DNA of 64,000 nucleotides from Flavobacteriaceae bacterium (GTDB lineage Bacteria > Bacteroidota > Bacteroidia > Flavobacteriales > Flavobacteriaceae), in NCBI GenBank assembly GCA_014238425.1, contig JABABD010000018.1:1-64000 (forward strand), in the 5' to 3' direction. Positions within the stretch are counted from its first letter, which is position 1, and each line of letters opens with the position of its first letter. This document shows positions 1 to 64,000 of the stretch, piece by piece. Made by a program: the position numbers and the translations under genes. The notes under the pieces are model-generated. The model was not told the DNA's origin. It was given only the letters and a program-made list of their open reading frames with translations, and searched no databases.

Positions 1-141
1 ATCGAATTCTGATACTGCTGCAACGGTAAAACTGTAGTTGCCATTATCCACCAAGGTGAACGAATAGTTCTGTGCTGAAATCATACTTGACATCAAACCA
101 AGTAGTGTTATGATTATAAGAGATAGCGTAATTTTTTTCAT
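1..141 (-). CDS. Secreted protein, N-terminal fragment cut by the window edge
   Basis: An ATG at 141 on the minus strand opens 47 codons that run off the left edge without a stop. The first 24 residues form a clear signal peptide (MKK, a hydrophobic core, then SAQ before the mature protein). The visible mature part is short and contains two similar NYSFT segments. Export to the periplasm or beyond is supported; the function cannot be told from the fragment. It lies directly downstream of the large secreted metalloprotease-like gene on the same strand, 25 bases after that gene's stop, so the two may be co-transcribed. Confidence 0.7.
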   Translation of the reverse strand, partial: MKKITLSLIIITLLGLMSSMISAQNYSFTLVDNGNYSFTVAAVSEFD

Positions 142-166
142 CACTATTATTTTAAGTAAGTTTATA

Positions 167-3100
167 TTAGTTTTCTGGTAATCGTTCATTAATCGGCCAC
201 GATGGTAAACTCAAGAAATTTTCTGGATTGGTTAACACATTCTGCAAAATTAGTGGTAACTCTGGTGCACTTCCTGTATATTGAGTCTGACCATCCATAT
301 TAACGTCGTTATCACTATATCCAGAAATTGGGAATGAAGGCAGTCCTAAAAAATTAGAAGGACTGTTCAGTACATACGACAAAATTTGTGTCGATTCTGG
401 GTTTGCACCTGAGTACTGTATTGCCGAGCTTCCATCCGCATTACCTGCCCACAAACCTATGACTCCACTTGGCATACCAGAAGTGGTCTGTGCATTGGAG
501 CCGAATGTTCCTAACCCTCCATTGGAAAAGTCTATAACTTGAGATGTATTGGTCAAGCTCAAAGGTGAATTGCTGTTATTCATAACCGCAAGATGGTTTC
601 TATGATCAATAACGAGGTTAAAATTACCCGCTAGCGTATTAAAAAACTTCACCGGAGATACACCGTCGATATCTACGATATCTCCATCTCGTTGCAATAA
701 CGCCGAACGAGATGCTTTGGCTAATGTGGCATTTGTTTCATCTCTTAATTCCAGCCAAATCCAATCGACAATTGCATCTGATCCTGTAGCGCTAAAAACA
801 CTTATGTCACATGTTAAATTATCAGCATAAGGGCTGGTTGTTGGTATGATTCCTGCGACACGTAAATCATCACGCATTAAGGTTTCTTCTTCAGTATTTG
901 GGTTTATTGCTGCGCCTTGTAAATACACTTTTGGCGACACATTTACCGAACATAAACTATCGTTATCGTTAACCGTTACATCAAAAGAGTAACTAGCGGT
1001 ATTTCCCCCTATATCTTTATACTGGTGTGTTACTGTAGTTGTTCCTACCGGAAAGGCTTCTCCAGAGGCAAGACCTTCTGTTCTAGTAATACCAGCATCT
1101 ATCTCTATTATATAATGATATTTTTGAGTCTCGAGGCTTTCAGCAGTGAACCACAGTCTACTATAATAATTAGGCATATATGCATAGTCACCATAATAAC
1201 TGGCTGTAGCAAAATTTACAAACGTATTGGGTTCACCAGTGATCCAGGTGAAAGAATTAAAATCGTTATCACTTTCCAAGTTCTTAAAACCTAGCCAAGT
1301 AAATGTTGTTGTTGTTCCATGGATATAATCATATACAAAGTTATTTTCAGCCCAACTATTTATGGCTACCAGATAACCTCCATATTTAGCAGCCTCATCA
1401 TGAGCTTGTTGTGCCGTAACTATATGGTTTGATACAAAATAAGTATGCCCTTCAAATGACCCCATAGCTTCATATCCTTCAATACTTGTTACATCCAAAG
1501 GTGTAGTGATCGTACCACAACTATCTGTAAAAGAAGGTAGGCTATAATTAACTACTGCTGTACACGAACCTGCCTCATTATTAACTACAATATCTCCATT
1601 AGCTGTTGGTGCTATAGGCGCTTCAGTATCGTGAACTGTTACTGAAAATGAATGTTGTTTTTTATCTCCATTATCGTTCGTTACTTCAAAGGTATTTGTT
1701 GTAATTCCTATTGGGAATACACTTCCAGATGCTAAACCTGTAAGTTGAACTATATTAGCAGTAGAACCAAGAGGAAGACTACAAATAACATTACTTGTAG
1801 GGTCTGCATAATTCACTGTTGCGCCACACATACCTGAAGTACTACCACTTGTAATGTCTGATGGCCCTGAAATAACAAGTGAATTTACATCATCATTATC
1901 TATAAGGTTAATTGTGTAGGTGCCAATAGTACTTTCTATTTGAGCATTAGAACCAGCACTTGCTATAACTAACTCCAGTACTATTGTCTCATTCCCTTCT
2001 ATAAAAAAATCACGGTACAAATCTATTGTTACTGTCTGTGTAGCTGTTGAACCAGCTGGAAAAGAAACAATAGAGCCAACGTTTGTTATTGCATAGTCTC
2101 CTGATTGAGCTGTTGTTCCTGCTGCTTCCTGAATTAACACATGAGTCTCTACATTAGCACCAGTATACATTAACACATCTATTGTAATTTCTTTAACAAT
2201 ATCACATACTCCATCTTCAACTTCACTAACACTAGTACCATCAAACCCAATTGTTGGAGTACTGAATGGAGTATCTATATATATTTCATGAGAAAAAACA
2301 TTACCAACTTCTCTTATAATATCTGGCACAGACACCACTACCAAAAACGCTTCGGCACCAGATGGCACGGTAAGTGTAATTGCGCCTTCAAGATCGCCTG
2401 CTTGCATTGTAATATCATGAAATGTTGTTACACCTCCATTTTTTAGTACTACTGTTCCCATAAAACGCGAAGCATGCAGTCCATTGGTACTTGTAGCATC
2501 ACCTTTTATTTTAAATTCGTAGTCTATTGCACTGGCATCCGTATTACGTATTCTATAGGTATTAAAAGAGGTATTTCTTGTTACATTAGCATCTGTTGGT
2601 CTAAACCAACCATTACTTCCAGTAGCATCAAAGTCTGCTTCTAAAGAACCATTTGTTGTAGTCCAGTCATAGGCTATTGTGCCAGGTAAATAATCAAAAT
2701 TATTTACAGTTCTTCCCGCATATTCTGCATAGTAATCTCTAAATGTTTGTCCATTATTCCCTAACATTCTAGACCAATAGGATATATTGAATTCACCATG
2801 TATGGAGTGTAAAGCTGTGTTTGTATGTTGATTGAATCCTCCTCCAACTAGTATTGATTTATCAACTGCCTTTGCTTCAGATAAATAATTTATAAATGTC
2901 TGCATTTGATAATTATGACCTCCTAATTCACCTGGGTATAAGCCATGAAATGCCCAAATTTCATAGTTGGAATTCACAACCAATGAGCTTCCAGTCAAAT
3001 CAGAACTGGTTGAAGGAGGAAACCCAAATGCCCCATACCAACTTGCTGCGCCTTCTTGAGCCCATTGTGAATATGGATCGCCTCTGAAATTTCCTGCTTG

Positions 3101-3535
3101 CAAATCAAAACAATGAAACAATTCATGACGAACACCAGGTATACTAACACCTAAAGCTGGGTCGGTTGAGACTGCCAACTCCGCATGTATGCCTGGAGCT
3201 GCAAAAGTACCTCCCCAACCTGAAGGTTGAAAATCATCTACACCAGGTTGATATAAATATACATTCAGATAGTATCCACTACTTATAGTGAACACATCTT
3301 TCATGTCATAGCTGAGTAATTCTTGTCTGTAAAGCTCTATTACATTTGATACTGTAGTAGCTTCTGCTGCCATAGCAGTATTGTCTTTGTCCCACCATAT
3401 TGCAAAACCATCAGTTGTAATTACATTTGCAACATTGGTATCGACTCCGTTTGCTGGTCTTAAAGTACGTGTTTGAGAATATGATGTTTCAATTAAAAGA
3501 AACACAATACTAATTAATAAGTAAATATTTTTCAT
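167..3535 (-). CDS. Large secreted multidomain putative zinc metalloprotease with Calx-beta, HYR and C-type lectin modules
   Basis: 1122 residues with a signal peptide (cleavage near residue 20). The N-terminal part holds a zincin motif HELFH at about residues 137-141, followed 20 residues later by Glu161 in a WAQEGAASWYG segment, a plausible third zinc ligand. Then come a region resembling a Calx-beta domain (about 430-550, ending in an acidic IDNDD stretch), HYR-like modules (GLASGxxFPxGxTT signatures near 600-650 and 840-870) and an inserted C-type-lectin-like domain (about 690-830, with WLG and WITGEPN motifs). The C-terminal 230 residues match a module recurrent in flavobacterial exoproteins (VDWIWLELRD, ALLQRDGD, then two YSG/YTG-type repeats ending in LPEN). 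No classical T9SS type A tail is seen, so the terminal module may serve as the sorting signal. Peptidase activity is inferred from the motif. Calx-beta and HYR assignments are from residue patterns only. Confidence 0.75.
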   Translation of the reverse strand: MKNIYLLISIVFLLIETSYSQTRTLRPANGVDTNVANVITTDGFAIWWDKDNTAMAAEATTVSNVIELYRQELLSYDMKDVFTISSGYYLNVYLYQPGVDDFQPSGWGGTFAAPGIHAELAVSTDPALGVSIPGVRHELFHCFDLQAGNFRGDPYSQWAQEGAASWYGAFGFPPSTSSDLTGSSLVVNSNYEIWAFHGLYPGELGGHNYQMQTFINYLSEAKAVDKSILVGGGFNQHTNTALHSIHGEFNISYWSRMLGNNGQTFRDYYAEYAGRTVNNFDYLPGTIAYDWTTTNGSLEADFDATGSNGWFRPTDANVTRNTSFNTYRIRNTDASAIDYEFKIKGDATSTNGLHASRFMGTVVLKNGGVTTFHDITMQAGDLEGAITLTVPSGAEAFLVVVSVPDIIREVGNVFSHEIYIDTPFSTPTIGFDGTSVSEVEDGVCDIVKEITIDVLMYTGANVETHVLIQEAAGTTAQSGDYAITNVGSIVSFPAGSTATQTVTIDLYRDFFIEGNETIVLELVIASAGSNAQIESTIGTYTINLIDNDDVNSLVISGPSDITSGSTSGMCGATVNYADPTSNVICSLPLGSTANIVQLTGLASGSVFPIGITTNTFEVTNDNGDKKQHSFSVTVHDTEAPIAPTANGDIVVNNEAGSCTAVVNYSLPSFTDSCGTITTPLDVTSIEGYEAMGSFEGHTYFVSNHIVTAQQAHDEAAKYGGYLVAINSWAENNFVYDYIHGTTTTFTWLGFKNLESDNDFNSFTWITGEPNTFVNFATASYYGDYAYMPNYYSRLWFTAESLETQKYHYIIEIDAGITRTEGLASGEAFPVGTTTVTHQYKDIGGNTASYSFDVTVNDNDSLCSVNVSPKVYLQGAAINPNTEEETLMRDDLRVAGIIPTTSPYADNLTCDISVFSATGSDAIVDWIWLELRDETNATLAKASRSALLQRDGDIVDIDGVSPVKFFNTLAGNFNLVIDHRNHLAVMNNSNSPLSLTNTSQVIDFSNGGLGTFGSNAQTTSGMPSGVIGLWAGNADGSSAIQYSGANPESTQILSYVLNSPSNFLGLPSFPISGYSDNDVNMDGQTQYTGSAPELPLILQNVLTNPENFLSLPSWPINERLPEN

Positions 3536-3892
3536 AAAGTAGGTTTGTTAAGATTGGGTTTAACTATTTTGAAAATGTATTTCATCGCAATTATATGACC
3601 GTTCATCCATTAAACAAGAAAAAATACATATACAAATCAGTATACATTAGAGATATATGCTAGATGATCCCTTATTACGAGTGTCTATATGCAAAAAAAC
3701 CATTCTATAAAAGAATGGTTTTTGAGAGCGTTTCCGACCTACCGGAAACCCTTGCTATAATCAATATGCAATCTTGGGATCATCTATTTGAACATTATGA
3801 CATTCAAACGTATACAATATTATCATGTTTCACTATAAAATCAATACAATCTATGTATACAAAAGAGGATACATTAACAAAGTAAGACCGTC
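3536..3892. other. Intergenic region between the metalloprotease-like and TPR/LuxR genes
   Basis: These 357 bases hold one clear element, the hairpin terminator listed at 3695-3723. A 73-codon plus-strand reading frame crosses it, but it has no recognisable protein features and contains the hairpin in its coding part, so it is not called as a gene. No tRNA or other structured RNA was noticed. Confidence 0.6.
3695..3723 (-). terminator. Rho-independent terminator of the TPR/LuxR gene
   Basis: A 12-bp perfect stem (arms 3695-3706 and 3712-3723) with a 5-base loop, followed on the minus strand by an uninterrupted T tract. It lies about 170 bases beyond the stop of the minus-strand regulator gene. 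The A tract on the other side means it could also work on the plus strand. Confidence 0.75.
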
Positions 3893-5767
3893 CTAATTCG
3901 ACGTTACTACGACATTCTCCAAGTAATCGACAATACTCATCTCGCTCGGAATATTCAGTTTTTTCCTTAGACGATACCGAGTCACCACAACACTCTTGGA
4001 CGCTATACCTAAAATAGATGAAATGTCTTTATTGTTTAGGTTCAACTTTTCAAGAGCTAATAGACGTTCTTCAGATTCTGTGAATTGATAACTACTATTC
4101 CTAATGTTTATCAAGAAATCCGGATGCACCAATGAAAATTTCTGCTTGAAATCGTACCAGTCATCTTTTGTAAGAATCTTGGAATTGGCGAGTTCTTGAA
4201 GATTGGAAATACTAGGTTTATTGTCCTCAATACTTTTCTTTAAAACATTTACCTCTAAAGTCAGAGCTTCTTTTTCTTTGCTTTTTAACAATAATTCCTT
4301 GGTAAAATTATCAAGGTCCAATCTTTTCTGTTCTAACTGAGCACCTAGAAGTGCTCGTTTATTCTTCCCGTTCCACCATATACCAAAGCCAAGCATTCCA
4401 ATACCGATCAATAAGGAAATTAATATATTTCGATTTTTCGCTGCTTTTTCACTTTTGATTTCCAATTGCTGGATCTCGTAATCTCTTTTCAAAATAGTTT
4501 TTTCCTTTTGTGCGCTTTCGAACCGAGATTGATGAAAAGCAAGAGCGTTAGCCGTAGAACGGCTATTCAACGAATCTTTAAATTTAATATAATTCTGAAG
4601 ATGACTATTGGATTTTGAAAAATCTCCAAGACCTCTATATATATCTGCATATAATTTTTCAATGTCCATAATGTTATAGTTAACATTAGTGTTTTTCTTT
4701 GAACTAACTCGTTGCCTAAAGGTGTTTAGCATTTGTAGTGCTTCGGAAAGCATTCCTTGTGCTTTTAAATACTTTACTTTAACAAAAATAGTTCCGGATT
4801 GCGCAGACGCATGCCCCATCTTACTTTCAACACTTAACAATCTATTGTAGGATTTTTCTGCACTCTCTAAATCATTTATCTGTAAATAGTATAGTAACGA
4901 TGTCGCCTCAGAAAGATGTTCATTCCTTATTTTAATACTCGAATCCTTAATTTTTGGTAGTAGTTGAGCAATGGAATCCAAATCTGCTTTTATGCCTTCT
5001 AAATCATCGTCATCTATTTTATTCCTGATACTCTTAAACTTAAAAAAAACCACTTGATCATATGCTTTTCTGGCTTTACTCGCTTTTAACAATACCTCCA
5101 GTTTATTTTTGGCCTCGCTCTTCAATCCGTTTCTTTCAAACATTAAATTAAGTTCTGAACCGACATACATCATATATCCAAAATCATTTAATGCTTCGTA
5201 TAAATTATAAGCCTTTTCAAGATTGAAAATAGCTTGCGGAAAATTGCCTTGGTTTGAGTTTGCCTGACCAGAAAAGAAAAAAGAATCCGCTGCAAAAATT
5301 GAATCTTTTGATATCATGAATAATCCTGCCGCAATGTCATAATCTTCGATAGCTTTGGTGTAATCAAGTATTGAAAAATGAACACCGCCACGCTTCAATA
5401 ACAGATGCGCTTCAGATTTTTCGGTTTTAAACTCTTGCTTAAAAGTCAGCATTTCATTAATATAACCAAACGCTTTCGCAGTGTCTCCTTTCATAATGTA
5501 CTGCTGAATCAAGAAACGGGATTTGGAAGCCATTTGGTCATACCTGCCTAAGGTTTGCGCTAAATCAACATACTCTCTGAGATATTGTTTTTGGTCCACA
5601 TGATTACTCTTGATCATGTCTTTTGTTAAGGAATCGAGTAGTGAAAGTTTATCTTGGCTAATTTTTACCTCATCAAGCATGTTTAAAAGCGAATCAATAC
5701 GGGTTTGTCCTTGTACAAAGTTGCCAAGAATAGATAGGACGAATATGTATTTTAAAAATCGCATCAT
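3893..5767 (-). CDS. Membrane-spanning TPR regulator with LuxR-type DNA-binding domain
   Basis: 624 residues. A signal-peptide-like N-terminus (to about residue 20) is followed by a long alpha-helical TPR region (about 45-405), one transmembrane segment (about 447-465), a cytoplasmic coiled coil (470-520) and a C-terminal helix-turn-helix (about 560-615) with the LuxR-like signature ESEERLLALEKLNLNNKDIS. The order implies TPRs outside and DNA binding inside the cytoplasm, a one-protein sensor-regulator architecture that is common in Bacteroidota. Two adjacent in-frame ATGs (5767 and 5764) are both possible starts. A promoter-like TAACTTTG lies just upstream. The gene stands alone on its strand with its own terminator. 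Ligand and target genes are unknown. Confidence 0.8.
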   Translation of the reverse strand: MMRFLKYIFVLSILGNFVQGQTRIDSLLNMLDEVKISQDKLSLLDSLTKDMIKSNHVDQKQYLREYVDLAQTLGRYDQMASKSRFLIQQYIMKGDTAKAFGYINEMLTFKQEFKTEKSEAHLLLKRGGVHFSILDYTKAIEDYDIAAGLFMISKDSIFAADSFFFSGQANSNQGNFPQAIFNLEKAYNLYEALNDFGYMMYVGSELNLMFERNGLKSEAKNKLEVLLKASKARKAYDQVVFFKFKSIRNKIDDDDLEGIKADLDSIAQLLPKIKDSSIKIRNEHLSEATSLLYYLQINDLESAEKSYNRLLSVESKMGHASAQSGTIFVKVKYLKAQGMLSEALQMLNTFRQRVSSKKNTNVNYNIMDIEKLYADIYRGLGDFSKSNSHLQNYIKFKDSLNSRSTANALAFHQSRFESAQKEKTILKRDYEIQQLEIKSEKAAKNRNILISLLIGIGMLGFGIWWNGKNKRALLGAQLEQKRLDLDNFTKELLLKSKEKEALTLEVNVLKKSIEDNKPSISNLQELANSKILTKDDWYDFKQKFSLVHPDFLINIRNSSYQFTESEERLLALEKLNLNNKDISSILGIASKSVVVTRYRLRKKLNIPSEMSIVDYLENVVVTSN

Positions 5768-5784
5768 GAGGGATTACATGCTAT

Positions 5785-5792
5785 CAAAGTTA
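5785..5792 (-). promoter_or_regulatory. Putative -7 promoter box of the TPR/LuxR gene
   Basis: On the minus strand the sequence reads TAACTTTG, a full match to the Bacteroidota -7 consensus TAnnTTTG, about 18 bases before the start codon. A TTTG lies 25 bases further upstream, slightly more than the usual 17-23 spacing, so the -33 element is uncertain. Confidence 0.4.
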
Positions 5793-5865
5793 GTTTTAAA
5801 ATCACTATAAACGGAATCAAACTTGTAAACTAAGATATACAAAACGGTATACATTCCATCTTAAA

Positions 5866-7317
5866 TCAATCCAAAACGAACTTAAATCCAGCAGAGATGA
5901 TACTTGAATTCAAGCCATCACTCCTATCGTATAAACTGTATTTCAAATCAATTGACTTCAATCCAAAATTGAACAGCTTGAACTTCGTAAATACATCAGT
6001 GTACTTGAACCCTACTCCATATTGATGACTATTGAACTTAGAAAGGTCATAATCTGAGGTATAAAAATTAGTGGTTGACAAATTCTGCTCATAAGGTGCA
6101 AAATAATCTGCTGCTGTCTGTGTATAATATCTATAATTAGGATATAAGGTAAACTTTCCTTGTGCGAATTTTATTGGTAGTTCTACACTCGCTGTATGTG
6201 AATTGATACCCCAATCGTCAAAATAATAACGATAATAAGTTCTTAGAACAAATGTCTCGTTGATATAGTAATTAAACCTAGCGCCTATAGGTATTTTAAG
6301 GCGTGAATCTGGTAGACGTTCAATATCATCTGCCAATTGAAAAACATCTCTATTGCTTGGCAATGTGTAATTTGGTATACTAGCAGCATTACCAACATAA
6401 TAATTAGCTCTATCGCCAAAATAAACACGCTGCATGGGATTAGCCAACCAACCTTTTTGTTGTATAAAATCCAAAAACACAGAAAATTGTGAGTTTTTAT
6501 TCAAGATTTGTGACAAACTCAATGATACGGAATAAGAGTTTCTCGCCTTGTTTTCTATTAACGTCGTATTGAACGGCGACCACACGTTCGCTCCGTTCTT
6601 ATCAATGATGTCGCCGTTTTGGTTCAAAATTTCTATTCCGCTGAAAAAACCGTTATTCAAATCACCATTAGCTTGATTGTAAGAATCCAGTTCTGTTGGA
6701 TATTTAGGTCTCCAGGCATCTAAATATACCTGTGCCTTCACGCCTAATTCTGTATTCTTTTGATTGAAAAGTTTCGTGAATCCGCCACCAAATCCAACTG
6801 AGATATAGTCATATTCTGTGGCAAAATTGGCATTGGCACTCCAAATGGAATTACGATTATCCGAGCTATGACTGTAACTTGCATTGACACCTCCCCAAAC
6901 ATCTTGTGCTGAGGCACCAGAAGATTCTATCCAAGGGCTTCCCTTTGGGCTTGCATTATTTCCTTCATTATTATCGTCGTCGTCATCTCCTCCTGAGGCT
7001 CCAGTGGCATCAAACGGGTCCAAATTACTGGATGAAGCCGACGAATATGCCGAAATCCCAACATCAATGGTCAGAATATCATCATCGTTTAGTGGTATAG
7101 CAACCACAAAAGTTGGCGTAATATCTGTGAGTCTTTCATCTCCAATACCACCTGTAACAGATGCATGTGTACCATCCTGTTCGTAGTAACTCATTAAAAA
7201 ATCTACTTCTGTAGATTCTAGAACACGTTTCTTATAGATATTAGTCGAATCTTGACTTTGCTGCGCCAGCATTAAGAATGGCAAGCAAAGACATATTGCC
7301 ATTATCTGAAATTTCAT
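5866..7317 (-). CDS. DUF3570 family putative outer-membrane protein
   Basis: About 483 residues from the ATG at 7317, which begins a signal peptide (MKFQIMAICLCLPFLMLAQ). The reading frame extends upstream, but that part overlaps the preceding DUF4266 gene and lacks export features. The N-terminal mature region carries the family hallmark DGTHASVTGGIGDE, followed by alternating hydrophobic strands and an acidic insert (GGDDDDDNNEG). The rest is rich in aromatic, beta-strand-like repeats, consistent with an outer-membrane barrel. It is the last gene of the trx-apbE-DUF4266-DUF3570 cassette, and its ATG lies one base beyond the end of the DUF4266 stop codon. DUF3570 has no established function that I know of; a porin or receptor-like role is inference. 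Confidence 0.8.
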   Translation of the reverse strand: MKFQIMAICLCLPFLMLAQQSQDSTNIYKKRVLESTEVDFLMSYYEQDGTHASVTGGIGDERLTDITPTFVVAIPLNDDDILTIDVGISAYSSASSSNLDPFDATGASGGDDDDDNNEGNNASPKGSPWIESSGASAQDVWGGVNASYSHSSDNRNSIWSANANFATEYDYISVGFGGGFTKLFNQKNTELGVKAQVYLDAWRPKYPTELDSYNQANGDLNNGFFSGIEILNQNGDIIDKNGANVWSPFNTTLIENKARNSYSVSLSLSQILNKNSQFSVFLDFIQQKGWLANPMQRVYFGDRANYYVGNAASIPNYTLPSNRDVFQLADDIERLPDSRLKIPIGARFNYYINETFVLRTYYRYYFDDWGINSHTASVELPIKFAQGKFTLYPNYRYYTQTAADYFAPYEQNLSTTNFYTSDYDLSKFNSHQYGVGFKYTDVFTKFKLFNFGLKSIDLKYSLYDRSDGLNSSIISAGFKFVLD

Positions 7318-7318
7318 A

Positions 7319-7531
7319 TTAGTTACAACCACAACCTCCACCAGTTTTTCCTCCATTAGCACCTGAAGCGGCTTCTCGATATACTTGAGCATTGGTCTCA
7401 AAACGATCGATCTTATTAGCGGCTAGCGTCATGTCTGGATCGTTAATATTTACTTTTTCATATTCTTTTACAGCCACACAGGAACTTAAGAATGCTGCGA
7501 AGCAGGTAATAACTAGAATCTTCTTGATCAT
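7319..7531 (-). CDS. DUF4266 small lipoprotein with Gly/Cys C-terminal tail
   Basis: 70 residues. A lipoprotein signal (FLSSC, lipidated Cys18) is followed by a short conserved-looking stretch (KEYEKVNINDPDM, then RFETNAQVYREAASGANGG) and a glycine-rich tail ending GGGCGCN, with Cys67 and Cys69. This matches the DUF4266 family. Its ATG overlaps the apbE stop as ATGA, so translation is probably coupled. The terminal CGC could bind metal, form a disulfide handled by the neighbouring thioredoxin, or carry a modification; none of this is shown by sequence. It is notable for its size and its fixed place between ApbE and DUF3570. Confidence 0.8.
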   Translation of the reverse strand: MIKKILVITCFAAFLSSCVAVKEYEKVNINDPDMTLAANKIDRFETNAQVYREAASGANGGKTGGGCGCN

Positions 7532-8538
7532 TTAGGTCGTTTGTTTATTGTATTGTTCTTTTTATCTATATGTTTTGAATACCACACCTTACCCTCATCA
7601 TCTACAATAATGCATTCTATTGCATTCAATTGATCTATAAAATTGATTCCTGTATCCTTTCCCATAACAAAAATGGACGTTGCCATAGCATCGGCTAATT
7701 CTGCACTCGGAGCAAAAACAGTGACACTTACAATACCGCTGCTAGGATAACCTGTTCTTGGATCTATAATATGAGAGTATCGCTTTCCGTTAAAGGACAC
7801 ATATTTTTCATAGTTACCAGATGTTACAACTGCTTTTTCGAAAACAGGAAGCATAATGAATATCTTGTTCTTGTTCAAAGGATTCTTGATTCCAATGTTC
7901 CAATCACCTCCATTCACCTGCTTCCCCCAAGTATTCATATCACCAGACGCATTAATAATTCCAGAAAAGACCCCTTTATCTTTTAACAAGGCCTTTGCTT
8001 TATCGGCTGCATACCCTTTTCCGATAGCACCAAAGCCTATCTTCATGCCTTTTAGCTTCAAGAAAACTGTGTGATTTTCTTTATCTAGGATTATATTCTT
8101 GTAGCCCACTTTTTCAACTGAGCTTTTAATCACGTCCTCAGCAGGCATGGTAGTCATGCTACCATCAAACTTCCAAATGCGATCCATGGAAGCATAACTG
8201 ATATCAAAAGCACCGTCGGTAAGTTTGGATATTTGAATTGATCTCTCTATCAAGTCAAAAAGTTCCTTGTCCACTTTGACTGGTTGTAATCCAGCGTTCC
8301 TATTAATTAAAGATGTTTGAGAGTTTGGATCCCAAGACGAGATCAATCTCTCTATTCTCGAGATTTCTTCTATAGCCACATCTATATAGGCATTAGCTTT
8401 TTGCTTTGTATCGGCCACAACAGTGATATCAAAGCGACTTCCCATAAGTTTGATTGTTCGTTTATAGGCCTCTTGAGCCTGAGCTAAGCAGAAACTCAGC
8501 AAGAACATGTATATGTGAAGCCTCTTCAATATCTTCAT
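7528..8538 (-). CDS. apbE: FAD:protein FMN transferase (ApbE family)
   Basis: 336 residues with a signal peptide (to about residue 21, LAQAQ), so a periplasmic enzyme. ApbE covalently attaches FMN from FAD to Ser/Thr of exported redox proteins, using Mg2+. Family motifs are present in order: MGSRFDITV near the N-terminus, FGAIGKGYAADKA, INASGDM (the usual INAGGD with Ser for Gly), HIIDPRTGYP, and DAMATSIFVMG near the C-terminus. The gene overlaps both neighbours by 4 bases (ATGA), which shows a compact operon. No standard flavoprotein target such as NqrC, RnfG or an FMN-bind protein is encoded in this window, so the substrate may be a cassette member or may lie elsewhere. Confidence 0.92.
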   Translation of the reverse strand: MKILKRLHIYMFLLSFCLAQAQEAYKRTIKLMGSRFDITVVADTKQKANAYIDVAIEEISRIERLISSWDPNSQTSLINRNAGLQPVKVDKELFDLIERSIQISKLTDGAFDISYASMDRIWKFDGSMTTMPAEDVIKSSVEKVGYKNIILDKENHTVFLKLKGMKIGFGAIGKGYAADKAKALLKDKGVFSGIINASGDMNTWGKQVNGGDWNIGIKNPLNKNKIFIMLPVFEKAVVTSGNYEKYVSFNGKRYSHIIDPRTGYPSSGIVSVTVFAPSAELADAMATSIFVMGKDTGINFIDQLNAIECIIVDDEGKVWYSKHIDKKNNTINKRPK

Positions 8539-8963
8539 AAAGCATCAATCAAATCTATAATTGCTTGTGGGGATGTTTTCTTATAACCCATTTCACCAAG
8601 TACTGCGCCCTCATTGTCTAAAATCACCACCAATGGAAAGAATCCGTTTTCGTTATAGCGTTCAGCCAACATATTATTGTGTTTTTGTTGGGCTTGAGAT
8701 AAGGCATTTTTTTTCCGTTTAGGGAAGTCAGCTTTAAGTAATGTATAATGAGATCTTGAATATGATTGGAATACCTCTGTCTCCCATATCTCTCGTTCAA
8801 ATTTCATGCATGGAGCACACCAATCAGACCCAGAAAACACAAGTACAATACGTTGTTCCTTTTCTTTAGCTTCGGTTTTGGCGGCATCAAAATTTGTCAT
8901 CCATTCTTGCCCATTCATAAACGTGCAACTCAAGAAGCATATACAATACAATAGGTTTTTCAT
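8535..8963 (-). CDS. Periplasmic thioredoxin-like protein
   Basis: 142 residues from the ATG at 8963; an upstream in-frame TTG at 8972 is less likely. A signal peptide (MKNLLYCICFLSCTFMNGQ) precedes a thioredoxin fold with the redox motif WCAPC (CxxC) after a VLVFSGSDW strand, and a cis-proline region FFPLVVILDNEG. The mature protein should act in the periplasm as a thiol-disulfide reductant or oxidant. It is the first gene of the cassette and overlaps apbE by 4 bases. A plausible client is the Cys-rich tail of the DUF4266 lipoprotein; this is inference from gene order. Upstream, the intergenic region is shared with the divergent sigma factor gene. Confidence 0.88.
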   Translation of the reverse strand: MKNLLYCICFLSCTFMNGQEWMTNFDAAKTEAKEKEQRIVLVFSGSDWCAPCMKFEREIWETEVFQSYSRSHYTLLKADFPKRKKNALSQAQQKHNNMLAERYNENGFFPLVVILDNEGAVLGEMGYKKTSPQAIIDLIDAL

Positions 8964-8975
8964 TATATTCAATTT

Positions 8976-9032
8976 TAGGGTGTTACTAAATGGCTTTGTA
9001 TTTAAGAGACAGCATAAATAGATTACACCCTA
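8976..9032. repeat. Inverted repeat in the divergent trx / ECF-sigma intergenic region
   Basis: TAGGGTGTTA at 8976-8985 faces TTACACCCTA at 9023-9032: ten-base arms with one mismatch, separated by 37 bases. The arms lie between two divergent transcription units, close to the thioredoxin start codon on one side. This is a position where an operator or a leader structure would be expected. No known binding consensus was recognised. Confidence 0.45.
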
Positions 9033-9088
9033 TTTTTATAGCTTAATTTTTTTTGATTGACTATTTTTGACATCACTATTAAAACTAA

Positions 9089-9610
9089 ATGGCAGAGAAA
9101 GAACCCTCAATATGTGATGAAAGGAATTACAATCAACTGTTCCGCAAATATTATGAACCAGCGACCAAATACCTTTACTATAAATGTGGAGATTTGCAGC
9201 AAGCCGAAGATATCGTTCAGAATGTATTTATAAAATTATGGCGATTGTGCGCCACGGTATCTTTTTATAAGGCCAAATCTTACATCTATACTGCTTGTAA
9301 CAATTTGTTCTTGAATGATGTTGCACATAAAAAAGTAGTTTTAAAGCATCAGGAATCGGTTTCTGGGAAAACGAATTATGAAAGTCCTGAATTCTTAATG
9401 GAAATTGACGAATTCAGGACGAAACTAACCCAAACGATAAGTAATCTTCCCGTAAAAGAACGCGAAGTCTTTTTGTTAAGTAGGGTTGAAAAAAAAACCT
9501 ATAAAGAAATTGCGGAGATCACTGGGTTGACCATAAAGGCCATAGAACGTAGAATGAGCAAGGCCTTACAGTTATTGCGCAATGCTCTGGGAAAAGAAAT
9601 AAAGATATGA
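9089..9610 (+). CDS. ECF-type RNA polymerase sigma factor (FecI-like)
   Basis: 173 residues with the usual ECF layout: region 2 (YLYYKCGDLQQAEDIVQNVFIKLW, here split for reading) near residues 30-55 and region 4 with the helix-turn-helix KTYKEIAEITGLTIKAIERR near residues 138-158. It resembles the Bacteroidota sigma-70 expansion family that is paired with FecR anti-sigma factors. The FecR gene follows 48 bases downstream and the transducing TonB receptor after that, so signalling should run from receptor to FecR to this sigma. A TATTTTTG box at 9062-9069 resembles a -7 element, but no convincing -33 was found. Its regulon may include the receptor and the divergent cassette (inference). Confidence 0.9.
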   Translation: MAEKEPSICDERNYNQLFRKYYEPATKYLYYKCGDLQQAEDIVQNVFIKLWRLCATVSFYKAKSYIYTACNNLFLNDVAHKKVVLKHQESVSGKTNYESPEFLMEIDEFRTKLTQTISNLPVKEREVFLLSRVEKKTYKEIAEITGLTIKAIERRMSKALQLLRNALGKEIKI

Positions 9611-9658
9611 ATAGGGTAATCCTTAAATTAAATGTCTCATTAGTAAGCGTATAAGCAT

Positions 9659-10573
9659 ATGATGAACAATTACGATACAGACGATACTTTTTTGGGCAGG
9701 TGGATTTCCGGTGAGCTATCTGATGAAGAACGCATTGCATTTGAAAAAACTGAAGCTTTCAAGCAATTTAATAGCATCAATACCGAATCCCAACTTATAG
9801 AAGGACCTTCTATAGATACTGAAGCAGCTCTTATAAAAGTCAAAGCAAAAAACCAAACAAAACATAGAAATACCAAAGTGATTCGTTTATGGTATTCAAG
9901 GGCTGCAGCTATATTACTATTGGTAAGTTCGATAGTCTTCTTGAATTCCTCCAAAACCCATACTACTGGCATTGGTGAAAAACAACTCGTTACTTTGACT
10001 GATGGGTCCACAGTACACTTGAATTCTAACTCATCCATATCCCTAAAGCGATTTTTTTGGCAAAATAACAGAAAGATAGAGTTAAAAGGTGAAGCTTTTT
10101 TCAAGGTAACAAACGGTTCTGGGTTTAATGTTCATACATCTAAAGGAATCGTTAGTGTCCTAGGAACTCAGTTCAATATACATGATCGCTTAGACTTTAG
10201 ATTACAATGTTACGAAGGAAAAGTACGTTTTACGCAGTCTGATATAGTGGAGTCACCGTATATATTGACACAGGGGAAATCTATTTCTATAATGGCAGAT
10301 AAGATTGAAGAAAAAACATTTAAAGGTAATCAACCATTATGGAAAAATGAAGTTTCTTCATTTGAGAATCAACCCTTATCTTTAGTGCTTGAAGCATTAT
10401 CAAATCACTTCCCTATTCAATTTGACGCGACATCTGTGGATGTCAATCGATTATACACGGGAAGTTTTAAACATGATAACCTTGAAACTGCCTTGAAGGC
10501 AACGCTTATACCTATGGGTATTACCTATGAGAAGGACACCAATAATACTAACATCATCATACTATCGGAATAA
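9659..10573 (+). CDS. FecR family anti-sigma factor
   Basis: 304 residues. A short cytoplasmic N-terminal sigma-binding segment (LGRWISGELSDEER near residues 12-25) is followed by one transmembrane helix (about 80-97), a periplasmic FecR domain (about 105-200, with the typical VTLTDGSTVHLNSNS and VLGTQFNI strands) and a DUF4974-like C-terminal domain (about 235-303). The last domain resembles an STN/secretin fold and should contact the STN domain of the receptor encoded 4 bases downstream. Two consecutive ATGs (9659, 9662) could start it. Known role of the family: holds the ECF sigma factor until the receptor signals substrate binding. Confidence 0.9.
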   Translation: MMNNYDTDDTFLGRWISGELSDEERIAFEKTEAFKQFNSINTESQLIEGPSIDTEAALIKVKAKNQTKHRNTKVIRLWYSRAAAILLLVSSIVFLNSSKTHTTGIGEKQLVTLTDGSTVHLNSNSSISLKRFFWQNNRKIELKGEAFFKVTNGSGFNVHTSKGIVSVLGTQFNIHDRLDFRLQCYEGKVRFTQSDIVESPYILTQGKSISIMADKIEEKTFKGNQPLWKNEVSSFENQPLSLVLEALSNHFPIQFDATSVDVNRLYTGSFKHDNLETALKATLIPMGITYEKDTNNTNIIILSE

Positions 10574-10577
10574 TTTC

Positions 10578-13139
10578 ATGAAATACCTTTTCTTGTTACT
10601 AATATGCTTAGTGACGATTACTACAACTGCGCAAGAAAAACGAGATTATAATTATGACAATGTTCCATTAGTAAATGTTATAAAAGAGCTCCAAGAAATT
10701 CATGGCATTACATTTTCTTTTGCTAGCGATCAACTCCAAGAAAAAAGCATCTCTTTAACTGCTTCCGAAATAGGGCTCAAAGAATTACTTTATATTCTCG
10801 AAGCTCAGTCTGCTTTGTCTTTTCAGAAAATCTCTAATACACAGATTGCCATAGTCCCAATCGAATTAGAGCATATGACTTGCGGATATATATTGGATAC
10901 CGAGACAAGATTTCCAGTCACTTATCAAGAAGTACGGGTTTCTGATGAAAAAGTAATCTATACTGATGCAAAAGGATTCTTTTCTTTTAAAGACCAAACT
11001 AAAGCTGGATATGCATTAGATATTGTAGGTTATGAGTCTCTAGAAATAAATACTAGTTCGGAATGTGTTTCTATATATATCAGTAAAACCAATGAGAATT
11101 TGGAAGAAGTTGTTCTTTATGGATACATTACTAGTGGTATAGATAGGAATAAAGATGGCTCTGTTGATGTGAACAGACAATCTTTAGGAATTCTACCTGG
11201 ATTAGTGACTCCAGACTTACTGCAGAGCATACAATTAGTACCTGGCATCAGTACTTTAGACGAATCTGCCACAGGCATTCAGATAAGAGGTGGATCTCCA
11301 GATCAGAACCTTATTCTTTTTGATGATATAAAACTTTTCAATTCAGGCTATTTCTATGGAATGTTCTCAGCTTTTAATCCCTATGCTACAGAAAAAGCCA
11401 CCATCTTCAAATCTGGTACTAGTGTGGTATACGGTGATCGTATTTCTGGTATTATCGATATTTCTACAGGTGACGAAATTCCTGAGAGAACCATTAGCGG
11501 TTTTGGAGTGGATGGTTTAAGTGTGGATGCTTACGTTAAGGCTCCGTTATCAGATGATTTTGGAGTTTATGTTTTTGCGCGACGCTCGTATGCCGATGCA
11601 TTTAAAAGTGCGACATACGAAAGCTATGCCGAAAAAATATTTAGAAATGGAGGCCCAGTAACAGATATAAATGGCAATCCATTAACTATTGAAACCGATG
11701 ATGAATTTACGATTGATTCTAGTACGAACGAATTTTCTTTTCACGACATTAATGTGAAAGCCATCTATAAACCTTCTGATAAGGATCGTATCATCTTAAG
11801 CGGTCTCTCGACTCGCAACGTATTGGATTTTTCATTCACGAGTTTTGGTGAAACAAAAATAGATTCACTGGTTACCAAGAACAATGGTCTTAGCATTAAC
11901 TGGGAACATACCTCATCAGAGAACCGTACAGAAGAGATAGCCGCCTACATTTCAAGCTATGATTCACATTATAGGAATGTAGAAATTGAAAACGATCTTA
12001 TTGAAGAAACCAATGTGAGAGCTAACAGCATTACTGATTTTGGCTTGAATTTTAAATCACATCGCATTATCAATGAACAAAACTCTTACAAATTTGGTTA
12101 TCAACTTTCTAACACAAATGTGAATATTGATCAAATTAAGACAGAACCTTTAACGCCTGAAGATAATGTAAGCCTTATTGAGCGTGACAGTAACTTGAAG
12201 AATGCTGTATTTGGAGAATACAACTACAAAACAAAGACTTCAGGAATCATAGGTGGAGGTATAAGAATCGTTCATTATTCAAGTATTGGAAAAGTGTATA
12301 TTGAACCTCGCATAAATACAGAAATCCCCCTAAGAGAAAACTTCCGCTTAAAAGCAAGCATAGAGCGAAGACACCAGCCTATATCACAACTCATAGAATT
12401 TAATCAAACCGAACTTCGCTTAGAGAATAACATATGGCGTTTATCTGATGAAAGAGATTATCCTCTATTAAAAAGCGATCAGGTATCAGCTGGATTATTA
12501 TTCAATACTAATGGCTGGATTATCGATTTAGATACTTATTATAAAAAACTGTCTGGACTCACTACCTATACTAATGGTTTCAGTACACCGATACTAGAGC
12601 TAACAGAAGGAAAAAGCACCATAAAGGGTATTGATCTGTTAATTAAGAAACGTATTGACAATTATCGTGTTTGGGCTGGGTATACCTATAACAATATCGA
12701 TTTTAACTTTCCTAACATTCAAGCAAGTGATTTCTCTGGTAACAACGACATTACGCATAGTTTTAGGATTTCGAATACTATAAAACTCAATGATATTCAA
12801 TTATCATTGGGATGGCAATACAGAACAGGTGAACCATTCACACCAATTACTGATTTTGATCCAAGCACATTGTTTGTTGAATTCGGGAGGATTAACAGTA
12901 ATCGTTTAGAAGTCTATCATCGTTTGGACGCATCAGCCATCTATAATTTTAAGGCGCATAAAAAGAAACCTTGGCGAGGACAAATCGGGGTTTCTGCATT
13001 GAATTTATACAACAGGAAAACGCCAATTTCTATAACATATAGAACAGAACAGGAACCAGCAGGCTTAGAGTTAAAACAAGTCATTCAACGGTTTTCGTTG
13101 GGTTTTACACCTAATGTGTCTTTTAGATTGTTTTTTTAG
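10578..13139 (+). CDS. TonB-dependent transducer receptor with N-terminal STN domain
   Basis: About 853 residues from the ATG at 10578, chosen because it starts a good signal peptide (MKYLFLLLICLVTITTTAQ); the frame remains open upstream inside fecR. Domains in order: STN (about 25-95), carboxypeptidase-regulatory-like insert (about 100-170), plug (about 180-300, with IQIRGGSPDQNLILFDD) and a 22-strand-type barrel ending in aromatic Phe (FRLFF). An STN plus adjacent FecR and sigma genes marks a signal-transducing receptor. No SusD gene is adjacent, which argues against a polysaccharide locus and leaves a metal chelate, cofactor or peptide as possible substrates. The true substrate is unknown. 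Confidence 0.88.
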   Translation: MKYLFLLLICLVTITTTAQEKRDYNYDNVPLVNVIKELQEIHGITFSFASDQLQEKSISLTASEIGLKELLYILEAQSALSFQKISNTQIAIVPIELEHMTCGYILDTETRFPVTYQEVRVSDEKVIYTDAKGFFSFKDQTKAGYALDIVGYESLEINTSSECVSIYISKTNENLEEVVLYGYITSGIDRNKDGSVDVNRQSLGILPGLVTPDLLQSIQLVPGISTLDESATGIQIRGGSPDQNLILFDDIKLFNSGYFYGMFSAFNPYATEKATIFKSGTSVVYGDRISGIIDISTGDEIPERTISGFGVDGLSVDAYVKAPLSDDFGVYVFARRSYADAFKSATYESYAEKIFRNGGPVTDINGNPLTIETDDEFTIDSSTNEFSFHDINVKAIYKPSDKDRIILSGLSTRNVLDFSFTSFGETKIDSLVTKNNGLSINWEHTSSENRTEEIAAYISSYDSHYRNVEIENDLIEETNVRANSITDFGLNFKSHRIINEQNSYKFGYQLSNTNVNIDQIKTEPLTPEDNVSLIERDSNLKNAVFGEYNYKTKTSGIIGGGIRIVHYSSIGKVYIEPRINTEIPLRENFRLKASIERRHQPISQLIEFNQTELRLENNIWRLSDERDYPLLKSDQVSAGLLFNTNGWIIDLDTYYKKLSGLTTYTNGFSTPILELTEGKSTIKGIDLLIKKRIDNYRVWAGYTYNNIDFNFPNIQASDFSGNNDITHSFRISNTIKLNDIQLSLGWQYRTGEPFTPITDFDPSTLFVEFGRINSNRLEVYHRLDASAIYNFKAHKKKPWRGQIGVSALNLYNRKTPISITYRTEQEPAGLELKQVIQRFSLGFTPNVSFRLFF

Positions 13140-13158
13140 CACCTAAATAAAATAAAAA

Positions 13159-13486
13159 AAGCAGATCTATAAGCCGGATTCTGTTCGATGACGACGTTAC
13201 CGTGTCACGACCTTATCATTTATCTATGTTTACTATTACTAGCAAACTTTAGCTGCCTACCCTCCAACAATTGTGCGTGTAGCACTCTCCCGATAGTTAT
13301 CGGAGCGCTGGTTTACATGACATTGCACCGCATAGAGTTTACCTGGTTTCACTACAGCATTACCTGTACATACTTTCTGTTGCACTTTTCCTAGCCTCGC
13401 GACTGGTGGCCGTTAGCCACTATGCTACACTATGGTGTCCGGACTTTCCTCTCCCGAGTACTCGGGAGCGATAAGGCGATCTGCTT
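13159..13486 (-). ncRNA. rnpB: RNase P RNA (bacterial class A)
   Basis: Read on the minus strand, the RNA contains the universally conserved GAGGAAAGTCCGGAC near its 5' end and ACAGAATCCGGCTTAT near its 3' end. The two ends pair as helix P1 (AAGCAGATC at 13159-13167 with its complement at 13478-13486), giving about 328 nt. An 18-base perfect palindrome at 13451-13468 fits the P3 stem. A T-rich run follows the 3' end. A short open frame inside it is not a gene. The RNA is the catalytic subunit that matures tRNA 5' ends. Confidence 0.95.
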
Positions 13487-13491
13487 GGGCG

Positions 13492-13499
13492 CAAAGCTA
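13492..13499 (-). promoter_or_regulatory. Promoter -7 box of rnpB
   Basis: The minus strand reads TAGCTTTG, a full match to TAnnTTTG. It ends 6 bases before the predicted 5' end of RNase P RNA at 13486, exactly the expected distance to a transcription start. No strong TTTG was found at -33. Confidence 0.55.
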
Positions 13500-13588
13500 C
13501 GTAAATTGTTAATAACTATGATGAAATACTACCTTACGAATTCTGTAATCTGACTGGTTTTTTTTTTCTTTGTTAGAACGAGTTATTC

Positions 13589-15352
13589 ATGGAACACTTT
13601 GTAGTATCGGCACGAAAGTATAGACCTCAAACCTTCAAGGACGTTGTTGGTCAAGATGCTATTACCAATACACTGCTTAATGCCATTGAAAACAACCATC
13701 TAGCTCAAGCACTACTCTTTACAGGACCTCGCGGTGTTGGCAAAACAACTTGTGCGCGTATCCTTGCCAAAATGATCAATCAAGATGGCACGCAATCTGA
13801 AGATGAGGAGTTTGCTTTCAATATTTTTGAATTGGATGCAGCATCCAATAACTCTGTAGATGATATACGAAACTTAACTGACCAAGTTCGTATTCCGCCA
13901 CAAGTAGGTAAATACAAAGTCTATATTATTGATGAGGTACATATGCTCTCCCAGGCAGCTTTTAACGCTTTCTTAAAGACTTTAGAAGAGCCACCAAAGC
14001 ATTGTATATTTATATTAGCTACTACCGAGAAGCACAAGATTATACCAACTATTCTTTCTCGTTGTCAGATATTCGATTTTAAACGCATCACGGTTAAAGA
14101 TGCCAAAGAATATCTGAAGTACATAGCAGAACAACAAGGGGTGAATGCAGAAGATGATGCCTTACATATCATCGCACAAAAAGCAGATGGTGCGATGCGT
14201 GATGCACTGTCTATATTTGACCGCGTTGTGAGTTTTTCTGGTAAAGAATTGACCAGACAGGCTGTTACAGAGAATTTAAATGTTCTGGATTATGAAACCT
14301 ATTTTACAGCGACCGATTTGATTCTTGGAAACAAGATTCCAGAGCTATTGATACAATTTAATGATACGCTTTCAAAAGGATTTGATGGCCACCATTTCAT
14401 AGCAGGTTTGGCATCGCATTTTAGGGATTTACTTGTCTGTAAAACACCTCAAACTATTGCTTTACTTGAGGTTGGTGAACAAACACAAAAAAAATATCAA
14501 GACCAATCAGTCAAGGCATCTCAAGCCTTTTTGATGAAAGGCATTGAACTTGCCAACGATTGTGATCTTAAGTATAAAACTAGTAAAAACCAAAGACTGT
14601 TAGTTGAATTATGCCTAATGCAACTTGCCTCTATCACTTTTGATGGAGAAAAAAAAAACAGTAGACATTTCATAATTCCAGCATCTTATTTCAAAGCCAA
14701 TGGCATTGCTCCTATTAAGGTCATTAAACCAGAGGTAACAGAAGCTACAGCATCCGTTGTAGAAAAACCCCTTCTTGAAGAAGTATCACTTGTAGAACCC
14801 GATAATGCCGATTCTGACCCTTCTTCTGAATCGAATACAATAACACCAAAAATTGTTGAGGAACGTCCAAAAATTATTTTAAACCAGGAAAGGAAACGTG
14901 TTTCTGGCTTATCATTAAGCAGTATTAAAAAGAAAAAGGAGCATCTCATTAAACAAATGGATGTCACTATTGATGAAGAAGATCTTCCTAACGACAATTT
15001 TACCGAAGAAGCCATGCAAATTGCATGGGGTAATTTTGTTTCTAAATTAGAAAAAGACGGGAAGCATAATTTCGCTTCTATTTTATCTATTGATAAGCCA
15101 AAGCTCAAAGGTCATAGCATACATTTAGAATTCCCAAATGCCACCAACAAAGTTGAAGTAGAAAGACAGCAATATGAACTTTTAGGGCATTTACGAAAAA
15201 CACTCAATAACTTTGATATCCAACTTTCTATCTCTGTTAATGAGGAAATGGAAAAGCAATATGCCTATACCTCTATAGAAAAATTCGAGAAGTTAAAAGA
15301 AAAAAACCCTGCTATCGATACTTTACGTAAAACTTTCGATTTAGACATATAA
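13589..15352 (+). CDS. dnaX: DNA polymerase III subunit gamma/tau
   Basis: 587 residues. This is the clamp-loader ATPase that assembles the sliding clamp and couples the replisome. Visible: YRPQTFKDVVGQ at the N-terminus, Walker A GPRGVGKT (46-53), DEVH Walker B (115-118), sensor-1-like LATTEKHKIIPTILSRC, then the oligomerisation domain and a long acidic linker (about 385-460) before a C-terminal domain. The four zinc-binding cysteines that sit after Walker A in E. coli DnaX are missing here (the region reads KMINQDGTQSEDEEFAFNIF). The ATG at 13589 directly precedes the conserved N-terminus. It starts about 100 bases from rnpB on the opposite strand. Confidence 0.95.
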   Translation: MEHFVVSARKYRPQTFKDVVGQDAITNTLLNAIENNHLAQALLFTGPRGVGKTTCARILAKMINQDGTQSEDEEFAFNIFELDAASNNSVDDIRNLTDQVRIPPQVGKYKVYIIDEVHMLSQAAFNAFLKTLEEPPKHCIFILATTEKHKIIPTILSRCQIFDFKRITVKDAKEYLKYIAEQQGVNAEDDALHIIAQKADGAMRDALSIFDRVVSFSGKELTRQAVTENLNVLDYETYFTATDLILGNKIPELLIQFNDTLSKGFDGHHFIAGLASHFRDLLVCKTPQTIALLEVGEQTQKKYQDQSVKASQAFLMKGIELANDCDLKYKTSKNQRLLVELCLMQLASITFDGEKKNSRHFIIPASYFKANGIAPIKVIKPEVTEATASVVEKPLLEEVSLVEPDNADSDPSSESNTITPKIVEERPKIILNQERKRVSGLSLSSIKKKKEHLIKQMDVTIDEEDLPNDNFTEEAMQIAWGNFVSKLEKDGKHNFASILSIDKPKLKGHSIHLEFPNATNKVEVERQQYELLGHLRKTLNNFDIQLSISVNEEMEKQYAYTSIEKFEKLKEKNPAIDTLRKTFDLDI

Positions 15353-15362
15353 ATAACACATA

Positions 15363-15929
15363 ATGAATAAGTTATATGTTTTAATTTTAATTATATTTAT
15401 TGCTTTCTTGAGCTGCGATGGAAGAGATCGTGTATTCAAGACCAACGAAGAAATATTGATTGAAAATAAACTCTTAGATTCATTTTCTGAGAGCATTAAA
15501 TACTTCCCTGAAACTTATAGTGAAGTCGAAACTGATACTATTTTAAATAATGGATTTAAGGTAAAAATCAAAACCTATACAGACATGAATAGTAGTGTTC
15601 TAATCGAATTCACACAAGACACTATTAATTATAAACGCTTTTATCGTGAATTTCTATCTAACATTATTGTCCGTTATAATAATGATAAAGTATTTGAGGA
15701 AAAGATAAATGTAGATTTCCTTGCTAAGAATAGTATCGAGTCAAAAGATTTTTTGAATGGTAAAGTGATTCTAAAGAATATTAGGATGTTAAATCAAATG
15801 GAAAGCGACAATGTGGTCATTGATATATGGTGTTGGAAAATAGATACTGAAATATTCTTACCACTTCAACTTATTATTGACAAAAAAGGAAAATTTACTT
15901 TGAATACAGAAGGAGAACTAGAATTTTAA
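15363..15929 (+). CDS. Hypothetical lipoprotein
   Basis: 188 residues starting with a lipoprotein signal peptide (IIFIAFLSC, lipidated Cys near residue 18). The mature part is mixed alpha/beta with a central NGFKVKIKTYTD segment and no family I recognise. It lies 10 bases after dnaX and 2 bases before miaE on the same strand, so it is probably co-transcribed with them. Function unknown; location probably outer-membrane inner leaflet or periplasm. Confidence 0.75.
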   Translation: MNKLYVLILIIFIAFLSCDGRDRVFKTNEEILIENKLLDSFSESIKYFPETYSEVETDTILNNGFKVKIKTYTDMNSSVLIEFTQDTINYKRFYREFLSNIIVRYNNDKVFEEKINVDFLAKNSIESKDFLNGKVILKNIRMLNQMESDNVVIDIWCWKIDTEIFLPLQLIIDKKGKFTLNTEGELEF

Positions 15930-15931
15930 TT

Positions 15932-16516
15932 ATGTTAGGCTTAAAACTACCAACAGACCCACGATGGATAAATATTGTAGAGAAAAACATAGAAGAGATT
16001 CTTACGGATCATGCCTTCTGTGAGCAGAAGGCAGCTAGCACTGCTATGTCCCTGATTATAAGCTTTCCTGAATACACAGAGTTAGTACAGGAGATGATAG
16101 CTTTAGTAAAAGAGGAGATCAGTCATTTTAAAATGGTACATGATCGTATTCTAGAACGTGGTTGGGTTTTAGGAAGAGATCGCAAAGATGCTTATGTCAA
16201 TAAACTTGTTACCTTCTTCCCTAAAGGAGGTAGCAGAACAACACAATTGGTCCATAGATTGCTATATGCAGCACTAATTGAGGCTCGAAGTTGTGAGCGT
16301 TTCAGATTATTATCTGAAGAATTAGAAGATAAAGAGTTAGCACAGTTTTATCATAAACTGATGGTTAGTGAAGCGAACCATTATACTATGTTCCTAGCGT
16401 TTGCGAGACAATATGGTGACGACAGAAAGGACGTTGATGAAAAATGGCAACAGTTATTAGATTTTGAAGCCCAAATCATGAAAGACTTGAGCAAATCTGA
16501 GAGTATTCATGGATAA
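15932..16516 (+). CDS. miaE: tRNA-(2-methylthio-N6-isopentenyladenosine) hydroxylase
   Basis: 194 residues, typical for MiaE, a soluble di-iron monooxygenase of the ferritin-like fold that hydroxylates the isopentenyl group of ms2i6A37 in tRNAs. Iron-ligand motifs are visible: E in DHAFCEQKAAS, E..H in VKEEISHFKMVHDRI, E in IEARSCERF and E..H in VSEANHYTMF. The N-terminal LPTDPRW is characteristic. It ends one base before the convergent MORN gene. Confidence is high for family membership; the substrate is taken from the family. Confidence 0.92.
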   Translation: MLGLKLPTDPRWINIVEKNIEEILTDHAFCEQKAASTAMSLIISFPEYTELVQEMIALVKEEISHFKMVHDRILERGWVLGRDRKDAYVNKLVTFFPKGGSRTTQLVHRLLYAALIEARSCERFRLLSEELEDKELAQFYHKLMVSEANHYTMFLAFARQYGDDRKDVDEKWQQLLDFEAQIMKDLSKSESIHG

Positions 16517-16517
16517 T

Positions 16518-17129
16518 TTAGTTATTACTCTTGATCAAGCCATTTTCCCAAATTCCTGACTGTTGAGTACCGTCTTGATAGGTATAAGTACCTTGACCTT
16601 CCATTTCGCCAAAAGACCACATACCGTTATAGTTCTCGTTGTTTTTATAAATGAATTTTCCTTTGCCATGACGTAAATTATTTTGGTACTCGCCAACGTA
16701 CATGTCTCCGGCGAAATGTTTCCAAGTGCCTTGACCATGTTTCTTGTTATTCTTCCAATGGCCTTTATAAGTCGTTTTATTTTTATACACAATGACTCCA
16801 TATCCTTCAGCCATATTATCAACAAATTCGCCATTATAAATATCGCCATTGGCCATGACTAGCTTACCTTGGCCGTTCTTCTTATTACCTTTGTAAAAAC
16901 CAGTATAAATACTACCGTTTGACCTATAATGTGTTCCTTTTCCGCTCATCTTACCTTCTCTCCAAGCCCCATAATAATAGTCGCCGTTTTTCCAAACGTA
17001 CTTCCCTAAACCGTCATCGCAATCACCAGATATACATCCTGTACCAGAACCTGTGACATCATATCCTTGATCTTGGGCAGATATAGAACAAGCAATTAAT
17101 AGCGTTATTAAAGATAAAATCTGTTTCAT
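16518..17129 (-). CDS. Secreted MORN-repeat protein
   Basis: About 203 residues from the ATG at 17129, chosen because it begins a signal peptide (MKQILSLITLLIACSISAQ); the frame is open further upstream without export features. The mature protein has about six MORN motifs of 22-24 residues (patterns such as NGDYYYGAWREGKMSGKG and NNKKHGQGTWK). MORN repeats form extended beta-hairpin arrays and in bacteria occur in exported proteins of mostly unknown role. It lies downstream of ppx on the same strand, 46 bases after its stop. Confidence 0.85.
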   Translation of the reverse strand: MKQILSLITLLIACSISAQDQGYDVTGSGTGCISGDCDDGLGKYVWKNGDYYYGAWREGKMSGKGTHYRSNGSIYTGFYKGNKKNGQGKLVMANGDIYNGEFVDNMAEGYGVIVYKNKTTYKGHWKNNKKHGQGTWKHFAGDMYVGEYQNNLRHGKGKFIYKNNENYNGMWSFGEMEGQGTYTYQDGTQQSGIWENGLIKSNN

Positions 17130-17175
17130 ATGTGTTGAGTTATGCTGCAAATAAACAAAAAAAGTGCCAAAAGCA

Positions 17176-18081
17176 TTATAATTTCTTGCTAGAGATTGTT
17201 TCATAGTACAGGCCTTTAATAATTCCATCAGATAATCCTATTTTTGGAACGTAAATATACTTGGCCTTACTCCATTTCATTGTAGACAGATACAGTCTTG
17301 TAGCTGGTATAATGACATCAGCTCTATCTTGATTTAAATCAAGTTCCGTAATTCTTTCCTCATATGAGTACGAATTCAATTTATTGTAATACGATGTAAG
17401 ATAAAAATACGTCAAAGGTTTACCGATGGCCTTGCCAGATATCTTGAATATTTTATTAATGTTACCACCAGAGCCAATAATTTCAACAGCGTCATACTTT
17501 TGAGTACTAGATTTTATCCAATCTTCTAGGCTCTGCCATGTACCCTTTTTAACAATATCGTTTAGCAATCTTACAGTTCCGATCTTAAATGATTTTGATT
17601 CTACTTGTTCACCTAAATGAAATATAGTAAACTCGGTACTACCACCTCCAACATCAACATATAAGTATGTTTTTGTGTTATCAATATAAGCATGAAGATC
17701 TGTTGCCGCAATTATTGCCGCCTCTTCTTCGCCTCCAATGATATCAATATTAACGTTAGATTCTTTAGCGATTATTTCGGCAACTTGAGTGCCGTTGCTC
17801 GCTTCTCGCATAGCCGAGGTAGCACAAGCCTTATATTTATATACATGATGAGATTTCATTAGTAAATTGAAAGCCAGCATCGTGTCTTTCATTCTTAAAA
17901 TGTTTGTTTCCGATATCTTACCTTCAATAAATACATCTGCGCCCAAACGAATTGGCACACGTACCAAAGAGCTTTTTTTAAAACGAACAGGTTTCCCTTT
18001 TTCTTCAATAATGTTGGAAATAAGAAGACGAACTGCATTGGACCCAATATCAATTGCAGCGTATTTTTTTATATTGATCAT
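17176..18081 (-). CDS. ppx: Exopolyphosphatase / Ppx-GppA family phosphatase
   Basis: 301 residues, the single-domain-pair form of the family, which hydrolyses polyphosphate or pppGpp. Motifs of the ASKHA fold: AAIDIGSNAVRLLI at the N-terminus, YVDVGGGSTEFTIF in the middle and IGSGGNINKIFKI later. It lacks the C-terminal HD domain of E. coli Ppx. Its ATG overlaps the stop of ppk1 by 4 bases, so synthesis and breakdown of polyphosphate are encoded together. Choice between polyphosphate and pppGpp as main substrate cannot be made from sequence. Confidence 0.9.
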   Translation of the reverse strand: MINIKKYAAIDIGSNAVRLLISNIIEEKGKPVRFKKSSLVRVPIRLGADVFIEGKISETNILRMKDTMLAFNLLMKSHHVYKYKACATSAMREASNGTQVAEIIAKESNVNIDIIGGEEEAAIIAATDLHAYIDNTKTYLYVDVGGGSTEFTIFHLGEQVESKSFKIGTVRLLNDIVKKGTWQSLEDWIKSSTQKYDAVEIIGSGGNINKIFKISGKAIGKPLTYFYLTSYYNKLNSYSYEERITELDLNQDRADVIIPATRLYLSTMKWSKAKYIYVPKIGLSDGIIKGLYYETISSKKL

Positions 18082-20141
18082 AGAGCTACATCTAATTTAT
18101 TCAAGTAATAACTATACGTAGCAAACTGCGATCTTATTTTAGATTCGGAACCGTTGTTTCTATATGCATTTGGTTTGTTTGGACTTAAAGATCTTGCTTT
18201 TACATTATCGCTCCAACAGATCTCGAAAGTATCTATAAGCTCTTTCTTAATGTCTTTATCGTAAATAGGGCATGTCACCTCTACTCTGTTTTCAATATTT
18301 CGGGTCATCCAATCTGCAGAAGCAATAAATACTTTTGGGTCATTATCATTACAAAATACAAACAATCTCGTGTGCTCTAAAAATTTATCAACAATACTAA
18401 TCGCTTCAATATTTTCACTCATATCAGGAACACCAGGGATTAAACAACAAATGCCTCTAACAATCATCTGAATTTTAACACCAGCTCTACTCGCTTCATA
18501 TAACTTATCTACCATCCTATAGTTAGATATACTATTCATCTTCAACTTAATATAAGCTGGCTTACCTTGTTTAACGTTTTCAATTTCTGCATCAATAAGT
18601 TTATTGAAAGAGGTTTCTGTATAATGCGGTGAAGTGATAATGTGTTTATATCTGAATATTTTATAATTAGTTTCAAAAAAATCAAACACCTTATCAATAT
18701 CTTTCAATATCTTTTGATTTGCTGTAAATAAGGTGTAATCTGTATATACTTTTGCTGTAGATTCATTAAAATTACCTGTGCTAACAAATCCATATCGTTT
18801 CAATTTCTTTCCTTCAAAGCGCTCAACGACACACATTTTACTATGTACTTTCAAGCCTTGCACACCAAAAATAAGATTCACACCTTCAGTTTCCATTTGC
18901 TCGGCATAATCAATATTTGCTTGCTCGTCAAAACGCGCTTGTATCTCTATAGAAACGGTCACTTTTTTACCATTCTTAGCAGCGTTTATCAAGGAACTGG
19001 CTACATGAGATATCTCGGCAAGTCTATAAATGGTAATCTTTATGGTCTTTACCTGTGGATCCAATGCTGCTTCTCTTAAAAACTTTACTACATAGGCGAA
19101 GGTATGATACGGTGCATATTGCAAATAATCTTTCTCAGCTATTGCCTTAAAAATACTTCCGCCAAAACTCAATCCTTTTACGGCTAATGGTTTTATTTTA
19201 TCATATAATAAATCGGTTCTACCAAGACTAGGAAACTTCACATAATCTCTTCGATTATGATACCGCCCACCAGGAATAATACTATCCTTGGAGTCAATTC
19301 CCATTTTACTCATGAGATACTCCAAAGTTTCTTCATTAATACTTTTATCATATACAAACCGAACAGGCTCACCAATTTGTCTGTGTTTGACACTTGCTGA
19401 TATTTTTTCAATAAAACTCTTGCTTACATCACTTTCAAAATCCAATTCTCCATCTCTAGTGATTTTTATCATATGTGCTGTAGCACTCTTATAGTTGAAA
19501 ATATTGAAGATTTCATCCATACAATGACGTAAAAGGTCATCAACCATGATAATATAGTTCTTATCTCCTATTTTTGGAAGAACAACAAACCGATCTATGC
19601 TCTTTGGTATTTCAATAAGTGCAAATTGACGTTCATCATCATCTAATATCATTTTGACAGCTAGATAAGCAGCACTATCTTTTAAAATAGGTAATTCTAT
19701 TGAATCGTTTAATATTATGGTAACTAAAGCTGGACTTACATATTGATGGAAATAATTAATTATGAACTCTTCATGAACTTCTGAAATATCTTCTTCATTA
19801 ACCATGTATATGCCTTCATTTTCGAGGCGATTCTGTATATTTTCAAGAATATTTAGACTCTCAGATTGTTGCTTGATCACTATTTCTGTAATCATTTCTA
19901 AAAGTTCTGCCGCCCTAATTCCACCCAAAGCACTCTTACCTCCTTTTCCAGCTTGATCAATACGCTTTATTGTAGCATAACGTACCTTAAAAAACTCATC
20001 CAAATTATTTGAAAATATTCCAAGGAAACGAAGTCGTTCAATCAAAGGCACTGTCTCATCACCAGCTTCTTGGAGAACGCGGGCATTGAATTGTAACCAA
20101 CTTAGCTCTCTATTTATATAAGAATTCTTATGCTTTACCAT
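18078..20141 (-). CDS. ppk1: Polyphosphate kinase 1
   Basis: About 687 residues from the ATG at 20141 (an in-frame TTG sits one codon upstream). It makes polyphosphate from ATP reversibly. N-terminal domain motif NRELSWLQFNARVLQEA, head domain, then the catalytic HKD-like domains: VHSKMCVVER contains the phosphorylated histidine near residue 433, followed by STGNFNESTAKVYTD and near the end FIASADWMTRNIENRVE. The length is typical. Expressed with ppx (ATGA overlap). A TATATTTG box lies 24 bases upstream of the start. Confidence 0.95.
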   Translation of the reverse strand: MVKHKNSYINRELSWLQFNARVLQEAGDETVPLIERLRFLGIFSNNLDEFFKVRYATIKRIDQAGKGGKSALGGIRAAELLEMITEIVIKQQSESLNILENIQNRLENEGIYMVNEEDISEVHEEFIINYFHQYVSPALVTIILNDSIELPILKDSAAYLAVKMILDDDERQFALIEIPKSIDRFVVLPKIGDKNYIIMVDDLLRHCMDEIFNIFNYKSATAHMIKITRDGELDFESDVSKSFIEKISASVKHRQIGEPVRFVYDKSINEETLEYLMSKMGIDSKDSIIPGGRYHNRRDYVKFPSLGRTDLLYDKIKPLAVKGLSFGGSIFKAIAEKDYLQYAPYHTFAYVVKFLREAALDPQVKTIKITIYRLAEISHVASSLINAAKNGKKVTVSIEIQARFDEQANIDYAEQMETEGVNLIFGVQGLKVHSKMCVVERFEGKKLKRYGFVSTGNFNESTAKVYTDYTLFTANQKILKDIDKVFDFFETNYKIFRYKHIITSPHYTETSFNKLIDAEIENVKQGKPAYIKLKMNSISNYRMVDKLYEASRAGVKIQMIVRGICCLIPGVPDMSENIEAISIVDKFLEHTRLFVFCNDNDPKVFIASADWMTRNIENRVEVTCPIYDKDIKKELIDTFEICWSDNVKARSLSPNKPNAYRNNGSESKIRSQFATYSYYLNKLDVAL

Positions 20142-20167
20142 CAAAATTTGTTGAAGTTAATCCTTAA

Positions 20168-20175
20168 CAAATATA
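20168..20175 (-). promoter_or_regulatory. Putative -7 promoter box of the ppk1-ppx operon
   Basis: The minus strand reads TATATTTG, matching TAnnTTTG, and would place a transcript start about 20 bases before the ppk1 ATG. No clear TTTG at -33. Confidence 0.4.
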
Positions 20176-20411
20176 TTCTATTTTACACTTAGAATCTTCC
20201 GTCAAGTCATGTATATATCAAGAGGTAATGAACAGAATGCTATTCTATTTGTCCATTTCATCGAATTAATTGTGTAATTTATCAATATAGGATACTCATT
20301 TGATTATATTACTTCAAACCTAAATCCATATTCAAACTAATCCCGCGAGGTCATGTTTGGTTTTGATCTTCATTTCCCTCTACCAAAATGTAACTGTGTA
20401 GACCTACATAA

Positions 20412-20900
20412 TTAATTTTTCAATTGCTTTGGGTATAATGATTGAATTGTTTTTCCTGGTTTTAAATCTTTCCAAGAATCAATATCAAACTCTAAATGAG
20501 TAAAACCAGATGTAGCTACATTATCGGTATATGTATCTCCAAACGTATTTACAAAAGCGGTCATGGCATGATTATGCCCAAAAACCATTAACGTCTTTAT
20601 ATCATCATCACAATTAGAAATCACATGTGTCAAATCTCTACCTGAAAAATCATAGAGCTGGTGGTTAAGCACAATGCCTTCCTCATTAATTCCAAGGTTC
20701 TTAGCATATATATATGCTGTTGTTTTTGCTCTAACCGCATCACTAGACAGTACTAAATCTGGCAATCCTATGGATTTCTTTAAGTGCTTAGATACCAAAT
20801 TAGCATCTTTAAACCCACGATTATTCAATGGTCTTTCATGATCTATAAGGTCATATTCCCAAGAGGATTTGGCATGTCTTACTAGATACAATGTTTTCAT
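20412..20900 (-). CDS. sixA: SixA-like histidine phosphatase
   Basis: 162 residues. The N-terminal LVRHAKSSWE holds the catalytic RH(G/A) histidine of the phosphoglycerate-mutase-like superfamily, and VFGHNHAMTAF supplies the second catalytic histidine. SixA-type proteins dephosphorylate phospho-histidine on signalling or PTS proteins; the actual substrate here is unknown. It starts 3 bases after pdxH on the same strand, so they form an operon. No signal peptide, so cytoplasmic. Confidence 0.85.
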   Translation of the reverse strand: MKTLYLVRHAKSSWEYDLIDHERPLNNRGFKDANLVSKHLKKSIGLPDLVLSSDAVRAKTTAYIYAKNLGINEEGIVLNHQLYDFSGRDLTHVISNCDDDIKTLMVFGHNHAMTAFVNTFGDTYTDNVATSGFTHLEFDIDSWKDLKPGKTIQSLYPKQLKN

Positions 20901-20903
20901 AGG

Positions 20904-21551
20904 TTATGGTTGTAAACGATCTATCTTCCAGTTATGATCTTCTTGTAGCTTATATCTAATTCTATCATGTAATCTACTCTCTCTTCCTTGCCAAAACTCA
21001 ATAGCTATAGGTGCCACAGTAAATCCACCCCAATGTTTCGGTCTAGGGATATCTTTGTCTTTAAACTCATGCTCTAAATCTATCAATTTTTCTTCGAGAA
21101 TTTTTCTGTTTTTAACTGGTTCGCTTTGATTAGACGCCCACGCACCTAACCTACTCATTCGTGGCCTAGAATTAAAATAGGTGTCAGATAGCGCAGCAGA
21201 AGATCTTGAAGCAATTCCTTTTATAATCACCTGTCGCTCAAGATTCGGCCAAAAGAAAGAAATAGACACATTTGGGTTCTTAAGAATCGACGCTCCTTTT
21301 TCTGAGTTATAATTAGTAAAAAACGTGAATCCATTATCATCAAAATATTTTAACAATACTACACGCCCTCTAGGAAAACCATCTACACCTATGGTAGAAA
21401 CGGTCATTGCATTAGCTTCCTCTACTCCATTTACCTTCTCTACTTCTTCAAACCATTTTTGAAATAACCGGATAGGGTCATCCAAAACATCTGCTTCAGT
21501 GAGCTTTTGTTTATTGTAGAATTTTCTATGCTTACTTAAGTCTTTTGCCAT
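20904..21551 (-). CDS. pdxH: Pyridoxamine 5'-phosphate oxidase
   Basis: About 215 residues from the ATG at 21551 (MAKDLSKHRKFY); a TTG two codons upstream is unlikely. FMN-dependent enzyme of PLP synthesis and salvage. Family motifs: MTVSTIGVDGFPRGRVVLLKYFDD, the FFTNYNSEKG FMN-contact segment, ASRSSAALSDTYFNSRPRMSRLGAWAS (split), and the C-terminal FWQGRESRLHDRIRY with substrate-binding R-L-H and final LQP. All key residues are present. Followed by sixA 3 bases later. Confidence 0.95.
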   Translation of the reverse strand: MAKDLSKHRKFYNKQKLTEADVLDDPIRLFQKWFEEVEKVNGVEEANAMTVSTIGVDGFPRGRVVLLKYFDDNGFTFFTNYNSEKGASILKNPNVSISFFWPNLERQVIIKGIASRSSAALSDTYFNSRPRMSRLGAWASNQSEPVKNRKILEEKLIDLEHEFKDKDIPRPKHWGGFTVAPIAIEFWQGRESRLHDRIRYKLQEDHNWKIDRLQP

Positions 21552-21636
21552 GTACAATCAATATATATATATGCAATTTACGAGATTCTAAAAATAATAT
21601 CATAGTTTCTTATTAACTTGTATAAAACTTTTCAAA

Positions 21637-22065
21637 ATGAAATTCACCTGTACTACAGAAATCAATCAACCAATTCATCATGTCTCTGATCACTTTCAGA
21701 ATCCAGAAACTATGAAACACTGTCAAGAAGGCTTTAAGGAAATCGTTCATTTAAGTGGTGAAAAAGGGCTGGCAGGCTCAAAAGCTAAATTGGTATATAA
21801 AAAATTTGATTTGTTCGAAACCATTATCAAGAATGATTTACCACATGAATTTATAGGTCAATATGACCATAAACACATGTCAAATACAATGAAGGCTAAT
21901 TTTGAAGCATTAAGTGAACATAAGACGCGATATACTTCTGAGGTTGAATACACACAATTTAAAGGTCTTATGGTAAAAATTATGGCTACATTATTTCCAG
22001 GAATGTTCAAGAAACAAGTTCAGAAATGGATGGACAAATTCAAGATCTATGTGGAAGCTAATTAA
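21637..22065 (+). CDS. SRPBCC-fold (polyketide cyclase-like) protein
   Basis: 142 residues, no signal peptide. N-terminal INQPIHHVSDHFQNPETMKHCQEG and C-terminal MDKFKIYVEAN fit the START/Bet v1-like SRPBCC superfamily, a small hydrophobic-ligand-binding or stress-related fold. No catalytic residues can be assigned. It overlaps the convergent rnz gene by 4 bases at its 3' end. It stands alone on the plus strand between minus-strand operons. Confidence 0.8.
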   Translation: MKFTCTTEINQPIHHVSDHFQNPETMKHCQEGFKEIVHLSGEKGLAGSKAKLVYKKFDLFETIIKNDLPHEFIGQYDHKHMSNTMKANFEALSEHKTRYTSEVEYTQFKGLMVKIMATLFPGMFKKQVQKWMDKFKIYVEAN

Positions 22066-22967
22066 AACTCAAACACCTTACCGTCCTCTGCTAATTCAAC
22101 ATTCTTGAAAATTGGATTTGCTTCCTTCATAAACGCATCCAGATTGCCATAACGTGTGGAATAATGACCAAGAATCAATATGCCTACATTCGCTTTCTTA
22201 GCAATTTGCGCCGCTTCTTTAGCAGTAGAATGTTTTGTCTTTGGAGCTAAATGCGCATGTTGTTCTAAAAATGTAGATTCATGATATAATACATCTACAT
22301 TTTCAATAATTGGAATAATAGATTCTTTATAAGCCGTATCACTGCAGAACGCATAAGATTTAATAGGGTCTGGCGAATTTGTCACATCTACATTCTTTAT
22401 AAGTTGTCCCTTTTTATTTTCAACATCTGCACCCTGTTTCAATTTCCTATAGTAGGCTTTGTCAATATGTGCCTTTTCTACCGATTGCATGTTCAGCTTA
22501 CGCTCTCCTGGTTTTTCTTTAAATAGAAATCCATTGGTATATACCCTATGATCCAAAGGGATGGTATACACTTCAACATTATCATCCTCAAAAATAAGTT
22601 CGGATTCCGTAGATGTCAGTTCATGAAACACCAGTTGATAATTGGTCCAAGAATCTGCCAATTTCATTTGAAGTGTGATTACGTCCTTTAAGCCTTTCGG
22701 TCCATAAATATGCAGTTCTGTTTTTCTGGTAAGCAATCTGAATGTAGAGATCAATCCTGCCAAACCAAAATAATGATCCCCATGTAAATGTGAAATAAAT
22801 ATGTGTTTAATGCGGGCAAACTTAATTTTGTTCTTTCGTAATTGTACTTGAGTTCCTTCTCCACAATCTATAAGGAATAGGTGGTTTTTGATTTCAAGGA
22901 CCTGTGCCGTAGGGTTTGTAAATGTTCGTGGCGTAGCACTATAACACCCAAGGATATTTAATTTCAT
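22062..22967 (-). CDS. rnz: Ribonuclease Z
   Basis: 301 residues, the short form tRNase Z, which cuts tRNA precursors 3' of the discriminator base. The metallo-beta-lactamase zinc motif FISHLHGDHYFGLAG is present, as are the DCGEG segment, SDT (CSDTAYKESI), the EAAQIAKKA-preceding HST motif and LILGHYSTRY with the last ligand histidine. Last gene of the pyrR-pyrB-STAS-DUF3291-rnz run; its ATG overlaps the preceding stop by one base. Confidence 0.94.
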   Translation of the reverse strand: MKLNILGCYSATPRTFTNPTAQVLEIKNHLFLIDCGEGTQVQLRKNKIKFARIKHIFISHLHGDHYFGLAGLISTFRLLTRKTELHIYGPKGLKDVITLQMKLADSWTNYQLVFHELTSTESELIFEDDNVEVYTIPLDHRVYTNGFLFKEKPGERKLNMQSVEKAHIDKAYYRKLKQGADVENKKGQLIKNVDVTNSPDPIKSYAFCSDTAYKESIIPIIENVDVLYHESTFLEQHAHLAPKTKHSTAKEAAQIAKKANVGILILGHYSTRYGNLDAFMKEANPIFKNVELAEDGKVFEF

Positions 22968-23440
22968 TAAGGCGTGGTGGCATTATAATTATTAAGATCA
23001 TTAATTGAGAAGTCACTCTTAAAAGAAAACGCATAAGGTGATTCTCCGTGATTTCTTATGTATGACAACCGTTTCTTAGCTTCTTCTGGTGTTGGGATAT
23101 GACCTTCTTCTACATACCAAAGCACCATATGTATGTCCTTCATTTTACTAAACCATTCTTTCTTTCGTTTCATAATGGCAACATGACTTGAGTTATAAGT
23201 AAACTCAAAAAGTGATTGTTTATTCTTCCAAACGGACATATTTATAATCATAAAATCGTCTTCAAACACTCTTAATGCTGTTGCATTGTCTTGGTCACCT
23301 GTTAATCTCCAAACAAATCCTTTGGACTTGTCTGCAATGGCATTGATTCGATCCAAATTATTGACAAAATCAATCATAATAGGGTCGTCTATTGGCGTAA
23401 GCATCCTAGCTATGTTTAGTTGGGCGAGATTAAAATTCAT
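22967..23440 (-). CDS. DUF3291 family protein
   Basis: 157 residues matching DUF3291 (N-terminal FNLAQLNIARMLTPIDDP, then SKGFVWRL and a central MSVWKNKQSLFEFTYNSSH). The fold is expected to be a dimeric alpha-beta barrel related to antibiotic-monooxygenase-like proteins (family-level inference). No signal peptide. It overlaps rnz and the STAS-like gene by one base each, so it is transcribed with them; the job of the family is unknown. Confidence 0.8.
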   Translation of the reverse strand: MNFNLAQLNIARMLTPIDDPIMIDFVNNLDRINAIADKSKGFVWRLTGDQDNATALRVFEDDFMIINMSVWKNKQSLFEFTYNSSHVAIMKRKKEWFSKMKDIHMVLWYVEEGHIPTPEEAKKRLSYIRNHGESPYAFSFKSDFSINDLNNYNATTP

Positions 23441-23772
23441 TAAAAACCTAAGTCACGTTCAATTTCTTCCATTTCTATGATGTCATAAGCTTCTTGAAGT
23501 GTTGGTACTACCACAATTTCTTCCGGCATATCATCAAAATTCACTTTATCTGTCACTATCACGAATGAGTGTTTAGCTCTCCTATGTTGATTCGACACTT
23601 GCAGAAATTCAACAACCTCTGGCAATGCTATGGTACTTAAAGTCGTTAAATTAACGACGACATTATCATTCTTGAATCTGTGATATTCGCTATTAAGTCG
23701 TTTAACAAATTCTTGAATAGACAATTTTTCTTGGGTAATGACAGAAATATTTCCGTCTTTGTCAAAAATCAT
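23440..23772 (-). CDS. Small STAS-like protein
   Basis: 110 residues. Pattern of alternating strands and helices (ISVITQEKLSIQEFVKRL, VVVNLTTLSTIALPEVVEFL, HSFVIVTD) resembles a STAS domain as in anti-sigma antagonists, but the phosphorylatable Ser/Thr position is not certain. Proteins of this type beside rnz in flavobacteria are sometimes mislabelled as ribonuclease Z; it has no metallo-hydrolase motif. Tightly packed with DUF3291 (1-base overlap) and pyrB (3-base gap). Confidence 0.65.
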   Translation of the reverse strand: MIFDKDGNISVITQEKLSIQEFVKRLNSEYHRFKNDNVVVNLTTLSTIALPEVVEFLQVSNQHRRAKHSFVIVTDKVNFDDMPEEIVVVPTLQEAYDIIEMEEIERDLGF

Positions 23773-23775
23773 GAT

Positions 23776-24705
23776 TTACTGTTTTATTTTAGACGCTAAT
23801 AAATATATAACAGCCATTCTAATGGCTACTCCGTTTTCTACTTGATCAAGTATAATTGCCTGATCAGAGTCTGCAACATCGCTAGTTATTTCTACGCCTC
23901 TATTTATAGGCCCTGGATGCATGATAATAATATCTTTATCCAAACTATCGAGCAGGTTCTTGGTAACTCCAAACTGTTGGGTATATTCTCTTGTTGAAGG
24001 AAAATAACTAATTTCCATACGTTCGTTCTGAACTCTTAACATATTTGCAACATCACACCAATTTAGCGCGTCACGAAGGTTGGTTTCAACTTTAATGCCA
24101 AGTTTCTCAATATGCTTTGGCATCAAAGTCTTTGGGCCGCACACTTTCACATTGGCTCCTTGTAATTTGAGAGCAAATATATTGGATAAGGCTACTCTAG
24201 AGTGAAGGATATCTCCAACAATCACTACATTTTTTCCTTTTACATCTCCTAATTTCTCTCTTATAGAGTAAGAATCTAAAAGAGCCTGAGTTGGATGTTC
24301 ATGAGCTCCGTCACCAGCATTGATAATACTCGCCTTAACATGTTTAGATAAAAATATACCTGATCCAGGATTAGGATGCCTCATAACTACCATATCCACT
24401 TTCATTGATAAGATATTATTAACAGTATCAATAAGAGTTTCTCCTTTCTTAACAGACGATTGTGATGCTGAAAAATTAATGACATCTGCCGACAAACGTT
24501 TTTCTGCAAGTTCGAATGATAATTTAGTACGTGTACTATTTTCAAAAAACAGGTTAGCAATAGTAATATCTCTAAGCGAAGGCACCTTTTTTATTGGTCT
24601 ATTAATTACTTCCTTAAAATGATCAGCTGTTTCAAATATGAGTTGAATATCTTTTTTGTTAAGATATTTTATTCCTAATAAGTGATTGACACTTAATTCG
24701 CTCAT
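23776..24705 (-). CDS. pyrB: Aspartate carbamoyltransferase catalytic chain
   Basis: About 309 residues from the ATG at 24705 (MSELSVNHLLGI); an upstream TTG is less likely. Condenses carbamoyl phosphate and aspartate in pyrimidine synthesis. Carbamoyl-phosphate motif FFENSTRTKLSFE, HPTQALLDSYSIREK and the aspartate-site region MLRVQNERM are intact, with HPGPINRGVEI near the C-terminus. No pyrI regulatory chain is nearby. Follows pyrR by about 5 bases, the usual co-regulated pair. Confidence 0.95.
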   Translation of the reverse strand: MSELSVNHLLGIKYLNKKDIQLIFETADHFKEVINRPIKKVPSLRDITIANLFFENSTRTKLSFELAEKRLSADVINFSASQSSVKKGETLIDTVNNILSMKVDMVVMRHPNPGSGIFLSKHVKASIINAGDGAHEHPTQALLDSYSIREKLGDVKGKNVVIVGDILHSRVALSNIFALKLQGANVKVCGPKTLMPKHIEKLGIKVETNLRDALNWCDVANMLRVQNERMEISYFPSTREYTQQFGVTKNLLDSLDKDIIIMHPGPINRGVEITSDVADSDQAIILDQVENGVAIRMAVIYLLASKIKQ

Positions 24706-24710
24706 TTCTT

Positions 24711-25250
24711 TCAATTATTAATTAAGTAAACCGAATCTTCTCCGTCGTTTTCCTTCCAATTAACTTTTACCTTTTCTTTATTTATTGCATCAACTTGTCG
24801 TCCTCTATAATTTGGCTGTATTGGCAAATGCCTACTAAATCTCCTATCTATCAAAGTCAAAAGTTCAATCTCTTTGGGGCGTCCAAAAGATTGTATTGCC
24901 GTTAAAGCCGATCGAATACTTCGTCCAGTATACAACACGTCATCAACGAAAACGACTTTCTTGTCTTCAACTATAAAATTAATATCGGTTGTATTTGCTT
25001 CTAAAGGCTTATCGCTTCTTCTAAAATCATCACGATAGAAGGTAATATCCAAATAACCAGAATGGATATTCTTGATTTTATAGTCAGACTTCAAGATGTC
25101 TATTAACCGATCAGCCAAAAAAGTGCCTCGTGGTTGTAGACCTATTATAGCCGTATTACTAAAGTCGTTATGATTTTCAATAAGTTGACAAGCCAGTCGA
25201 TGAAGAATGATATTTACTTCTTTAGCATTAAGTAACACTTTTTGACTCAT
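24711..25250 (-). CDS. pyrR: PyrR: pyrimidine operon regulator / uracil phosphoribosyltransferase
   Basis: About 179 residues from the ATG at 25250 (MSQKVLLNAKEVNIILHRL); the frame is open further upstream but that part is not conserved-looking. Type I PRTase fold with the PRPP loop VVFVDDVLYTGRSIRSAL and NIHSGYLDITFYRDD. In Gram-positive bacteria it binds pyr mRNA; in Bacteroidota the regulatory role is less clear. First gene of the operon with pyrB. A palindrome and a promoter-like box lie directly upstream. Confidence 0.93.
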   Translation of the reverse strand: MSQKVLLNAKEVNIILHRLACQLIENHNDFSNTAIIGLQPRGTFLADRLIDILKSDYKIKNIHSGYLDITFYRDDFRRSDKPLEANTTDINFIVEDKKVVFVDDVLYTGRSIRSALTAIQSFGRPKEIELLTLIDRRFSRHLPIQPNYRGRQVDAINKEKVKVNWKENDGEDSVYLINN

Positions 25251-25257
25251 ATAGTAT

Positions 25258-25283
25258 CCAAACGTATTTGGAAAGCAAAGATA
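25258..25283 (-). promoter_or_regulatory. Putative pyrR promoter box with adjacent palindrome
   Basis: The minus strand has TATCTTTG (25276-25283), a TAnnTTTG match. Just downstream, at the expected transcript start, is the perfect 14-base palindrome-like element CCAAACGTATTTGG (25258-25271, arms CCAAA/TTTGG). It could be an operator or the first hairpin of the leader; this is inference. Confidence 0.4.
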
Positions 25284-25344
25284 AGCCAAAATTCTAAAAA
25301 GTATAAAGAATACTTTTGATTAGTTACACAAACTGTATTATAAA

Positions 25345-25372
25345 AAAAGCCTTTCATTTCTGAAAGGCTTTT
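25345..25372 (-). terminator. Rho-independent terminator of rpsA
   Basis: A 12-bp perfect stem (25345-25356 with 25361-25372), 4-base loop, and a T tract on the minus strand. It lies 23 bases after the rpsA stop. Confidence 0.85.
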
Positions 25373-25394
25373 AATTATTTAGATGTTTGAAAAT

Positions 25395-27296
25395 TTATTT
25401 CTTTCCGTCCATCTTATCTTTAAGAGCTTGTAACTCTTCATTAACGTCTCCGATAGTCGTTTTCTCAGAATTGCTCGCAGCTACTTTTTTAGCAGCAGCT
25501 TTCACATTCTTAGCCTCTTCTTCTCTGAAGATAGCTGTATGAGAAGCAACAACACGTTTGAATTCTTTATTGAATTCTATAATCTTGAATTCAGCGCTTT
25601 CGCCTTTCTTCAATTTCTTACCATCTTCTTTCTCTAAGTGGCGAGATGGTACAAAAGCAACGATATCTTCGTTAAACTCTATTGTAGCGCCTTTATCAAC
25701 AATTTCAGAGATTTCAGCAGTATGTACTGAATCTAATCCATAATCATCTTCATACTTGTCCCAAGGATTGTCTGTCGTTTGTTTGTGACCTAAACTTAGT
25801 TTACGTCCATCAACATCCAATTCTAAAACAACCACATCAAGATTATCTCCTACATTGCAGAATTCACTTGGATGCTTTATTTTTTTGGTCCAAGAAAGGT
25901 CAGAAATATAAATCAATCCATCAATACCTTCTTCTAGCTCAACAAACACTCCAAAGTTCGTAAAGTTACGAACGATTCCAGAATGCTTAGAACCAACAGG
26001 GTATTTAGATGTGATATCTGTCCATGGATCTGGTGTTAATTGCTTAATACCAAGAGACATCTTACGATCTTCTCTATCTAAAGTAAGAACTACAGCTTCT
26101 ACTTCATCACCTACTTTTACAAAATCTTGTGCAGAACGCAAGTGCGTGCTCCATGACATTTCAGATACGTGAATTAATCCTTCAACACCTTCAGCAACTT
26201 CAATAAATGCACCGTAATCAGCAATAACGACTACTTTACCTTTTACTTTATCACCAATTTTCAACTCTTCTCCAAGAGCTTCCCATGGGTGCTTGCTTAA
26301 TTGCTTAAGACCTAATTGGATTCTTGATTTATCTTCATCAAAATCAAGAATAACAACATTCAATTTCTGATCCAATTCAACAATCTCATTCGGATGGTTG
26401 ATTCTTGACCAAGAAAGGTCTGTAATGTGTACTAATCCGTCAACACCACCAAGATCAATAAACACACCATAAGATGTAATGTTCTTTACAGTACCTTCTA
26501 ATACTTGACCTTTTTCTAGTTGACCAATGATTTCTTTTTTCTGTTCTTCAATATCAGCTTCAATAAGTGCTTTATGCGACACTACAACGTTTTTGAATTC
26601 GTGATTGATTTTCACCACTTTGAATTCCATTGTCTTGCTAACATATGCATCGTAATCTCTAATAGGCTTCACATCGATTTGAGAACCTGGCAAGAATGCC
26701 TCGATACCAAATACGTCAACGATCATACCTCCTTTTGTTCTACACTTAACAAAACCGTTAACGATTTCACCTGTATCATGAGCTGCATTTACGCGATCCC
26801 AAGCCTTAATAACTCTGGCCTTTCTGTGAGACAATATTAACTGACCTGTTGCATCTTCACGAACGTCAATCAATACTTCTACTTTATCGCCAACCTTAAG
26901 GTCTGGATTGTAACGAAATTCGTTAAGTGATACAACACCTTCAGATTTAGCGTTGATGTCGATAATGGCATCACGATCCGATAAGTATACGACTTCACCT
27001 GTTACAACTTCGTCGTTAAGAGTATCTACGAAATTCTCTGCTACTAATTTTTCAAACTCTTGAAGCTTCTTATCTTCAACTTGCTCAATACCTTCTTCGT
27101 AATTGTGCCAATCAAATTCTTTAAGAAATTTTTCTGGATTTGCTTGTGCCGGAGATACTTCTTCTACTTTTGGAGCTTCTGCAACTGCTACATCTATAGC
27201 TTCAACCTCAGCTTTTGTAGTTTTCTTAGCAGCTACTTTTTTAGGTGCTGCCTTAGCTTTAGTTGCTTTTGCTTTTGTTTCTTTTTTTTCAGCCAT
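25395..27296 (-). CDS. rpsA: 30S ribosomal protein S1
   Basis: 633 residues. It has an Ala/Lys-rich N-terminal extension (about 1-45, low complexity), then six S1 RNA-binding domains; domains 3-6 show the repeated pattern GxVxxxxxxGxFVEL..GxxGLIHxSxxSW. Its role is to bind mRNA and aid initiation, which matters in Bacteroidota where Shine-Dalgarno sequences are rare. The C-terminal tail (AAAKKVAASNSEK) is again Ala/Lys-rich. The ATG at 27296 follows a leader of about 110 bases that holds two hairpins and a strong promoter. Monocistronic with its own terminator. Confidence 0.96.
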   Translation of the reverse strand: MAEKKETKAKATKAKAAPKKVAAKKTTKAEVEAIDVAVAEAPKVEEVSPAQANPEKFLKEFDWHNYEEGIEQVEDKKLQEFEKLVAENFVDTLNDEVVTGEVVYLSDRDAIIDINAKSEGVVSLNEFRYNPDLKVGDKVEVLIDVREDATGQLILSHRKARVIKAWDRVNAAHDTGEIVNGFVKCRTKGGMIVDVFGIEAFLPGSQIDVKPIRDYDAYVSKTMEFKVVKINHEFKNVVVSHKALIEADIEEQKKEIIGQLEKGQVLEGTVKNITSYGVFIDLGGVDGLVHITDLSWSRINHPNEIVELDQKLNVVILDFDEDKSRIQLGLKQLSKHPWEALGEELKIGDKVKGKVVVIADYGAFIEVAEGVEGLIHVSEMSWSTHLRSAQDFVKVGDEVEAVVLTLDREDRKMSLGIKQLTPDPWTDITSKYPVGSKHSGIVRNFTNFGVFVELEEGIDGLIYISDLSWTKKIKHPSEFCNVGDNLDVVVLELDVDGRKLSLGHKQTTDNPWDKYEDDYGLDSVHTAEISEIVDKGATIEFNEDIVAFVPSRHLEKEDGKKLKKGESAEFKIIEFNKEFKRVVASHTAIFREEEAKNVKAAAKKVAASNSEKTTIGDVNEELQALKDKMDGKK

Positions 27297-27344
27297 TGCT
27301 GATTATAATTTGTATTCTATATGTTTCGGAAGTTTTATGCGAAC

Positions 27345-27409
27345 AACACTATAGAAGTGTTATTATTTTCTTTCAATTCCTTTTATCTTTCCGAGAGTTC
27401 GCTAAAAGG
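27345..27409 (-). promoter_or_regulatory. Structured 5' leader of rpsA
   Basis: Two inverted repeats lie within the predicted leader: a 7-bp stem CCTTTTA/TAAAAGG (27379-27385 with 27403-27409) at the very 5' end, and a 6-bp stem AACACT/AGTGTT (27345-27350 with 27356-27361) about 50 bases before the start codon. S1 autoregulates its own translation through leader structures in other bacteria, so a cis-regulatory role is plausible here, but no known leader motif was recognised. Confidence 0.4.
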
Positions 27410-27413
27410 AGTG

Positions 27414-27444
27414 CAAAAGTATAATTTTAATTCAATATATCAAA
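27414..27444 (-). promoter_or_regulatory. rpsA promoter
   Basis: On the minus strand, TTTG (27441-27444) and TACTTTTG (27414-27421) are separated by exactly 19 bases, a full match to the Bacteroidota consensus TTTG-N17-23-TAnnTTTG. The predicted transcript start, near 27407, begins the structured leader. Confidence 0.65.
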
Positions 27445-27538
27445 GATATAACCCTTTTGATATAGACCATTCTACACTTAAAGCTCTTTGATTTTAAAAT
27501 GACATGTAACCATTCTAGTTTTTAAAGATCTTTCGTAA

Positions 27539-27813
27539 AAGACCAAACATGAAAAGAGTACTGTTAATAACCATATTCACTACGCCCGTCAAGATACCAT
27601 CACATTAAAATCATATTTTAATAAATGGAGCCATTTTGAAGGTTTTCAAAGAAACGAAGCTATGGCCAATAATTTATTACGCATCATTAAGCAATACCCT
27701 CACAAAAGAATCATCACCTTAACAGGGTTAAACATAGAACATCAATACTAAAAGTTCTTAAAGAGCAACAAACCAGTTTAAGTATAGACATCAAAGAACA
27801 CTATGATTTTTAA
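27539..27813 (+). pseudogene. Frameshifted remnant of a protein-coding gene
   Basis: A stretch of 70 codons without start (27539-27748, stop at 27749) reads as protein-like sequence, including RNEAMANNLLRIIKQYPHKR and IITLTG. After a frame change, about 20 further codons (LKVLKEQQTSLSIDIKEHYDF, then stop at 27811) continue naturally. The combined pattern (R-N-x-x-M-A-x-N, K-R-I-I-x-L-T-G, then a basic/acidic tail) resembles the C-terminal end of TraB/ChaN-like or similar proteins. No intact start or N-terminal part was found, so this is a decayed gene. Family assignment is tentative. The rest of 27446-27947 shows nothing else recognisable. Confidence 0.5.
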
Positions 27814-27947
27814 ATTATTTTATGCATTTTGTCGATGAAATATGCATTTCATAATTGTTGATTCTATTATAATTTAGAAATGTAAAATTCTTGGCATCTA
27901 AATTGTTATCTTTAAAATAATTATTAACACTTAAATACTATTAAAAA

Positions 27948-28325
27948 ATGGTTAGAGCAAAATATCAAGATGTTCTTGATCTCGGGGAAAAATTAAGCAT
28001 TGAAAACGGCGACGTTAAAGAAGAAAACGGAGTACTTCACGTTTCTGGGACTGCTAAAACGCAATACGAAAAAAACCTTATTTGGGATTCAATTAAAGCT
28101 GCTGGTGGTGAAAGTCCAAGTGATATCGTTGCAGATATTGCAGTTGCAGATACTTCTGTATATCATAGACATACAGTTGAAAGCGGCGAGACTTTAGGAA
28201 AAATTGCAAAGCAATATTTTAAGGACCCAATGAAATATAAGCAAATTTTTGAGGCTAATACAGACATCTTGAAGAATCCAGATTTGATTCATCCAGGACA
28301 GGAATTAATTATTCCTAATCTGTAA
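27948..28325 (+). CDS. Cytoplasmic BON-LysM protein, Kbp/YgaU-like
   Basis: 125 residues without signal peptide. The N-terminal half (about 1-68) has the beta-alpha pattern of a BON domain; the C-terminal half is a LysM domain (HRHTVESGETLGKIAKQYF, then IFEANTDILKNPDLIHPGQELIIP). This order and the IFEAN..LK.PD.I.PGQ.L.IP signature match E. coli YgaU/Kbp, a cytosolic potassium-binding stress protein. A potassium role here is by homology only. It stands alone, with a shared bidirectional terminator after it. Confidence 0.85.
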   Translation: MVRAKYQDVLDLGEKLSIENGDVKEENGVLHVSGTAKTQYEKNLIWDSIKAAGGESPSDIVADIAVADTSVYHRHTVESGETLGKIAKQYFKDPMKYKQIFEANTDILKNPDLIHPGQELIIPNL

Positions 28326-28340
28326 TAAAAATTCATTAAT

Positions 28341-28368
28341 AAAAAAGCGACCAATTGGTCGCTTTTTT
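28341..28368. terminator. Bidirectional terminator between the LysM gene and cmk
   Basis: A 12-bp perfect stem AAAAAAGCGACC/GGTCGCTTTTTT with loop AATT, with A and T tracts on both sides, placed between two convergent genes (stops at 28325 and 28367). It overlaps the last two bases of the cmk stop codon. Confidence 0.85.
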
Positions 28369-29062
28369 ATTCGTTATCTTCTAATGTCATCCTGACCAAT
28401 TGCATTAACACTTCAAACACCTCTTCAAGATTAAGGTGTGAGCTATCTATTTCTATAGCATCTTCAGCTTTAATAAGTGGCGAATCTTCTCTATGAGAAT
28501 CAATAAAATCTCGCTCTTTTACGTTTTCTAGCACTTGCTCATATGTAATCTTGTCGCCTCTACCTACAAGTTCCTTATACCGCCTTTGAGCTTTAGTCTC
28601 TGCAGAAGCCACCATGAAAATCTTTAATTCTGCTTCTGGAAAAACAACAGTACCAATATCACGACCATCCATAACTACACCTTTGTCTTCGCCCATTTCC
28701 TGCTGCTGTTTAACCAGTTGCTGGCGCACTTCTGAAATCGTAGATACCTGACTCACAAAAGAAGATACTTCTATAGTTCTAATTTCTTTTTCAACATTTT
28801 TTCCATTCAAATACATTTCAGCAAAACCAAAATCTTGATTGAATTTAAATACTAATTCAATAGTATGTAATTCTGACACTAAACTTGCAACATCAAATGC
28901 TTCTTGCGAAATAAAATCGTTTTGTATTGCAAATAATGTGATAGCTCTATACATGGCGCCAGAATCAACAAACACATATCCTAATTCTTTTGCAATTTGT
29001 TTAGCTACTGTACTTTTTCCCGTAGATGAAAATCCGTCAATGGCAATCGTAATGTTGTTCAC
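28367..29062 (-). CDS. cmk: Cytidylate kinase
   Basis: 231 residues starting with GTG at 29062. Phosphorylates CMP/dCMP. P-loop GFSSTGKSTVAKQIAKELGY, NMP-binding SGAMYRAITLFA, the conserved GVVMDGRDIGTVVFPEAELKIF and RRYKEL of the lid are all present. It overlaps the porQ stop by one base (TAGTG), so the two are probably translationally coupled. Typical length. Confidence 0.94.
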   Translation of the reverse strand: MNNITIAIDGFSSTGKSTVAKQIAKELGYVFVDSGAMYRAITLFAIQNDFISQEAFDVASLVSELHTIELVFKFNQDFGFAEMYLNGKNVEKEIRTIEVSSFVSQVSTISEVRQQLVKQQQEMGEDKGVVMDGRDIGTVVFPEAELKIFMVASAETKAQRRYKELVGRGDKITYEQVLENVKERDFIDSHREDSPLIKAEDAIEIDSSHLNLEEVFEVLMQLVRMTLEDNE

Positions 29063-30081
29063 TATTGTAAATCTATATTAAGTCCGAAAAAACTTGTGTT
29101 CGCAGCACTAGTATAACGTGCGTGTGTATAACTAAATCGCATCTTGTTTAACTTAACCCCTATTCCTACCGATAGTCCGGAGAAATTGCGTTGATCCACA
29201 ATTCGTAATTCTTCTGCTCTTCTAAAGTTATAACCAACTCTAATATTAAAGCCTCTTTCCGGAAACAATTCTGCTCCTAAGATAACATGTCTTATAGCAT
29301 TACCCAAAAAACCTACCTTCTCATTTGTTTGATTACCATTTAAATCAGATGTAGATCTCGCTGGATTTGGTCTGGCAATTTTCCAAGTCTGCAAATTCTC
29401 CATGGTAAAATGCCAACGAATAGGGACATTTTCTAACTTTTGAGACATTCCAAAATCAATCTCTAATGGTAATGATTCATTACTGCCTGCATATGTAGTT
29501 ATTTGTGTACCGACGTTTCTTATTGCTAAGGCCGCGTGAAAATCAAGATCGTCGTTGATATAAATAGCACCAAAATCTGCCGCTGCTCCTAAGGATGAGT
29601 ATTGTTCAAGCCTAGATGTTATCAGCTTTACATTAGCACCAATATAAAAATCTGTCCAAGGAATATTGAATGCATACCCTAAAGACAACGCGGCTTCGCT
29701 ACCAGAAAAACTACCTGTTTCGTTACCCTCTTCATCATAACCATCAAAATTGCCGTAGTTTATATATGTAATACCAGCATGAAATGTCTGCACATGCCTG
29801 TCATAGGTATAAGCATATGCGGCAGTGCCATACCCAATACCTCCAAGATAGCTTGTATAATTAAGTGCTAATTGGTTGTCCATCTCTGCATTAATGGTTG
29901 CAGGATTGTACAAACCTTGGGTAACATCGTAGTCGTAATTAGTTAAGACTTTACCTCCAAGAGCTGCTTGACGAGGCGACGATACCAAGTTGAGAAACTG
30001 GTAGGTAGACTCACCTCCTACTTGTGCAAAAGAAAGGGCGGTTAAGATCAGGCAAACAAACGTAGTAATGGTCTTCGGCAT
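29062..30081 (-). CDS. porQ: Type IX secretion system protein PorQ
   Basis: About 339 residues from the ATG at 30081 (MPKTITTFVCLILTALSFAQ, signal peptide). Outer-membrane PorV-like barrel of the FadL-type fold with the family start GGESTYQFLNLVSSPRQAALGG, then NYDYDVTQGLYNPATIN. In T9SS, PorQ works with PorZ/U/V at the cell surface. It is co-encoded with cmk, an arrangement I believe is common in flavobacteria. Its presence agrees with the T9SS sorting tails on several proteins in this window. Confidence 0.9.
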   Translation of the reverse strand: MPKTITTFVCLILTALSFAQVGGESTYQFLNLVSSPRQAALGGKVLTNYDYDVTQGLYNPATINAEMDNQLALNYTSYLGGIGYGTAAYAYTYDRHVQTFHAGITYINYGNFDGYDEEGNETGSFSGSEAALSLGYAFNIPWTDFYIGANVKLITSRLEQYSSLGAAADFGAIYINDDLDFHAALAIRNVGTQITTYAGSNESLPLEIDFGMSQKLENVPIRWHFTMENLQTWKIARPNPARSTSDLNGNQTNEKVGFLGNAIRHVILGAELFPERGFNIRVGYNFRRAEELRIVDQRNFSGLSVGIGVKLNKMRFSYTHARYTSAANTSFFGLNIDLQ

Positions 30082-30236
30082 GCGCTGCAAAGTAACTAAA
30101 TATTAGTTAAAACGACTATACCGATTTTTTATTTCTTAAGGGGCTAGGAAGTTTGGAACTTCGCATTTATGGCTCAACTTTACAATGCTGTTAAGAGGCA
30201 CACTACCCAAAGTGAGAAGATAGGTCGTAGAATTAC

Positions 30237-30431
30237 CTATAAACTCATATCATGTTGTAATTCTAGAACTGGTTTCCAGTGAAAATTAATAGGAAACCAC
30301 CGATTATTTATTTTAGTTGATGCATTATTCTCACTAGCTTTTAAATAGACCGTTCCGTTTTCTGAATATACTTGTAAAACATCTATCTTATTAGGAATAG
30401 CTTGTTCTTTGTTTAACTGTTTAGCATTCAT
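30237..30431 (-). CDS. Doubtful small open frame
   Basis: 64 codons from an ATG at 30431, no signal peptide and no recognised family. The composition (NNRWFPINFHWKP, aromatic near the end) is protein-like. It lies alone in a gap between porQ and the LysM gene, so it may be a small gene or a fragment of an older one. The reading-frame length alone is not significant. Confidence 0.25.
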   Translation of the reverse strand: MNAKQLNKEQAIPNKIDVLQVYSENGTVYLKASENNASTKINNRWFPINFHWKPVLELQHDMSL

Positions 30432-30744
30432 TATAAAAATGTATTTGTTAAGCTATATAACAGTTTAATGCTTGGTTACCCTAACACAATAGACTATAAA
30501 ATGAATTTCATTTTTGCTAAATGACAGAATTTGGTTCAGAATAATTGAAGGAGAAGCCTTTGCTGACATCACCTCAGAGAAGTGTCCTATAGTAAACTTA
30601 ATCTATAAACAATCTGTGGTAGTGGTAATAATAGTTGGTTCTTGTAGTTTCTATAATAGATAATCATGAGGATATCGAAAAGAATCGACAAAATCCCTCT
30701 GGTAAAATTAAGAACGTCGATACAGAGGCACTAAGAAAAAAGAA
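30432..30744. other. Intergenic region without recognised gene
   Basis: About 310 bases upstream of the doubtful small frame. Plus-strand frames are short, and one 60-codon frame runs into the LysM gene on the opposite strand. Nothing recognisable was seen. A stretch near 30531-30660 has protein-like codons (FRIIEGEAFADIT) without a start and could be decayed coding sequence. Confidence 0.4.
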
Positions 30745-31914
30745 TCAATTCACCTTCAACTCCTGTCCAATGCTTAAATCATTAGTATCAAGGTTGTTGA
30801 GTTCTTTAAGGTCTTTAATGGATATATGAAGCCTCTTAGCAATACTCCATAACGTATCTCCTTTCTTAACTACATAAATTGAAGGTTTATCAGATTCATG
30901 CTCTTCTGTTACCTCTTTCTTTTTATATTTCTTTATTAATGCTTTTGTACGTTCTTCTCGTGCAGTTTCAGCGTCTTTCTTTTTGGCAAGTTTCTCTTTT
31001 GCATCTTTTTCAACTGTTACATCAACAACTTCTTCTTGTGAAGATTTTTCGACCGAACCCGTGGAGGCAGCGGTTTCCTCAATCTTCTTTTGAGCATGCT
31101 CGACCTTGTTCTTAATGGCCCCAGGAACTTGAGATTGTTCTTCAACAGCCGCTTCAAGAAGTATGGTGTTATTTGGAGTTTCATTTTGTAAAAAGACTGC
31201 TGGATTATAGATTGAAATTTTAAGCTTTTGCCCTGGAGTAATAGTGTTAAGTGCCAAATTATTTAACTCTTTCAAGTCCTTTATACTCATTTTGAATTTT
31301 TTAGCGATGCTAAATAAACTCTCACCGCTTTTTACAATATGAACTGTTTTGTTTTCAAGGTTTTCGGTTTCAGCTTCAACTTTAATCTGAACTACATCCT
31401 TAGTTGTATCTCTCTCAACAACCAAGTTAATCGTCGAACCAGGCAGAGCATCTGGAGGCAAATCTGGTGGTGTCATTCCACCTGGTGTTTGTCCGGGTGC
31501 CAATCGAGCAATGATCGTGCCTTCCGGTTTATTAACAATTGGCTTACTTGATGGCACAACATGCTTTAAAACTATTTTCAACTCTTGACCAATGTTTAAA
31601 TTAGTCGACTTTAGTTTGTTTTGAGCCTTAAGTTCCACTATTGAAACACTATGTTTTTTAGCAATAGAAGATAAGGTTTCCCCTTTCTTTACTGAATGCG
31701 TTTTTCTATCTTCATAAATAACAGTTCCTGAATCAGACGTATACAAAGCTGATACATCGGTTTTAGCATGCTCTCTATACACAAACTCTCCGCTCTTAGA
31801 GGATAAAAAGGCCTCTTTATCTCCAATGAATGTAGGCATGAATTCATCATAAAGTTCTTGAGAAAATGAGGTGAGGGATATTAAAAAAACCAATGGAACA
31901 ATTAATCTTTTCAT
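30745..31914 (-). CDS. Secreted triple-LysM protein
   Basis: 389 residues with signal peptide. Three LysM domains: HSVKKGETLSSIAKKHSVS (about 73-115), HIVKSGESLFSIAKKF (about 192-235), and YVVKKGDTLWSIAKRLH at the C-terminus (about 345-389). Linkers are rich in Pro/Thr and in Lys/Glu (KKKDAETAREERTK), the latter likely helical. It should bind peptidoglycan in the periplasm; no catalytic domain is present. It begins one base after the lon stop, so lon and this gene form an operon. Confidence 0.88.
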   Translation of the reverse strand: MKRLIVPLVFLISLTSFSQELYDEFMPTFIGDKEAFLSSKSGEFVYREHAKTDVSALYTSDSGTVIYEDRKTHSVKKGETLSSIAKKHSVSIVELKAQNKLKSTNLNIGQELKIVLKHVVPSSKPIVNKPEGTIIARLAPGQTPGGMTPPDLPPDALPGSTINLVVERDTTKDVVQIKVEAETENLENKTVHIVKSGESLFSIAKKFKMSIKDLKELNNLALNTITPGQKLKISIYNPAVFLQNETPNNTILLEAAVEEQSQVPGAIKNKVEHAQKKIEETAASTGSVEKSSQEEVVDVTVEKDAKEKLAKKKDAETAREERTKALIKKYKKKEVTEEHESDKPSIYVVKKGDTLWSIAKRLHISIKDLKELNNLDTNDLSIGQELKVN

Positions 31915-31915
31915 C

Positions 31916-34366
31916 TTATAACTTTTTAGGTTTTTTTACTTTTTGATTTGTAAGCGCTATCTTAATGACATCACTCATATCAGACACATAATGAAAAACC
32001 AACCCTTTTAGGTATTCCTCCTTTATTTCTTCAATATCACGTCTGTTCTCCTCGCAAAGTAATATTTCTTTTATTCTTGCTCGTTTTGCAGCTAATATTT
32101 TCTCTTTAATGCCGCCAACAGGCAATACTTTACCACGTAAGGTAATCTCACCTGTCATTGCCAGACTTTTCTTAACCTTTCGTTGGGTCAACAAAGATAC
32201 TAAAGATGTTAACATAGTTACACCTGCACTTGGTCCATCTTTAGGCGTAGCACCTTCAGGAACATGAATATGTACATTGTAATTCTCGAACACTTCTGTA
32301 TTTATATCAAATTCATCCGCGTTAGACTTGATATATTCCATGGCTATCGTTGCTGATTCTTTCATGACCTTACCTAAGTTTCCAGTAATAGTCATATTGC
32401 CTTTTCCTTTAGAAAGGATAGATTCAATAAATAAGATATCTCCGCCTACACGTGTCCATGCCAAGCCAGTAACTACACCAGCCACATTATTATTTTCGTA
32501 TTTATCGCGCTCTAATTTTGGTCCTCCAAGTATTTCAACAATGTCCTTATTTGAAACCTTAATGTCGTAGGTCTCTTCCATAGCGATGTTTTTGGCTGCA
32601 TAACGTACCATTTTGGCAATTTGCTTCTCCAAACCACGTACGCCTGATTCTCGTGTATATCCTTCAACTATTTTTTCAAGTTGCGGTTTTGCTAGTTTAA
32701 GGTCTTTGTCGGTCAAGCCATGTTCCTTTAATTGCTTAGGCAGTAAATGTCTCTTCGCAATCTCAACCTTTTCTTCGATTGTGTAGCCCGTCACATTAAT
32801 AATTTCCATACGATCACGAAGTGCTGGCTGAATGGTGTTCAAACTATTACTCGTCGCTATGAACATGACTTTAGATAAATCAAATCCCATCTCCAGGAAG
32901 TTGTCATAAAACTCGCTATTCTGCTCTGGATCCAAGACTTCAAGCATTGCTGAAGATGGATCTCCTTGATGCGAATTCGATAACTTATCAATCTCATCCA
33001 GCACAAACACTGGATTTGCTGTTCCAGCTTTCTTTAAACTCTGAAGAATACGTCCAGGCATAGCGCCAATATATGTTTTTCTATGGCCTCTAATTTCTGC
33101 TTCATCGCGCAAACCTCCTAGAGACATACGTACATATTCTCTACCTAATGCCTCTGCTATCGACTTACCTAAAGACGTTTTACCAACACCTGGAGGTCCA
33201 TAGAGGCATAATATTGGCGACTTCATATCGTTACGAAGTTTCAACACGGCTAAATGTTCAATGATACGACGTTTCACATCATCTAAGCCATAATGATCTC
33301 TATCTAAGATTTTCATAGCCCGTTTGAGGTCGAATTTATCTTTGCTAAATTCATTCCATGGTAAGTCTAAAAACAAGTCCAAATAGTTACGTTGAATCGA
33401 GTATTCAGCCACCTGAGGATTCATACGTTGCATTTTGGCAAGCTCCTTATAGAAATGCTCTTCCACTTTCTTGTCCCATAACTTGCCTTTAGCGCGTTCT
33501 CGCATCTCCTCCACTTCCTCTTCGTAACTTACGCCACCAAGTTCTTCTTGAATGGTTTTCATTTGCTGATGCAGAAAATATTCGCGCTGTTGCTGGTTCA
33601 TATCACTTTGAACCTTAGACTGAATATCATTTTTAAGTTCTAACTTTTGAAATTCCACATTCATGAACTTCAAAGTTGCCAAAGCGCGTTCCCTTAGGTC
33701 ATTTGTTTCAAGAAGTTTTTGTTTTTCTTCTACCGAAAGGTTCATATTTGAAGACACAAAATTCACTAAGAACGAATTACTCTCAATATTTTTAATAGCA
33801 AATGAGGCTTCACTAGGAATATTTGGACTGTCTCTTATGATCTGCAACGCCAAATCTTTAATAGATTCTATAATCGCCGTAAATTCTTCATTATCCGGGC
33901 CAGGTTGGGCTTGAGACACTTCTCTTACTGTAGCGTTTATATAGGGTTCCTCTGTTATAACTTCAGCAACGTTAAAACGCTTCTTACCTTGTATAATAAC
34001 TGTAGTATTGCCATCAGGCATTTTCAACACTTTCAAAATACGAGCAACAGTTCCTGTTTCATGAATGTCCTTAGCCGATGGATCTTCTACATCTTCATCT
34101 TTTTGAGATACCACTCCAATAACCTTAGTTCCGTTATTAGCATCGTTTATGAGCTTTATAGATTTGTCTCGTCCAGCTGTTATAGGAATTACAACTCCAG
34201 GAAACAATACTGTATTACGCAAAGGTAATATTGGTAAGGTTTCTGGGAGTAATTCATTATTTATCTCTTCTTCATCTTCAGGTGTCATTAAAGGAATCAA
34301 CTCAGAATTTTCATCAAATTCCTGAAATGACAAACTGTCAAGGCTGAGCATTTTTGATTTTTTCAT
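31916..34366 (-). CDS. lon: ATP-dependent protease Lon
   Basis: 816 residues, normal length for LonA. N-terminal LON substrate domain (about 43-240), AAA+ domain with Walker A GPPGVGKT (390-397) and FVLDEIDK Walker B, then the Ser-Lys protease domain with catalytic Ser713 (PKDGPSAGV) and Lys756 ([13 protein letters not shown]). The C-terminus is Lys-rich. Degrades misfolded and regulatory proteins in the cytoplasm. Followed by the LysM gene one base later. Upstream is a TAATTTTG promoter-like box. Confidence 0.97.
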
Positions 34367-34422
34367 AGGTTTTATAGGTCATTCTGTCATAAGCTAAAAT
34401 AGCGGCAGAATTTTTATATGGT

Positions 34423-34430
34423 CAAAATTA
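34423..34430 (-). promoter_or_regulatory. Putative -7 promoter box of lon
   Basis: The minus strand reads TAATTTTG, matching TAnnTTTG, 57 bases before the lon start codon. A weak TTT-containing element lies 16 bases upstream. No HSF/CIRCE-like repeat was noticed. Confidence 0.4.
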
Positions 34431-34609
34431 GTATTTATTATTCGTTAAACCCACACTATCAATTACTTAAGTGTTTGGTCGAATATATTTTCATTTAATA
34501 AAAGTCAATTGTCATGCCATTATAATCGTATAATCCTTAAATTAATTGAAAATAATTTCTGTTAAACTGTAACAAAGTTGATAAGTATTCCTCTTTCATA
34601 TAAAGCAAT

Positions 34610-35176
34610 TTGTTTTTGACACTAACCAATCAAAATATCGAACAGCTGCTCGAGCAATGTACATTAGGCAACCAGCGTGCACAAATGGAAGTCTATAACA
34701 GATATTACAAAGCGATGTACAATACAGCATATCGCATTGTAAAAGACAGCGCTGAGGCAGAAGATGTTATGCAAGATTCCTTTTTGGCGGCGTTTACCAA
34801 ATTAGGCAATCTTAAAGAAAAAGTGACTTTCGGGTCATGGTTAAAACGAATTGTTGTAAACAACAGTATTTACCATTACAATCAAAATAGTAAATACAAC
34901 GACGTTCCTTTAGATGATGTCATATATAAAGTAGAAGACAACTCAGGTGTTCCAGAAAATTATGAGTTCACCACTCTTAAAGCGAGACAAGTCATGGATA
35001 CCATGAAAGAGCTTAAAGATAGTTATAGAGTGAGTTTGACTTTACATTTAGTTGAAGGGTACGATTACGAAGAAATAAGTGACATCATGAATATATCTTA
35101 TGCTAACTGTCGCACAACCATATCGCGAGCTAAAGAAAGTTTAAGACAGAAATTACAGCCAAAAGCTGAATACTAG
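34610..35176 (+). CDS. ECF-type RNA polymerase sigma factor
   Basis: 188 residues. Both possible starts are TTG (34610 or 34616, the latter giving MTLTNQNIEQLLEQ). Region 2: AMYNTAYRIVKDSAEAEDVMQDSFLAAF; region 4: YDYEEISDIMNISYANCRTTISRAKESLRQKL (split for reading). Unlike the FecI-type factor at 9.1 kb, the next gene encodes a single-TM protein rather than FecR. This group heads operons with DUF4097/GIN envelope proteins in flavobacteria, as here. A cell-envelope signal is likely but is inferred. Confidence 0.9.
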   Translation: MFLTLTNQNIEQLLEQCTLGNQRAQMEVYNRYYKAMYNTAYRIVKDSAEAEDVMQDSFLAAFTKLGNLKEKVTFGSWLKRIVVNNSIYHYNQNSKYNDVPLDDVIYKVEDNSGVPENYEFTTLKARQVMDTMKELKDSYRVSLTLHLVEGYDYEEISDIMNISYANCRTTISRAKESLRQKLQPKAEY

Positions 35177-35180
35177 AATT

Positions 35181-35750
35181 ATGAAACAAGATAACTTAAA
35201 ATCGCTTTTTGAAGACCTGTCAAGTGACTTTGATTTAGAGAATCCAGATTTGGGTCACGAGCAGCGCTTTTTAGCAAAGCTCCAAAGTCAAGGTCAGATA
35301 TTAGCTGATACCACGAATTCTACATCTAAACACCAGTGGTGGAAACCATTTATGGGAATTGCTGCCTCTATTGCTCTTATAGTAAGTGTGTTTATTGTAA
35401 CTCAGCAAGAACCAGAAATAAAGGATTTGGCAAACGTCTCTCCAGAAATGTCTGAAACGCAGGATTTCTTTACAGTAGCCATTGCCGAAGAATTAAAAAA
35501 GATTGAAAGTGAACGCGCACCTGAAACTGAAGCTCTTGTAAAAGACGCTCTAGAACAGATGAGCATTCTCGAAAAAGAATACGAAACCCTCAAAGTAGAC
35601 CTAACAGAAAGTGGTGATGACAAGCGTGTTATATACGCAATGATTACCAACTTCCAGAACAGGATCGAGGTATTACAAACCGTACTAGAAAATATTGAAA
35701 TCGTTAAACAACTAAAACAAGATTCAAATGAAAACTCAATTACTATATAA
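35181..35750 (+). CDS. Membrane protein, probable anti-sigma partner of the upstream ECF factor
   Basis: 189 residues: a cytoplasmic N-terminus (about 1-50, KSLFEDLSSDFDLENPDLGHEQRFLAKL), one TM helix (about 53-72, preceded by WWKPF) and a helical coiled-coil-like periplasmic tail (about 95-185). There is no zinc-binding HxxxCxxC motif, so it is not a classical ZAS anti-sigma factor. Its position 4 bases after the sigma gene and its topology support an anti-sigma role, which remains inference. It overlaps the next gene by 23 bases. Confidence 0.7.
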   Translation: MKQDNLKSLFEDLSSDFDLENPDLGHEQRFLAKLQSQGQILADTTNSTSKHQWWKPFMGIAASIALIVSVFIVTQQEPEIKDLANVSPEMSETQDFFTVAIAEELKKIESERAPETEALVKDALEQMSILEKEYETLKVDLTESGDDKRVIYAMITNFQNRIEVLQTVLENIEIVKQLKQDSNENSITI

Positions 35751-36825
35751 AGCAATCTTCGTATTGCTCTTAATACCAAGTTTAATGCTTGGAAATAGCG
35801 TCCATGAAAAATGGGGTGGTAAACATACCAAGGAGAAAAAAATAAGCAAGACCTATGATGTGAATAGCAATGCCACATTAAAAATAAACAACAGTTATGG
35901 CAACCTAGATATCGTTACTTGGTCTGAGAACAGAATAGAGATTCTAGTTACCATTACTACAAATGGCAATAATGAAGAGAAAGTACAAAAGAAGTTAGAC
36001 GATATCGATGTTGATTTTTCGGCATCTAGAGATTTTGTCTCGGCAGAAACACGCTTCAGTAGAAACAAATCTAGTTCTTGGTGGAATTGGGGCAAGAATA
36101 ACAATGTTAACATGAAAGTTAATTATGTTGTGAAAATGCCTGTTACAAACCATGTGAATTTAAGTAATGACTATGGGTCTATAAATCTCGGAAAATTAGA
36201 AGGTCGCGCTCAAATAAGCTGTGATTACGGTAAAATTACAACTGAAGAACTTATGGGTGATAATAATGTGCTGACGTTTGATTATACTAATGGATGCTAT
36301 TTCTCCTATATAAAAAGCGGTAAAGTCAATGCTGACTACAGCAGCTATACTATTGCAAAATCAAAACAATTAGATATCAACGCTGACTATTCAAAATCTA
36401 CAGTTGAAATTGCAGAAGATGTCACTTATAATTGCGATTATGGATCTATAACAGTAAACAATGTCAATAATTTTAATGGCAATGGTGACTATGTAACTCT
36501 TAAGCTTGGAGATGTATATAAGAACGTTGACATCAAATCTGACTATGGATCTATAAGAATAGATAGATTAAATAAAAATGTTGAAAGCGTCATCATAAAC
36601 TCAGACTACACAGGTATAAAAGTAGGATACGATCCAGGTTTCAACTTTAATTTTGAATTCGATCTAGAATATGCGGGTTTAAGTGGTGACGATGACTTTG
36701 AATTCTCTAAGAAAAGAGTCAAGTCTTCGGAGAAATATTATTTAGGACATTATGGAAGCTCTAATGCTTCTGCCAAAGTATATATCAACTCTGAATACGG
36801 AGGCGTAAAATTCTATAAAAATTAA
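35728..36825 (+). CDS. Secreted beta-solenoid protein, DUF4097-like adhesin
   Basis: 365 residues with a signal peptide (to about residue 22). The mature protein is built of about 20-residue units with a D-Y-G/S/T motif (NDYGSINL, CDYGKITT, NADYSSYT, NADYSKST, CDYGSITV, SDYGSIRI, SDYTGIKV), which indicates a right-handed beta-solenoid with tyrosine ladders. It matches DUF4097-type putative adhesins. Location: periplasm or outer membrane. It overlaps the anti-sigma-like gene and is followed 26 bases later by the GIN-domain gene, so the three probably respond to the same signal. Confidence 0.8.
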   Translation: MKTQLLYKAIFVLLLIPSLMLGNSVHEKWGGKHTKEKKISKTYDVNSNATLKINNSYGNLDIVTWSENRIEILVTITTNGNNEEKVQKKLDDIDVDFSASRDFVSAETRFSRNKSSSWWNWGKNNNVNMKVNYVVKMPVTNHVNLSNDYGSINLGKLEGRAQISCDYGKITTEELMGDNNVLTFDYTNGCYFSYIKSGKVNADYSSYTIAKSKQLDINADYSKSTVEIAEDVTYNCDYGSITVNNVNNFNGNGDYVTLKLGDVYKNVDIKSDYGSIRIDRLNKNVESVIINSDYTGIKVGYDPGFNFNFEFDLEYAGLSGDDDFEFSKKRVKSSEKYYLGHYGSSNASAKVYINSEYGGVKFYKN

Positions 36826-36851
36826 AATCAATCAAACTAAAATCATAAATC

Positions 36852-37577
36852 ATGAAGAAAATAACATTAATCGCAGTAGCCTTCTTATTCGTTAGTACAG
36901 CAAATGCACAATGGTGGGGCGGAAAGAAAATCAAAGGAAATGGTAACATGACCAAGATCACAAGAACAACATCTGATTATAACGGTATAAGTTGTGCAGG
37001 GTCTTTTGATTATATTCTAGTATCAGGAGATGAAGGAAACATTACTATTGAAGGAGAAGAGAATTTATTGGAATACATTATAACTGAAGTAAAAGATGGA
37101 AAGCTTAAGGTTAAGACCAAAAACAATGTCAACCTCAGGACGTCTTTTAATAAAACAATAAAGATTACAATTCCTTTTAAGGATATTGAACATGTATCTT
37201 TAGCAGGTTCAGGAGATCTTTGGAACGAGGATACCATTACTGCAAACAACTTAAAAGTATCGTTAGCTGGTGCTGGAGATGTTATTCTTGATGTTGAAAC
37301 GTCATATATAAAAGGAAGTCTCGCTGGTTCGGGTGATTTAACTCTAAAAGGTAAAACCAATGACCTTGATGTAAGACTTGCAGGTTCAGGAGACATTCAT
37401 GGATTTTCTTTACAAGCAAATCATACCGATGTGTCTTTGGCGGGATCAGGAGATATCGAAATCGTAAGTAATGAGAGCCTAAAAGCTCGTGTTTCTGGTT
37501 CAGGAGATATCGAATATAAAGGAAATCCTAGTAAAGAAGACACCAAGGTTGCTGGTTCAGGAAGTATTAGTAATTAA
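36852..37577 (+). CDS. Secreted head-GIN / DUF2807 beta-solenoid protein
   Basis: 241 residues with signal peptide (MKKITLIAVAFLFVSTANAQ). The body has repeated LAGSGD motifs (VSLAGSGDLWNE, GSLAGSGDLTL, VRLAGSGDIHG, VSLAGSGDIEI, RVSGSGDIEY), the hallmark of the DUF2807/head-GIN domain, preceded by the family motif ISCAGSFDYILVSGDE. Known members are exported; their function is not established. Last gene of the sigma-factor operon, with a terminator hairpin about 25 bases later. Confidence 0.88.
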   Translation: MKKITLIAVAFLFVSTANAQWWGGKKIKGNGNMTKITRTTSDYNGISCAGSFDYILVSGDEGNITIEGEENLLEYIITEVKDGKLKVKTKNNVNLRTSFNKTIKITIPFKDIEHVSLAGSGDLWNEDTITANNLKVSLAGAGDVILDVETSYIKGSLAGSGDLTLKGKTNDLDVRLAGSGDIHGFSLQANHTDVSLAGSGDIEIVSNESLKARVSGSGDIEYKGNPSKEDTKVAGSGSISN

Positions 37578-37600
37578 ATTCGTCAATCAAATAATCTGAT

Positions 37601-37631
37601 AAAAGCATATAGATACCATCTATGTGCTTTT
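37601..37631. terminator. Convergent terminator after the GIN gene and the lipoprotein gene
   Basis: A 14-bp stem (37601-37614 with 37618-37631) containing one G-T pair and a 3-base loop, with A and T ends on both strands, between two convergent genes. It should serve both. Confidence 0.75.
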
Positions 37632-37648
37632 ATTATTTCGAATAGAAT

Positions 37649-38566
37649 TTAATTATAAACTATATCGAATTCACCTTCGGTGATTTCGAATGTATCTGTA
37701 TTTGTGCTGCCTAATGCTGGTTCAGCAATAAACTCGAAGGTTGCGGTAATTCTCTTATTTACCACATCATGAGATGTAATAGTAATTGTCCCATTTGCAA
37801 CATAGGTTTCGGTTGCAGAGAGATTATAAAGTCCAACAGTATCTGAAGGTGATACTGCAATTGCGACAAAAGTGTGCTCCCCTTCCAAAATCGCAGCATC
37901 TAGATTAAAACCTATAGTTTCACCGCTGTTCTTAGTAGCAGAAATACCTATTGAACTAAATCCTGGTAGCGAAAGTAAAGAACCTATAACAACATCTTCT
38001 TCAAATTCTACGCCATCTACCTTAGCAAAAAAAGAATTTTCTGTTGGTATATCCTGTAAGGTGTTTGAGTATGGTATATCAGTAAACACACCATTAGTGA
38101 ATTCTTTTGGATCGCTTATTGGATTAAATGCTGTAAAGTTGAACGTACCCGACATGGTAGAATTCTCTTCGTTTATCTCTGAGATGGTAATGGTTCCTTG
38201 TGATTCTGAACCATCAGTAAATGCCACCCAGGTGTTCGTAGAACCATTTGCCTCAGTATATGCGACAGCATTACCTAACATGGTTGTTCCATCTATAACA
38301 CCTATTTCATAGGTTCCTGTAGTCGTTTCTTGTAATGATATAGTTATTAATTCTTGTTGATCTCCTCTTGTCGCCGAAATGTTCATACTATTTTCAAGAA
38401 TGATAGCGCCAACCACATCTGCCACATAGGTCTGTCCATCAAAATCCACCATATAAGCACCAGAAGTAGGGCTCTCAATATTAAACTCTCCTTCTAAAGG
38501 TTCATTCTCACAGGTAAAAGCTGTTAATAAGACAAAAAGAGATATTAATGTGGCTAAATGTTTCAT
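37649..38566 (-). CDS. Lipoprotein with two tandem DUF6252-like domains
   Basis: 305 residues with a lipoprotein-like signal (LLTAFTC, Cys19). Two related halves are visible: about 33-160 (AYMVDFDGQTYVADVVGAII, then GTITISEINEENSTMSGTF) and about 175-303 (FFAKVDGVEFEEDVVIGSLL, then GTITITSHDVVNKRITATF). Both show the DUF6252 pattern of a small beta-sandwich. Function of the family is unknown. It faces the GIN gene convergently and is followed by a shared terminator. Confidence 0.7.
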   Translation of the reverse strand: MKHLATLISLFVLLTAFTCENEPLEGEFNIESPTSGAYMVDFDGQTYVADVVGAIILENSMNISATRGDQQELITISLQETTTGTYEIGVIDGTTMLGNAVAYTEANGSTNTWVAFTDGSESQGTITISEINEENSTMSGTFNFTAFNPISDPKEFTNGVFTDIPYSNTLQDIPTENSFFAKVDGVEFEEDVVIGSLLSLPGFSSIGISATKNSGETIGFNLDAAILEGEHTFVAIAVSPSDTVGLYNLSATETYVANGTITITSHDVVNKRITATFEFIAEPALGSTNTDTFEITEGEFDIVYN

Positions 38567-38623
38567 AATAGGTTATTATTTAGAGGGTAGCAAACATACT
38601 AAAATATAATAGAGTCTAAAAAA

Positions 38624-39913
38624 TTACTTTTTAGGCACCCTAAAAAGTAGCACGATACCTATCAAGAAGAATACAAATAAAAACAATATAGCGTTTCTCA
38701 TACTACCTGTTATTTGATCTATCGTTGCAAAAATCACCATTCCGATAACAATTCCTATTTTTTCGGCCACATCAAAAAAGCTAAAATAAGACGTCGTATC
38801 TTCTGTTTCTGGTAAAAATTTAGAATATGTAGAACGTGCTAAACTTTGAATTCCTCCCATGACTAAACCTACACATGAGGCTGCAATATAAAATTGCATT
38901 GGAGTAATCATAAAGTATGCATAAACACATAAAGCCATCCAAATAAAATTAACGAATATCAATGTTTTTATATTACCAAATTTTGCTGAAGCTCTTGAAG
39001 TTAGAAAAGCACCTAAAATTGCCACCACTTGAATAATCAAAATACTTCCTATTAACCCTATTGTCTTGGCATCATCACTACCCCATTCGATTTCTTCTTC
39101 TCCAAAATAGACGGCTATAAGCATAATGGTTTGCACAGCCATGCTAAACACAAAAAAGGCTGTTAGATAGCGTTTTAACCTAAGATTTTGAGTTAATTCC
39201 TTCCAAACTAATTTTAGTTCCTTAAAACCATTGAATACAACATCTTTAGTCACTTTATGGCCAGAAGACACTCCTTTTGGCAAAATATAAAACGAATATT
39301 GACTAAACAGTATCCACCAAAGTCCAACGGTGATAAACGAATATCGCATCATCTGCACTTTATCCGCACCATCTTCCTGACTCATAACCATTCCCAAGTT
39401 TATTATCAAGAGGATAACGCTGCCTACATAGCCGAAAGAAAATCCTTTAGCACTTATGGCATCCTGCTGTTCCGGAAATGCTATATCTGGCAAATACGAA
39501 TTATAAAACACTAAACTCCCCCAATATCCTATGAGACCCATAAAATAAAACAATAAACTTATGTATATATGGTCAAGGCTAAACCAATAAAGTCCAATAC
39601 AACCAATACCTCCAACATAGCAGAAAAACTTCATGAAATTTTTCTTGTTTCCAACATAATCAGCAATACCAGAAAGCAGAGGTGATGTAAAGGCAACAAC
39701 CAAAAAGGTAAATGCCGTTACGAATGTTATAAGTGCTGTACTTTTAAACTCAACGCCAAAAGCATGCACCACTTTTATTTCGCTCAAAAATAAAGCAGAA
39801 TAGAAAATAGGAAATATAGAGGATGCTATAGTTAGCGTATATACCGAATTAGCCCAGTCATAAAAGGCCCAAGCATTTAGAAGTTTGCTACTTCCTTTTT
39901 TAAATTTTTCCAT
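38624..39913 (-). CDS. MFS transporter, UMF1 (Atg22-like) family
   Basis: 429 residues with about 12 transmembrane helices and no signal peptide. N-terminal LNAWAFYDWANSVYTLTIASSIFPIF is typical of UMF1 family carriers, which also include GIADYVGNKK and GGIQSLARSTYSKFLPETE, both present. Substrate unknown. The upstream T tract of the M48 gene's terminator touches its start codon, so its expression may depend on read-through. Confidence 0.88.
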   Translation of the reverse strand: MEKFKKGSSKLLNAWAFYDWANSVYTLTIASSIFPIFYSALFLSEIKVVHAFGVEFKSTALITFVTAFTFLVVAFTSPLLSGIADYVGNKKNFMKFFCYVGGIGCIGLYWFSLDHIYISLLFYFMGLIGYWGSLVFYNSYLPDIAFPEQQDAISAKGFSFGYVGSVILLIINLGMVMSQEDGADKVQMMRYSFITVGLWWILFSQYSFYILPKGVSSGHKVTKDVVFNGFKELKLVWKELTQNLRLKRYLTAFFVFSMAVQTIMLIAVYFGEEEIEWGSDDAKTIGLIGSILIIQVVAILGAFLTSRASAKFGNIKTLIFVNFIWMALCVYAYFMITPMQFYIAASCVGLVMGGIQSLARSTYSKFLPETEDTTSYFSFFDVAEKIGIVIGMVIFATIDQITGSMRNAILFLFVFFLIGIVLLFRVPKK

Positions 39914-39943
39914 AAAAAAAGCTGCCCGTTAGGTGAGCAGCTT
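39914..39943 (-). terminator. Terminator between the M48 protease gene and the MFS gene
   Basis: Stem AAGCTGC/GCAGCTT (39919-39925 with 39937-39943) with an inner CC/GG pair, followed on the minus strand by a seven-T tract (39914-39920) that abuts the ATG of the MFS gene at 39913. It lies 31 bases after the M48 stop. This position fits partial termination or attenuation. Confidence 0.75.
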
Positions 39944-39973
39944 CTAAAATAAATATTATTTATTAACTATGAG

Positions 39974-40798
39974 TTAATTAATTGGTCTAAATGATGTCAC
40001 CCCATATTTCTTAGCTTCTGCTTTAGCCTGAGGCGCCCATGCAGTCAAATTTGAAATACGCGTTTGATTTGATGGGTGTGTGCTCATAAATTCTGGTGGT
40101 GTTTGTCCTCCACTTTGAGCCGCCATTCTTTTCCATAATTGAGCCGCTTCATCTGGATTATAACCTGCAACAGCCATTAAGTATAGCCCTATCTGATCCG
40201 CTTCAGTTTCATGAGACCTGCTAAAAGGCAATACTCCTAAAAGTGTAGAACCTACTCCATAATATTGATTGAATTGTGCTCTTGCTTTTGGATCCTTAAT
40301 AGCCACATTACCAGCTACAGCCCCTACTTGTTGAAGCATTCCTGCGCTCATACGTTGCTGTCCATGATTAGCCAAGGCATGAGACACCTCGTGACCCATA
40401 ATTGCAGCGACTCCGGTCTCGTTTTGTGCAATAGGTAGGATGCCCGTATAGAAAACAATTTTTCCTCCTGGCATGCACCAAGCATTCACCGTCTTGTCAT
40501 CTACTAATTTATACTCCCATTTATAGTTTTCTAAGTAGCCTTGTTGTCCATTAGCATTTAACCAACGTTCAGCTGCTATTGCAATTCTCTGTCCTACTCT
40601 AGCAATCATTTCTGATTCCGCAGTTCCTGTAACTACATTGTTTTCACCCAAAAATTGATTGTATTGCTGGAAAGCCATTGGAAATAATTGAGAATTAGGC
40701 ACGAACGCCATAGTTTTCTTTCCAGTGAATGGATTGGTGGTACAAGAGAGAAATAACATAACTGCTCCGAGTGCCACTATTTTGTTCTTTAATTTCAT
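39974..40798 (-). CDS. M48 family lipoprotein metallopeptidase
   Basis: 274 residues. Lipoprotein signal (MLFLSC, Cys19). Zinc motif HEVSH at 136-140 and third ligand in ETEAD (197-201), as in BepA/LoiP-like outer-membrane quality-control proteases. THPSNQTRI near the C-terminus is also typical. Likely a periplasm-facing, outer-membrane-anchored protease. Transcribed before the MFS gene but separated from it by a terminator. Confidence 0.92.
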   Translation of the reverse strand: MKLKNKIVALGAVMLFLSCTTNPFTGKKTMAFVPNSQLFPMAFQQYNQFLGENNVVTGTAESEMIARVGQRIAIAAERWLNANGQQGYLENYKWEYKLVDDKTVNAWCMPGGKIVFYTGILPIAQNETGVAAIMGHEVSHALANHGQQRMSAGMLQQVGAVAGNVAIKDPKARAQFNQYYGVGSTLLGVLPFSRSHETEADQIGLYLMAVAGYNPDEAAQLWKRMAAQSGGQTPPEFMSTHPSNQTRISNLTAWAPQAKAEAKKYGVTSFRPIN

Positions 40799-41004
40799 CG
40801 TTAATGGTTTTAATTATATGTAAGTCTAAAGTTACAAAAACCATTCCTTTTTTATTTTGTTTCAAAGAAGTTAATTTATTAGCTATATCGACGAAATGCA
40901 TAAAAAATCGAACTACGGTATATTTTTATGATAAAAAGTAAGTTTTGAATATCTCTGTCGTCTTAAAAGAAAATAGAAAATACGTAACTTTACAAGAAAA
41001 AATT

Positions 41005-41484
41005 ATGAAAAAAATTCTTCCAATATTTGCCATTCTCTTAATATTTGGTTGCAAAACCAATGCTCAAGAAACTAAAGAATCTAAAACCTATGAAGTTTCA
41101 AAAACTGATGCAGAATGGAAAGCACAATTAACAGATAGACAATATCATGTTTTACGCAAAGCAGGAACTGAGCGCCCGTTTACTAGTGAGCTTGTGAGCA
41201 ACAAGAAAAAAGGCACTTATGTTTGTGCTGCATGTGAAACTCCGCTTTTTAAGAGCGAGCATAAATTTAAGTCTGGTACTGGATGGCCAAGTTTTGATCG
41301 TGAAATAAAAGGAAATGTTGAATACTCTACCGATTATAATATAGGTGTAGCAAGAACCGAAGAACACTGCGGAACTTGTGGCGGACATCTTGGACATGTC
41401 TTTAATGATGGCCCAAGAGATACTACTGGAAAACGTCATTGTATTAATGGTGCAGCATTAAACTTTATTCCAGAAAATGAGTAG
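41005..41484 (+). CDS. msrB: Lipoprotein methionine-(R)-sulfoxide reductase MsrB
   Basis: About 159 residues from the ATG at 41005, which starts a lipoprotein signal (ILLIFGCKTNAQ). Domain motifs: WKAQLTDRQYHVLRKAGTE, zinc CxxC pairs VCAACE and CGTCGGHLGH, catalytic Cys in GKRHCINGAAL, and GTGWPSFD. All residues for reduction of Met-R-sulfoxide are present. Lipidation implies repair of envelope proteins rather than cytoplasmic ones. Its end overlaps the DUF1572 gene by 8 bases. Confidence 0.93.
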   Translation: MKKILPIFAILLIFGCKTNAQETKESKTYEVSKTDAEWKAQLTDRQYHVLRKAGTERPFTSELVSNKKKGTYVCAACETPLFKSEHKFKSGTGWPSFDREIKGNVEYSTDYNIGVARTEEHCGTCGGHLGHVFNDGPRDTTGKRHCINGAALNFIPENE

Positions 41485-42028
41485 TTACCTAACCAGTATT
41501 CTAAAACAATTTCAATATTGTAAATCACTTGGAGATAAAACATTTGAACAGCTTACATTTGAAGATTTAACTCATTCTCCTAGTTCAGATTCAAATAGCA
41601 TTGCTATTATAGTTAATCATATAGTGGGCAATATGCTATCGAGATGGACCAATTTTATGACTGAAGATGGAGAGAAATCATGGAGACATCGCGATAAAGA
41701 ATTTGAAAATAAATATTTTTTAAAAAGTGAGTTGGTTTCTGATTGGGAAAAAGGATGGCAATGTTTATTCCATGCCATTGAACCTTTAACTGAAACTGAT
41801 TTAGATCATATTATTTATATTCGAAATCAAGGACATACTGTAACAGAAGCCATTAATAGACAATTAGCTCATTATTCCTATCATATTGGTCAACTCGTTT
41901 TTTTAGGTAAACTGATTAAAGGAAATGATTGGAAATCATTATCTATTAACAAAGGGGAATCTTCTACTTATAATATCAAAAAGTTCAATAAAGAAAAAGG
42001 GAGACGTCATTTTACAGATGACCTTTAA
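41477..42028 (+). CDS. DUF1572 family (DinB-like) protein
   Basis: 183 residues. Four-helix DinB-like fold with metal-ligand-type histidines: IVNHIVGNMLSRW, and AHYSYHIGQLVFLGKLIKG near the C-terminus, characteristic of DUF1572. Function unknown; related DinB/YfiT proteins include thiol-S-transferases and metal-dependent hydrolases. No signal peptide. It starts inside the msrB stop region (8-base overlap). Confidence 0.85.
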   Translation: MSSYLTSILKQFQYCKSLGDKTFEQLTFEDLTHSPSSDSNSIAIIVNHIVGNMLSRWTNFMTEDGEKSWRHRDKEFENKYFLKSELVSDWEKGWQCLFHAIEPLTETDLDHIIYIRNQGHTVTEAINRQLAHYSYHIGQLVFLGKLIKGNDWKSLSINKGESSTYNIKKFNKEKGRRHFTDDL

Positions 42029-42106
42029 TTTTAAAGTTTCATAATTCATAATTCAAATTAGGTTTCGTAAATTCGTGGCTTCTATTCACGACTTAAATTC
42101 ATATAC

Positions 42107-43498
42107 ATGAGTAAATACGATATCATTGTTCTAGGAAGTGGTCCAGGAGGCTACGTAACTGCAATTAGAGCATCTCAATTAGGTTTTAAAACTGCCATCG
42201 TCGAAAAGGAAAGCCTTGGTGGTGTCTGCTTAAATTGGGGATGTATTCCAACAAAGGCATTACTTAAATCTGCTCAAGTATTCGAATATTTAAAGCATGC
42301 TGAAGATTATGGATTAAGTGTAAAGGATTATGACAAGAATTTTGATGCTGTAGTTAAAAGAAGCCGTAATGTAGCAGATGGAATGAGCAAAGGTGTTCAA
42401 TTCTTAATGAAGAAAAATAAGATAGATGTTCTCAACGGTTTTGGAAAAGTTAAAGTTGGCAAAAAAGTTGAAGTAACTTCTGAAGATGGAAAAACAACCG
42501 ATCATCAAGCTGATCATATCATCATTGCCACTGGAGCACGTTCTAGAGAATTACCTAGTTTACCACAAGACGGCAAGAAAGTTATTGGCTATCGTGAAGC
42601 CATGACTCTCAAAAATCAACCTAAGAAAATGATTGTTGTAGGTTCTGGCGCCATTGGTGTCGAGTTTGCATACTTCTATAATTCTATGGGAACAGAAGTG
42701 ACTATTGTAGAGTACTTACCAAATATTGTTCCTGTTGAAGACATCGATGTCTCTAAACAATTGGAGAAAACATTCAAGAAATCTGGTATTAAGATCATGA
42801 CTTCTGCAGAAGTAACTTCTGTTGCCACTTCAAGCAAGGGTGTTAAGGCAGTAGTAAAAACAAGTAAAGGAGAGGAAACGTTAGAAGCTGATATTGTTTT
42901 ATCGGCTGTAGGTATCAAATCAAACATCGAAAATATTGGTCTTGAAGATTTAGGAATAGCTACAGATAGAGATAAAATATTAGTCAATGATTATTATCAA
43001 ACTAATATTCCCGGCTATTATGCCATTGGTGATGTAACACCAGGGCAGGCATTAGCTCATGTCGCTTCAGCTGAAGGCATTCTTTGTGTTGAAAAAATTG
43101 CGGGAATGCATGTAGAGGCTTTAGATTATGGTAATATTCCAGGTTGTACTTATTGTATGCCAGAAATTGCCAGTGTTGGATTAACTGAAAAACAAGCAAA
43201 GGATAAAGGGTATGAACTGAAAGTTGGTAAATTTCCTTTTTCAGCATCAGGTAAGGCAAGTGCCTCTGGAAACAAAGATGGATTTGTAAAAGTCATTTTT
43301 GATGCTAAATACGGTGAGTGGCTAGGTTGTCATATGGTAGGTGTAGGTGTTACCGATATGATTGCAGAAGCCGTATTAGGCAGGAAGTTAGAAACAACGG
43401 GGCATGAAGTCTTAAAGGCTGTGCACCCTCATCCAACAATGAGCGAAGCTGTTATGGAAGCCGTTGCAGATGCCTACGACGAAGTGATACATTTATAA
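42107..43498 (+). CDS. lpdA: Dihydrolipoyl dehydrogenase
   Basis: 463 residues. FAD-binding GSGPGGYVTAIRA, redox disulfide CLNWGC (Cys41 and Cys46), NAD-binding GSGAIGVEFAYFY, and the C-terminal His-Glu motif HPHPTMSEAVMEA are all present. E3 component of 2-oxo acid dehydrogenase and glycine cleavage complexes; the partner E1/E2 genes are not in this window. Strong terminator directly after it. Confidence 0.96.
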   Translation: MSKYDIIVLGSGPGGYVTAIRASQLGFKTAIVEKESLGGVCLNWGCIPTKALLKSAQVFEYLKHAEDYGLSVKDYDKNFDAVVKRSRNVADGMSKGVQFLMKKNKIDVLNGFGKVKVGKKVEVTSEDGKTTDHQADHIIIATGARSRELPSLPQDGKKVIGYREAMTLKNQPKKMIVVGSGAIGVEFAYFYNSMGTEVTIVEYLPNIVPVEDIDVSKQLEKTFKKSGIKIMTSAEVTSVATSSKGVKAVVKTSKGEETLEADIVLSAVGIKSNIENIGLEDLGIATDRDKILVNDYYQTNIPGYYAIGDVTPGQALAHVASAEGILCVEKIAGMHVEALDYGNIPGCTYCMPEIASVGLTEKQAKDKGYELKVGKFPFSASGKASASGNKDGFVKVIFDAKYGEWLGCHMVGVGVTDMIAEAVLGRKLETTGHEVLKAVHPHPTMSEAVMEAVADAYDEVIHL

Positions 43499-43504
43499 TA
43501 TTTT

Positions 43505-43534
43505 AAAGCCACTCGATTAAGAGTGGCTTTTTTT
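43505..43534 (+). terminator. Rho-independent terminator of lpdA
   Basis: A 10-bp perfect stem (43505-43514 with 43521-43530), 6-base loop and seven T's, starting 6 bases after the lpdA stop. Confidence 0.88.
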
Positions 43535-43547
43535 ATGTTTGAAGATT

Positions 43548-43820
43548 ATGACCCTAAATAATTTTAGAACCGTTGCCATACTAGAAGGTATTTCCTACCT
43601 CTTATTAGCCGTCACAATGTATTTTAAGTATGCATTAGATAATGGATTGCCGAATAAAATTGTGGGTATGGTTCATGGTCTTTTATTCATACTCTATATA
43701 ATTATGGCCTTTACATTGAGAAAAGAACAAAAGTGGTCTTTAAATATATTTGTAATTATCTTGATTGCTTCACTAATTCCGTTTGGAACGTTTTATATTG
43801 ATAGAAAATATTTACGTTGA
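43548..43820 (+). CDS. DUF3817 small membrane protein
   Basis: About 90 residues from the ATG at 43548 (MTLNNFRTVAILEG); a TTG three codons upstream is possible. Three predicted transmembrane helices, with the DUF3817 signature AILEGISYLLLAVTMYFKY and GMVHGLLFILYIIMAF. Family function unknown. It starts about 14 bases after the lpdA terminator and is convergent with the barrel-protein gene 3 bases later. Confidence 0.85.
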   Translation: MTLNNFRTVAILEGISYLLLAVTMYFKYALDNGLPNKIVGMVHGLLFILYIIMAFTLRKEQKWSLNIFVIILIASLIPFGTFYIDRKYLR

Positions 43821-43823
43821 GGC

Positions 43824-44381
43824 CTAAAATCTGTAACCAACACCTATACTTATTGCATTATTCCGAAAATTGTTACTTGACATATTTTGTCGTCTCTCAA
43901 AACCATGTCTAAAACGTGTTTCGATGAAGAATTTTTTAGACAGATTATATTCTGCACCTAGTACCCCATTCCATTTTTTTATACCAAAAATGTCATTTTT
44001 GAGTGATGCTGATAAGACTTGTGTACCAGCATAGACTTTAAATTTATCGTTAATATGGTATTTCATCAATATTGGAACAGTAAGGTAAACCTCCTTATAA
44101 GATCGCTTAAAACCATTGAAATAAAGTTCTTCTCTATTGGCAGACCTCAGGTTCAGCTCTAGCTGTAAACTCCATTTCCCACGAAGTCTAATATCGGAGA
44201 ATGCGCCTATATAAGGCAAATCAGGCTTGTTATCTAAATTACTATCGTTAACCTGAAATTCATAACCAGTACGTAAACCAAACTTTACTTTTTTAGCCTT
44301 CGATTTTTCAGGATCTGTTTGCGCATGCGTAGAGAATACTATAATAATAGTATGTATTAATACTAAGATAGTTTTTTTCAT
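43824..44381 (-). CDS. Outer-membrane beta-barrel protein
   Basis: 185 residues. Signal peptide (MKKTILVLIHTIIIVFSTHAQ) and alternating amphipathic strands ending in an aromatic C-terminal residue (ISIGVGYRF). Similar general pattern to the two barrel proteins at 45.0-46.1 kb (GLRTGYEF near the N-terminus, KFFIETRFRHGF near the end). It belongs to the porin-like, OmpA-barrel group (8 strands). Role unknown. Confidence 0.8.
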   Translation of the reverse strand: MKKTILVLIHTIIIVFSTHAQTDPEKSKAKKVKFGLRTGYEFQVNDSNLDNKPDLPYIGAFSDIRLRGKWSLQLELNLRSANREELYFNGFKRSYKEVYLTVPILMKYHINDKFKVYAGTQVLSASLKNDIFGIKKWNGVLGAEYNLSKKFFIETRFRHGFERRQNMSSNNFRNNAISIGVGYRF

Positions 44382-44514
44382 AATGTAGTGGTTAGTTTAA
44401 TTATGCTACAAAACTATCTTGGTAAATCGTTAACAAATCATAAGCATATCACAAACTAATTGTAACATCACGTTAATTGCATCCCAAAAATCTTAAAAAA
44501 TTATCAGAAAGAAA

Positions 44515-44931
44515 TCACAAAAAACTCTGTATAGCTAATTCATAGCTCTGCAATCCAAAACCTAGAACAACACCTTTAGCATTAGGTGAAATGAAAGACT
44601 GATGTCTAAAGTCTTCGCGTGAAAATGTATTAGATATGTGCACTTCGACTACTGGGGTTTTTATAGCTTTTACAGCATCCCCAATACCTACAGATGTATG
44701 AGTGTAAGCAGCAGCATTCAAGATAATACCATCATAATCAAATCCCACTTCTTGTAATTTACCAATCAACTCACCTTCAATATTAGATTGGAAATAATCA
44801 ATATAAACTTCAGCGTGTTTTTCTTTTAATTGATTTAAGAATTCAGTAAAAGATAAATTACCGTAAATTTCAGGCTCTCTCTTCCCAAGGAGGTTTAAGT
44901 TAGGGCCGTTAATAATAATAAGCTTTTTCAC
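44515..44931 (-). CDS. aroQ: 3-dehydroquinate dehydratase, type II
   Basis: 138 residues, slightly short but complete, with GTG as start codon at 44931. Shikimate pathway step 3. Motifs: IINGPNLNLLGKREPEIYG (catalytic Tyr23-type region), FQSNIEGELIGKLQ, IILNAAAYTHTSVGIGDA and VEVHISNTFSREDFRHQS, with the catalytic histidine in EVHISN. All dodecameric type II signatures are intact. Its promoter region overlaps the terminator of the upstream barrel gene. Confidence 0.94.
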   Translation of the reverse strand: MKKLIIINGPNLNLLGKREPEIYGNLSFTEFLNQLKEKHAEVYIDYFQSNIEGELIGKLQEVGFDYDGIILNAAAYTHTSVGIGDAVKAIKTPVVEVHISNTFSREDFRHQSFISPNAKGVVLGFGLQSYELAIQSFL

Positions 44932-44962
44932 AAAGTAAAGGTATCAAAAAATAGAGCAAAAA

Positions 44963-44989
44963 AAAACGACACTGATTGAGTGTCGTTTT
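44963..44989 (-). terminator. Terminator of the 45.0-kb barrel gene
   Basis: An 11-bp perfect stem (44963-44973 with 44979-44989), 5-base loop, followed on the minus strand by a long T tract. It lies 20 bases after the barrel-gene stop. Confidence 0.85.
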
Positions 44990-45008
44990 ATGGCATTTAT
45001 ATAAGCTA

Positions 45009-45527
45009 TTAGTTAAATTTATAACCAACACCAATATTAAGCCAGCCAATTCTAGATTCAATATCAGCGCTTCCAGTATAGTAATTATTTAACTGGAATG
45101 TATATCTTGATTCTACGAAAAACTGATTTGTAAAATCATAAGCAAATCCAATACCCAATCCAAGATTGACCTTTGTAAAATCATCTGCAACTTCTTCCAG
45201 AGTATATGTTATTTGAGGTCCAGCTTGAAGGCTAAACTCTTCAGACACATACACCTTTGCCATAACAGGTATTTGCAAGAAACTCAAATCATCCACATTG
45301 GCATATAAAAGCTCTGGTTGAATACTAACCTTGTCAGATACCTCGAACTCTCCTATAAGTCCAAAAAAGAACCCACTCTCTCCAGCTGAACCAGAAAGCC
45401 CTTCAGATTCAATTTTACTGTTTGCATTAAGATAACCAGCGGTAACTCCAAACCTACTGTTACCATCTTGGGCATTTATTGTAAATCCAAATGCTGTTAC
45501 CAGCATCATTACTAAAAATTTTTTCAT
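45009..45527 (-). CDS. Outer-membrane beta-barrel protein (porin family)
   Basis: 172 residues with signal peptide (MKKFLVMMLVTAFGFTINAQ). Eight-strand-type barrel pattern, for example RFGVTAGYLNANSK, FFFGLIGEFEVSDKVSIQPELLY, FFVESRYTFQLN and the ending NIGVGYKFN. It is a paralogue of the gene at 45.6 kb: the strand signatures and the KxSxQPELLY segment recur. Each copy has its own terminator. Role unknown. Confidence 0.85.
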   Translation of the reverse strand: MKKFLVMMLVTAFGFTINAQDGNSRFGVTAGYLNANSKIESEGLSGSAGESGFFFGLIGEFEVSDKVSIQPELLYANVDDLSFLQIPVMAKVYVSEEFSLQAGPQITYTLEEVADDFTKVNLGLGIGFAYDFTNQFFVESRYTFQLNNYYTGSADIESRIGWLNIGVGYKFN

Positions 45528-45560
45528 TTTAATGTTTTAATTTGAATACGTAATAATTAT

Positions 45561-45597
45561 AACAATAAAAGGCACGCCATGCGCGCCTTTTATTGTT
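45561..45597 (-). terminator. Terminator of the 45.6-kb barrel gene
   Basis: A 13-bp perfect stem (45561-45573 with 45585-45597), extended after one A/C mismatch by three further pairs, with loop CAT. It lies 14 bases after the stop of the upstream barrel gene; the T-rich 3' side ends TTTTATTGTT. Confidence 0.82.
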
Positions 45598-45610
45598 ACT
45601 TATGATAATT

Positions 45611-46123
45611 TTAGAATCTATATCCTAGACCAACAAATAGACCGCTGATCTTTGATGAAAATCCACTCGGTGCATCCTCGATTAAGTTAGCTAAACCAAT
45701 ATTATATCTAGCTTCTACAAATAATTCTTCCGAAACATCAAATGCAGCACCAACTTCAGCACCATAGTTGAATGATTTTACACCGTCAGCAGTATCAAGT
45801 AAAACTCCTAAAGTAGGCCCTGCTAATAAAGAGAGTTTTTCTGAAGCGGCATATTTTGCCATCAAAGGAATATTAATTTGATCAAGATCTTTAATTGCAA
45901 CATAAAGAACCTCAGGTTGAAAGCTAAAAGTATCCGAGATACCTACTTCCGCAAAAAAGCCTGCATAAAATCCAGTTTCAGAAGCTGTTGCACTGACACC
46001 AGAAATTTCAGCCTTGGCAGAAGCGAAATCTACACCAGCTTTTACGCCAAAATTAGCGCCTTGAGCATTCATGCCCGTAAATCCTAATACTGCCATAGCA
46101 GCAAATAACATTAGTTTTTTCAT
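45611..46123 (-). CDS. Outer-membrane beta-barrel protein (porin family)
   Basis: About 170 residues from the ATG at 46123 (MKKLMLFAAMAVLGFTGMNAQ, signal peptide); the frame is open upstream. It is a paralogue of the 45.0-kb gene, sharing NFGVKAGVDFASAKAEISG-type N-terminal strands, FYAGFFAEVGISDTFSFQPEVLY, the LFVEARYNIGL strand and the terminal FVGLGYRF. The two copies in tandem suggest duplication and divergence, possibly with different expression. Confidence 0.85.
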   Translation of the reverse strand: MKKLMLFAAMAVLGFTGMNAQGANFGVKAGVDFASAKAEISGVSATASETGFYAGFFAEVGISDTFSFQPEVLYVAIKDLDQINIPLMAKYAASEKLSLLAGPTLGVLLDTADGVKSFNYGAEVGAAFDVSEELFVEARYNIGLANLIEDAPSGFSSKISGLFVGLGYRF

Positions 46124-46276
46124 TTTTGTTAAGTTTTTAAATTGATTAAACAGGAGCAAATAAATGTTAAATTATCGTCGAAAACAAAAAAAACATCTAT
46201 AAAGTGTTAATAAAATCCGTTGAAATGTAAATTTATAATGATTATAAATAATCATATTAGCCCTATTTTTACTCAT

Positions 46277-47173
46277 ATGAAATGGCATCAAGCTCTAAAC
46301 GATTACAAACATTATTTAAAAATTGAAAGAGGTCTTTCCATCAATTCCATCAACAACTATGTGTTAGATGTAAAAAAATTAATCCATTTTCTTGAAACGA
46401 ATAATGTTGCAAAAACACCTATATCAATCGACCATGAAACTATTAAGATGTTTATTTATGAATCTGCAAAACATATCAATGCCAGATCACAATCTCGACT
46501 GATTTCAGGATTACGTAGCTTTTTCAATTACCTTATATTCGAGGATTATCGGGAGACGAATCCTTTAGAACTCATCGAGTCACCAAAAATTGGGCGAAAA
46601 TTGCCTGATACACTGTCTCTGGATGACATTGATGAACTTATCGCATCAATAGATTTAAGCAAGCCAGAAGGCGAACGCAATCGCGCTATTATTGAAACAC
46701 TATATAGTTGTGGGTTAAGAGTTAGTGAGCTCACCAATTTAAAACTTTCAGATCTGTTCTTTGACGAAGGTTTTATTAAAGTGACAGGCAAAGGAGACAA
46801 ACAACGTTTTGTACCCATAGGAGATATTACCAAGAAATATATTATTACTTACAAAGAGCATGTAAGAAATCATCTAAACATTTCAAATGATTATAAGGAC
46901 ACTCTTTTTCTAAACAGACGCGGAAAGCAATTAACTCGAGCCATGATATTCACGATTGTCAAACAATTAGCTCAAACAATTGGCTTAAAGAAGAATATCT
47001 CTCCGCATACCTTTCGTCATTCATTCGCTACTCATTTATTGGAAAACGGCGCAGATTTAAGAGCTATACAGCTTATGTTGGGTCATGAAAGTATTACTAC
47101 CACAGAAATATATATGCATGTAGACAGATCACACTTAACTGAAGTCATGCATAAATATCATCCGAGAAAATGA
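46277..47173 (+). CDS. xerD: Site-specific tyrosine recombinase XerD
   Basis: About 298 residues from the ATG at 46277 (MKWHQALNDYKHYLKIERGLS), the usual XerD length; the frame is open 57 bases further upstream. N-terminal SAM-like core-binding domain and C-terminal catalytic domain with all pentad residues: Arg in YSCGLRVSEL, His-x-x-Arg in HTFRHSFATHLL, His in LGHESITTT and the nucleophilic Tyr in EIYMHVDRS. Resolves chromosome dimers with XerC at dif. No attachment-site duplications or mobile genes are near it, so it is treated as the chromosomal enzyme. Confidence 0.93.
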   Translation: MKWHQALNDYKHYLKIERGLSINSINNYVLDVKKLIHFLETNNVAKTPISIDHETIKMFIYESAKHINARSQSRLISGLRSFFNYLIFEDYRETNPLELIESPKIGRKLPDTLSLDDIDELIASIDLSKPEGERNRAIIETLYSCGLRVSELTNLKLSDLFFDEGFIKVTGKGDKQRFVPIGDITKKYIITYKEHVRNHLNISNDYKDTLFLNRRGKQLTRAMIFTIVKQLAQTIGLKKNISPHTFRHSFATHLLENGADLRAIQLMLGHESITTTEIYMHVDRSHLTEVMHKYHPRK

Positions 47174-47320
47174 TTATGTACTTAGCTCTGTAAGTTAACA
47201 GCATACATTTAATCGATGTTTTTAGTTTTTAATCGGTTTTAAGATTTTGTTATATGATAAAAATTTGATATAGCGGGTTATAAATACATAGGTTTGTTAG
47301 ACCCTAAATAACTCTTTATT

Positions 47321-48442
47321 TTGAAACCTACAAAAATATTAAATGACGTACAAGATGGCCTGAAATGGCAGTTTGCCTTAAAAAGTTCAGGGATTGGCAT
47401 TTGGGATTACAATGCCGATGCAAATAGAGTATTCTATTCTAAAGAATCTAAAAGCATTATTGGTTTTGATAATGACGAATTTGGCATGAATCCACATGAC
47501 TGGAATGATCGTGTACATCCAGATGATAAAGAGCAATACCTTTTAGATTTTCAAAATCACTTAAAAGGCATAGAACCTCTTTATAAAAATGAACACAGAA
47601 TACGCTGCAAAAACGGAAGTTATAAATGGATTTTAGATAGAGGGAAAATTATTGAATGGTCTGAAGACGGAAGCCCTAAACGCATTATAGGTACACATTC
47701 TGATATCACAGAGAGAAAAGAAAAAGAAACAAAACTAAGAAGCAATCTCAACATTATTACAAGTCAGAATCAGAAGCTATTGAATTTTGCACATATTGTA
47801 TCTCATAATCTCAGAACCCATACCAGCAATTTAGATTATATGATTCAATTCTATGAAGAGTCTGACACACATAGAGAAAAATTGGAGTATTTTGATCACA
47901 TAAATTCTATAGCGAAATCATTATTTGATACTGTAAATGATTTAGAAGATATTGTTAAGGTACAAGTGAACAAAAAATCTTTAGAAACACAGAAACTGAA
48001 TCTGGTAGACTACGTAAATAAGGCTTTAAAAGCTCTCAAAACAGATATAAGAGATTATAATGCTTCGGTCAACATTAAAGTAAGTGAATCTATTTACATC
48101 GATTTCTTACCTGCCTACCTCGAAAGTATTTTACTCAATATTTTTACGAATGCTATTAAATATAGAAAAGAGAGCATACAGTTAATAATCAATATTTCTG
48201 CGGAAGAAAATAATGAAAATTATATTCTTAAGATTTCTGACAATGGTATAGGTATTGATTTAAAGAAATATGGCGAAAAGCTTTTTGGCATGTACAATAC
48301 ATTTCATGACAAAACAGAGTATGATTCACGAGGTATAGGACTTTACATCACTAAAAATCAGCTAGAGGCTTTTGGAGGCAATATTGAAGTAGAAAGTATA
48401 CTTGGCGAAGGATCTACTTTTACAATAACCTTAAAAAAATAG
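47321..48442 (+). CDS. PAS-domain sensor histidine kinase
   Basis: 373 residues from TTG at 47321, the only start that includes the whole PAS domain. PAS/PAC (about 15-135; GIWDYNADANRVFYS, then GTHSDITERKEKE), dimerisation-phosphoacceptor helix with His162 in FAHIVSHNLRTHTSN, and HATPase with N-box NIFTNAIKYR, G1 ISDNGIGID and G2 SRGIGLYITK. No transmembrane segment and no receiver domain, so probably cytoplasmic. No adjacent response regulator. The H-box variant SHNLR(T/S) is common in flavobacterial PAS kinases. Confidence 0.9.
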   Translation: MKPTKILNDVQDGLKWQFALKSSGIGIWDYNADANRVFYSKESKSIIGFDNDEFGMNPHDWNDRVHPDDKEQYLLDFQNHLKGIEPLYKNEHRIRCKNGSYKWILDRGKIIEWSEDGSPKRIIGTHSDITERKEKETKLRSNLNIITSQNQKLLNFAHIVSHNLRTHTSNLDYMIQFYEESDTHREKLEYFDHINSIAKSLFDTVNDLEDIVKVQVNKKSLETQKLNLVDYVNKALKALKTDIRDYNASVNIKVSESIYIDFLPAYLESILLNIFTNAIKYRKESIQLIINISAEENNENYILKISDNGIGIDLKKYGEKLFGMYNTFHDKTEYDSRGIGLYITKNQLEAFGGNIEVESILGEGSTFTITLKK

Positions 48443-48447
48443 CACTA

Positions 48448-50019
48448 TTATTTAGCTATATTCACTGCCCTAGTTTCTCGTATAACAGTCACTTTTACTT
48501 GACCAGGATACGTCATGTCAGTTTGAATTTTCTGAGAAATTTCAAACGATAAATTAGACGCCTTATCATCATTTACTTTTTCACTTTCAACGATGACACG
48601 AAGTTCTCTTCCTGCTTGAATTGCATATGCTTTTTGTACTCCATCAAAACCAAAAGCAATATCTTCAAGGTCTTTTAATCGTTGTATATAAGAATCTAAC
48701 ACTTGGCGTCTTGCTCCTGGTCTAGCTCCAGAAATAGCATCGCAAACTTGGACAATTGGAGATAATAAGGACGTCATTTCTATTTCATCATGGTGCGCTC
48801 CAACAGCATTGCAAATTTCAGGTTTCTCCCCGTATTTCTCAGCCCATTGCATTCCAAGAATAGCATGAGGTGTCTCCATATCTGCTTCGGCATCTGGCAC
48901 TTTTCCTATATCGTGCAATAATCCAGCTCTTTTTGCCAGTTTAGGATTCAATCCTAATTCAGCAGCCATAATCCCGCAAAGTTTAGCAACTTCTCTAGAG
49001 TGCTGAAGTAAATTCTGCCCATAAGACGACCGATACTTCATTCGTCCTACCGTTTTAATGAGTTCAGGATGCAATCCATGAATACCAAGATCTATAACGG
49101 TTCTTTTTCCTACTTCAATAATTTCTTGCTCTATCTGTTTTTTAGTTTTCTTTACAATCTCTTCTATTCTAGCTGGATGAATTCTTCCATCAGTGACTAA
49201 TTTATGAAGTGACAGTCTTGCTATTTCTCTTCTAACTGAGTCAAAACAAGATAATATAATAGCTTCTGGTGTGTCATCTACAATGATTTCTACACCTGTT
49301 GCAGCTTCTATAGCTCTAATATTTCGTCCTTCTCGCCCAATAATACGTCCTTTAACGTCATCAGATTCTATATTAAATACAGAGACACAATTATCTATAG
49401 CTTCCTCTGTACCAACTCTCTGGATCGTATTAATAATAACTTTCTTTGCTTCTTGTTGCGCTGTAAGCTTGGCTTCTTCCATCTTGTCTTGCACGTAAGC
49501 CATGGCATCATTTTTAGCCTCACCCTTTAAAGATTCTACAAGTTGTTCTTTAGCATCTTCAGCTGAAAGACTAGATATAACTTCCAATTGTTCTACTTGA
49601 CTTCTATGAAGACGTTCGATTTCCTCCTTTTTCTTATCTAGGAAATCAATTCTTTTTTGATAATCTTTTGCCTTATTTTCAGCATTTTCATTAAGCTGTT
49701 TTGTACGAGACAATTCATTAGAAACTTGAGATTCTTTATCTCTTGTACGCTTTTCAGCTTCTGCCATTTTCTTGTCACGCGACAAGATTACCTTTTCATG
49801 TTCTGCCTTTAGTTCAATAAATTTTTCTTTAGCTTGAAGCATCTTTTCTTTTTTTGCTGCTTCTCCATCACTCTTAGCCGTTTTTAATATGCGTGCAGAT
49901 TCTTTTTTCGCACTGTTAATAAGCTTAGATGCTTTGCTTTTTTCTAATGATTTTGCAACTATAAAACCTACAATTGCACTTATTATACCTACTACAATTA
50001 ATAAAATTGTGTTATCCAT
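48448..50019 (-). CDS. rny: Ribonuclease Y
   Basis: 523 residues. N-terminal transmembrane helix (about 5-23), long coiled coil (about 28-165), KH domain (about 210-275; [29 protein letters not shown], split), HD domain ([12 protein letters not shown] near residue 345) and C-terminal domain. A membrane-anchored endonuclease that starts mRNA decay. Start ATG at 50019 fits the hydrophobic N-terminus. Ends 5 bases from the convergent histidine kinase. Upstream is the 6S-Flavo candidate. Confidence 0.95.
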
Positions 50020-50033
50020 GTTTAGTTAGTTTT

Positions 50034-50155
50034 AAAAAAAAGCCCGCAAAAGTTCTGGTTTTTGTATAAACTCCTTAAAAACAAGTTTAGGGCTAACAAG
50101 CTGATCAAGTATCTGCTCGAGGCAGCACGCTTTTACAACTTCAACTCACCCTTTT
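50034..50155 (-). ncRNA. ssrS: Candidate 6S-Flavo RNA
   Basis: The minus strand between zapA and rny can fold into a long hairpin: 5' AAGUUGUAAAAG pairs with 3' CUUUUGCGGGCUU (one bulge), enclosing internal loops and a stem-loop UAAACU/AGUUUA. It ends with GGGCUUUUUUU, like an intrinsic terminator. The position between zapA and rny matches my recollection of where the flavobacterial 6S homologue is found. 6S RNA binds the housekeeping RNA polymerase. The boundaries are approximate (about 120 nt); a covariance search would settle the call. Confidence 0.55.
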
Positions 50156-50231
50156 TAAAGAATTAACGTTGAGTTTATCAAAAAAAATAACTAATGCAGG
50201 CAGTAACCTATATTTTATTTAAAGAACGTTT

Positions 50232-50525
50232 TTAAGAATTTAAATGTGATTGTAAAAGTTGATCTAAAGCTTCTAGCTTATTTTCAACTTTTTCATTCAC
50301 AACTATCTTATCTATTGTTTTTTGCTCCGTCTGAGAGGCAAATTGCAAAGCACACATGGCTAACACGTCTTGCTTATCTCTAACGGAATAACTTTGCTCA
50401 AATTGTTTTATTAAGTCCTCGATCTTCTTGGCGGCCTTACGTAAACCTTCCTCCTGCTCTGGCGGAATCGTCAATGGATATACCCTATTAGCTATAGATA
50501 GCTTTATTTTAAACTTCTCTGACAT
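50232..50525 (-). CDS. zapA: Cell division protein ZapA
   Basis: 97 residues. N-terminal globular part KIKLSIANRVYPLTIPPEQEEGLRKAAKKI (split) and C-terminal coiled coil with ALQFASQTEQ, as in ZapA. It bundles FtsZ filaments at the septum. It starts 15 bases after the coiled-coil gene and is in the same operon. Promoter for both is at 50856-50888. Confidence 0.88.
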   Translation of the reverse strand: MSEKFKIKLSIANRVYPLTIPPEQEEGLRKAAKKIEDLIKQFEQSYSVRDKQDVLAMCALQFASQTEQKTIDKIVVNEKVENKLEALDQLLQSHLNS

Positions 50526-50540
50526 TTGTTAAAAATAATA

Positions 50541-50831
50541 TCATTCTGCCAACTGAGCAATACAATGATCAATCTCCCTGATTAATGTATTTATTTTGAG
50601 CTTTGTTTCTCTTTTGTATTCGTCACTGCCCAATATTGAATTTGTTAATTTAAGTGATTCATATTTTTCTTGCCAAGACACTAATTCTCGTTCTTGCTGT
50701 AAAATATTTTTTTCAGATAATGCTAACTCTTCACTTAATCTCAAATTAGTTTGCTTTAAAACATCTAGTTTATGCAGCATTTTACTAATTCTGTTCTCTA
50801 ACGAGTCAACAATATCTTCAATCTTACTCAT
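50541..50831 (-). CDS. Coiled-coil protein encoded with zapA
   Basis: 96 residues, almost wholly coiled coil (ISKMLHKLDVLKQTNLRL, then EKNILQQERELVSWQEKY). Size and layout resemble ZapB, a division protein that binds ZapA, but sequence similarity cannot be claimed from here. Its position directly before zapA supports a divisome role. No signal peptide or TM. Confidence 0.75.
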   Translation of the reverse strand: MSKIEDIVDSLENRISKMLHKLDVLKQTNLRLSEELALSEKNILQQERELVSWQEKYESLKLTNSILGSDEYKRETKLKINTLIREIDHCIAQLAE

Positions 50832-50855
50832 TTACAATATTCAATACTGATTACA

Positions 50856-50888
50856 CAAAGTTAATCAACCGTCGACAAAAATCACAAT
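50856..50888 (-). promoter_or_regulatory. Putative promoter of the coiled-coil/zapA operon
   Basis: Minus strand: TAACTTTG (50856-50863) 25 bases before the start codon, and ATTG (50885-50888) 21 bases upstream of it. The -7 box is a full consensus match; the -33 box differs by one base. Confidence 0.5.
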
Positions 50889-50955
50889 TGTTTTACCACA
50901 ATTTTAAATAATTATCAATATTCTCTTGAAAGCTTGATTCTCTTTTGGTACGCAC

Positions 50956-50986
50956 TTTGCATATTATCTACAAATTAATACTTTAG
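50956..50986 (+). promoter_or_regulatory. Putative promoter of the M23 peptidase gene
   Basis: TTTG (50956-50959), 19 bases, then TACTTTAG (50979-50986), one mismatch from TTTG-N19-TAnnTTTG. The transcript would start only a few bases before the ATG at 50997 or 51003, giving a very short leader. Confidence 0.5.
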
Positions 50987-50996
50987 CGGTAAGAAT

Positions 50997-52694
50997 ATGT
51001 GTATGCGATTTTTGATTTTCCTCTTAATTTTTTCATTCAATAGTAATTTTGCTCAAAGCAAATATCCTCAAGACTACTTTAGGCATCCTTTAGATGTTCC
51101 ATTAGTATTGTCTGGAACCTTCGCAGAATTACGCTCGAATCACTTCCATTCTGGTCTAGATATAAAGACTCAGCAGAGAGAAGGCTTAAAAGTTTATGCT
51201 TCTGCTGCTGGGTACGTTAGTAGAATAAAAATCTCGCATTGGGGTTATGGAAAGGCACTATATATAACACATCCAAATGGTTATACCAGTGTATATGCTC
51301 ATCTCCAAAAATTTTCTCCAAAAATTGAAGAATACGTCAAAAAAAGACAGTACGAGAAAGAATCATTTACTATTGAGTTATTTCCAACGGCTGAAGAACT
51401 ACAAATAAAAGCCAATGAAATAGTAGCGTTTTCTGGTAACACAGGAGGTTCTGGTGGTCCTCATCTTCATTTTGAAATTCGAGATAGCAAAGAAAGACCT
51501 ATGAATCCTATGTTGTTTGGTATAGATATAAAAGATACCAAAAAACCAAATATCATTGGTATATATGCATATCCTGAAAACCCTATTTCTCACGTCAACA
51601 TGTCAAATAATCGCGCGAAACTTAGGCTCATTCCTCAAAAGAACGGCGATTATAAAGCAGAAAAAATAAAAGCCTTCGGAAAAATTGGTTTTGGCGTAGT
51701 TACTTGGGACAGGCAAGATTTAGCAGCAAACAAGAATGGCGTCAGTAACATACAATCGTTTTATAATGGTAATAAAAATCTTGAAATTGATTTTTCAAAG
51801 TTTTCTTTTAGTGAGACAGGGCATTTAAATCGTTTAATTGATTACAAACACTTCAAGAAAACAAAAAGCAGAATTCAAAAACTGTTTATTGAACCAAATA
51901 ATCCTTTAAGTCTCTATAAAAATGTCGACAATGATGGTTATGTCTTTGTTGAGGACAGTACAAATTCAGTCTATAAATTGCGGATAAAGGATTATCAAGG
52001 AAATGACACATGGCTAACGATACCGATTGAAGGGAAAATATTTAAAGCTGTAGAACCTAAAACAACCGACATTACAGACCATTATATAAAAGCAGATCAA
52101 AGTAATACGCTTCAAGAAGGAAATTTCACCATAACCATACCTCAAAATAGTTTTTATGATGATTTTTATATGGATTTTGATGTAAAAAATGACACCCTTA
52201 TTTTACATAAACCTACAATACCCGCAAAGAAAAGCTTCACTATTGCATATGACATTAGTAACTATTCTGATACAGATAAGAGCAAATTGTTTATAGCGAA
52301 ATTGAATGGATATAGAGATCAATACGTTTCCTACTCTTCTACTAGAAGAAAAGGAAATTCATTAAGTACCAAAACAAAAAATCTAGGTAAATACACTTTA
52401 GCAAGAGATACGGAAAACCCGAGTATTAAACCAATAAACTTTAGTGATGGGAAATGGCTTAGCAAATATCGATACCTAAAATTAAAGATTGCCGATGATG
52501 TATCTGGGATTAGAAACTATAGAGCTACCATCAATGGAAAATGGATCCTAATGGAATTTGATGCTAAAAAAGGAACATTAACACACGATTTCAATGATAA
52601 TACCGTTACTGATACCAAGAATAATCTCAAGGTAATTGTTACTGATAATGTCGGAAATAGTTCTACTTTTGAAACAACATTTTTTAGGAAATAA
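50997..52694 (+). CDS. Secreted M23 family metallopeptidase
   Basis: 565 residues; two in-frame ATGs (50997, 51003) precede the signal peptide. The LytM/M23 domain is near the N-terminus: H51-x3-D55 in HFHSGLDIKT and HLHFEIR (His156, His158) complete the zinc site. A long C-terminal region of about 400 residues, beta-rich and ending in NVGNSSTFETTFF, is typical of Bacteroidota M23 proteins. It likely trims peptidoglycan cross-links. The TonB receptor follows 12 bases later, so the two are co-transcribed. Confidence 0.9.
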   Translation: MCMRFLIFLLIFSFNSNFAQSKYPQDYFRHPLDVPLVLSGTFAELRSNHFHSGLDIKTQQREGLKVYASAAGYVSRIKISHWGYGKALYITHPNGYTSVYAHLQKFSPKIEEYVKKRQYEKESFTIELFPTAEELQIKANEIVAFSGNTGGSGGPHLHFEIRDSKERPMNPMLFGIDIKDTKKPNIIGIYAYPENPISHVNMSNNRAKLRLIPQKNGDYKAEKIKAFGKIGFGVVTWDRQDLAANKNGVSNIQSFYNGNKNLEIDFSKFSFSETGHLNRLIDYKHFKKTKSRIQKLFIEPNNPLSLYKNVDNDGYVFVEDSTNSVYKLRIKDYQGNDTWLTIPIEGKIFKAVEPKTTDITDHYIKADQSNTLQEGNFTITIPQNSFYDDFYMDFDVKNDTLILHKPTIPAKKSFTIAYDISNYSDTDKSKLFIAKLNGYRDQYVSYSSTRRKGNSLSTKTKNLGKYTLARDTENPSIKPINFSDGKWLSKYRYLKLKIADDVSGIRNYRATINGKWILMEFDAKKGTLTHDFNDNTVTDTKNNLKVIVTDNVGNSSTFETTFFRK

Positions 52695-52706
52695 AATCAC
52701 ATCCAT

Positions 52707-55166
52707 TTGAAGCATTATCGCCTCTTTACAATACTTTTATTACTCACGTCCTTATTTGCTGTATCTCAAACAGCTACCGTTAAAGGTGTTATATTAGATG
52801 AAACAAATCTTCCAATAGAAGGCGTAAACATAACATCCAATACTTATGGAACGCAAACTAATGAAAATGGTTTTTTCCTCCTTAAAATTCCAGCAAATAA
52901 AGAAGTGTCCATAGAGTTCACACATTTATCCCATAAAAAAGTTCGCATCACTTTCAATTTAAAAAATGGTGAGGAGTACGAGTTTAACCCGGTAATGAAG
53001 CAACAAATTGAGCAAATAGCTACAGTGGTTATTTCAGGAAATCAAAGAAAGGCTGTCGAAGGTATTGTTACTATTACACCAGAAATCATCAGAACTATAA
53101 AAGGCGCTCAACCTGGTGTGGAAAATATATTAAAAACACTTCCAGGTGTTAGTATTACAAATGAGTTAAGCACACAGTATAGTGTTCGCGGAGGCAATTT
53201 TGATGAAAACCTAGTATATGTTAATGAAATAGAAGTCTACAGACCCTTTCTTGTACGCTCTGGTCAACAAGAAGGTTTGAGTTTTGTAAACACAGATCTT
53301 GTGCAAAATGTTGATTTTTCAGCTGGAGGCTTTCAAGCTAAATATGGCGATAAGCTGTCTTCTGTTTTAGATATAACATATAGAAATCCATATAAATTTG
53401 GAATTAACGCAGATTTGAGTCTGCTAGGTGGGAGTATTTCCGCAGAAGCTGTGAGTAAAGATTCAAAATTATCTGGCATCATAGGGCTTAGATACAGAGA
53501 TAATAGTCTTCTGGTAAAAGCCAAAGAAACAGAAACTAATTACGATCCGAAATTTGCTGATGCTCAAACCTATCTAACATATAAATTTTCTGACAAATTC
53601 CATTTGAGCTTCTTAGGAAATATATCTATCAATAAATACAATTACGAACCACAAACACGTCAGACAAATTTTGGAACATTAGATAACCCTCTGGCATTGT
53701 TAGTATTTTATGAAGGCCAAGAGCGAGATCAATACAATACTTATTTTGGTGCATTCAAAGCAAACTATTTTGTAAACGATGACCTTACTCTTAAATTTAT
53801 AGCGTCTACATATCACACAATAGAGGAAGAATATTTCGACATCCTTGCCCAATACAGACTTGGAGAAGTAAATAGCAATATAGGTGATGAAAATCTTGGT
53901 GAAGTTGAATTCTCTGAAGGTATTGGTGGGCAATTGAGTCATGCTAGAAACGATTTAGATGCATTAATCACCAATATTGAACATAAAGGGGATTATCAAA
54001 TCGAGAATAACACTATTGAATGGTCCGTTAAATACACACATGAAGATATTCGTGATCGTATTATTGAATGGGAAGTAATTGACTCTGCAGGGTTTTCAAT
54101 AAATCCTCCTACTGCAGATAATTTCAACGACCAGCCTTATACACCATATGAAGGACCTTTAGTGGCTTTTAATAATGTGCGAGCTACCAATAATGTACAA
54201 ATCGATAGATTATCTGGATTTGTACAATGGAGTAAACGTGATGAGCTAAATGATAACGAAGTTTTCTATAATGCGGGCATAAGAGTGCATAATTGGAATG
54301 TCAGCGGTGTAGGTATTGAAAGTTCATCGCAAACTGTTTTTAGTCCGAGAGCACAATTCGCCATTAAACCAGATTGGGATAAAGATATGCTTTTCAGGAT
54401 AGCTGGAGGTTTGTATTATCAACCACCATTTTATCGCGAACTAAGAGATTCGCTTGGCGCTGTTCAAGCAAACGTAAAAGCTCAAAAATCATTCCATCTG
54501 GTACTAGGTAATGAATATAGTTTTAATATGTGGGAGAGACCTTTTAAATTGGTTTCTGAAGCTTATTATAAACGGTTGACAGATGTTAATCCATATACCA
54601 TAGAAAATGTACGTATACGTTATAGAGCAAGAAATAATGCTGAAGCTTATGCATACGGATTAGATGTGCGTCTCAATGGCGAGTTCGTACCAGGTACAGA
54701 GAGTTGGTTTAGTTTTGGGTATTTAAAAACAGAAGAAAATATTGATAATCGCGGGTATATATCTCGACCAAGCGATCAACGTTTAAAATTTGGTATATTG
54801 TTTCAAGATTATGTTCCAAATATTCCAGATTTGAAAATGTATCTTAATTTAGTATATAATACAGGAGTTCCAGGAGGATCCCCAAGCTATGCAGATCCAT
54901 ATGAGTATCAAAACAGATTACGAGATTACAAACGTGCTGATTTAGGTATTTCCTATGTCTTGATTGATGGTAAAAAAAGCTATAGTAGTCGTTGGAAACA
55001 GAATTTCAAAGAGTTGAGTCTCGGTATTGAGATTTTCAATATGTTTGATGTACAGAACTCAATTACAAATACTTGGGTTCGAGACGTATACTCAAAACGT
55101 CAGTATGCTATCCCAAATTTTCTAACACCTAGGGTATTTAATGTGAGGCTAAATATGCGTTTGTAA
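52707..55166 (+). CDS. TonB-dependent receptor with carboxypeptidase-like N-terminal domain
   Basis: 819 residues from a TTG start (52707). Signal peptide, CarboxypepD_reg-like domain (about 22-105; TVKGVILDETNLPIEGVNI), plug (about 115-230; YSVRGGNFDENLVYVNEIEVY) and barrel ending FNVRLNMRL. No STN, no FecR/sigma pair and no SusD, so it is a plain transporter. It is encoded with an M23 peptidase; substrate unknown. Confidence 0.88.
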   Translation: MKHYRLFTILLLLTSLFAVSQTATVKGVILDETNLPIEGVNITSNTYGTQTNENGFFLLKIPANKEVSIEFTHLSHKKVRITFNLKNGEEYEFNPVMKQQIEQIATVVISGNQRKAVEGIVTITPEIIRTIKGAQPGVENILKTLPGVSITNELSTQYSVRGGNFDENLVYVNEIEVYRPFLVRSGQQEGLSFVNTDLVQNVDFSAGGFQAKYGDKLSSVLDITYRNPYKFGINADLSLLGGSISAEAVSKDSKLSGIIGLRYRDNSLLVKAKETETNYDPKFADAQTYLTYKFSDKFHLSFLGNISINKYNYEPQTRQTNFGTLDNPLALLVFYEGQERDQYNTYFGAFKANYFVNDDLTLKFIASTYHTIEEEYFDILAQYRLGEVNSNIGDENLGEVEFSEGIGGQLSHARNDLDALITNIEHKGDYQIENNTIEWSVKYTHEDIRDRIIEWEVIDSAGFSINPPTADNFNDQPYTPYEGPLVAFNNVRATNNVQIDRLSGFVQWSKRDELNDNEVFYNAGIRVHNWNVSGVGIESSSQTVFSPRAQFAIKPDWDKDMLFRIAGGLYYQPPFYRELRDSLGAVQANVKAQKSFHLVLGNEYSFNMWERPFKLVSEAYYKRLTDVNPYTIENVRIRYRARNNAEAYAYGLDVRLNGEFVPGTESWFSFGYLKTEENIDNRGYISRPSDQRLKFGILFQDYVPNIPDLKMYLNLVYNTGVPGGSPSYADPYEYQNRLRDYKRADLGISYVLIDGKKSYSSRWKQNFKELSLGIEIFNMFDVQNSITNTWVRDVYSKRQYAIPNFLTPRVFNVRLNMRL

Positions 55167-55206
55167 CATTTTTATTACATTTGCTTTGTTGTGAAAATTA
55201 CATCTG

Positions 55207-57744
55207 ATGAAAACTTTGATTAGGTTATCCCCTGTTACATTAGCATTTTTATTTTTTTTTCAAACAAATGCCCAAATCACTTATCAATCGGCATTTCCAA
55301 ATATAGACTTTGAATTCCCAGTTGAAATCCAGTCACCTTTAGACGGAACTGATCGCATGTTCGTTGTAGAACAACCAGGACGTATTAAAGTATTTCCAAG
55401 AGATTCCAATGTAATGCCTTCAGAGGTTAGTACATTTCTTAATATCATAACAACTGTGAGTTATGGTATAGGACAAGAACTAGGACTACTCGGACTTGCA
55501 TTTCATCCTGATTACTCCAATAATGGCTATATATATGTTTACTATACAACAGATAGTCCTTTGGCAGGAATTTCAGTCAGGATGGTACTGTCACGTTTCA
55601 CAGTTAGTTCAAGCGATGTGAATCAAATAGATCCAAGCAGCGAACTTATTATTTTCCAATTCGATAAGAATCAAAATAACAGTAATCATAACGGAGGTAA
55701 GATAGCCTTCGGTCCAGACAATTATCTTTACATTTCCATTGGTGATGGCGGCGGCGCGGATGATCCACAAGGCAACGGACAAAACACCAATACAGTTTTC
55801 TCTAGTATTTGCCGTATAGACGTTGACATTGATGGTAATAATCCTATAGAAACTAATACGACTCTACCAGATGGCAACTATGAAATCCCAAGTGACAATC
55901 CTTTTGTTGGTGTGGATGGACTAGATGAAGTTTATGCTTATGGGATAAGGAATACTTGGAAATTTTCATTTGATGCACCCACTGGGAGACTTTGGGGAGC
56001 AGATGTAGGCCAAGATGATTTTGAGGAGATAAACTTAGTGGAAAACGGTAAGAATTATGGCTGGAGCCGCTTGGAAGGAAATTCCGTAATCAACCCTGGT
56101 GTAATTATCACTGGACCTATCGCTTCTCCTATCTTTAGCTACGACAGGACACAAGGTGATGTATCCATTACTGGTGGTTACGTATACAGAGGTTCAGAAA
56201 TTACGAGTATCAGTCCTGACATTACAACAAAATATATCTTCGGAGATTATGTAAGTGGTCGTGTGTGGGCCCTGGATTATAATGCATCAACAGGAAATGC
56301 TACTAGTACGCTTCTATTCAAGACAACAGGACAGTTTATCTCATCATTTGGTGTTGATAAGGACGGTGAGATGTATTTCAGTGACTATGGCACCAATGCA
56401 AAACTATATAAACTAGTGGATGGCACTACTCCACCATCAGGAACTGCAGTTAATGGTTTAGGTATATGGAAACCCCTAGATGAAGGTGTTATTAATGGTC
56501 AAGTACAGGCAATAGCTATGAGTACTAATGGAAATATCTTTCATGGAGGATCTTTTAGTCAAGTAGGTACCATTATAGCAAATAACATTGCTTTCTGGAA
56601 CAATACTACTGGCTGGAATGCCATGGGAAATGGCACAAATGGTACTGTTAACGATCTAAAAATTGCTTCGAATGGGAATCTATATATAGGAGGTTCCTTT
56701 ACTGAAATAGATGGCGTAACTGCTAATAATATAGCCATGTGGAATGGTACAACCTGGTCTGCACTTGGTCAAGGTGTTTCAGGGTCGATTCTTGCATTAG
56801 AAGTAGATTCAAGCAATAATGTTTATGTTGCTGGTGCTTTCGAAACTGCTGGTGGCATTACTACTAGAAACATTGCTTATTGGAATGGGACTAATTGGTT
56901 GGCATTGACAGATGTCACTAATATCGAATCTGGAACAAATAATGAAATTAGATCTTTGGCCTTAGATACAGACGGAACTTTATACGCTGGTGGTAATTTT
57001 GATGAAGCTGGCGGAAATACTGCAAACAGGATAGCTACTTGGGATGGAAGTAATTGGGGGACACTAGGTACCGGCACAAGCGGGTTTGTAGAATCCATTT
57101 GTACGACAGCAACCGATGTTTACATAGGTGGTAATTTCGCCATAGCGGGCGGATTGACCGTAAGCCGTATAGCGAGATGGGAAAAATCTTCATCCACTTG
57201 GAATTCCATAGGTAATGGAGTCAGTAATAATGTAAATACCCTTATTCATGACAATACCTACTTATATGCCGCTGGAACTTTTGATATAGCCTTTTCCAGT
57301 AGTGAAAATATCATAGTAAATAATATAGCACGTTGGAGCCCTTCTACAGAATGGGAAGCTTTGGGTCTAAACACACAAGTAGGCGTTGATATTAAAATAA
57401 ACGATATAGAATTTTCTGTTGATGCCGACGGTATCGATAAAATATGTGTTGTAGGTAATTTTCAGAGTGCAGGCTCCATTAGTGCTAATGATACTGCACT
57501 ATGGTTATCTGATAATTTGTTATCTATTGACGATATAAATCAATCTGATAATATATTATTTTACCCTAATCCCACAAATGGAGTCCTAAATCTTTCTAAA
57601 GTTGAGAGTTGGGTGCTCACAAATAATTTGGGCCAAGTAATCGAAACAGGAGAAAGTTCTATTTTAGATTTATCTAATTATACTAAGGGTATTTATTTTT
57701 TAAATATAAATGACAAAACCACTGTGAAAATTATAAAACGCTAA
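55207..57744 (+). CDS. Secreted PQQ-type sugar dehydrogenase fused to a W-rich repeat region and T9SS tail
   Basis: 845 residues. Signal peptide (to NAQ, residue 23). Residues about 30-410 form a glucose/sorbosone dehydrogenase (PQQ) beta-propeller: EQPGRIKVF, GLLGLAFHPD, SNHNGGKIAFG with the catalytic-type His161, SIGDGGG, and YGIRNTWKFSFD. Residues about 420-765 are about eight repeats of the form NNIAxWNGTxWxALGxG, resembling a second propeller or solenoid. The last 75 residues are a T9SS type A sorting domain (YPNPTNGVLNL, then YTKGIYFLNI). It should be secreted and cell-attached, oxidising sugars if PQQ is present. Paralogue of the next gene. A TACATTTG box (55176-55183) precedes it. Confidence 0.88.
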   Translation: MKTLIRLSPVTLAFLFFFQTNAQITYQSAFPNIDFEFPVEIQSPLDGTDRMFVVEQPGRIKVFPRDSNVMPSEVSTFLNIITTVSYGIGQELGLLGLAFHPDYSNNGYIYVYYTTDSPLAGISVRMVLSRFTVSSSDVNQIDPSSELIIFQFDKNQNNSNHNGGKIAFGPDNYLYISIGDGGGADDPQGNGQNTNTVFSSICRIDVDIDGNNPIETNTTLPDGNYEIPSDNPFVGVDGLDEVYAYGIRNTWKFSFDAPTGRLWGADVGQDDFEEINLVENGKNYGWSRLEGNSVINPGVIITGPIASPIFSYDRTQGDVSITGGYVYRGSEITSISPDITTKYIFGDYVSGRVWALDYNASTGNATSTLLFKTTGQFISSFGVDKDGEMYFSDYGTNAKLYKLVDGTTPPSGTAVNGLGIWKPLDEGVINGQVQAIAMSTNGNIFHGGSFSQVGTIIANNIAFWNNTTGWNAMGNGTNGTVNDLKIASNGNLYIGGSFTEIDGVTANNIAMWNGTTWSALGQGVSGSILALEVDSSNNVYVAGAFETAGGITTRNIAYWNGTNWLALTDVTNIESGTNNEIRSLALDTDGTLYAGGNFDEAGGNTANRIATWDGSNWGTLGTGTSGFVESICTTATDVYIGGNFAIAGGLTVSRIARWEKSSSTWNSIGNGVSNNVNTLIHDNTYLYAAGTFDIAFSSSENIIVNNIARWSPSTEWEALGLNTQVGVDIKINDIEFSVDADGIDKICVVGNFQSAGSISANDTALWLSDNLLSIDDINQSDNILFYPNPTNGVLNLSKVESWVLTNNLGQVIETGESSILDLSNYTKGIYFLNINDKTTVKIIKR

Positions 57745-57860
57745 CTATTATCAGTAAAGCAACTTCCTAGTCGCATTTAAAACACCTTTCTATTTAGTTT
57801 TAACTTAACAGTAATAATTCAATAAATTCTTTAATTTTATGGTATTAAAGAATTAGAATT

Positions 57861-60386
57861 ATGCAAACATTCACAAAGTCTATCATTGTTATCTTATCAT
57901 TATTCTTTTCTTTAAACACTTTAGCACAAATAACTTACGAACCGGCTTTTCCAAATATAGATTTTGCATTTCCTGTAGAAATACAATCTCCACAAGATGG
58001 CACCGATAGGATGTTTATTGTGGAGCAACCAGGTTCGATTAAAGTGTTTCCTAGGGACTCAAACGTGACACCTTCTGAGGTAAGTACATTTCTTAACATA
58101 GAGGGGCAAGTGAGCTATTCAACTGGACAAGAAAGGGGTTTACTCGGCTTGGCATTTCATCCAAGTTTTTCGAGTAATGGTTATTTTTATGTCTATTACA
58201 CAACCAATAGTCCCGTTTCTGGAATTTCTACGAGAATGGTGTTATCTCGTTTTACAGTGGATTCGAACAATACTAATTTAGCCGACCCCAATAGTGAACT
58301 CAACATTTTCCAATTTGATAAAAACCAGAATAATAGTAATCATAATGGAGGCAAAATTGCCTTTGGGCCAGATGGTTATCTTTATATTTCTTTTGGTGAT
58401 GGCGGTGGCGGAAATGACCCTCAAGGCAATGGACAAAACATTAATACCGTTTTTGGCAGTATTTGTAGAATAGATGTGGATATCGACGGAAACAATCCAA
58501 TAGAAACAAATCCAATCCTTCCCGATGGAAATTATGAAATCCCGAGTAACAACCCTTTGGTGGGGCAGACTGGACTTGATGAAATATACGCTTATGGCAT
58601 TAGGAATACTTGGAAATTTTCGTTTGATAACCCGACAGGTAGACTTTGGGGTGCGGATGTAGGACAAAATGCTTTTGAAGAAATTAATCTAATTGACATA
58701 GGTGAAAACTATGGTTGGAGTCGGTTCGAAGCTACTTCTGTTGCCAATAGCAGCGTTACCATTACTGAACCAACGACCTTTCCTGTTTTTTTCTACGATC
58801 GATCTCAGGGAGATATTTCTATTACTGGTGGTTATGTATATAGAGGCTCGGATATTGCTTCTATAGATTCTAAATACATCTTTGGAGATTATGTAAGCGG
58901 TAGAGTTTGGTCTCTCGATTATAATGAAGCTACAGGTGATGCTAGTAGCTCACTACTCTTCAAAACTAATGGAGAATTTGTATCATCTTTTGGTGTGGAT
59001 ATTGATGGGGAGCTCTATTTTTCTGATTATGGTTCTAACGCTCAACTTTATCGCATTACCGATGGTGACACCATGCAAGAAGCTATTGCAGTAAATGGTT
59101 TTGGAAATTGGCAATCACAACAACAAGGTGTTATCAATGGAGAGGTGAATGCTATAGCGGCATTTTCAGGTGGCAATGTCGCATATGGTGGAACTTTTAA
59201 CCAAGCTGGAATATTATCGGTAAATAATATTGCTCTTTGGAATGATGATACCGGATGGAGTACTATAGGTGGTGGAACAAACGGTGCTATTAACGCTTTA
59301 GAAATTGACTCTGATGGAAATTTATACGCTGGAGGAGCTTTCACTGAGATTGACGGTGTATCTGCAAATAATATAGCGGTTTGGAATGGTTCTAATTGGG
59401 CGGCACTTGATTCTGGTGTTAACGGACCTGTGCTTTCATTAGAAATCGATAGCAATAACAATCTCTATGTAGGAGGTGTATTTGAAACTATTGGAGGGAC
59501 GGATGCAAGAAATATTGGTCTTTGGAATGGAAATCAATGGAGTACTTTAACAGATGCTACCAACGCTATTCATGGCACCAATAATGAGATTAGATCTTTA
59601 TATATTGACATTAATGGTATGCTATATGTAGGAGGAAATTTTGACGAAGCGGGCGGTAATAATGCCAACAGGATTGCGACATGGAATGGCTCCAATTGGG
59701 GAACATTAGGCATTGGCACCAGCGGTTTTGTTCAGGCTATTGTTTCGACAACAACTGACGTTTTTGTAGGAGGAAATTTTGCAATCGCTGGTGGGCAAAC
59801 AGTAAATCGCATTTCAAAATGGAATAAATCAACAAATATGTGGTCAATGATTGGAGAAGGTGTTAATAATAACGTGAATGTTTTAACGCATGACGGTACC
59901 TTCTTGTTTGCTGCTGGAGTCTTTGATGTTAGTTTTGATACTAATAATAATTATATTGTAAATAATATAGCAAGGTGGAGAGAAAGTGATGGCTGGCAAG
60001 CTTTAGGAACAAACACTCAAGTAGGTGTAAACACCAAAATAAATGCCATGGTCTTTGCTCAAGACACTGATGGTATTGACAAGCTTTATGTAGGCGGAAA
60101 CTTCTCATCTGCGGGAGCTATAAACGCCAATAATGCAGCTATCTGGTTTTCAGAAAATTATGTGCCTGACGAGGAAAATCCTGAAGAAGAACCTTTTAAA
60201 TACTATCCAAATCCTACTAACGGAATTCTAACACTTACTGAGGTCGTAAACTGGACTGTGTCTAATAATCTTGGTCAAATTATATCAATTGGTATCAGTT
60301 CATCTATAGATTTTTCAACATATAGCGCTGGTCTTTATGTTTTGAGAATAGAAAACAGACCATCCATAAAAATTATCAAAAACTAA
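57861..60386 (+). CDS. Second secreted PQQ-type sugar dehydrogenase/W-repeat/T9SS fusion
   Basis: 841 residues, the same architecture as the gene before it: signal peptide, dehydrogenase propeller (His161 in SNHNGGKIAFG, FGDGGGGNDPQGNG), W-rich repeats (NNIAVWNGSNWAALDSG) and a T9SS tail (YPNPTNGILTL, then YSAGLYVLRI). Residue alignment with the upstream copy is nearly gap-free through the first domain, yet synonymous codons differ widely, so the duplication is not recent. The 116-base spacer has no terminator that I can see, so both may be transcribed together. The substrates may differ. Confidence 0.88.
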   Translation: MQTFTKSIIVILSLFFSLNTLAQITYEPAFPNIDFAFPVEIQSPQDGTDRMFIVEQPGSIKVFPRDSNVTPSEVSTFLNIEGQVSYSTGQERGLLGLAFHPSFSSNGYFYVYYTTNSPVSGISTRMVLSRFTVDSNNTNLADPNSELNIFQFDKNQNNSNHNGGKIAFGPDGYLYISFGDGGGGNDPQGNGQNINTVFGSICRIDVDIDGNNPIETNPILPDGNYEIPSNNPLVGQTGLDEIYAYGIRNTWKFSFDNPTGRLWGADVGQNAFEEINLIDIGENYGWSRFEATSVANSSVTITEPTTFPVFFYDRSQGDISITGGYVYRGSDIASIDSKYIFGDYVSGRVWSLDYNEATGDASSSLLFKTNGEFVSSFGVDIDGELYFSDYGSNAQLYRITDGDTMQEAIAVNGFGNWQSQQQGVINGEVNAIAAFSGGNVAYGGTFNQAGILSVNNIALWNDDTGWSTIGGGTNGAINALEIDSDGNLYAGGAFTEIDGVSANNIAVWNGSNWAALDSGVNGPVLSLEIDSNNNLYVGGVFETIGGTDARNIGLWNGNQWSTLTDATNAIHGTNNEIRSLYIDINGMLYVGGNFDEAGGNNANRIATWNGSNWGTLGIGTSGFVQAIVSTTTDVFVGGNFAIAGGQTVNRISKWNKSTNMWSMIGEGVNNNVNVLTHDGTFLFAAGVFDVSFDTNNNYIVNNIARWRESDGWQALGTNTQVGVNTKINAMVFAQDTDGIDKLYVGGNFSSAGAINANNAAIWFSENYVPDEENPEEEPFKYYPNPTNGILTLTEVVNWTVSNNLGQIISIGISSSIDFSTYSAGLYVLRIENRPSIKIIKN

Positions 60387-60445
60387 TTGAGAATCACGCT
60401 TAAATAAGTCTAACTCTTATCTTAATTAACACTATTATTTCTTTT

Positions 60446-61429
60446 ATGAAAAAAATAAAATCTATTATCTGTACACTCATATTTGCCCTCACTGGTTTTG
60501 CAGTATGTGCCCAAGATTGGCCAAATCTAAAACGGTTTAAAAAAGCAAACGTTACAATTAAACTTACAGAAGATAATAACAGAGTTGTGTTCATGGGAAA
60601 CTCAATAACTGAATTCTGGCGTCCGGAATTCTTTAAGGAAAACACATCTTTTGTAAATAGAGGTATTAGCGGACAAACAACACCTCAAATGCTTCTAAGG
60701 TTTCGACAAGATGTAATAGATTTAAACCCGTCAAAAGTTGTCATTCTTGGAGGTATTAATGACATTGCCAAAAATACTGGTCCGTCAACTATTAACATGA
60801 TATATAATAATATCGTATCTATGGCTGAATTGGCAGAAACCCATAATATTGAGGTTATTTTATGTTCTGTTTTACCTGCGAATGATTTCCCTTGGCGACC
60901 AGAAATAAAACCAGCACTTAAAGTAATTGAGCTGAATACTTTGATAAGTAATTATGCCAAGAAGAACGATATTAGGTATATCGATTATTATTCAGCTATG
61001 GTAGATGACAAGAAAGGTCTCAGGGGAGATTTGGGTAACGATGGCGTCCATCCAAATGCAAAAGGCTATATCATTATGGAGGATTTAATTTTACCCGCTA
61101 TATCTTCTACGCAAAAAAACATGCTTCCAGATCCATTAGAAGCTGGCTGGAAAGGTAAAAAGGTTTGCAAAGTGTTAAAAGAAGATGATTCTCAACGCAT
61201 TTTAAAATGCTCCTTTCCTCCTAATATTGGTCATGAAAAACATTATCATTCGCCACATTTTGGTTACACTCTTAAAGGAGGCACCTTTAAAATTACTGAG
61301 GCCAAAGGCACTAAAGAAATTAGAGTAAAAGACGGTACTACTTGGAGCAAGACAAAAACATCGGTCCACGAAGTACTAAATATTGGAAATACCACGTCCA
61401 CCTATTTAATTATTGAAACCAAAGACTAG
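60446..61429 (+). CDS. Secreted SGNH/GDSL hydrolase fused to a cupin domain
   Basis: 327 residues with signal peptide (MKKIKSIICTLIFALTGFAVCAQ). SGNH hydrolase (about 40-220): block I GNSITEFW with Ser53, GISGQTTPQML, block III GGINDIAKN with Asn105, block V DGVHPNAKGY with Asp199 and His202. A C-terminal cupin domain (about 232-325) carries a His cluster (GHEKHYHSPHFGY) and a late His (VHEVLNIG). Likely a carbohydrate or ester deacylase; the cupin could bind metal or substrate. It starts 60 bases after the second PQQ protein on the same strand. Confidence 0.88.
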   Translation: MKKIKSIICTLIFALTGFAVCAQDWPNLKRFKKANVTIKLTEDNNRVVFMGNSITEFWRPEFFKENTSFVNRGISGQTTPQMLLRFRQDVIDLNPSKVVILGGINDIAKNTGPSTINMIYNNIVSMAELAETHNIEVILCSVLPANDFPWRPEIKPALKVIELNTLISNYAKKNDIRYIDYYSAMVDDKKGLRGDLGNDGVHPNAKGYIIMEDLILPAISSTQKNMLPDPLEAGWKGKKVCKVLKEDDSQRILKCSFPPNIGHEKHYHSPHFGYTLKGGTFKITEAKGTKEIRVKDGTTWSKTKTSVHEVLNIGNTTSTYLIIETKD

Positions 61430-61494
61430 AGCTATTTAAAGACTACAAATTGATTATATTAACCTATAAACAATTTTTTAGTTTGCATTAATAA

Positions 61495-61541
61495 ACTTCT
61501 CGATACATTCCGACGCTAAATGTCGGAACACTCGAAGTGAC
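61495..61541. repeat. Hairpin repeat element (TCTCGA...TCGAAGTGACG type)
   Basis: Nested inverted repeats: an inner perfect stem TTCCGAC/GTCGGAA (61508-61514 with 61522-61528, loop gctaaat) within an outer ACTTCTCGA/TCGAAGT pairing with a 2-base bulge. This layout (CTTCTCGATACA..., then ...CACTCGAAGTGACG) resembles short hairpin repeats dispersed between genes in flavobacterial genomes, sometimes acting as transcription terminators between convergent genes. Here it lies between the convergent SGNH-cupin and beta-helix genes. Confidence 0.6.
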
Positions 61542-61547
61542 GTAACG

Positions 61548-62984
61548 TTATTTTATTATCAGTTTTTCTGTCTCTTTACCAATATTGGTTTTTACCTCAA
61601 CCATATACGTTCCTGAGGCTAAGCTAGACGTATTTATAATCCTTTCTGTGCTTGTCAACACCTCTTGTCCTAATAGATTATATATAGTGACATTCTCTAA
61701 TTCTGTAGCACCTTCTAATTGAATGGTTAACTCATCTGTTACTGGATTGGGATACATCTTAAAAATAGTTATTTCTCTATCTATTGTACGTAGTGTTGAT
61801 GTAACTTCTAAAGTGACAGTTGTTCCTGTATAAGTAACGTTAAAAGTATAACCTGCAGGGAAATTGGTGGTTGCAAAGGTGCCAGAAACAGAACTAGCAT
61901 TTATAATAGTAAAACTATCTCCAACACTTGGTTCATAGCCATTTAGTAAACTAACGTTTAATATGCCATTTAAACTAGCCCCAGTAGCAATATTAATTTT
62001 ATCGAACGATGTAATACTTTCTAATTCTATATTTAATATAGAACCGTTATGTACATAATTATTATTAAACTTATAAGTTCCTATAGTATTAGATGTAGAA
62101 ACCCCTGGATTTAAAATACCATTATTGGTAAAGTTACCTACATGACTTATGTTATTGCCTAAAAGTGTGGCATAATTATTTATAGCACCGCTATTAATAG
62201 TTAAGTTTCCAGAATTATCAAGATTTCCATAATTATCTATACTACTAGAGCCCTCTATATCTATACTTCCTGCATTAGATAGACTTCCTGTACCTGTAAT
62301 AATTATTTTATTAAATGATTGTAAGTATCCAGAATTATTTAGAGCTCCTGAATTTGTTATATACATTTTTCCTCCATTATTAAGTATATCTTCCATATTT
62401 GTTATAGTTCCTGCATTAGTTATAAATCCACCGTCTAACTGTAATTTTCCTAAACTTAATATATCTAAAGTTCCAGTTTCTGATATATATAGATTTCTAG
62501 AAACAAATAGAGTTCCATAATTAGAAACAGTTATAATTCCATTGTTAAAAAGATCACCATCTGAATTACCTATACGTAGGTATCCAGTATCAAAAATATT
62601 TATAACTCCAACATTAGAGACATATACTTTTCCAAAATTGCTTATCGTTAGGTACCCACGAAGACCTATATTTATGGTTCCAGTATTAGTAACTTCTAAA
62701 ATACCTTGAGCATCTACTCTTATACCATAGGAATTACCAACTGGACCTAATGCATTAATAGTTCCTGCATTAGATATAAATGTGTTAATGTCAATATCAC
62801 CATTAATAATTACAGTATCCCCTGTATTTATTTTTGTGCCAGGATAAGAAGGTGACCAACTAGCAGTATCTAGCCAATTTCCAGGTCCTGTAAATGTATA
62901 GGTCGTTTGAGCCTTTATAAATAGTGATATTAATAGGAAAAATGCAGTTAGTAAAATAGCTTTGTTTGGTGCAGTTGTTTTCAT
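61548..62984 (-). CDS. Secreted beta-helix-like protein with T9SS sorting domain
   Basis: About 478 residues from the ATG at 62984 (MKTTAPNKAILL, signal peptide to FIKAQ). The central part (about 50-300) consists of short repeats rich in N, G and T (for example NAGTINALG, NTGTINIGLRG, NYGNLDNSGNLTINSG), the pattern of a right-handed parallel beta-helix or solenoid. The C-terminus (about 395-478) is a T9SS type A domain (MYPNPVTDELTIQLEG, then SLASGTYMVEV). It should be surface-exposed; no catalytic residues can be named. Confidence 0.8.
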   Translation of the reverse strand: MKTTAPNKAILLTAFFLLISLFIKAQTTYTFTGPGNWLDTASWSPSYPGTKINTGDTVIINGDIDINTFISNAGTINALGPVGNSYGIRVDAQGILEVTNTGTINIGLRGYLTISNFGKVYVSNVGVINIFDTGYLRIGNSDGDLFNNGIITVSNYGTLFVSRNLYISETGTLDILSLGKLQLDGGFITNAGTITNMEDILNNGGKMYITNSGALNNSGYLQSFNKIIITGTGSLSNAGSIDIEGSSSIDNYGNLDNSGNLTINSGAINNYATLLGNNISHVGNFTNNGILNPGVSTSNTIGTYKFNNNYVHNGSILNIELESITSFDKINIATGASLNGILNVSLLNGYEPSVGDSFTIINASSVSGTFATTNFPAGYTFNVTYTGTTVTLEVTSTLRTIDREITIFKMYPNPVTDELTIQLEGATELENVTIYNLLGQEVLTSTERIINTSSLASGTYMVEVKTNIGKETEKLIIK

Positions 62985-63117
62985 AATACGTAGGTTATAG
63001 GATTGCAAGTATAGTTAAAAAACAACACTTAATCGTTGATTTGTAGCTTTTTATCGATATTTTTATTGAAACCCTGAAAATGAATCTCGTGTAAATCTAG
63101 CCTAGAAAGCATAAAAA

Positions 63118-63143
63118 AAGCCTCAAAATATATTATGAAGCTT
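63118..63143 (-). terminator. Terminator of the cysteine desulfurase gene
   Basis: An 8-bp stem with one G-T pair (63118-63125 with 63136-63143) and a 10-base loop, followed on the minus strand by seven T's. It lies about 22 bases after the desulfurase stop. Confidence 0.7.
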
Positions 63144-63164
63144 GCTATTTTTTATGCCGTAGTA

Positions 63165-64000
63165 TCAGTCTTCGTCAACAAACTCCTTAAGGACTTCAAT
63201 CACATAATCTACTTCTTCCAAGGTATTGAAGCTGCTGAATGAAAATCTGAGTGAAGGTTTTCTCATATCTTCATCATTCAAAATTTGTGACAACACATGT
63301 GATCCCTTTATTGCTCCACTTTGGCAAGCACTGCCCTTAGAGCAAGCAATGCCCTTTAGATCTAACTGAAAAAGAACCATTGGTGCTTTTTCAGGCGTAA
63401 TCGGTAGACATACATTAATAAGGGTAAAAGTGCTTTCTTCAAGATTACCAGAAGCTCCATTAAATTTTATGGTAGGAAATTCTACTTTCAAACGGTTTAT
63501 GAAGTATGCTTTTATACCCAAGATATATTCACTTTCTTTAGAAAGATTGTCATAAGCCAATTTCAATGCTTCTTCAAGTCCTGCAATATTATGTATAGCT
63601 TCTGTTCCTGCGCGATAACCTCTCTCCTGTTCTCCTCCAAAAATCAAAGGTTTTAATCCAGAATTCTTTCTCACAAAAGAAAATCCCACACCTTTAGGTC
63701 CATGAAATTTATGTGCACTAACCGCCATAAAATCTACCGACACTTTCTGAAGATCCAGCGTATAATGCCCTACAGACTGAACGGTATCACTATGAAACAA
63801 TGCATTGTTCTCTTTGCACATAGTACCAACACGTTCAATGTCAAGTATATTGCCTATTTCATTATTAACATGCATTAAACTTACTAGCTTCTTTTCTTTG
63901 GATCCTAAAAGCTCTAGTAAATGATTATAATTTATATGTCCGTTTTCATCTAAATCAACAAACCGCACAGACACACTGTATTCTTTTTCCATTTGTTCCA
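63165..64000 (-). CDS. Cysteine desulfurase (NifS/IscS-like), C-terminal part
   Basis: About 278 codons run off the right edge; full-length enzymes have about 380-400 residues, so the N-terminal third is missing. The internal ATG at 63992 is not the true start, since the upstream frame stays open (codons EQ precede it). PLP-binding Lys in VSAHKFHGPKGVGF, catalytic Cys loop GSACQSGAIKG, and LRFSFSSFNTLEEVDYV near the end. It mobilises sulfur for Fe-S clusters or tRNA thiolation. Which class (IscS or SufS-like) cannot be decided from this part. Confidence 0.9.
   Translation of the reverse strand, partial: EQMEKEYSVSVRFVDLDENGHINYNHLLELLGSKEKKLVSLMHVNNEIGNILDIERVGTMCKENNALFHSDTVQSVGHYTLDLQKVSVDFMAVSAHKFHGPKGVGFSFVRKNSGLKPLIFGGEQERGYRAGTEAIHNIAGLEEALKLAYDNLSKESEYILGIKAYFINRLKVEFPTIKFNGASGNLEESTFTLINVCLPITPEKAPMVLFQLDLKGIACSKGSACQSGAIKGSHVLSQILNDEDMRKPSLRFSFSSFNTLEEVDYVIEVLKEFVDED

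Follow-up and report, generated by a model that had tools for sequence, protein, structure and literature searches.

A flavinylation cassette beside a surface-sensor trio hints at a heme-free electron passage to the cell exterior in Flavobacteriaceae

A four-gene cassette and its described relatives

Gene clusters combining ApbE, DUF3570, a thioredoxin (Trx) and DUF4266, together with ApbE-dependent flavinylation of DUF3570 at [ST]GA[ST] motifs, were reported by Meheust et al. 2021 in eLife (PMC8238504), with 285 clusters carrying DsbD and 316 lacking it. Specifically, in C. luteolum two motifs of DUF3570 receive flavin from the cognate ApbE (PMC8238504). In the window analysed here, a stretch of 64,000 nucleotides from a Flavobacteriaceae bacterium (contig JABABD010000018.1), the same four families lie on the minus strand, and an ECF sigma factor, a FecR-type anti-sigma factor and a TonB-dependent transducer receptor (the trio) diverge from them on the plus strand (Table 1). 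The gene set, overlaps and divergent trio listed in an earlier note on this DNA are borne out, with every family confirmed by Pfam and the gene order and overlaps present in the sequence: the cassette contains two ATGA overlaps, and the DUF3570 ATG stands one base after the DUF4266 stop. The listed Trx reading frame opens with TTG at 8972, and its ATG start gives 8535-8963; that of the TonB receptor opens at 10527, with a likely start at 10578.

Table 1. Positions of genes, motifs and predicted promoters in the window
Feature	Position	Strand	Evidence
Trx, periplasmic thioredoxin-like (Thioredoxin_7)	8535-8963	-	Pfam 2e-14; WCAPC active site, signal peptide; ATG start
ApbE, FAD:protein FMN transferase	7528-8538	-	Pfam 1.3e-85
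DUF4266 lipoprotein	7319-7531	-	Pfam 3.7e-19; lipobox LSSC; C-terminal CGCN (ending GGGCGCN)
DUF3570, predicted 16-strand outer-membrane beta-barrel and putative ApbE substrate	5866-7317	-	Pfam 2e-42; AF2; Foldseek
ECF sigma factor	9089-9610	+	Pfam Sigma70_r2/r4_2; NCBIfam Sig70_bacteroi1 6e-35, just below cut-off
FecR-type anti-sigma factor	9659-10573	+	Pfam FecR 7e-18
TonB-dependent transducer receptor	10578-13139	+	Pfam Plug 7e-9; FecR_C/STN-like 2e-6; alignment
DUF3570 loop 92-139, strands 3-4, predicted extracellular; bears every flavinylation-type motif	6901-7044	-	
Site 1, SSAS, residues 92-95, non-canonical (G to S)	7033-7044	-	aligns with TGAS of Chlorobiota DUF3570
Extra motif, TGAS, residues 105-108, in acidic insertion	6994-7005	-	
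Site 2, SGAS, residues 133-136, final Ser invariant	6910-6921	-	alignment
Predicted ECF promoter of cassette, AAAAATAGGGTG-N14-TGTC	9008-9037	-	ends 44 bp before trx ATG
Predicted ECF promoter of fecR-tonB, TAGGGT-N15-TGTC	9612-9636	+	

The earlier note had regarded the families of the cassette as undescribed; the cassette is in fact a member of the ApbE/DUF3570/Trx/DUF4266 flavinylation clusters already reported (PMC8238504), sharing with them the four families, the flavinylation motifs in DUF3570 and the CxC tail of DUF4266. It differs from the 285 DsbD-linked clusters in that the one DsbD-family protein of its genome lies on another contig and is thus not linked to the cassette. Because 316 published clusters likewise lack DsbD, this absence does not exclude membership. 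Among 140 cassettes, DsbD adjoins eight.

DUF3570 and DUF4266 co-occur in the same 55 of 149 Flavobacteriaceae genomes and are adjacent where contigs allow, so their pairing is not a matter of chance. The four-gene order is not confined to close relatives: it holds across Bacteroidota and takes a rearranged form in Chlorobiota. The conserved neighbours, namely a release factor, OMP decarboxylase, glutamine synthetase and a GH3/beta-lactamase protein, were set aside as housekeeping context.

Within the cassette, the nearest solved relative of Trx is 2ju5, a thioredoxin disulfide isomerase, and ApbE has 13 solved homologues, nearly all named ApbE or FMN transferase. The cysteine motifs are CAPCM in Trx and CGCN in DUF4266, with no CxxCH, and the C-terminal CxC of DUF4266 is present in all 139 loci compared. 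DUF4266 was considered as an ApbE substrate and rejected, since in nearly every one of the 139 loci Asn occupies the acceptor position of its SGAN-like stretch; the proposal that ApbE matures the small lipoprotein is therefore not supported, all but a few loci lacking a Ser/Thr acceptor.

Other flavinylation systems were also compared. PepSY-like systems with TonB receptors (Meheust et al. 2021) resemble this locus in placing ApbE near a TonB receptor and flavin in the envelope; Pfam found none of the domains PepSY, FMN_bind and DUF2271 in the cassette, in the trio or in the two genes that follow downstream. In a Riemerella fur study, the consecutive genes RAYM_04481 to 04506, which include ApbE and a TonB receptor, were raised by iron restriction (PMC5609570). 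This parallel was discarded, since the "nitric oxide synthase" between ApbE and the TonB receptor fits PepSY-type flavinylation better.

The predicted DUF3570 barrel and its flavin motifs

The AF2 model of DUF3570 (pLDDT 86, pTM 0.80) is a barrel, and two AF2 models agree on the same 16 strands, with loops that alternate between long and short (199 versus 33 residues). The best Foldseek matches of the model are outer-membrane channels and barrels, a viral-structure search with it returned generic barrels only, and a sequence search found no relative among solved structures. DUF3570 is thus predicted to be a 16-strand outer-membrane barrel whose flavin motifs probably sit in an extracellular loop, an orientation assigned from strand parity and loop lengths; the loop itself is modelled with low confidence (residues 105-121 and 133-137 below 50).

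The earlier note had seen no standard ApbE target. This DUF3570 carries two canonical [ST]GA[ST] motifs, TGAS at 105-108 and SGAS at 133-136, which make it a probable target, and the note's own suggestion that ApbE modifies the barrel is backed by the published experiment on the homologue (PMC8238504). Site 1 of Chlorobiota aligns with SSAS rather than with the extra TGAS of the insertion, and this extra motif is kept in 46 of 54 long DUF3570 forms (those with long linkers) versus 0.8 in shuffles. Beyond Flavobacteriaceae, many DUF3570 proteins adjacent to ApbE have TSAS or SSAS alone at both sites; unless ApbE tolerates SAS in these proteins, the flavin is not a general feature. Such barrels offer a direct test of the motif tolerance of ApbE.

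A different placement of the flavin was weighed. The FMN loop could face the lumen or the periplasmic side and reduce an incoming substrate, such as a TonB-imported ferric chelate, in the manner of assimilatory iron reduction. Where the trio is missing, four loci and L176 have other TonB-dependent receptors next to the cassette. VIT1 lies within 6 kb of the cassette in 10 loci, and iron assimilation was proposed by Meheust et al. from 25 clusters with VIT1 (PMC8238504). All of this would suit inward-facing redox chemistry. However, strand parity and loop lengths in the model point the motif loop outwards, and most neighbours of the cassette are not iron genes, those in Flavobacterium being a two-component system and a CusA-type efflux pump. 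We consider the inward-facing arrangement unlikely.

The predicted barrel also invites comparison with porin-cytochrome conduits of the MtrCAB type, which likewise combine a barrel with a redox cofactor as a possible path for electrons through the outer membrane; the barrel is found here in the predicted structure only. Unlike in those conduits, no heme-binding motif is found, and the cofactor would be FMN held covalently on the barrel together with thiol partners. Mature DUF3570 lacks cysteine and hence has no heme c site, and the cassette was excluded from the porin-cytochrome class because it has no multiheme c-type cytochrome (CxxCH).

Predicted promoters and probable control by the divergent trio

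The trio resembles FecIRA-type signalling in its ECF sigma factor, its FecR, its promoter before fecR-tonB and its TonB receptor, whose N-terminal domain (a Pfam FecR_C match at 41-109) is read as an STN-like signalling domain; a single-sequence search found no solved relative of this receptor. A sigma-specific promoter before the targets is found here on comparative evidence only. Unlike FecIRA, the trio has a flavinylation cassette, and not a ferric-chelate transporter, as its main divergent target.

The pattern TAGGGT-N15-TGT[CA] precedes the cassette in 14 of 15 trio-linked loci and in none of 119 unlinked ones (Fisher 4e-18, a value that overstates independence because the promoter was first spotted by eye in the linked loci and counted afterwards, and the linked loci are related). 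Thirteen of the 15 linked loci have a second site ahead of fecR, directed at fecR-tonB. In both promoters the -10 element is TGTC, TGTA or CGTC, following the sigma clade. This genome has a single copy of the full site (control 0); 11 further genomes together have 18 copies, of which 11 lie at the cassette (control 0).

It could be argued that chance alone has brought the trio next to the cassette and that the sigma factor serves its own receptor only, as 119 of the 134 cassettes with usable upstream sequence have no trio, and linkage is thus a minority condition (15 of 134, in a set of loci mostly picked for similarity). This is very improbable given the contrast in promoter occurrence, the covariation of the -10 element with the sigma factor, the near-uniqueness of the site in 12 genomes and the separation of the linked clades, which stand at four or more distinct positions in the DUF3570 tree. 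Additionally, sigma and DUF3570 distances correlate (r=0.89). The neighbouring surface sensor therefore very probably switches the cassette on through a dedicated promoter of its own. The earlier note had supposed control by the sigma factor; the predicted sigma-dependent promoter for the divergent cassette is new relative to the published cluster description. PMC8238504 likewise does not assign DUF3570 to the barrels of the outer membrane or mention a third motif for flavin, [ST]SAS variants or a regulator of the ECF/FecR/TonB kind.

Copies of this promoter also lie upstream of large surface proteins in certain relatives: L124, L143 and L162 have YadA-head/C1q proteins behind it, L123 a surface protein with a T9SS tail, and the L121 genome secreted proteins. 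This recurring theme is left unexplained by an electron outlet. It would fit a cassette devoted to thiol and flavin quality control, which keeps secreted adhesins or other outer-membrane proteins reduced while the sigma factor co-induces these clients. Yet the putative clients are non-homologous between relatives, the large surface protein of this window has no such site upstream, and thiol repair does not need a covalent-flavin barrel; we regard this explanation as quite improbable.

A site 1.6 kb before the DsbD-family gene (contig 34) was rejected as a link to that gene because it lies inside another open reading frame, and matches to the short sigma pattern in this genome are near the reversed-control level (10 versus 5).

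A proposed electron path across the outer membrane

The best-known protein routes that take electrons through the outer membrane rely on multiheme cytochromes. The suggestion that the cassette is an envelope redox system is supported, and it is somewhat probable, for the steps as a whole, that the locus encodes an outer-membrane, flavin-based electron-transfer module under dedicated surface control. Specifically, the TonB transducer would bind an extracellular ligand, upon which FecR would free the ECF sigma factor, and the sigma factor would start transcription of both its partner genes fecR-tonB and the divergent cassette at the predicted TAGGGT-N15-TGTC promoters. Periplasmic ApbE would then attach FMN to Ser residues of DUF3570, as in the published experiment on the homologue, and DUF3570 would insert as a 16-strand barrel with two or three FMNs on its long loop, placed either outside the cell or within the lumen. 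Periplasmic Trx may be reduced via the DsbD-type protein encoded elsewhere in the genome, and electrons may pass from reduced Trx to the CxC tail of the DUF4266 lipoprotein, on to the FMNs and finally to an acceptor outside the cell, for which a metal such as ferric iron is the likeliest candidate, the direction of flow being our inference.

More tentatively, we raise the possibility of a general heme-free outer-membrane conduit, with several covalent FMNs on an extracellular barrel loop fed by Trx and a CxC lipoprotein, induced by a TonB sensor in some lineages and widespread in Bacteroidota and Chlorobiota. The cassette and its surface sensor hint at such a passage to the cell exterior and, if true, the flavin-bearing barrel would give electrons a second way through the outer membrane, one without heme. 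The promoter offers a handle, as switching the sigma/FecR/TonB trio could turn the system on and reveal what is reduced and what is sensed. The predicted barrel occurs in roughly one third of the Flavobacteriaceae genomes sampled, and in Chlorobiota as well.

The cassette and its ApbE target

Pfam families were assigned to all seven genes of the cassette and the sigma/FecR/TonB trio, and a sequence check bore out the positions, orientation and packing reported in the earlier note. The thioredoxin (WCAPC), ApbE, DUF4266 and DUF3570 genes form a single minus-strand unit, in which one base separates the DUF4266 stop from the DUF3570 start at 7317, and the trio diverges from this unit on the plus strand.

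Features of the cassette region
Feature	Position	Strand	Remark
1122-aa secreted protein	167-3535	-	HELFH metallopeptidase-like motif, lectin and HYR domains
TPR protein, LuxR-type C-terminal domain	3893-5767	-	directly downstream of DUF3570
DUF3570	5866-7317	-	
DUF4266	7319-7531	-	
ApbE	7528-8538	-	
Thioredoxin	8535-8963	-	
ECF sigma	9089-9610	+	
FecR	9659-10573	+	
TonB transducer	10578-13139 (probable start; ORF opens at 10527)	+	

The cassette is of a known kind: Meheust et al. 2021 (PMC8238504) described 285 flavinylation clusters containing DsbD, the majority of which also hold DUF3570, DUF4266 and a Thioredoxin_7 protein, as well as 316 DsbD-free clusters of ApbE, DUF3570, thioredoxin and DUF4266. 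In that study, two [ST]GA[ST] motifs of C. luteolum DUF3570 were found experimentally to be flavinylated by its ApbE; the fourth gene is therefore the ApbE target that had been thought absent. The CxC of DUF4266 was already pointed out there, a barrel is nowhere mentioned, and "outer membrane" occurs once, about siderophore receptors. DUF3570 is not named in the 2024 follow-up (PMC11334425), and in the literature searched neither DUF3570 nor DUF4266 is named outside the 2021 paper. What appears new for the cassette is the predicted outer-membrane barrel anatomy, a putative extra flavin site and a putative surface loop, and a dedicated regulator is newly supported by comparison of loci.

A predicted barrel with flavin motifs in one loop

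AF2 modelling of DUF3570 with 64 related sequences predicts a 16-strand barrel (pLDDT 86, pTM 0.80), and the same strands came out when a short-form homologue was modelled. Foldseek matched the model to outer-membrane channels of the FadL, BcsC, OpdK and OmpG type, with high probability and moderate TM-scores. Long and short loops alternate in the model (199 versus 33 residues), and loop 92-139, which belongs to the long set and is itself predicted with low confidence, carries every flavin motif of the protein. Because the strand number is 16, both termini lie on the same side and long loops alternate with short ones, the long loops, including 92-139 with its flavin motifs, should be extracellular in this model, where 92-139 may also fold into the lumen.

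Site 1 (SSAS, 92-95) reads TGAS in the Chlorobiota type and [TS]SAS in Bacteroidota, and at site 2 (SGAS, 133-136) Chlorobiota and most Flavobacteriaceae have SGAS, a few Flavobacteriaceae TGAS, and the remaining Bacteroidota SSAS; the final residues of the two sites, Ser95 and Ser136, are invariant in a 64-sequence alignment. The ApbE motif is given as D-x-x-[ST]-G-A-[ST], and a Gly to Ala change is said to halve modification (2025 review, PMC12052999), which makes [ST]SAS a plausible candidate flavin site. The DUF3570 proteins of L105-L113 (near locus position 10000), encoded beside ApbE, lack [ST]GA[ST] and have only TSAS or SSAS at both conserved sites, which makes them suited to testing how broad the motif is. 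In long-form proteins the two sites are separated by an insertion that changes fast and is often acidic, and 46 of 54 such linkers contain a further [ST]GA[ST] (TGAS, 105-108, in the window; mean 0.8, maximum 6 in 5000 shuffles). This motif is kept while its position moves, a pattern that favours selection for an additional flavin.

Mature DUF3570 contains no cysteine, so the barrel can carry neither heme c nor a thiol site, and flavin is left as the plausible cofactor. ApbE had been proposed to mature the small lipoprotein or the barrel; the barrel finds support in the flavinylated homologue (PMC8238504), and the lipoprotein, DUF4266, whose CxC tail is invariant, is not a plausible substrate. 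In the simplest chain, electrons would pass from a DsbD-type protein through thioredoxin and DUF4266 to the FMNs of DUF3570 and then to an external acceptor. Flavinylation, by analogy with the homologue, is the only step resting on experiment; we infer the direction of flow and the acceptor. The TonB, VIT1 and CusA neighbours of the cassette make metal reduction the favoured candidate activity.

Probable control by the divergent sigma factor

In 15 loci, including the window, trio and cassette are divergent neighbours. Reading of their sigma-thioredoxin intergenic regions revealed a common element, an A-tract followed by TAGGGT, 15 bases and TGTC. The element (TAGGGT-N15-TGT[CA]) lies within 450 bp upstream of the cassette in 14/15 linked loci versus 0/119 others, a contrast limited by the motif having been noticed before counting and by the relatedness of the linked loci. 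The sole exception, L079, and its sister L185 have the same -35 with CGTC instead. A second copy, between sigma and fecR and directed at fecR-tonB, is found in 13/15 linked loci. The sigma factors of L070 and L148 share just 44-47% identity with that of the window, and in these two loci every copy ends in TGTA; the -10 thus follows the sigma factor. The GTC core agrees with the CGT box at the -10 of ECF promoters in the Flavobacterium psychrophilum transcriptome (PMC9723704). The full site occurs once in the window's own genome, at the cassette; eleven other linked genomes hold 18 copies, of which 11 lie at the cassette (reversed control, 0). On the DUF3570 tree, linked loci fall in at least four separate places, and the trio label requires five changes versus 14.2 in shuffles. 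Pairwise distances of DUF3570 correlate with those of sigma (r 0.89) and ApbE (0.83). Taken together, the site counts, the co-varying -10, the rarity of the site, the tree and the distance correlation make it very likely, as the earlier note proposed, that sigma controls the cassette.

In the L079/L185 sub-clade, an extra lipoprotein gene (269-325 aa; L079:7465-8274, L185:6925-7902) lies between sigma and thioredoxin, with the ECF promoter ahead of it. Genes for large surface proteins in relatives (YadA-head/C1q; L124, L143, L162) begin shortly after a copy of the promoter.

Conservation and recurrent neighbours

DUF3570 and DUF4266 occur in the same 55 of 149 Flavobacteriaceae genomes, and across 60 stretches of ~20 kb each plus 80 loci named by organism, the Trx-ApbE-DUF4266-DUF3570 order is nearly constant in Bacteroidota. 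Chlorobiota-type loci run DUF4266, DUF3570, ApbE, then DsbD.

Among the 140 loci, DsbD recurs as a neighbour in 8, and VIT1, a CusA-type pump and an OmpR-type response regulator lie within 6 kb in 10, 20 and 26, respectively. A Rieske protein is encoded directly upstream of the cassette in 13/140 and is a possible further electron carrier; this small [2Fe-2S] gene adjoins the cassette in L064, L072, L073, L075, L082, L093, L094, L095, L099, L100, L109, L111 and L151, usually immediately before the thioredoxin gene. An LtaS-like membrane sulfatase gene is adjacent in 19/140 (e.g. L135, L141, L142, L144 and Flavobacterium loci such as L159), in orientations that differ between genera.

The 1122-aa protein gene has no copy of the cassette's ECF promoter ahead of it; the C-terminal domain of its product also occurs in proteins encoded close to the cassette in L122 and L124. 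The TPR/LuxR-type protein is also encoded near DUF3570 in L122, L123, L125 and L143, and in L123 its gene is reduced to a short ORF preceded by an ECF-type site of its own.
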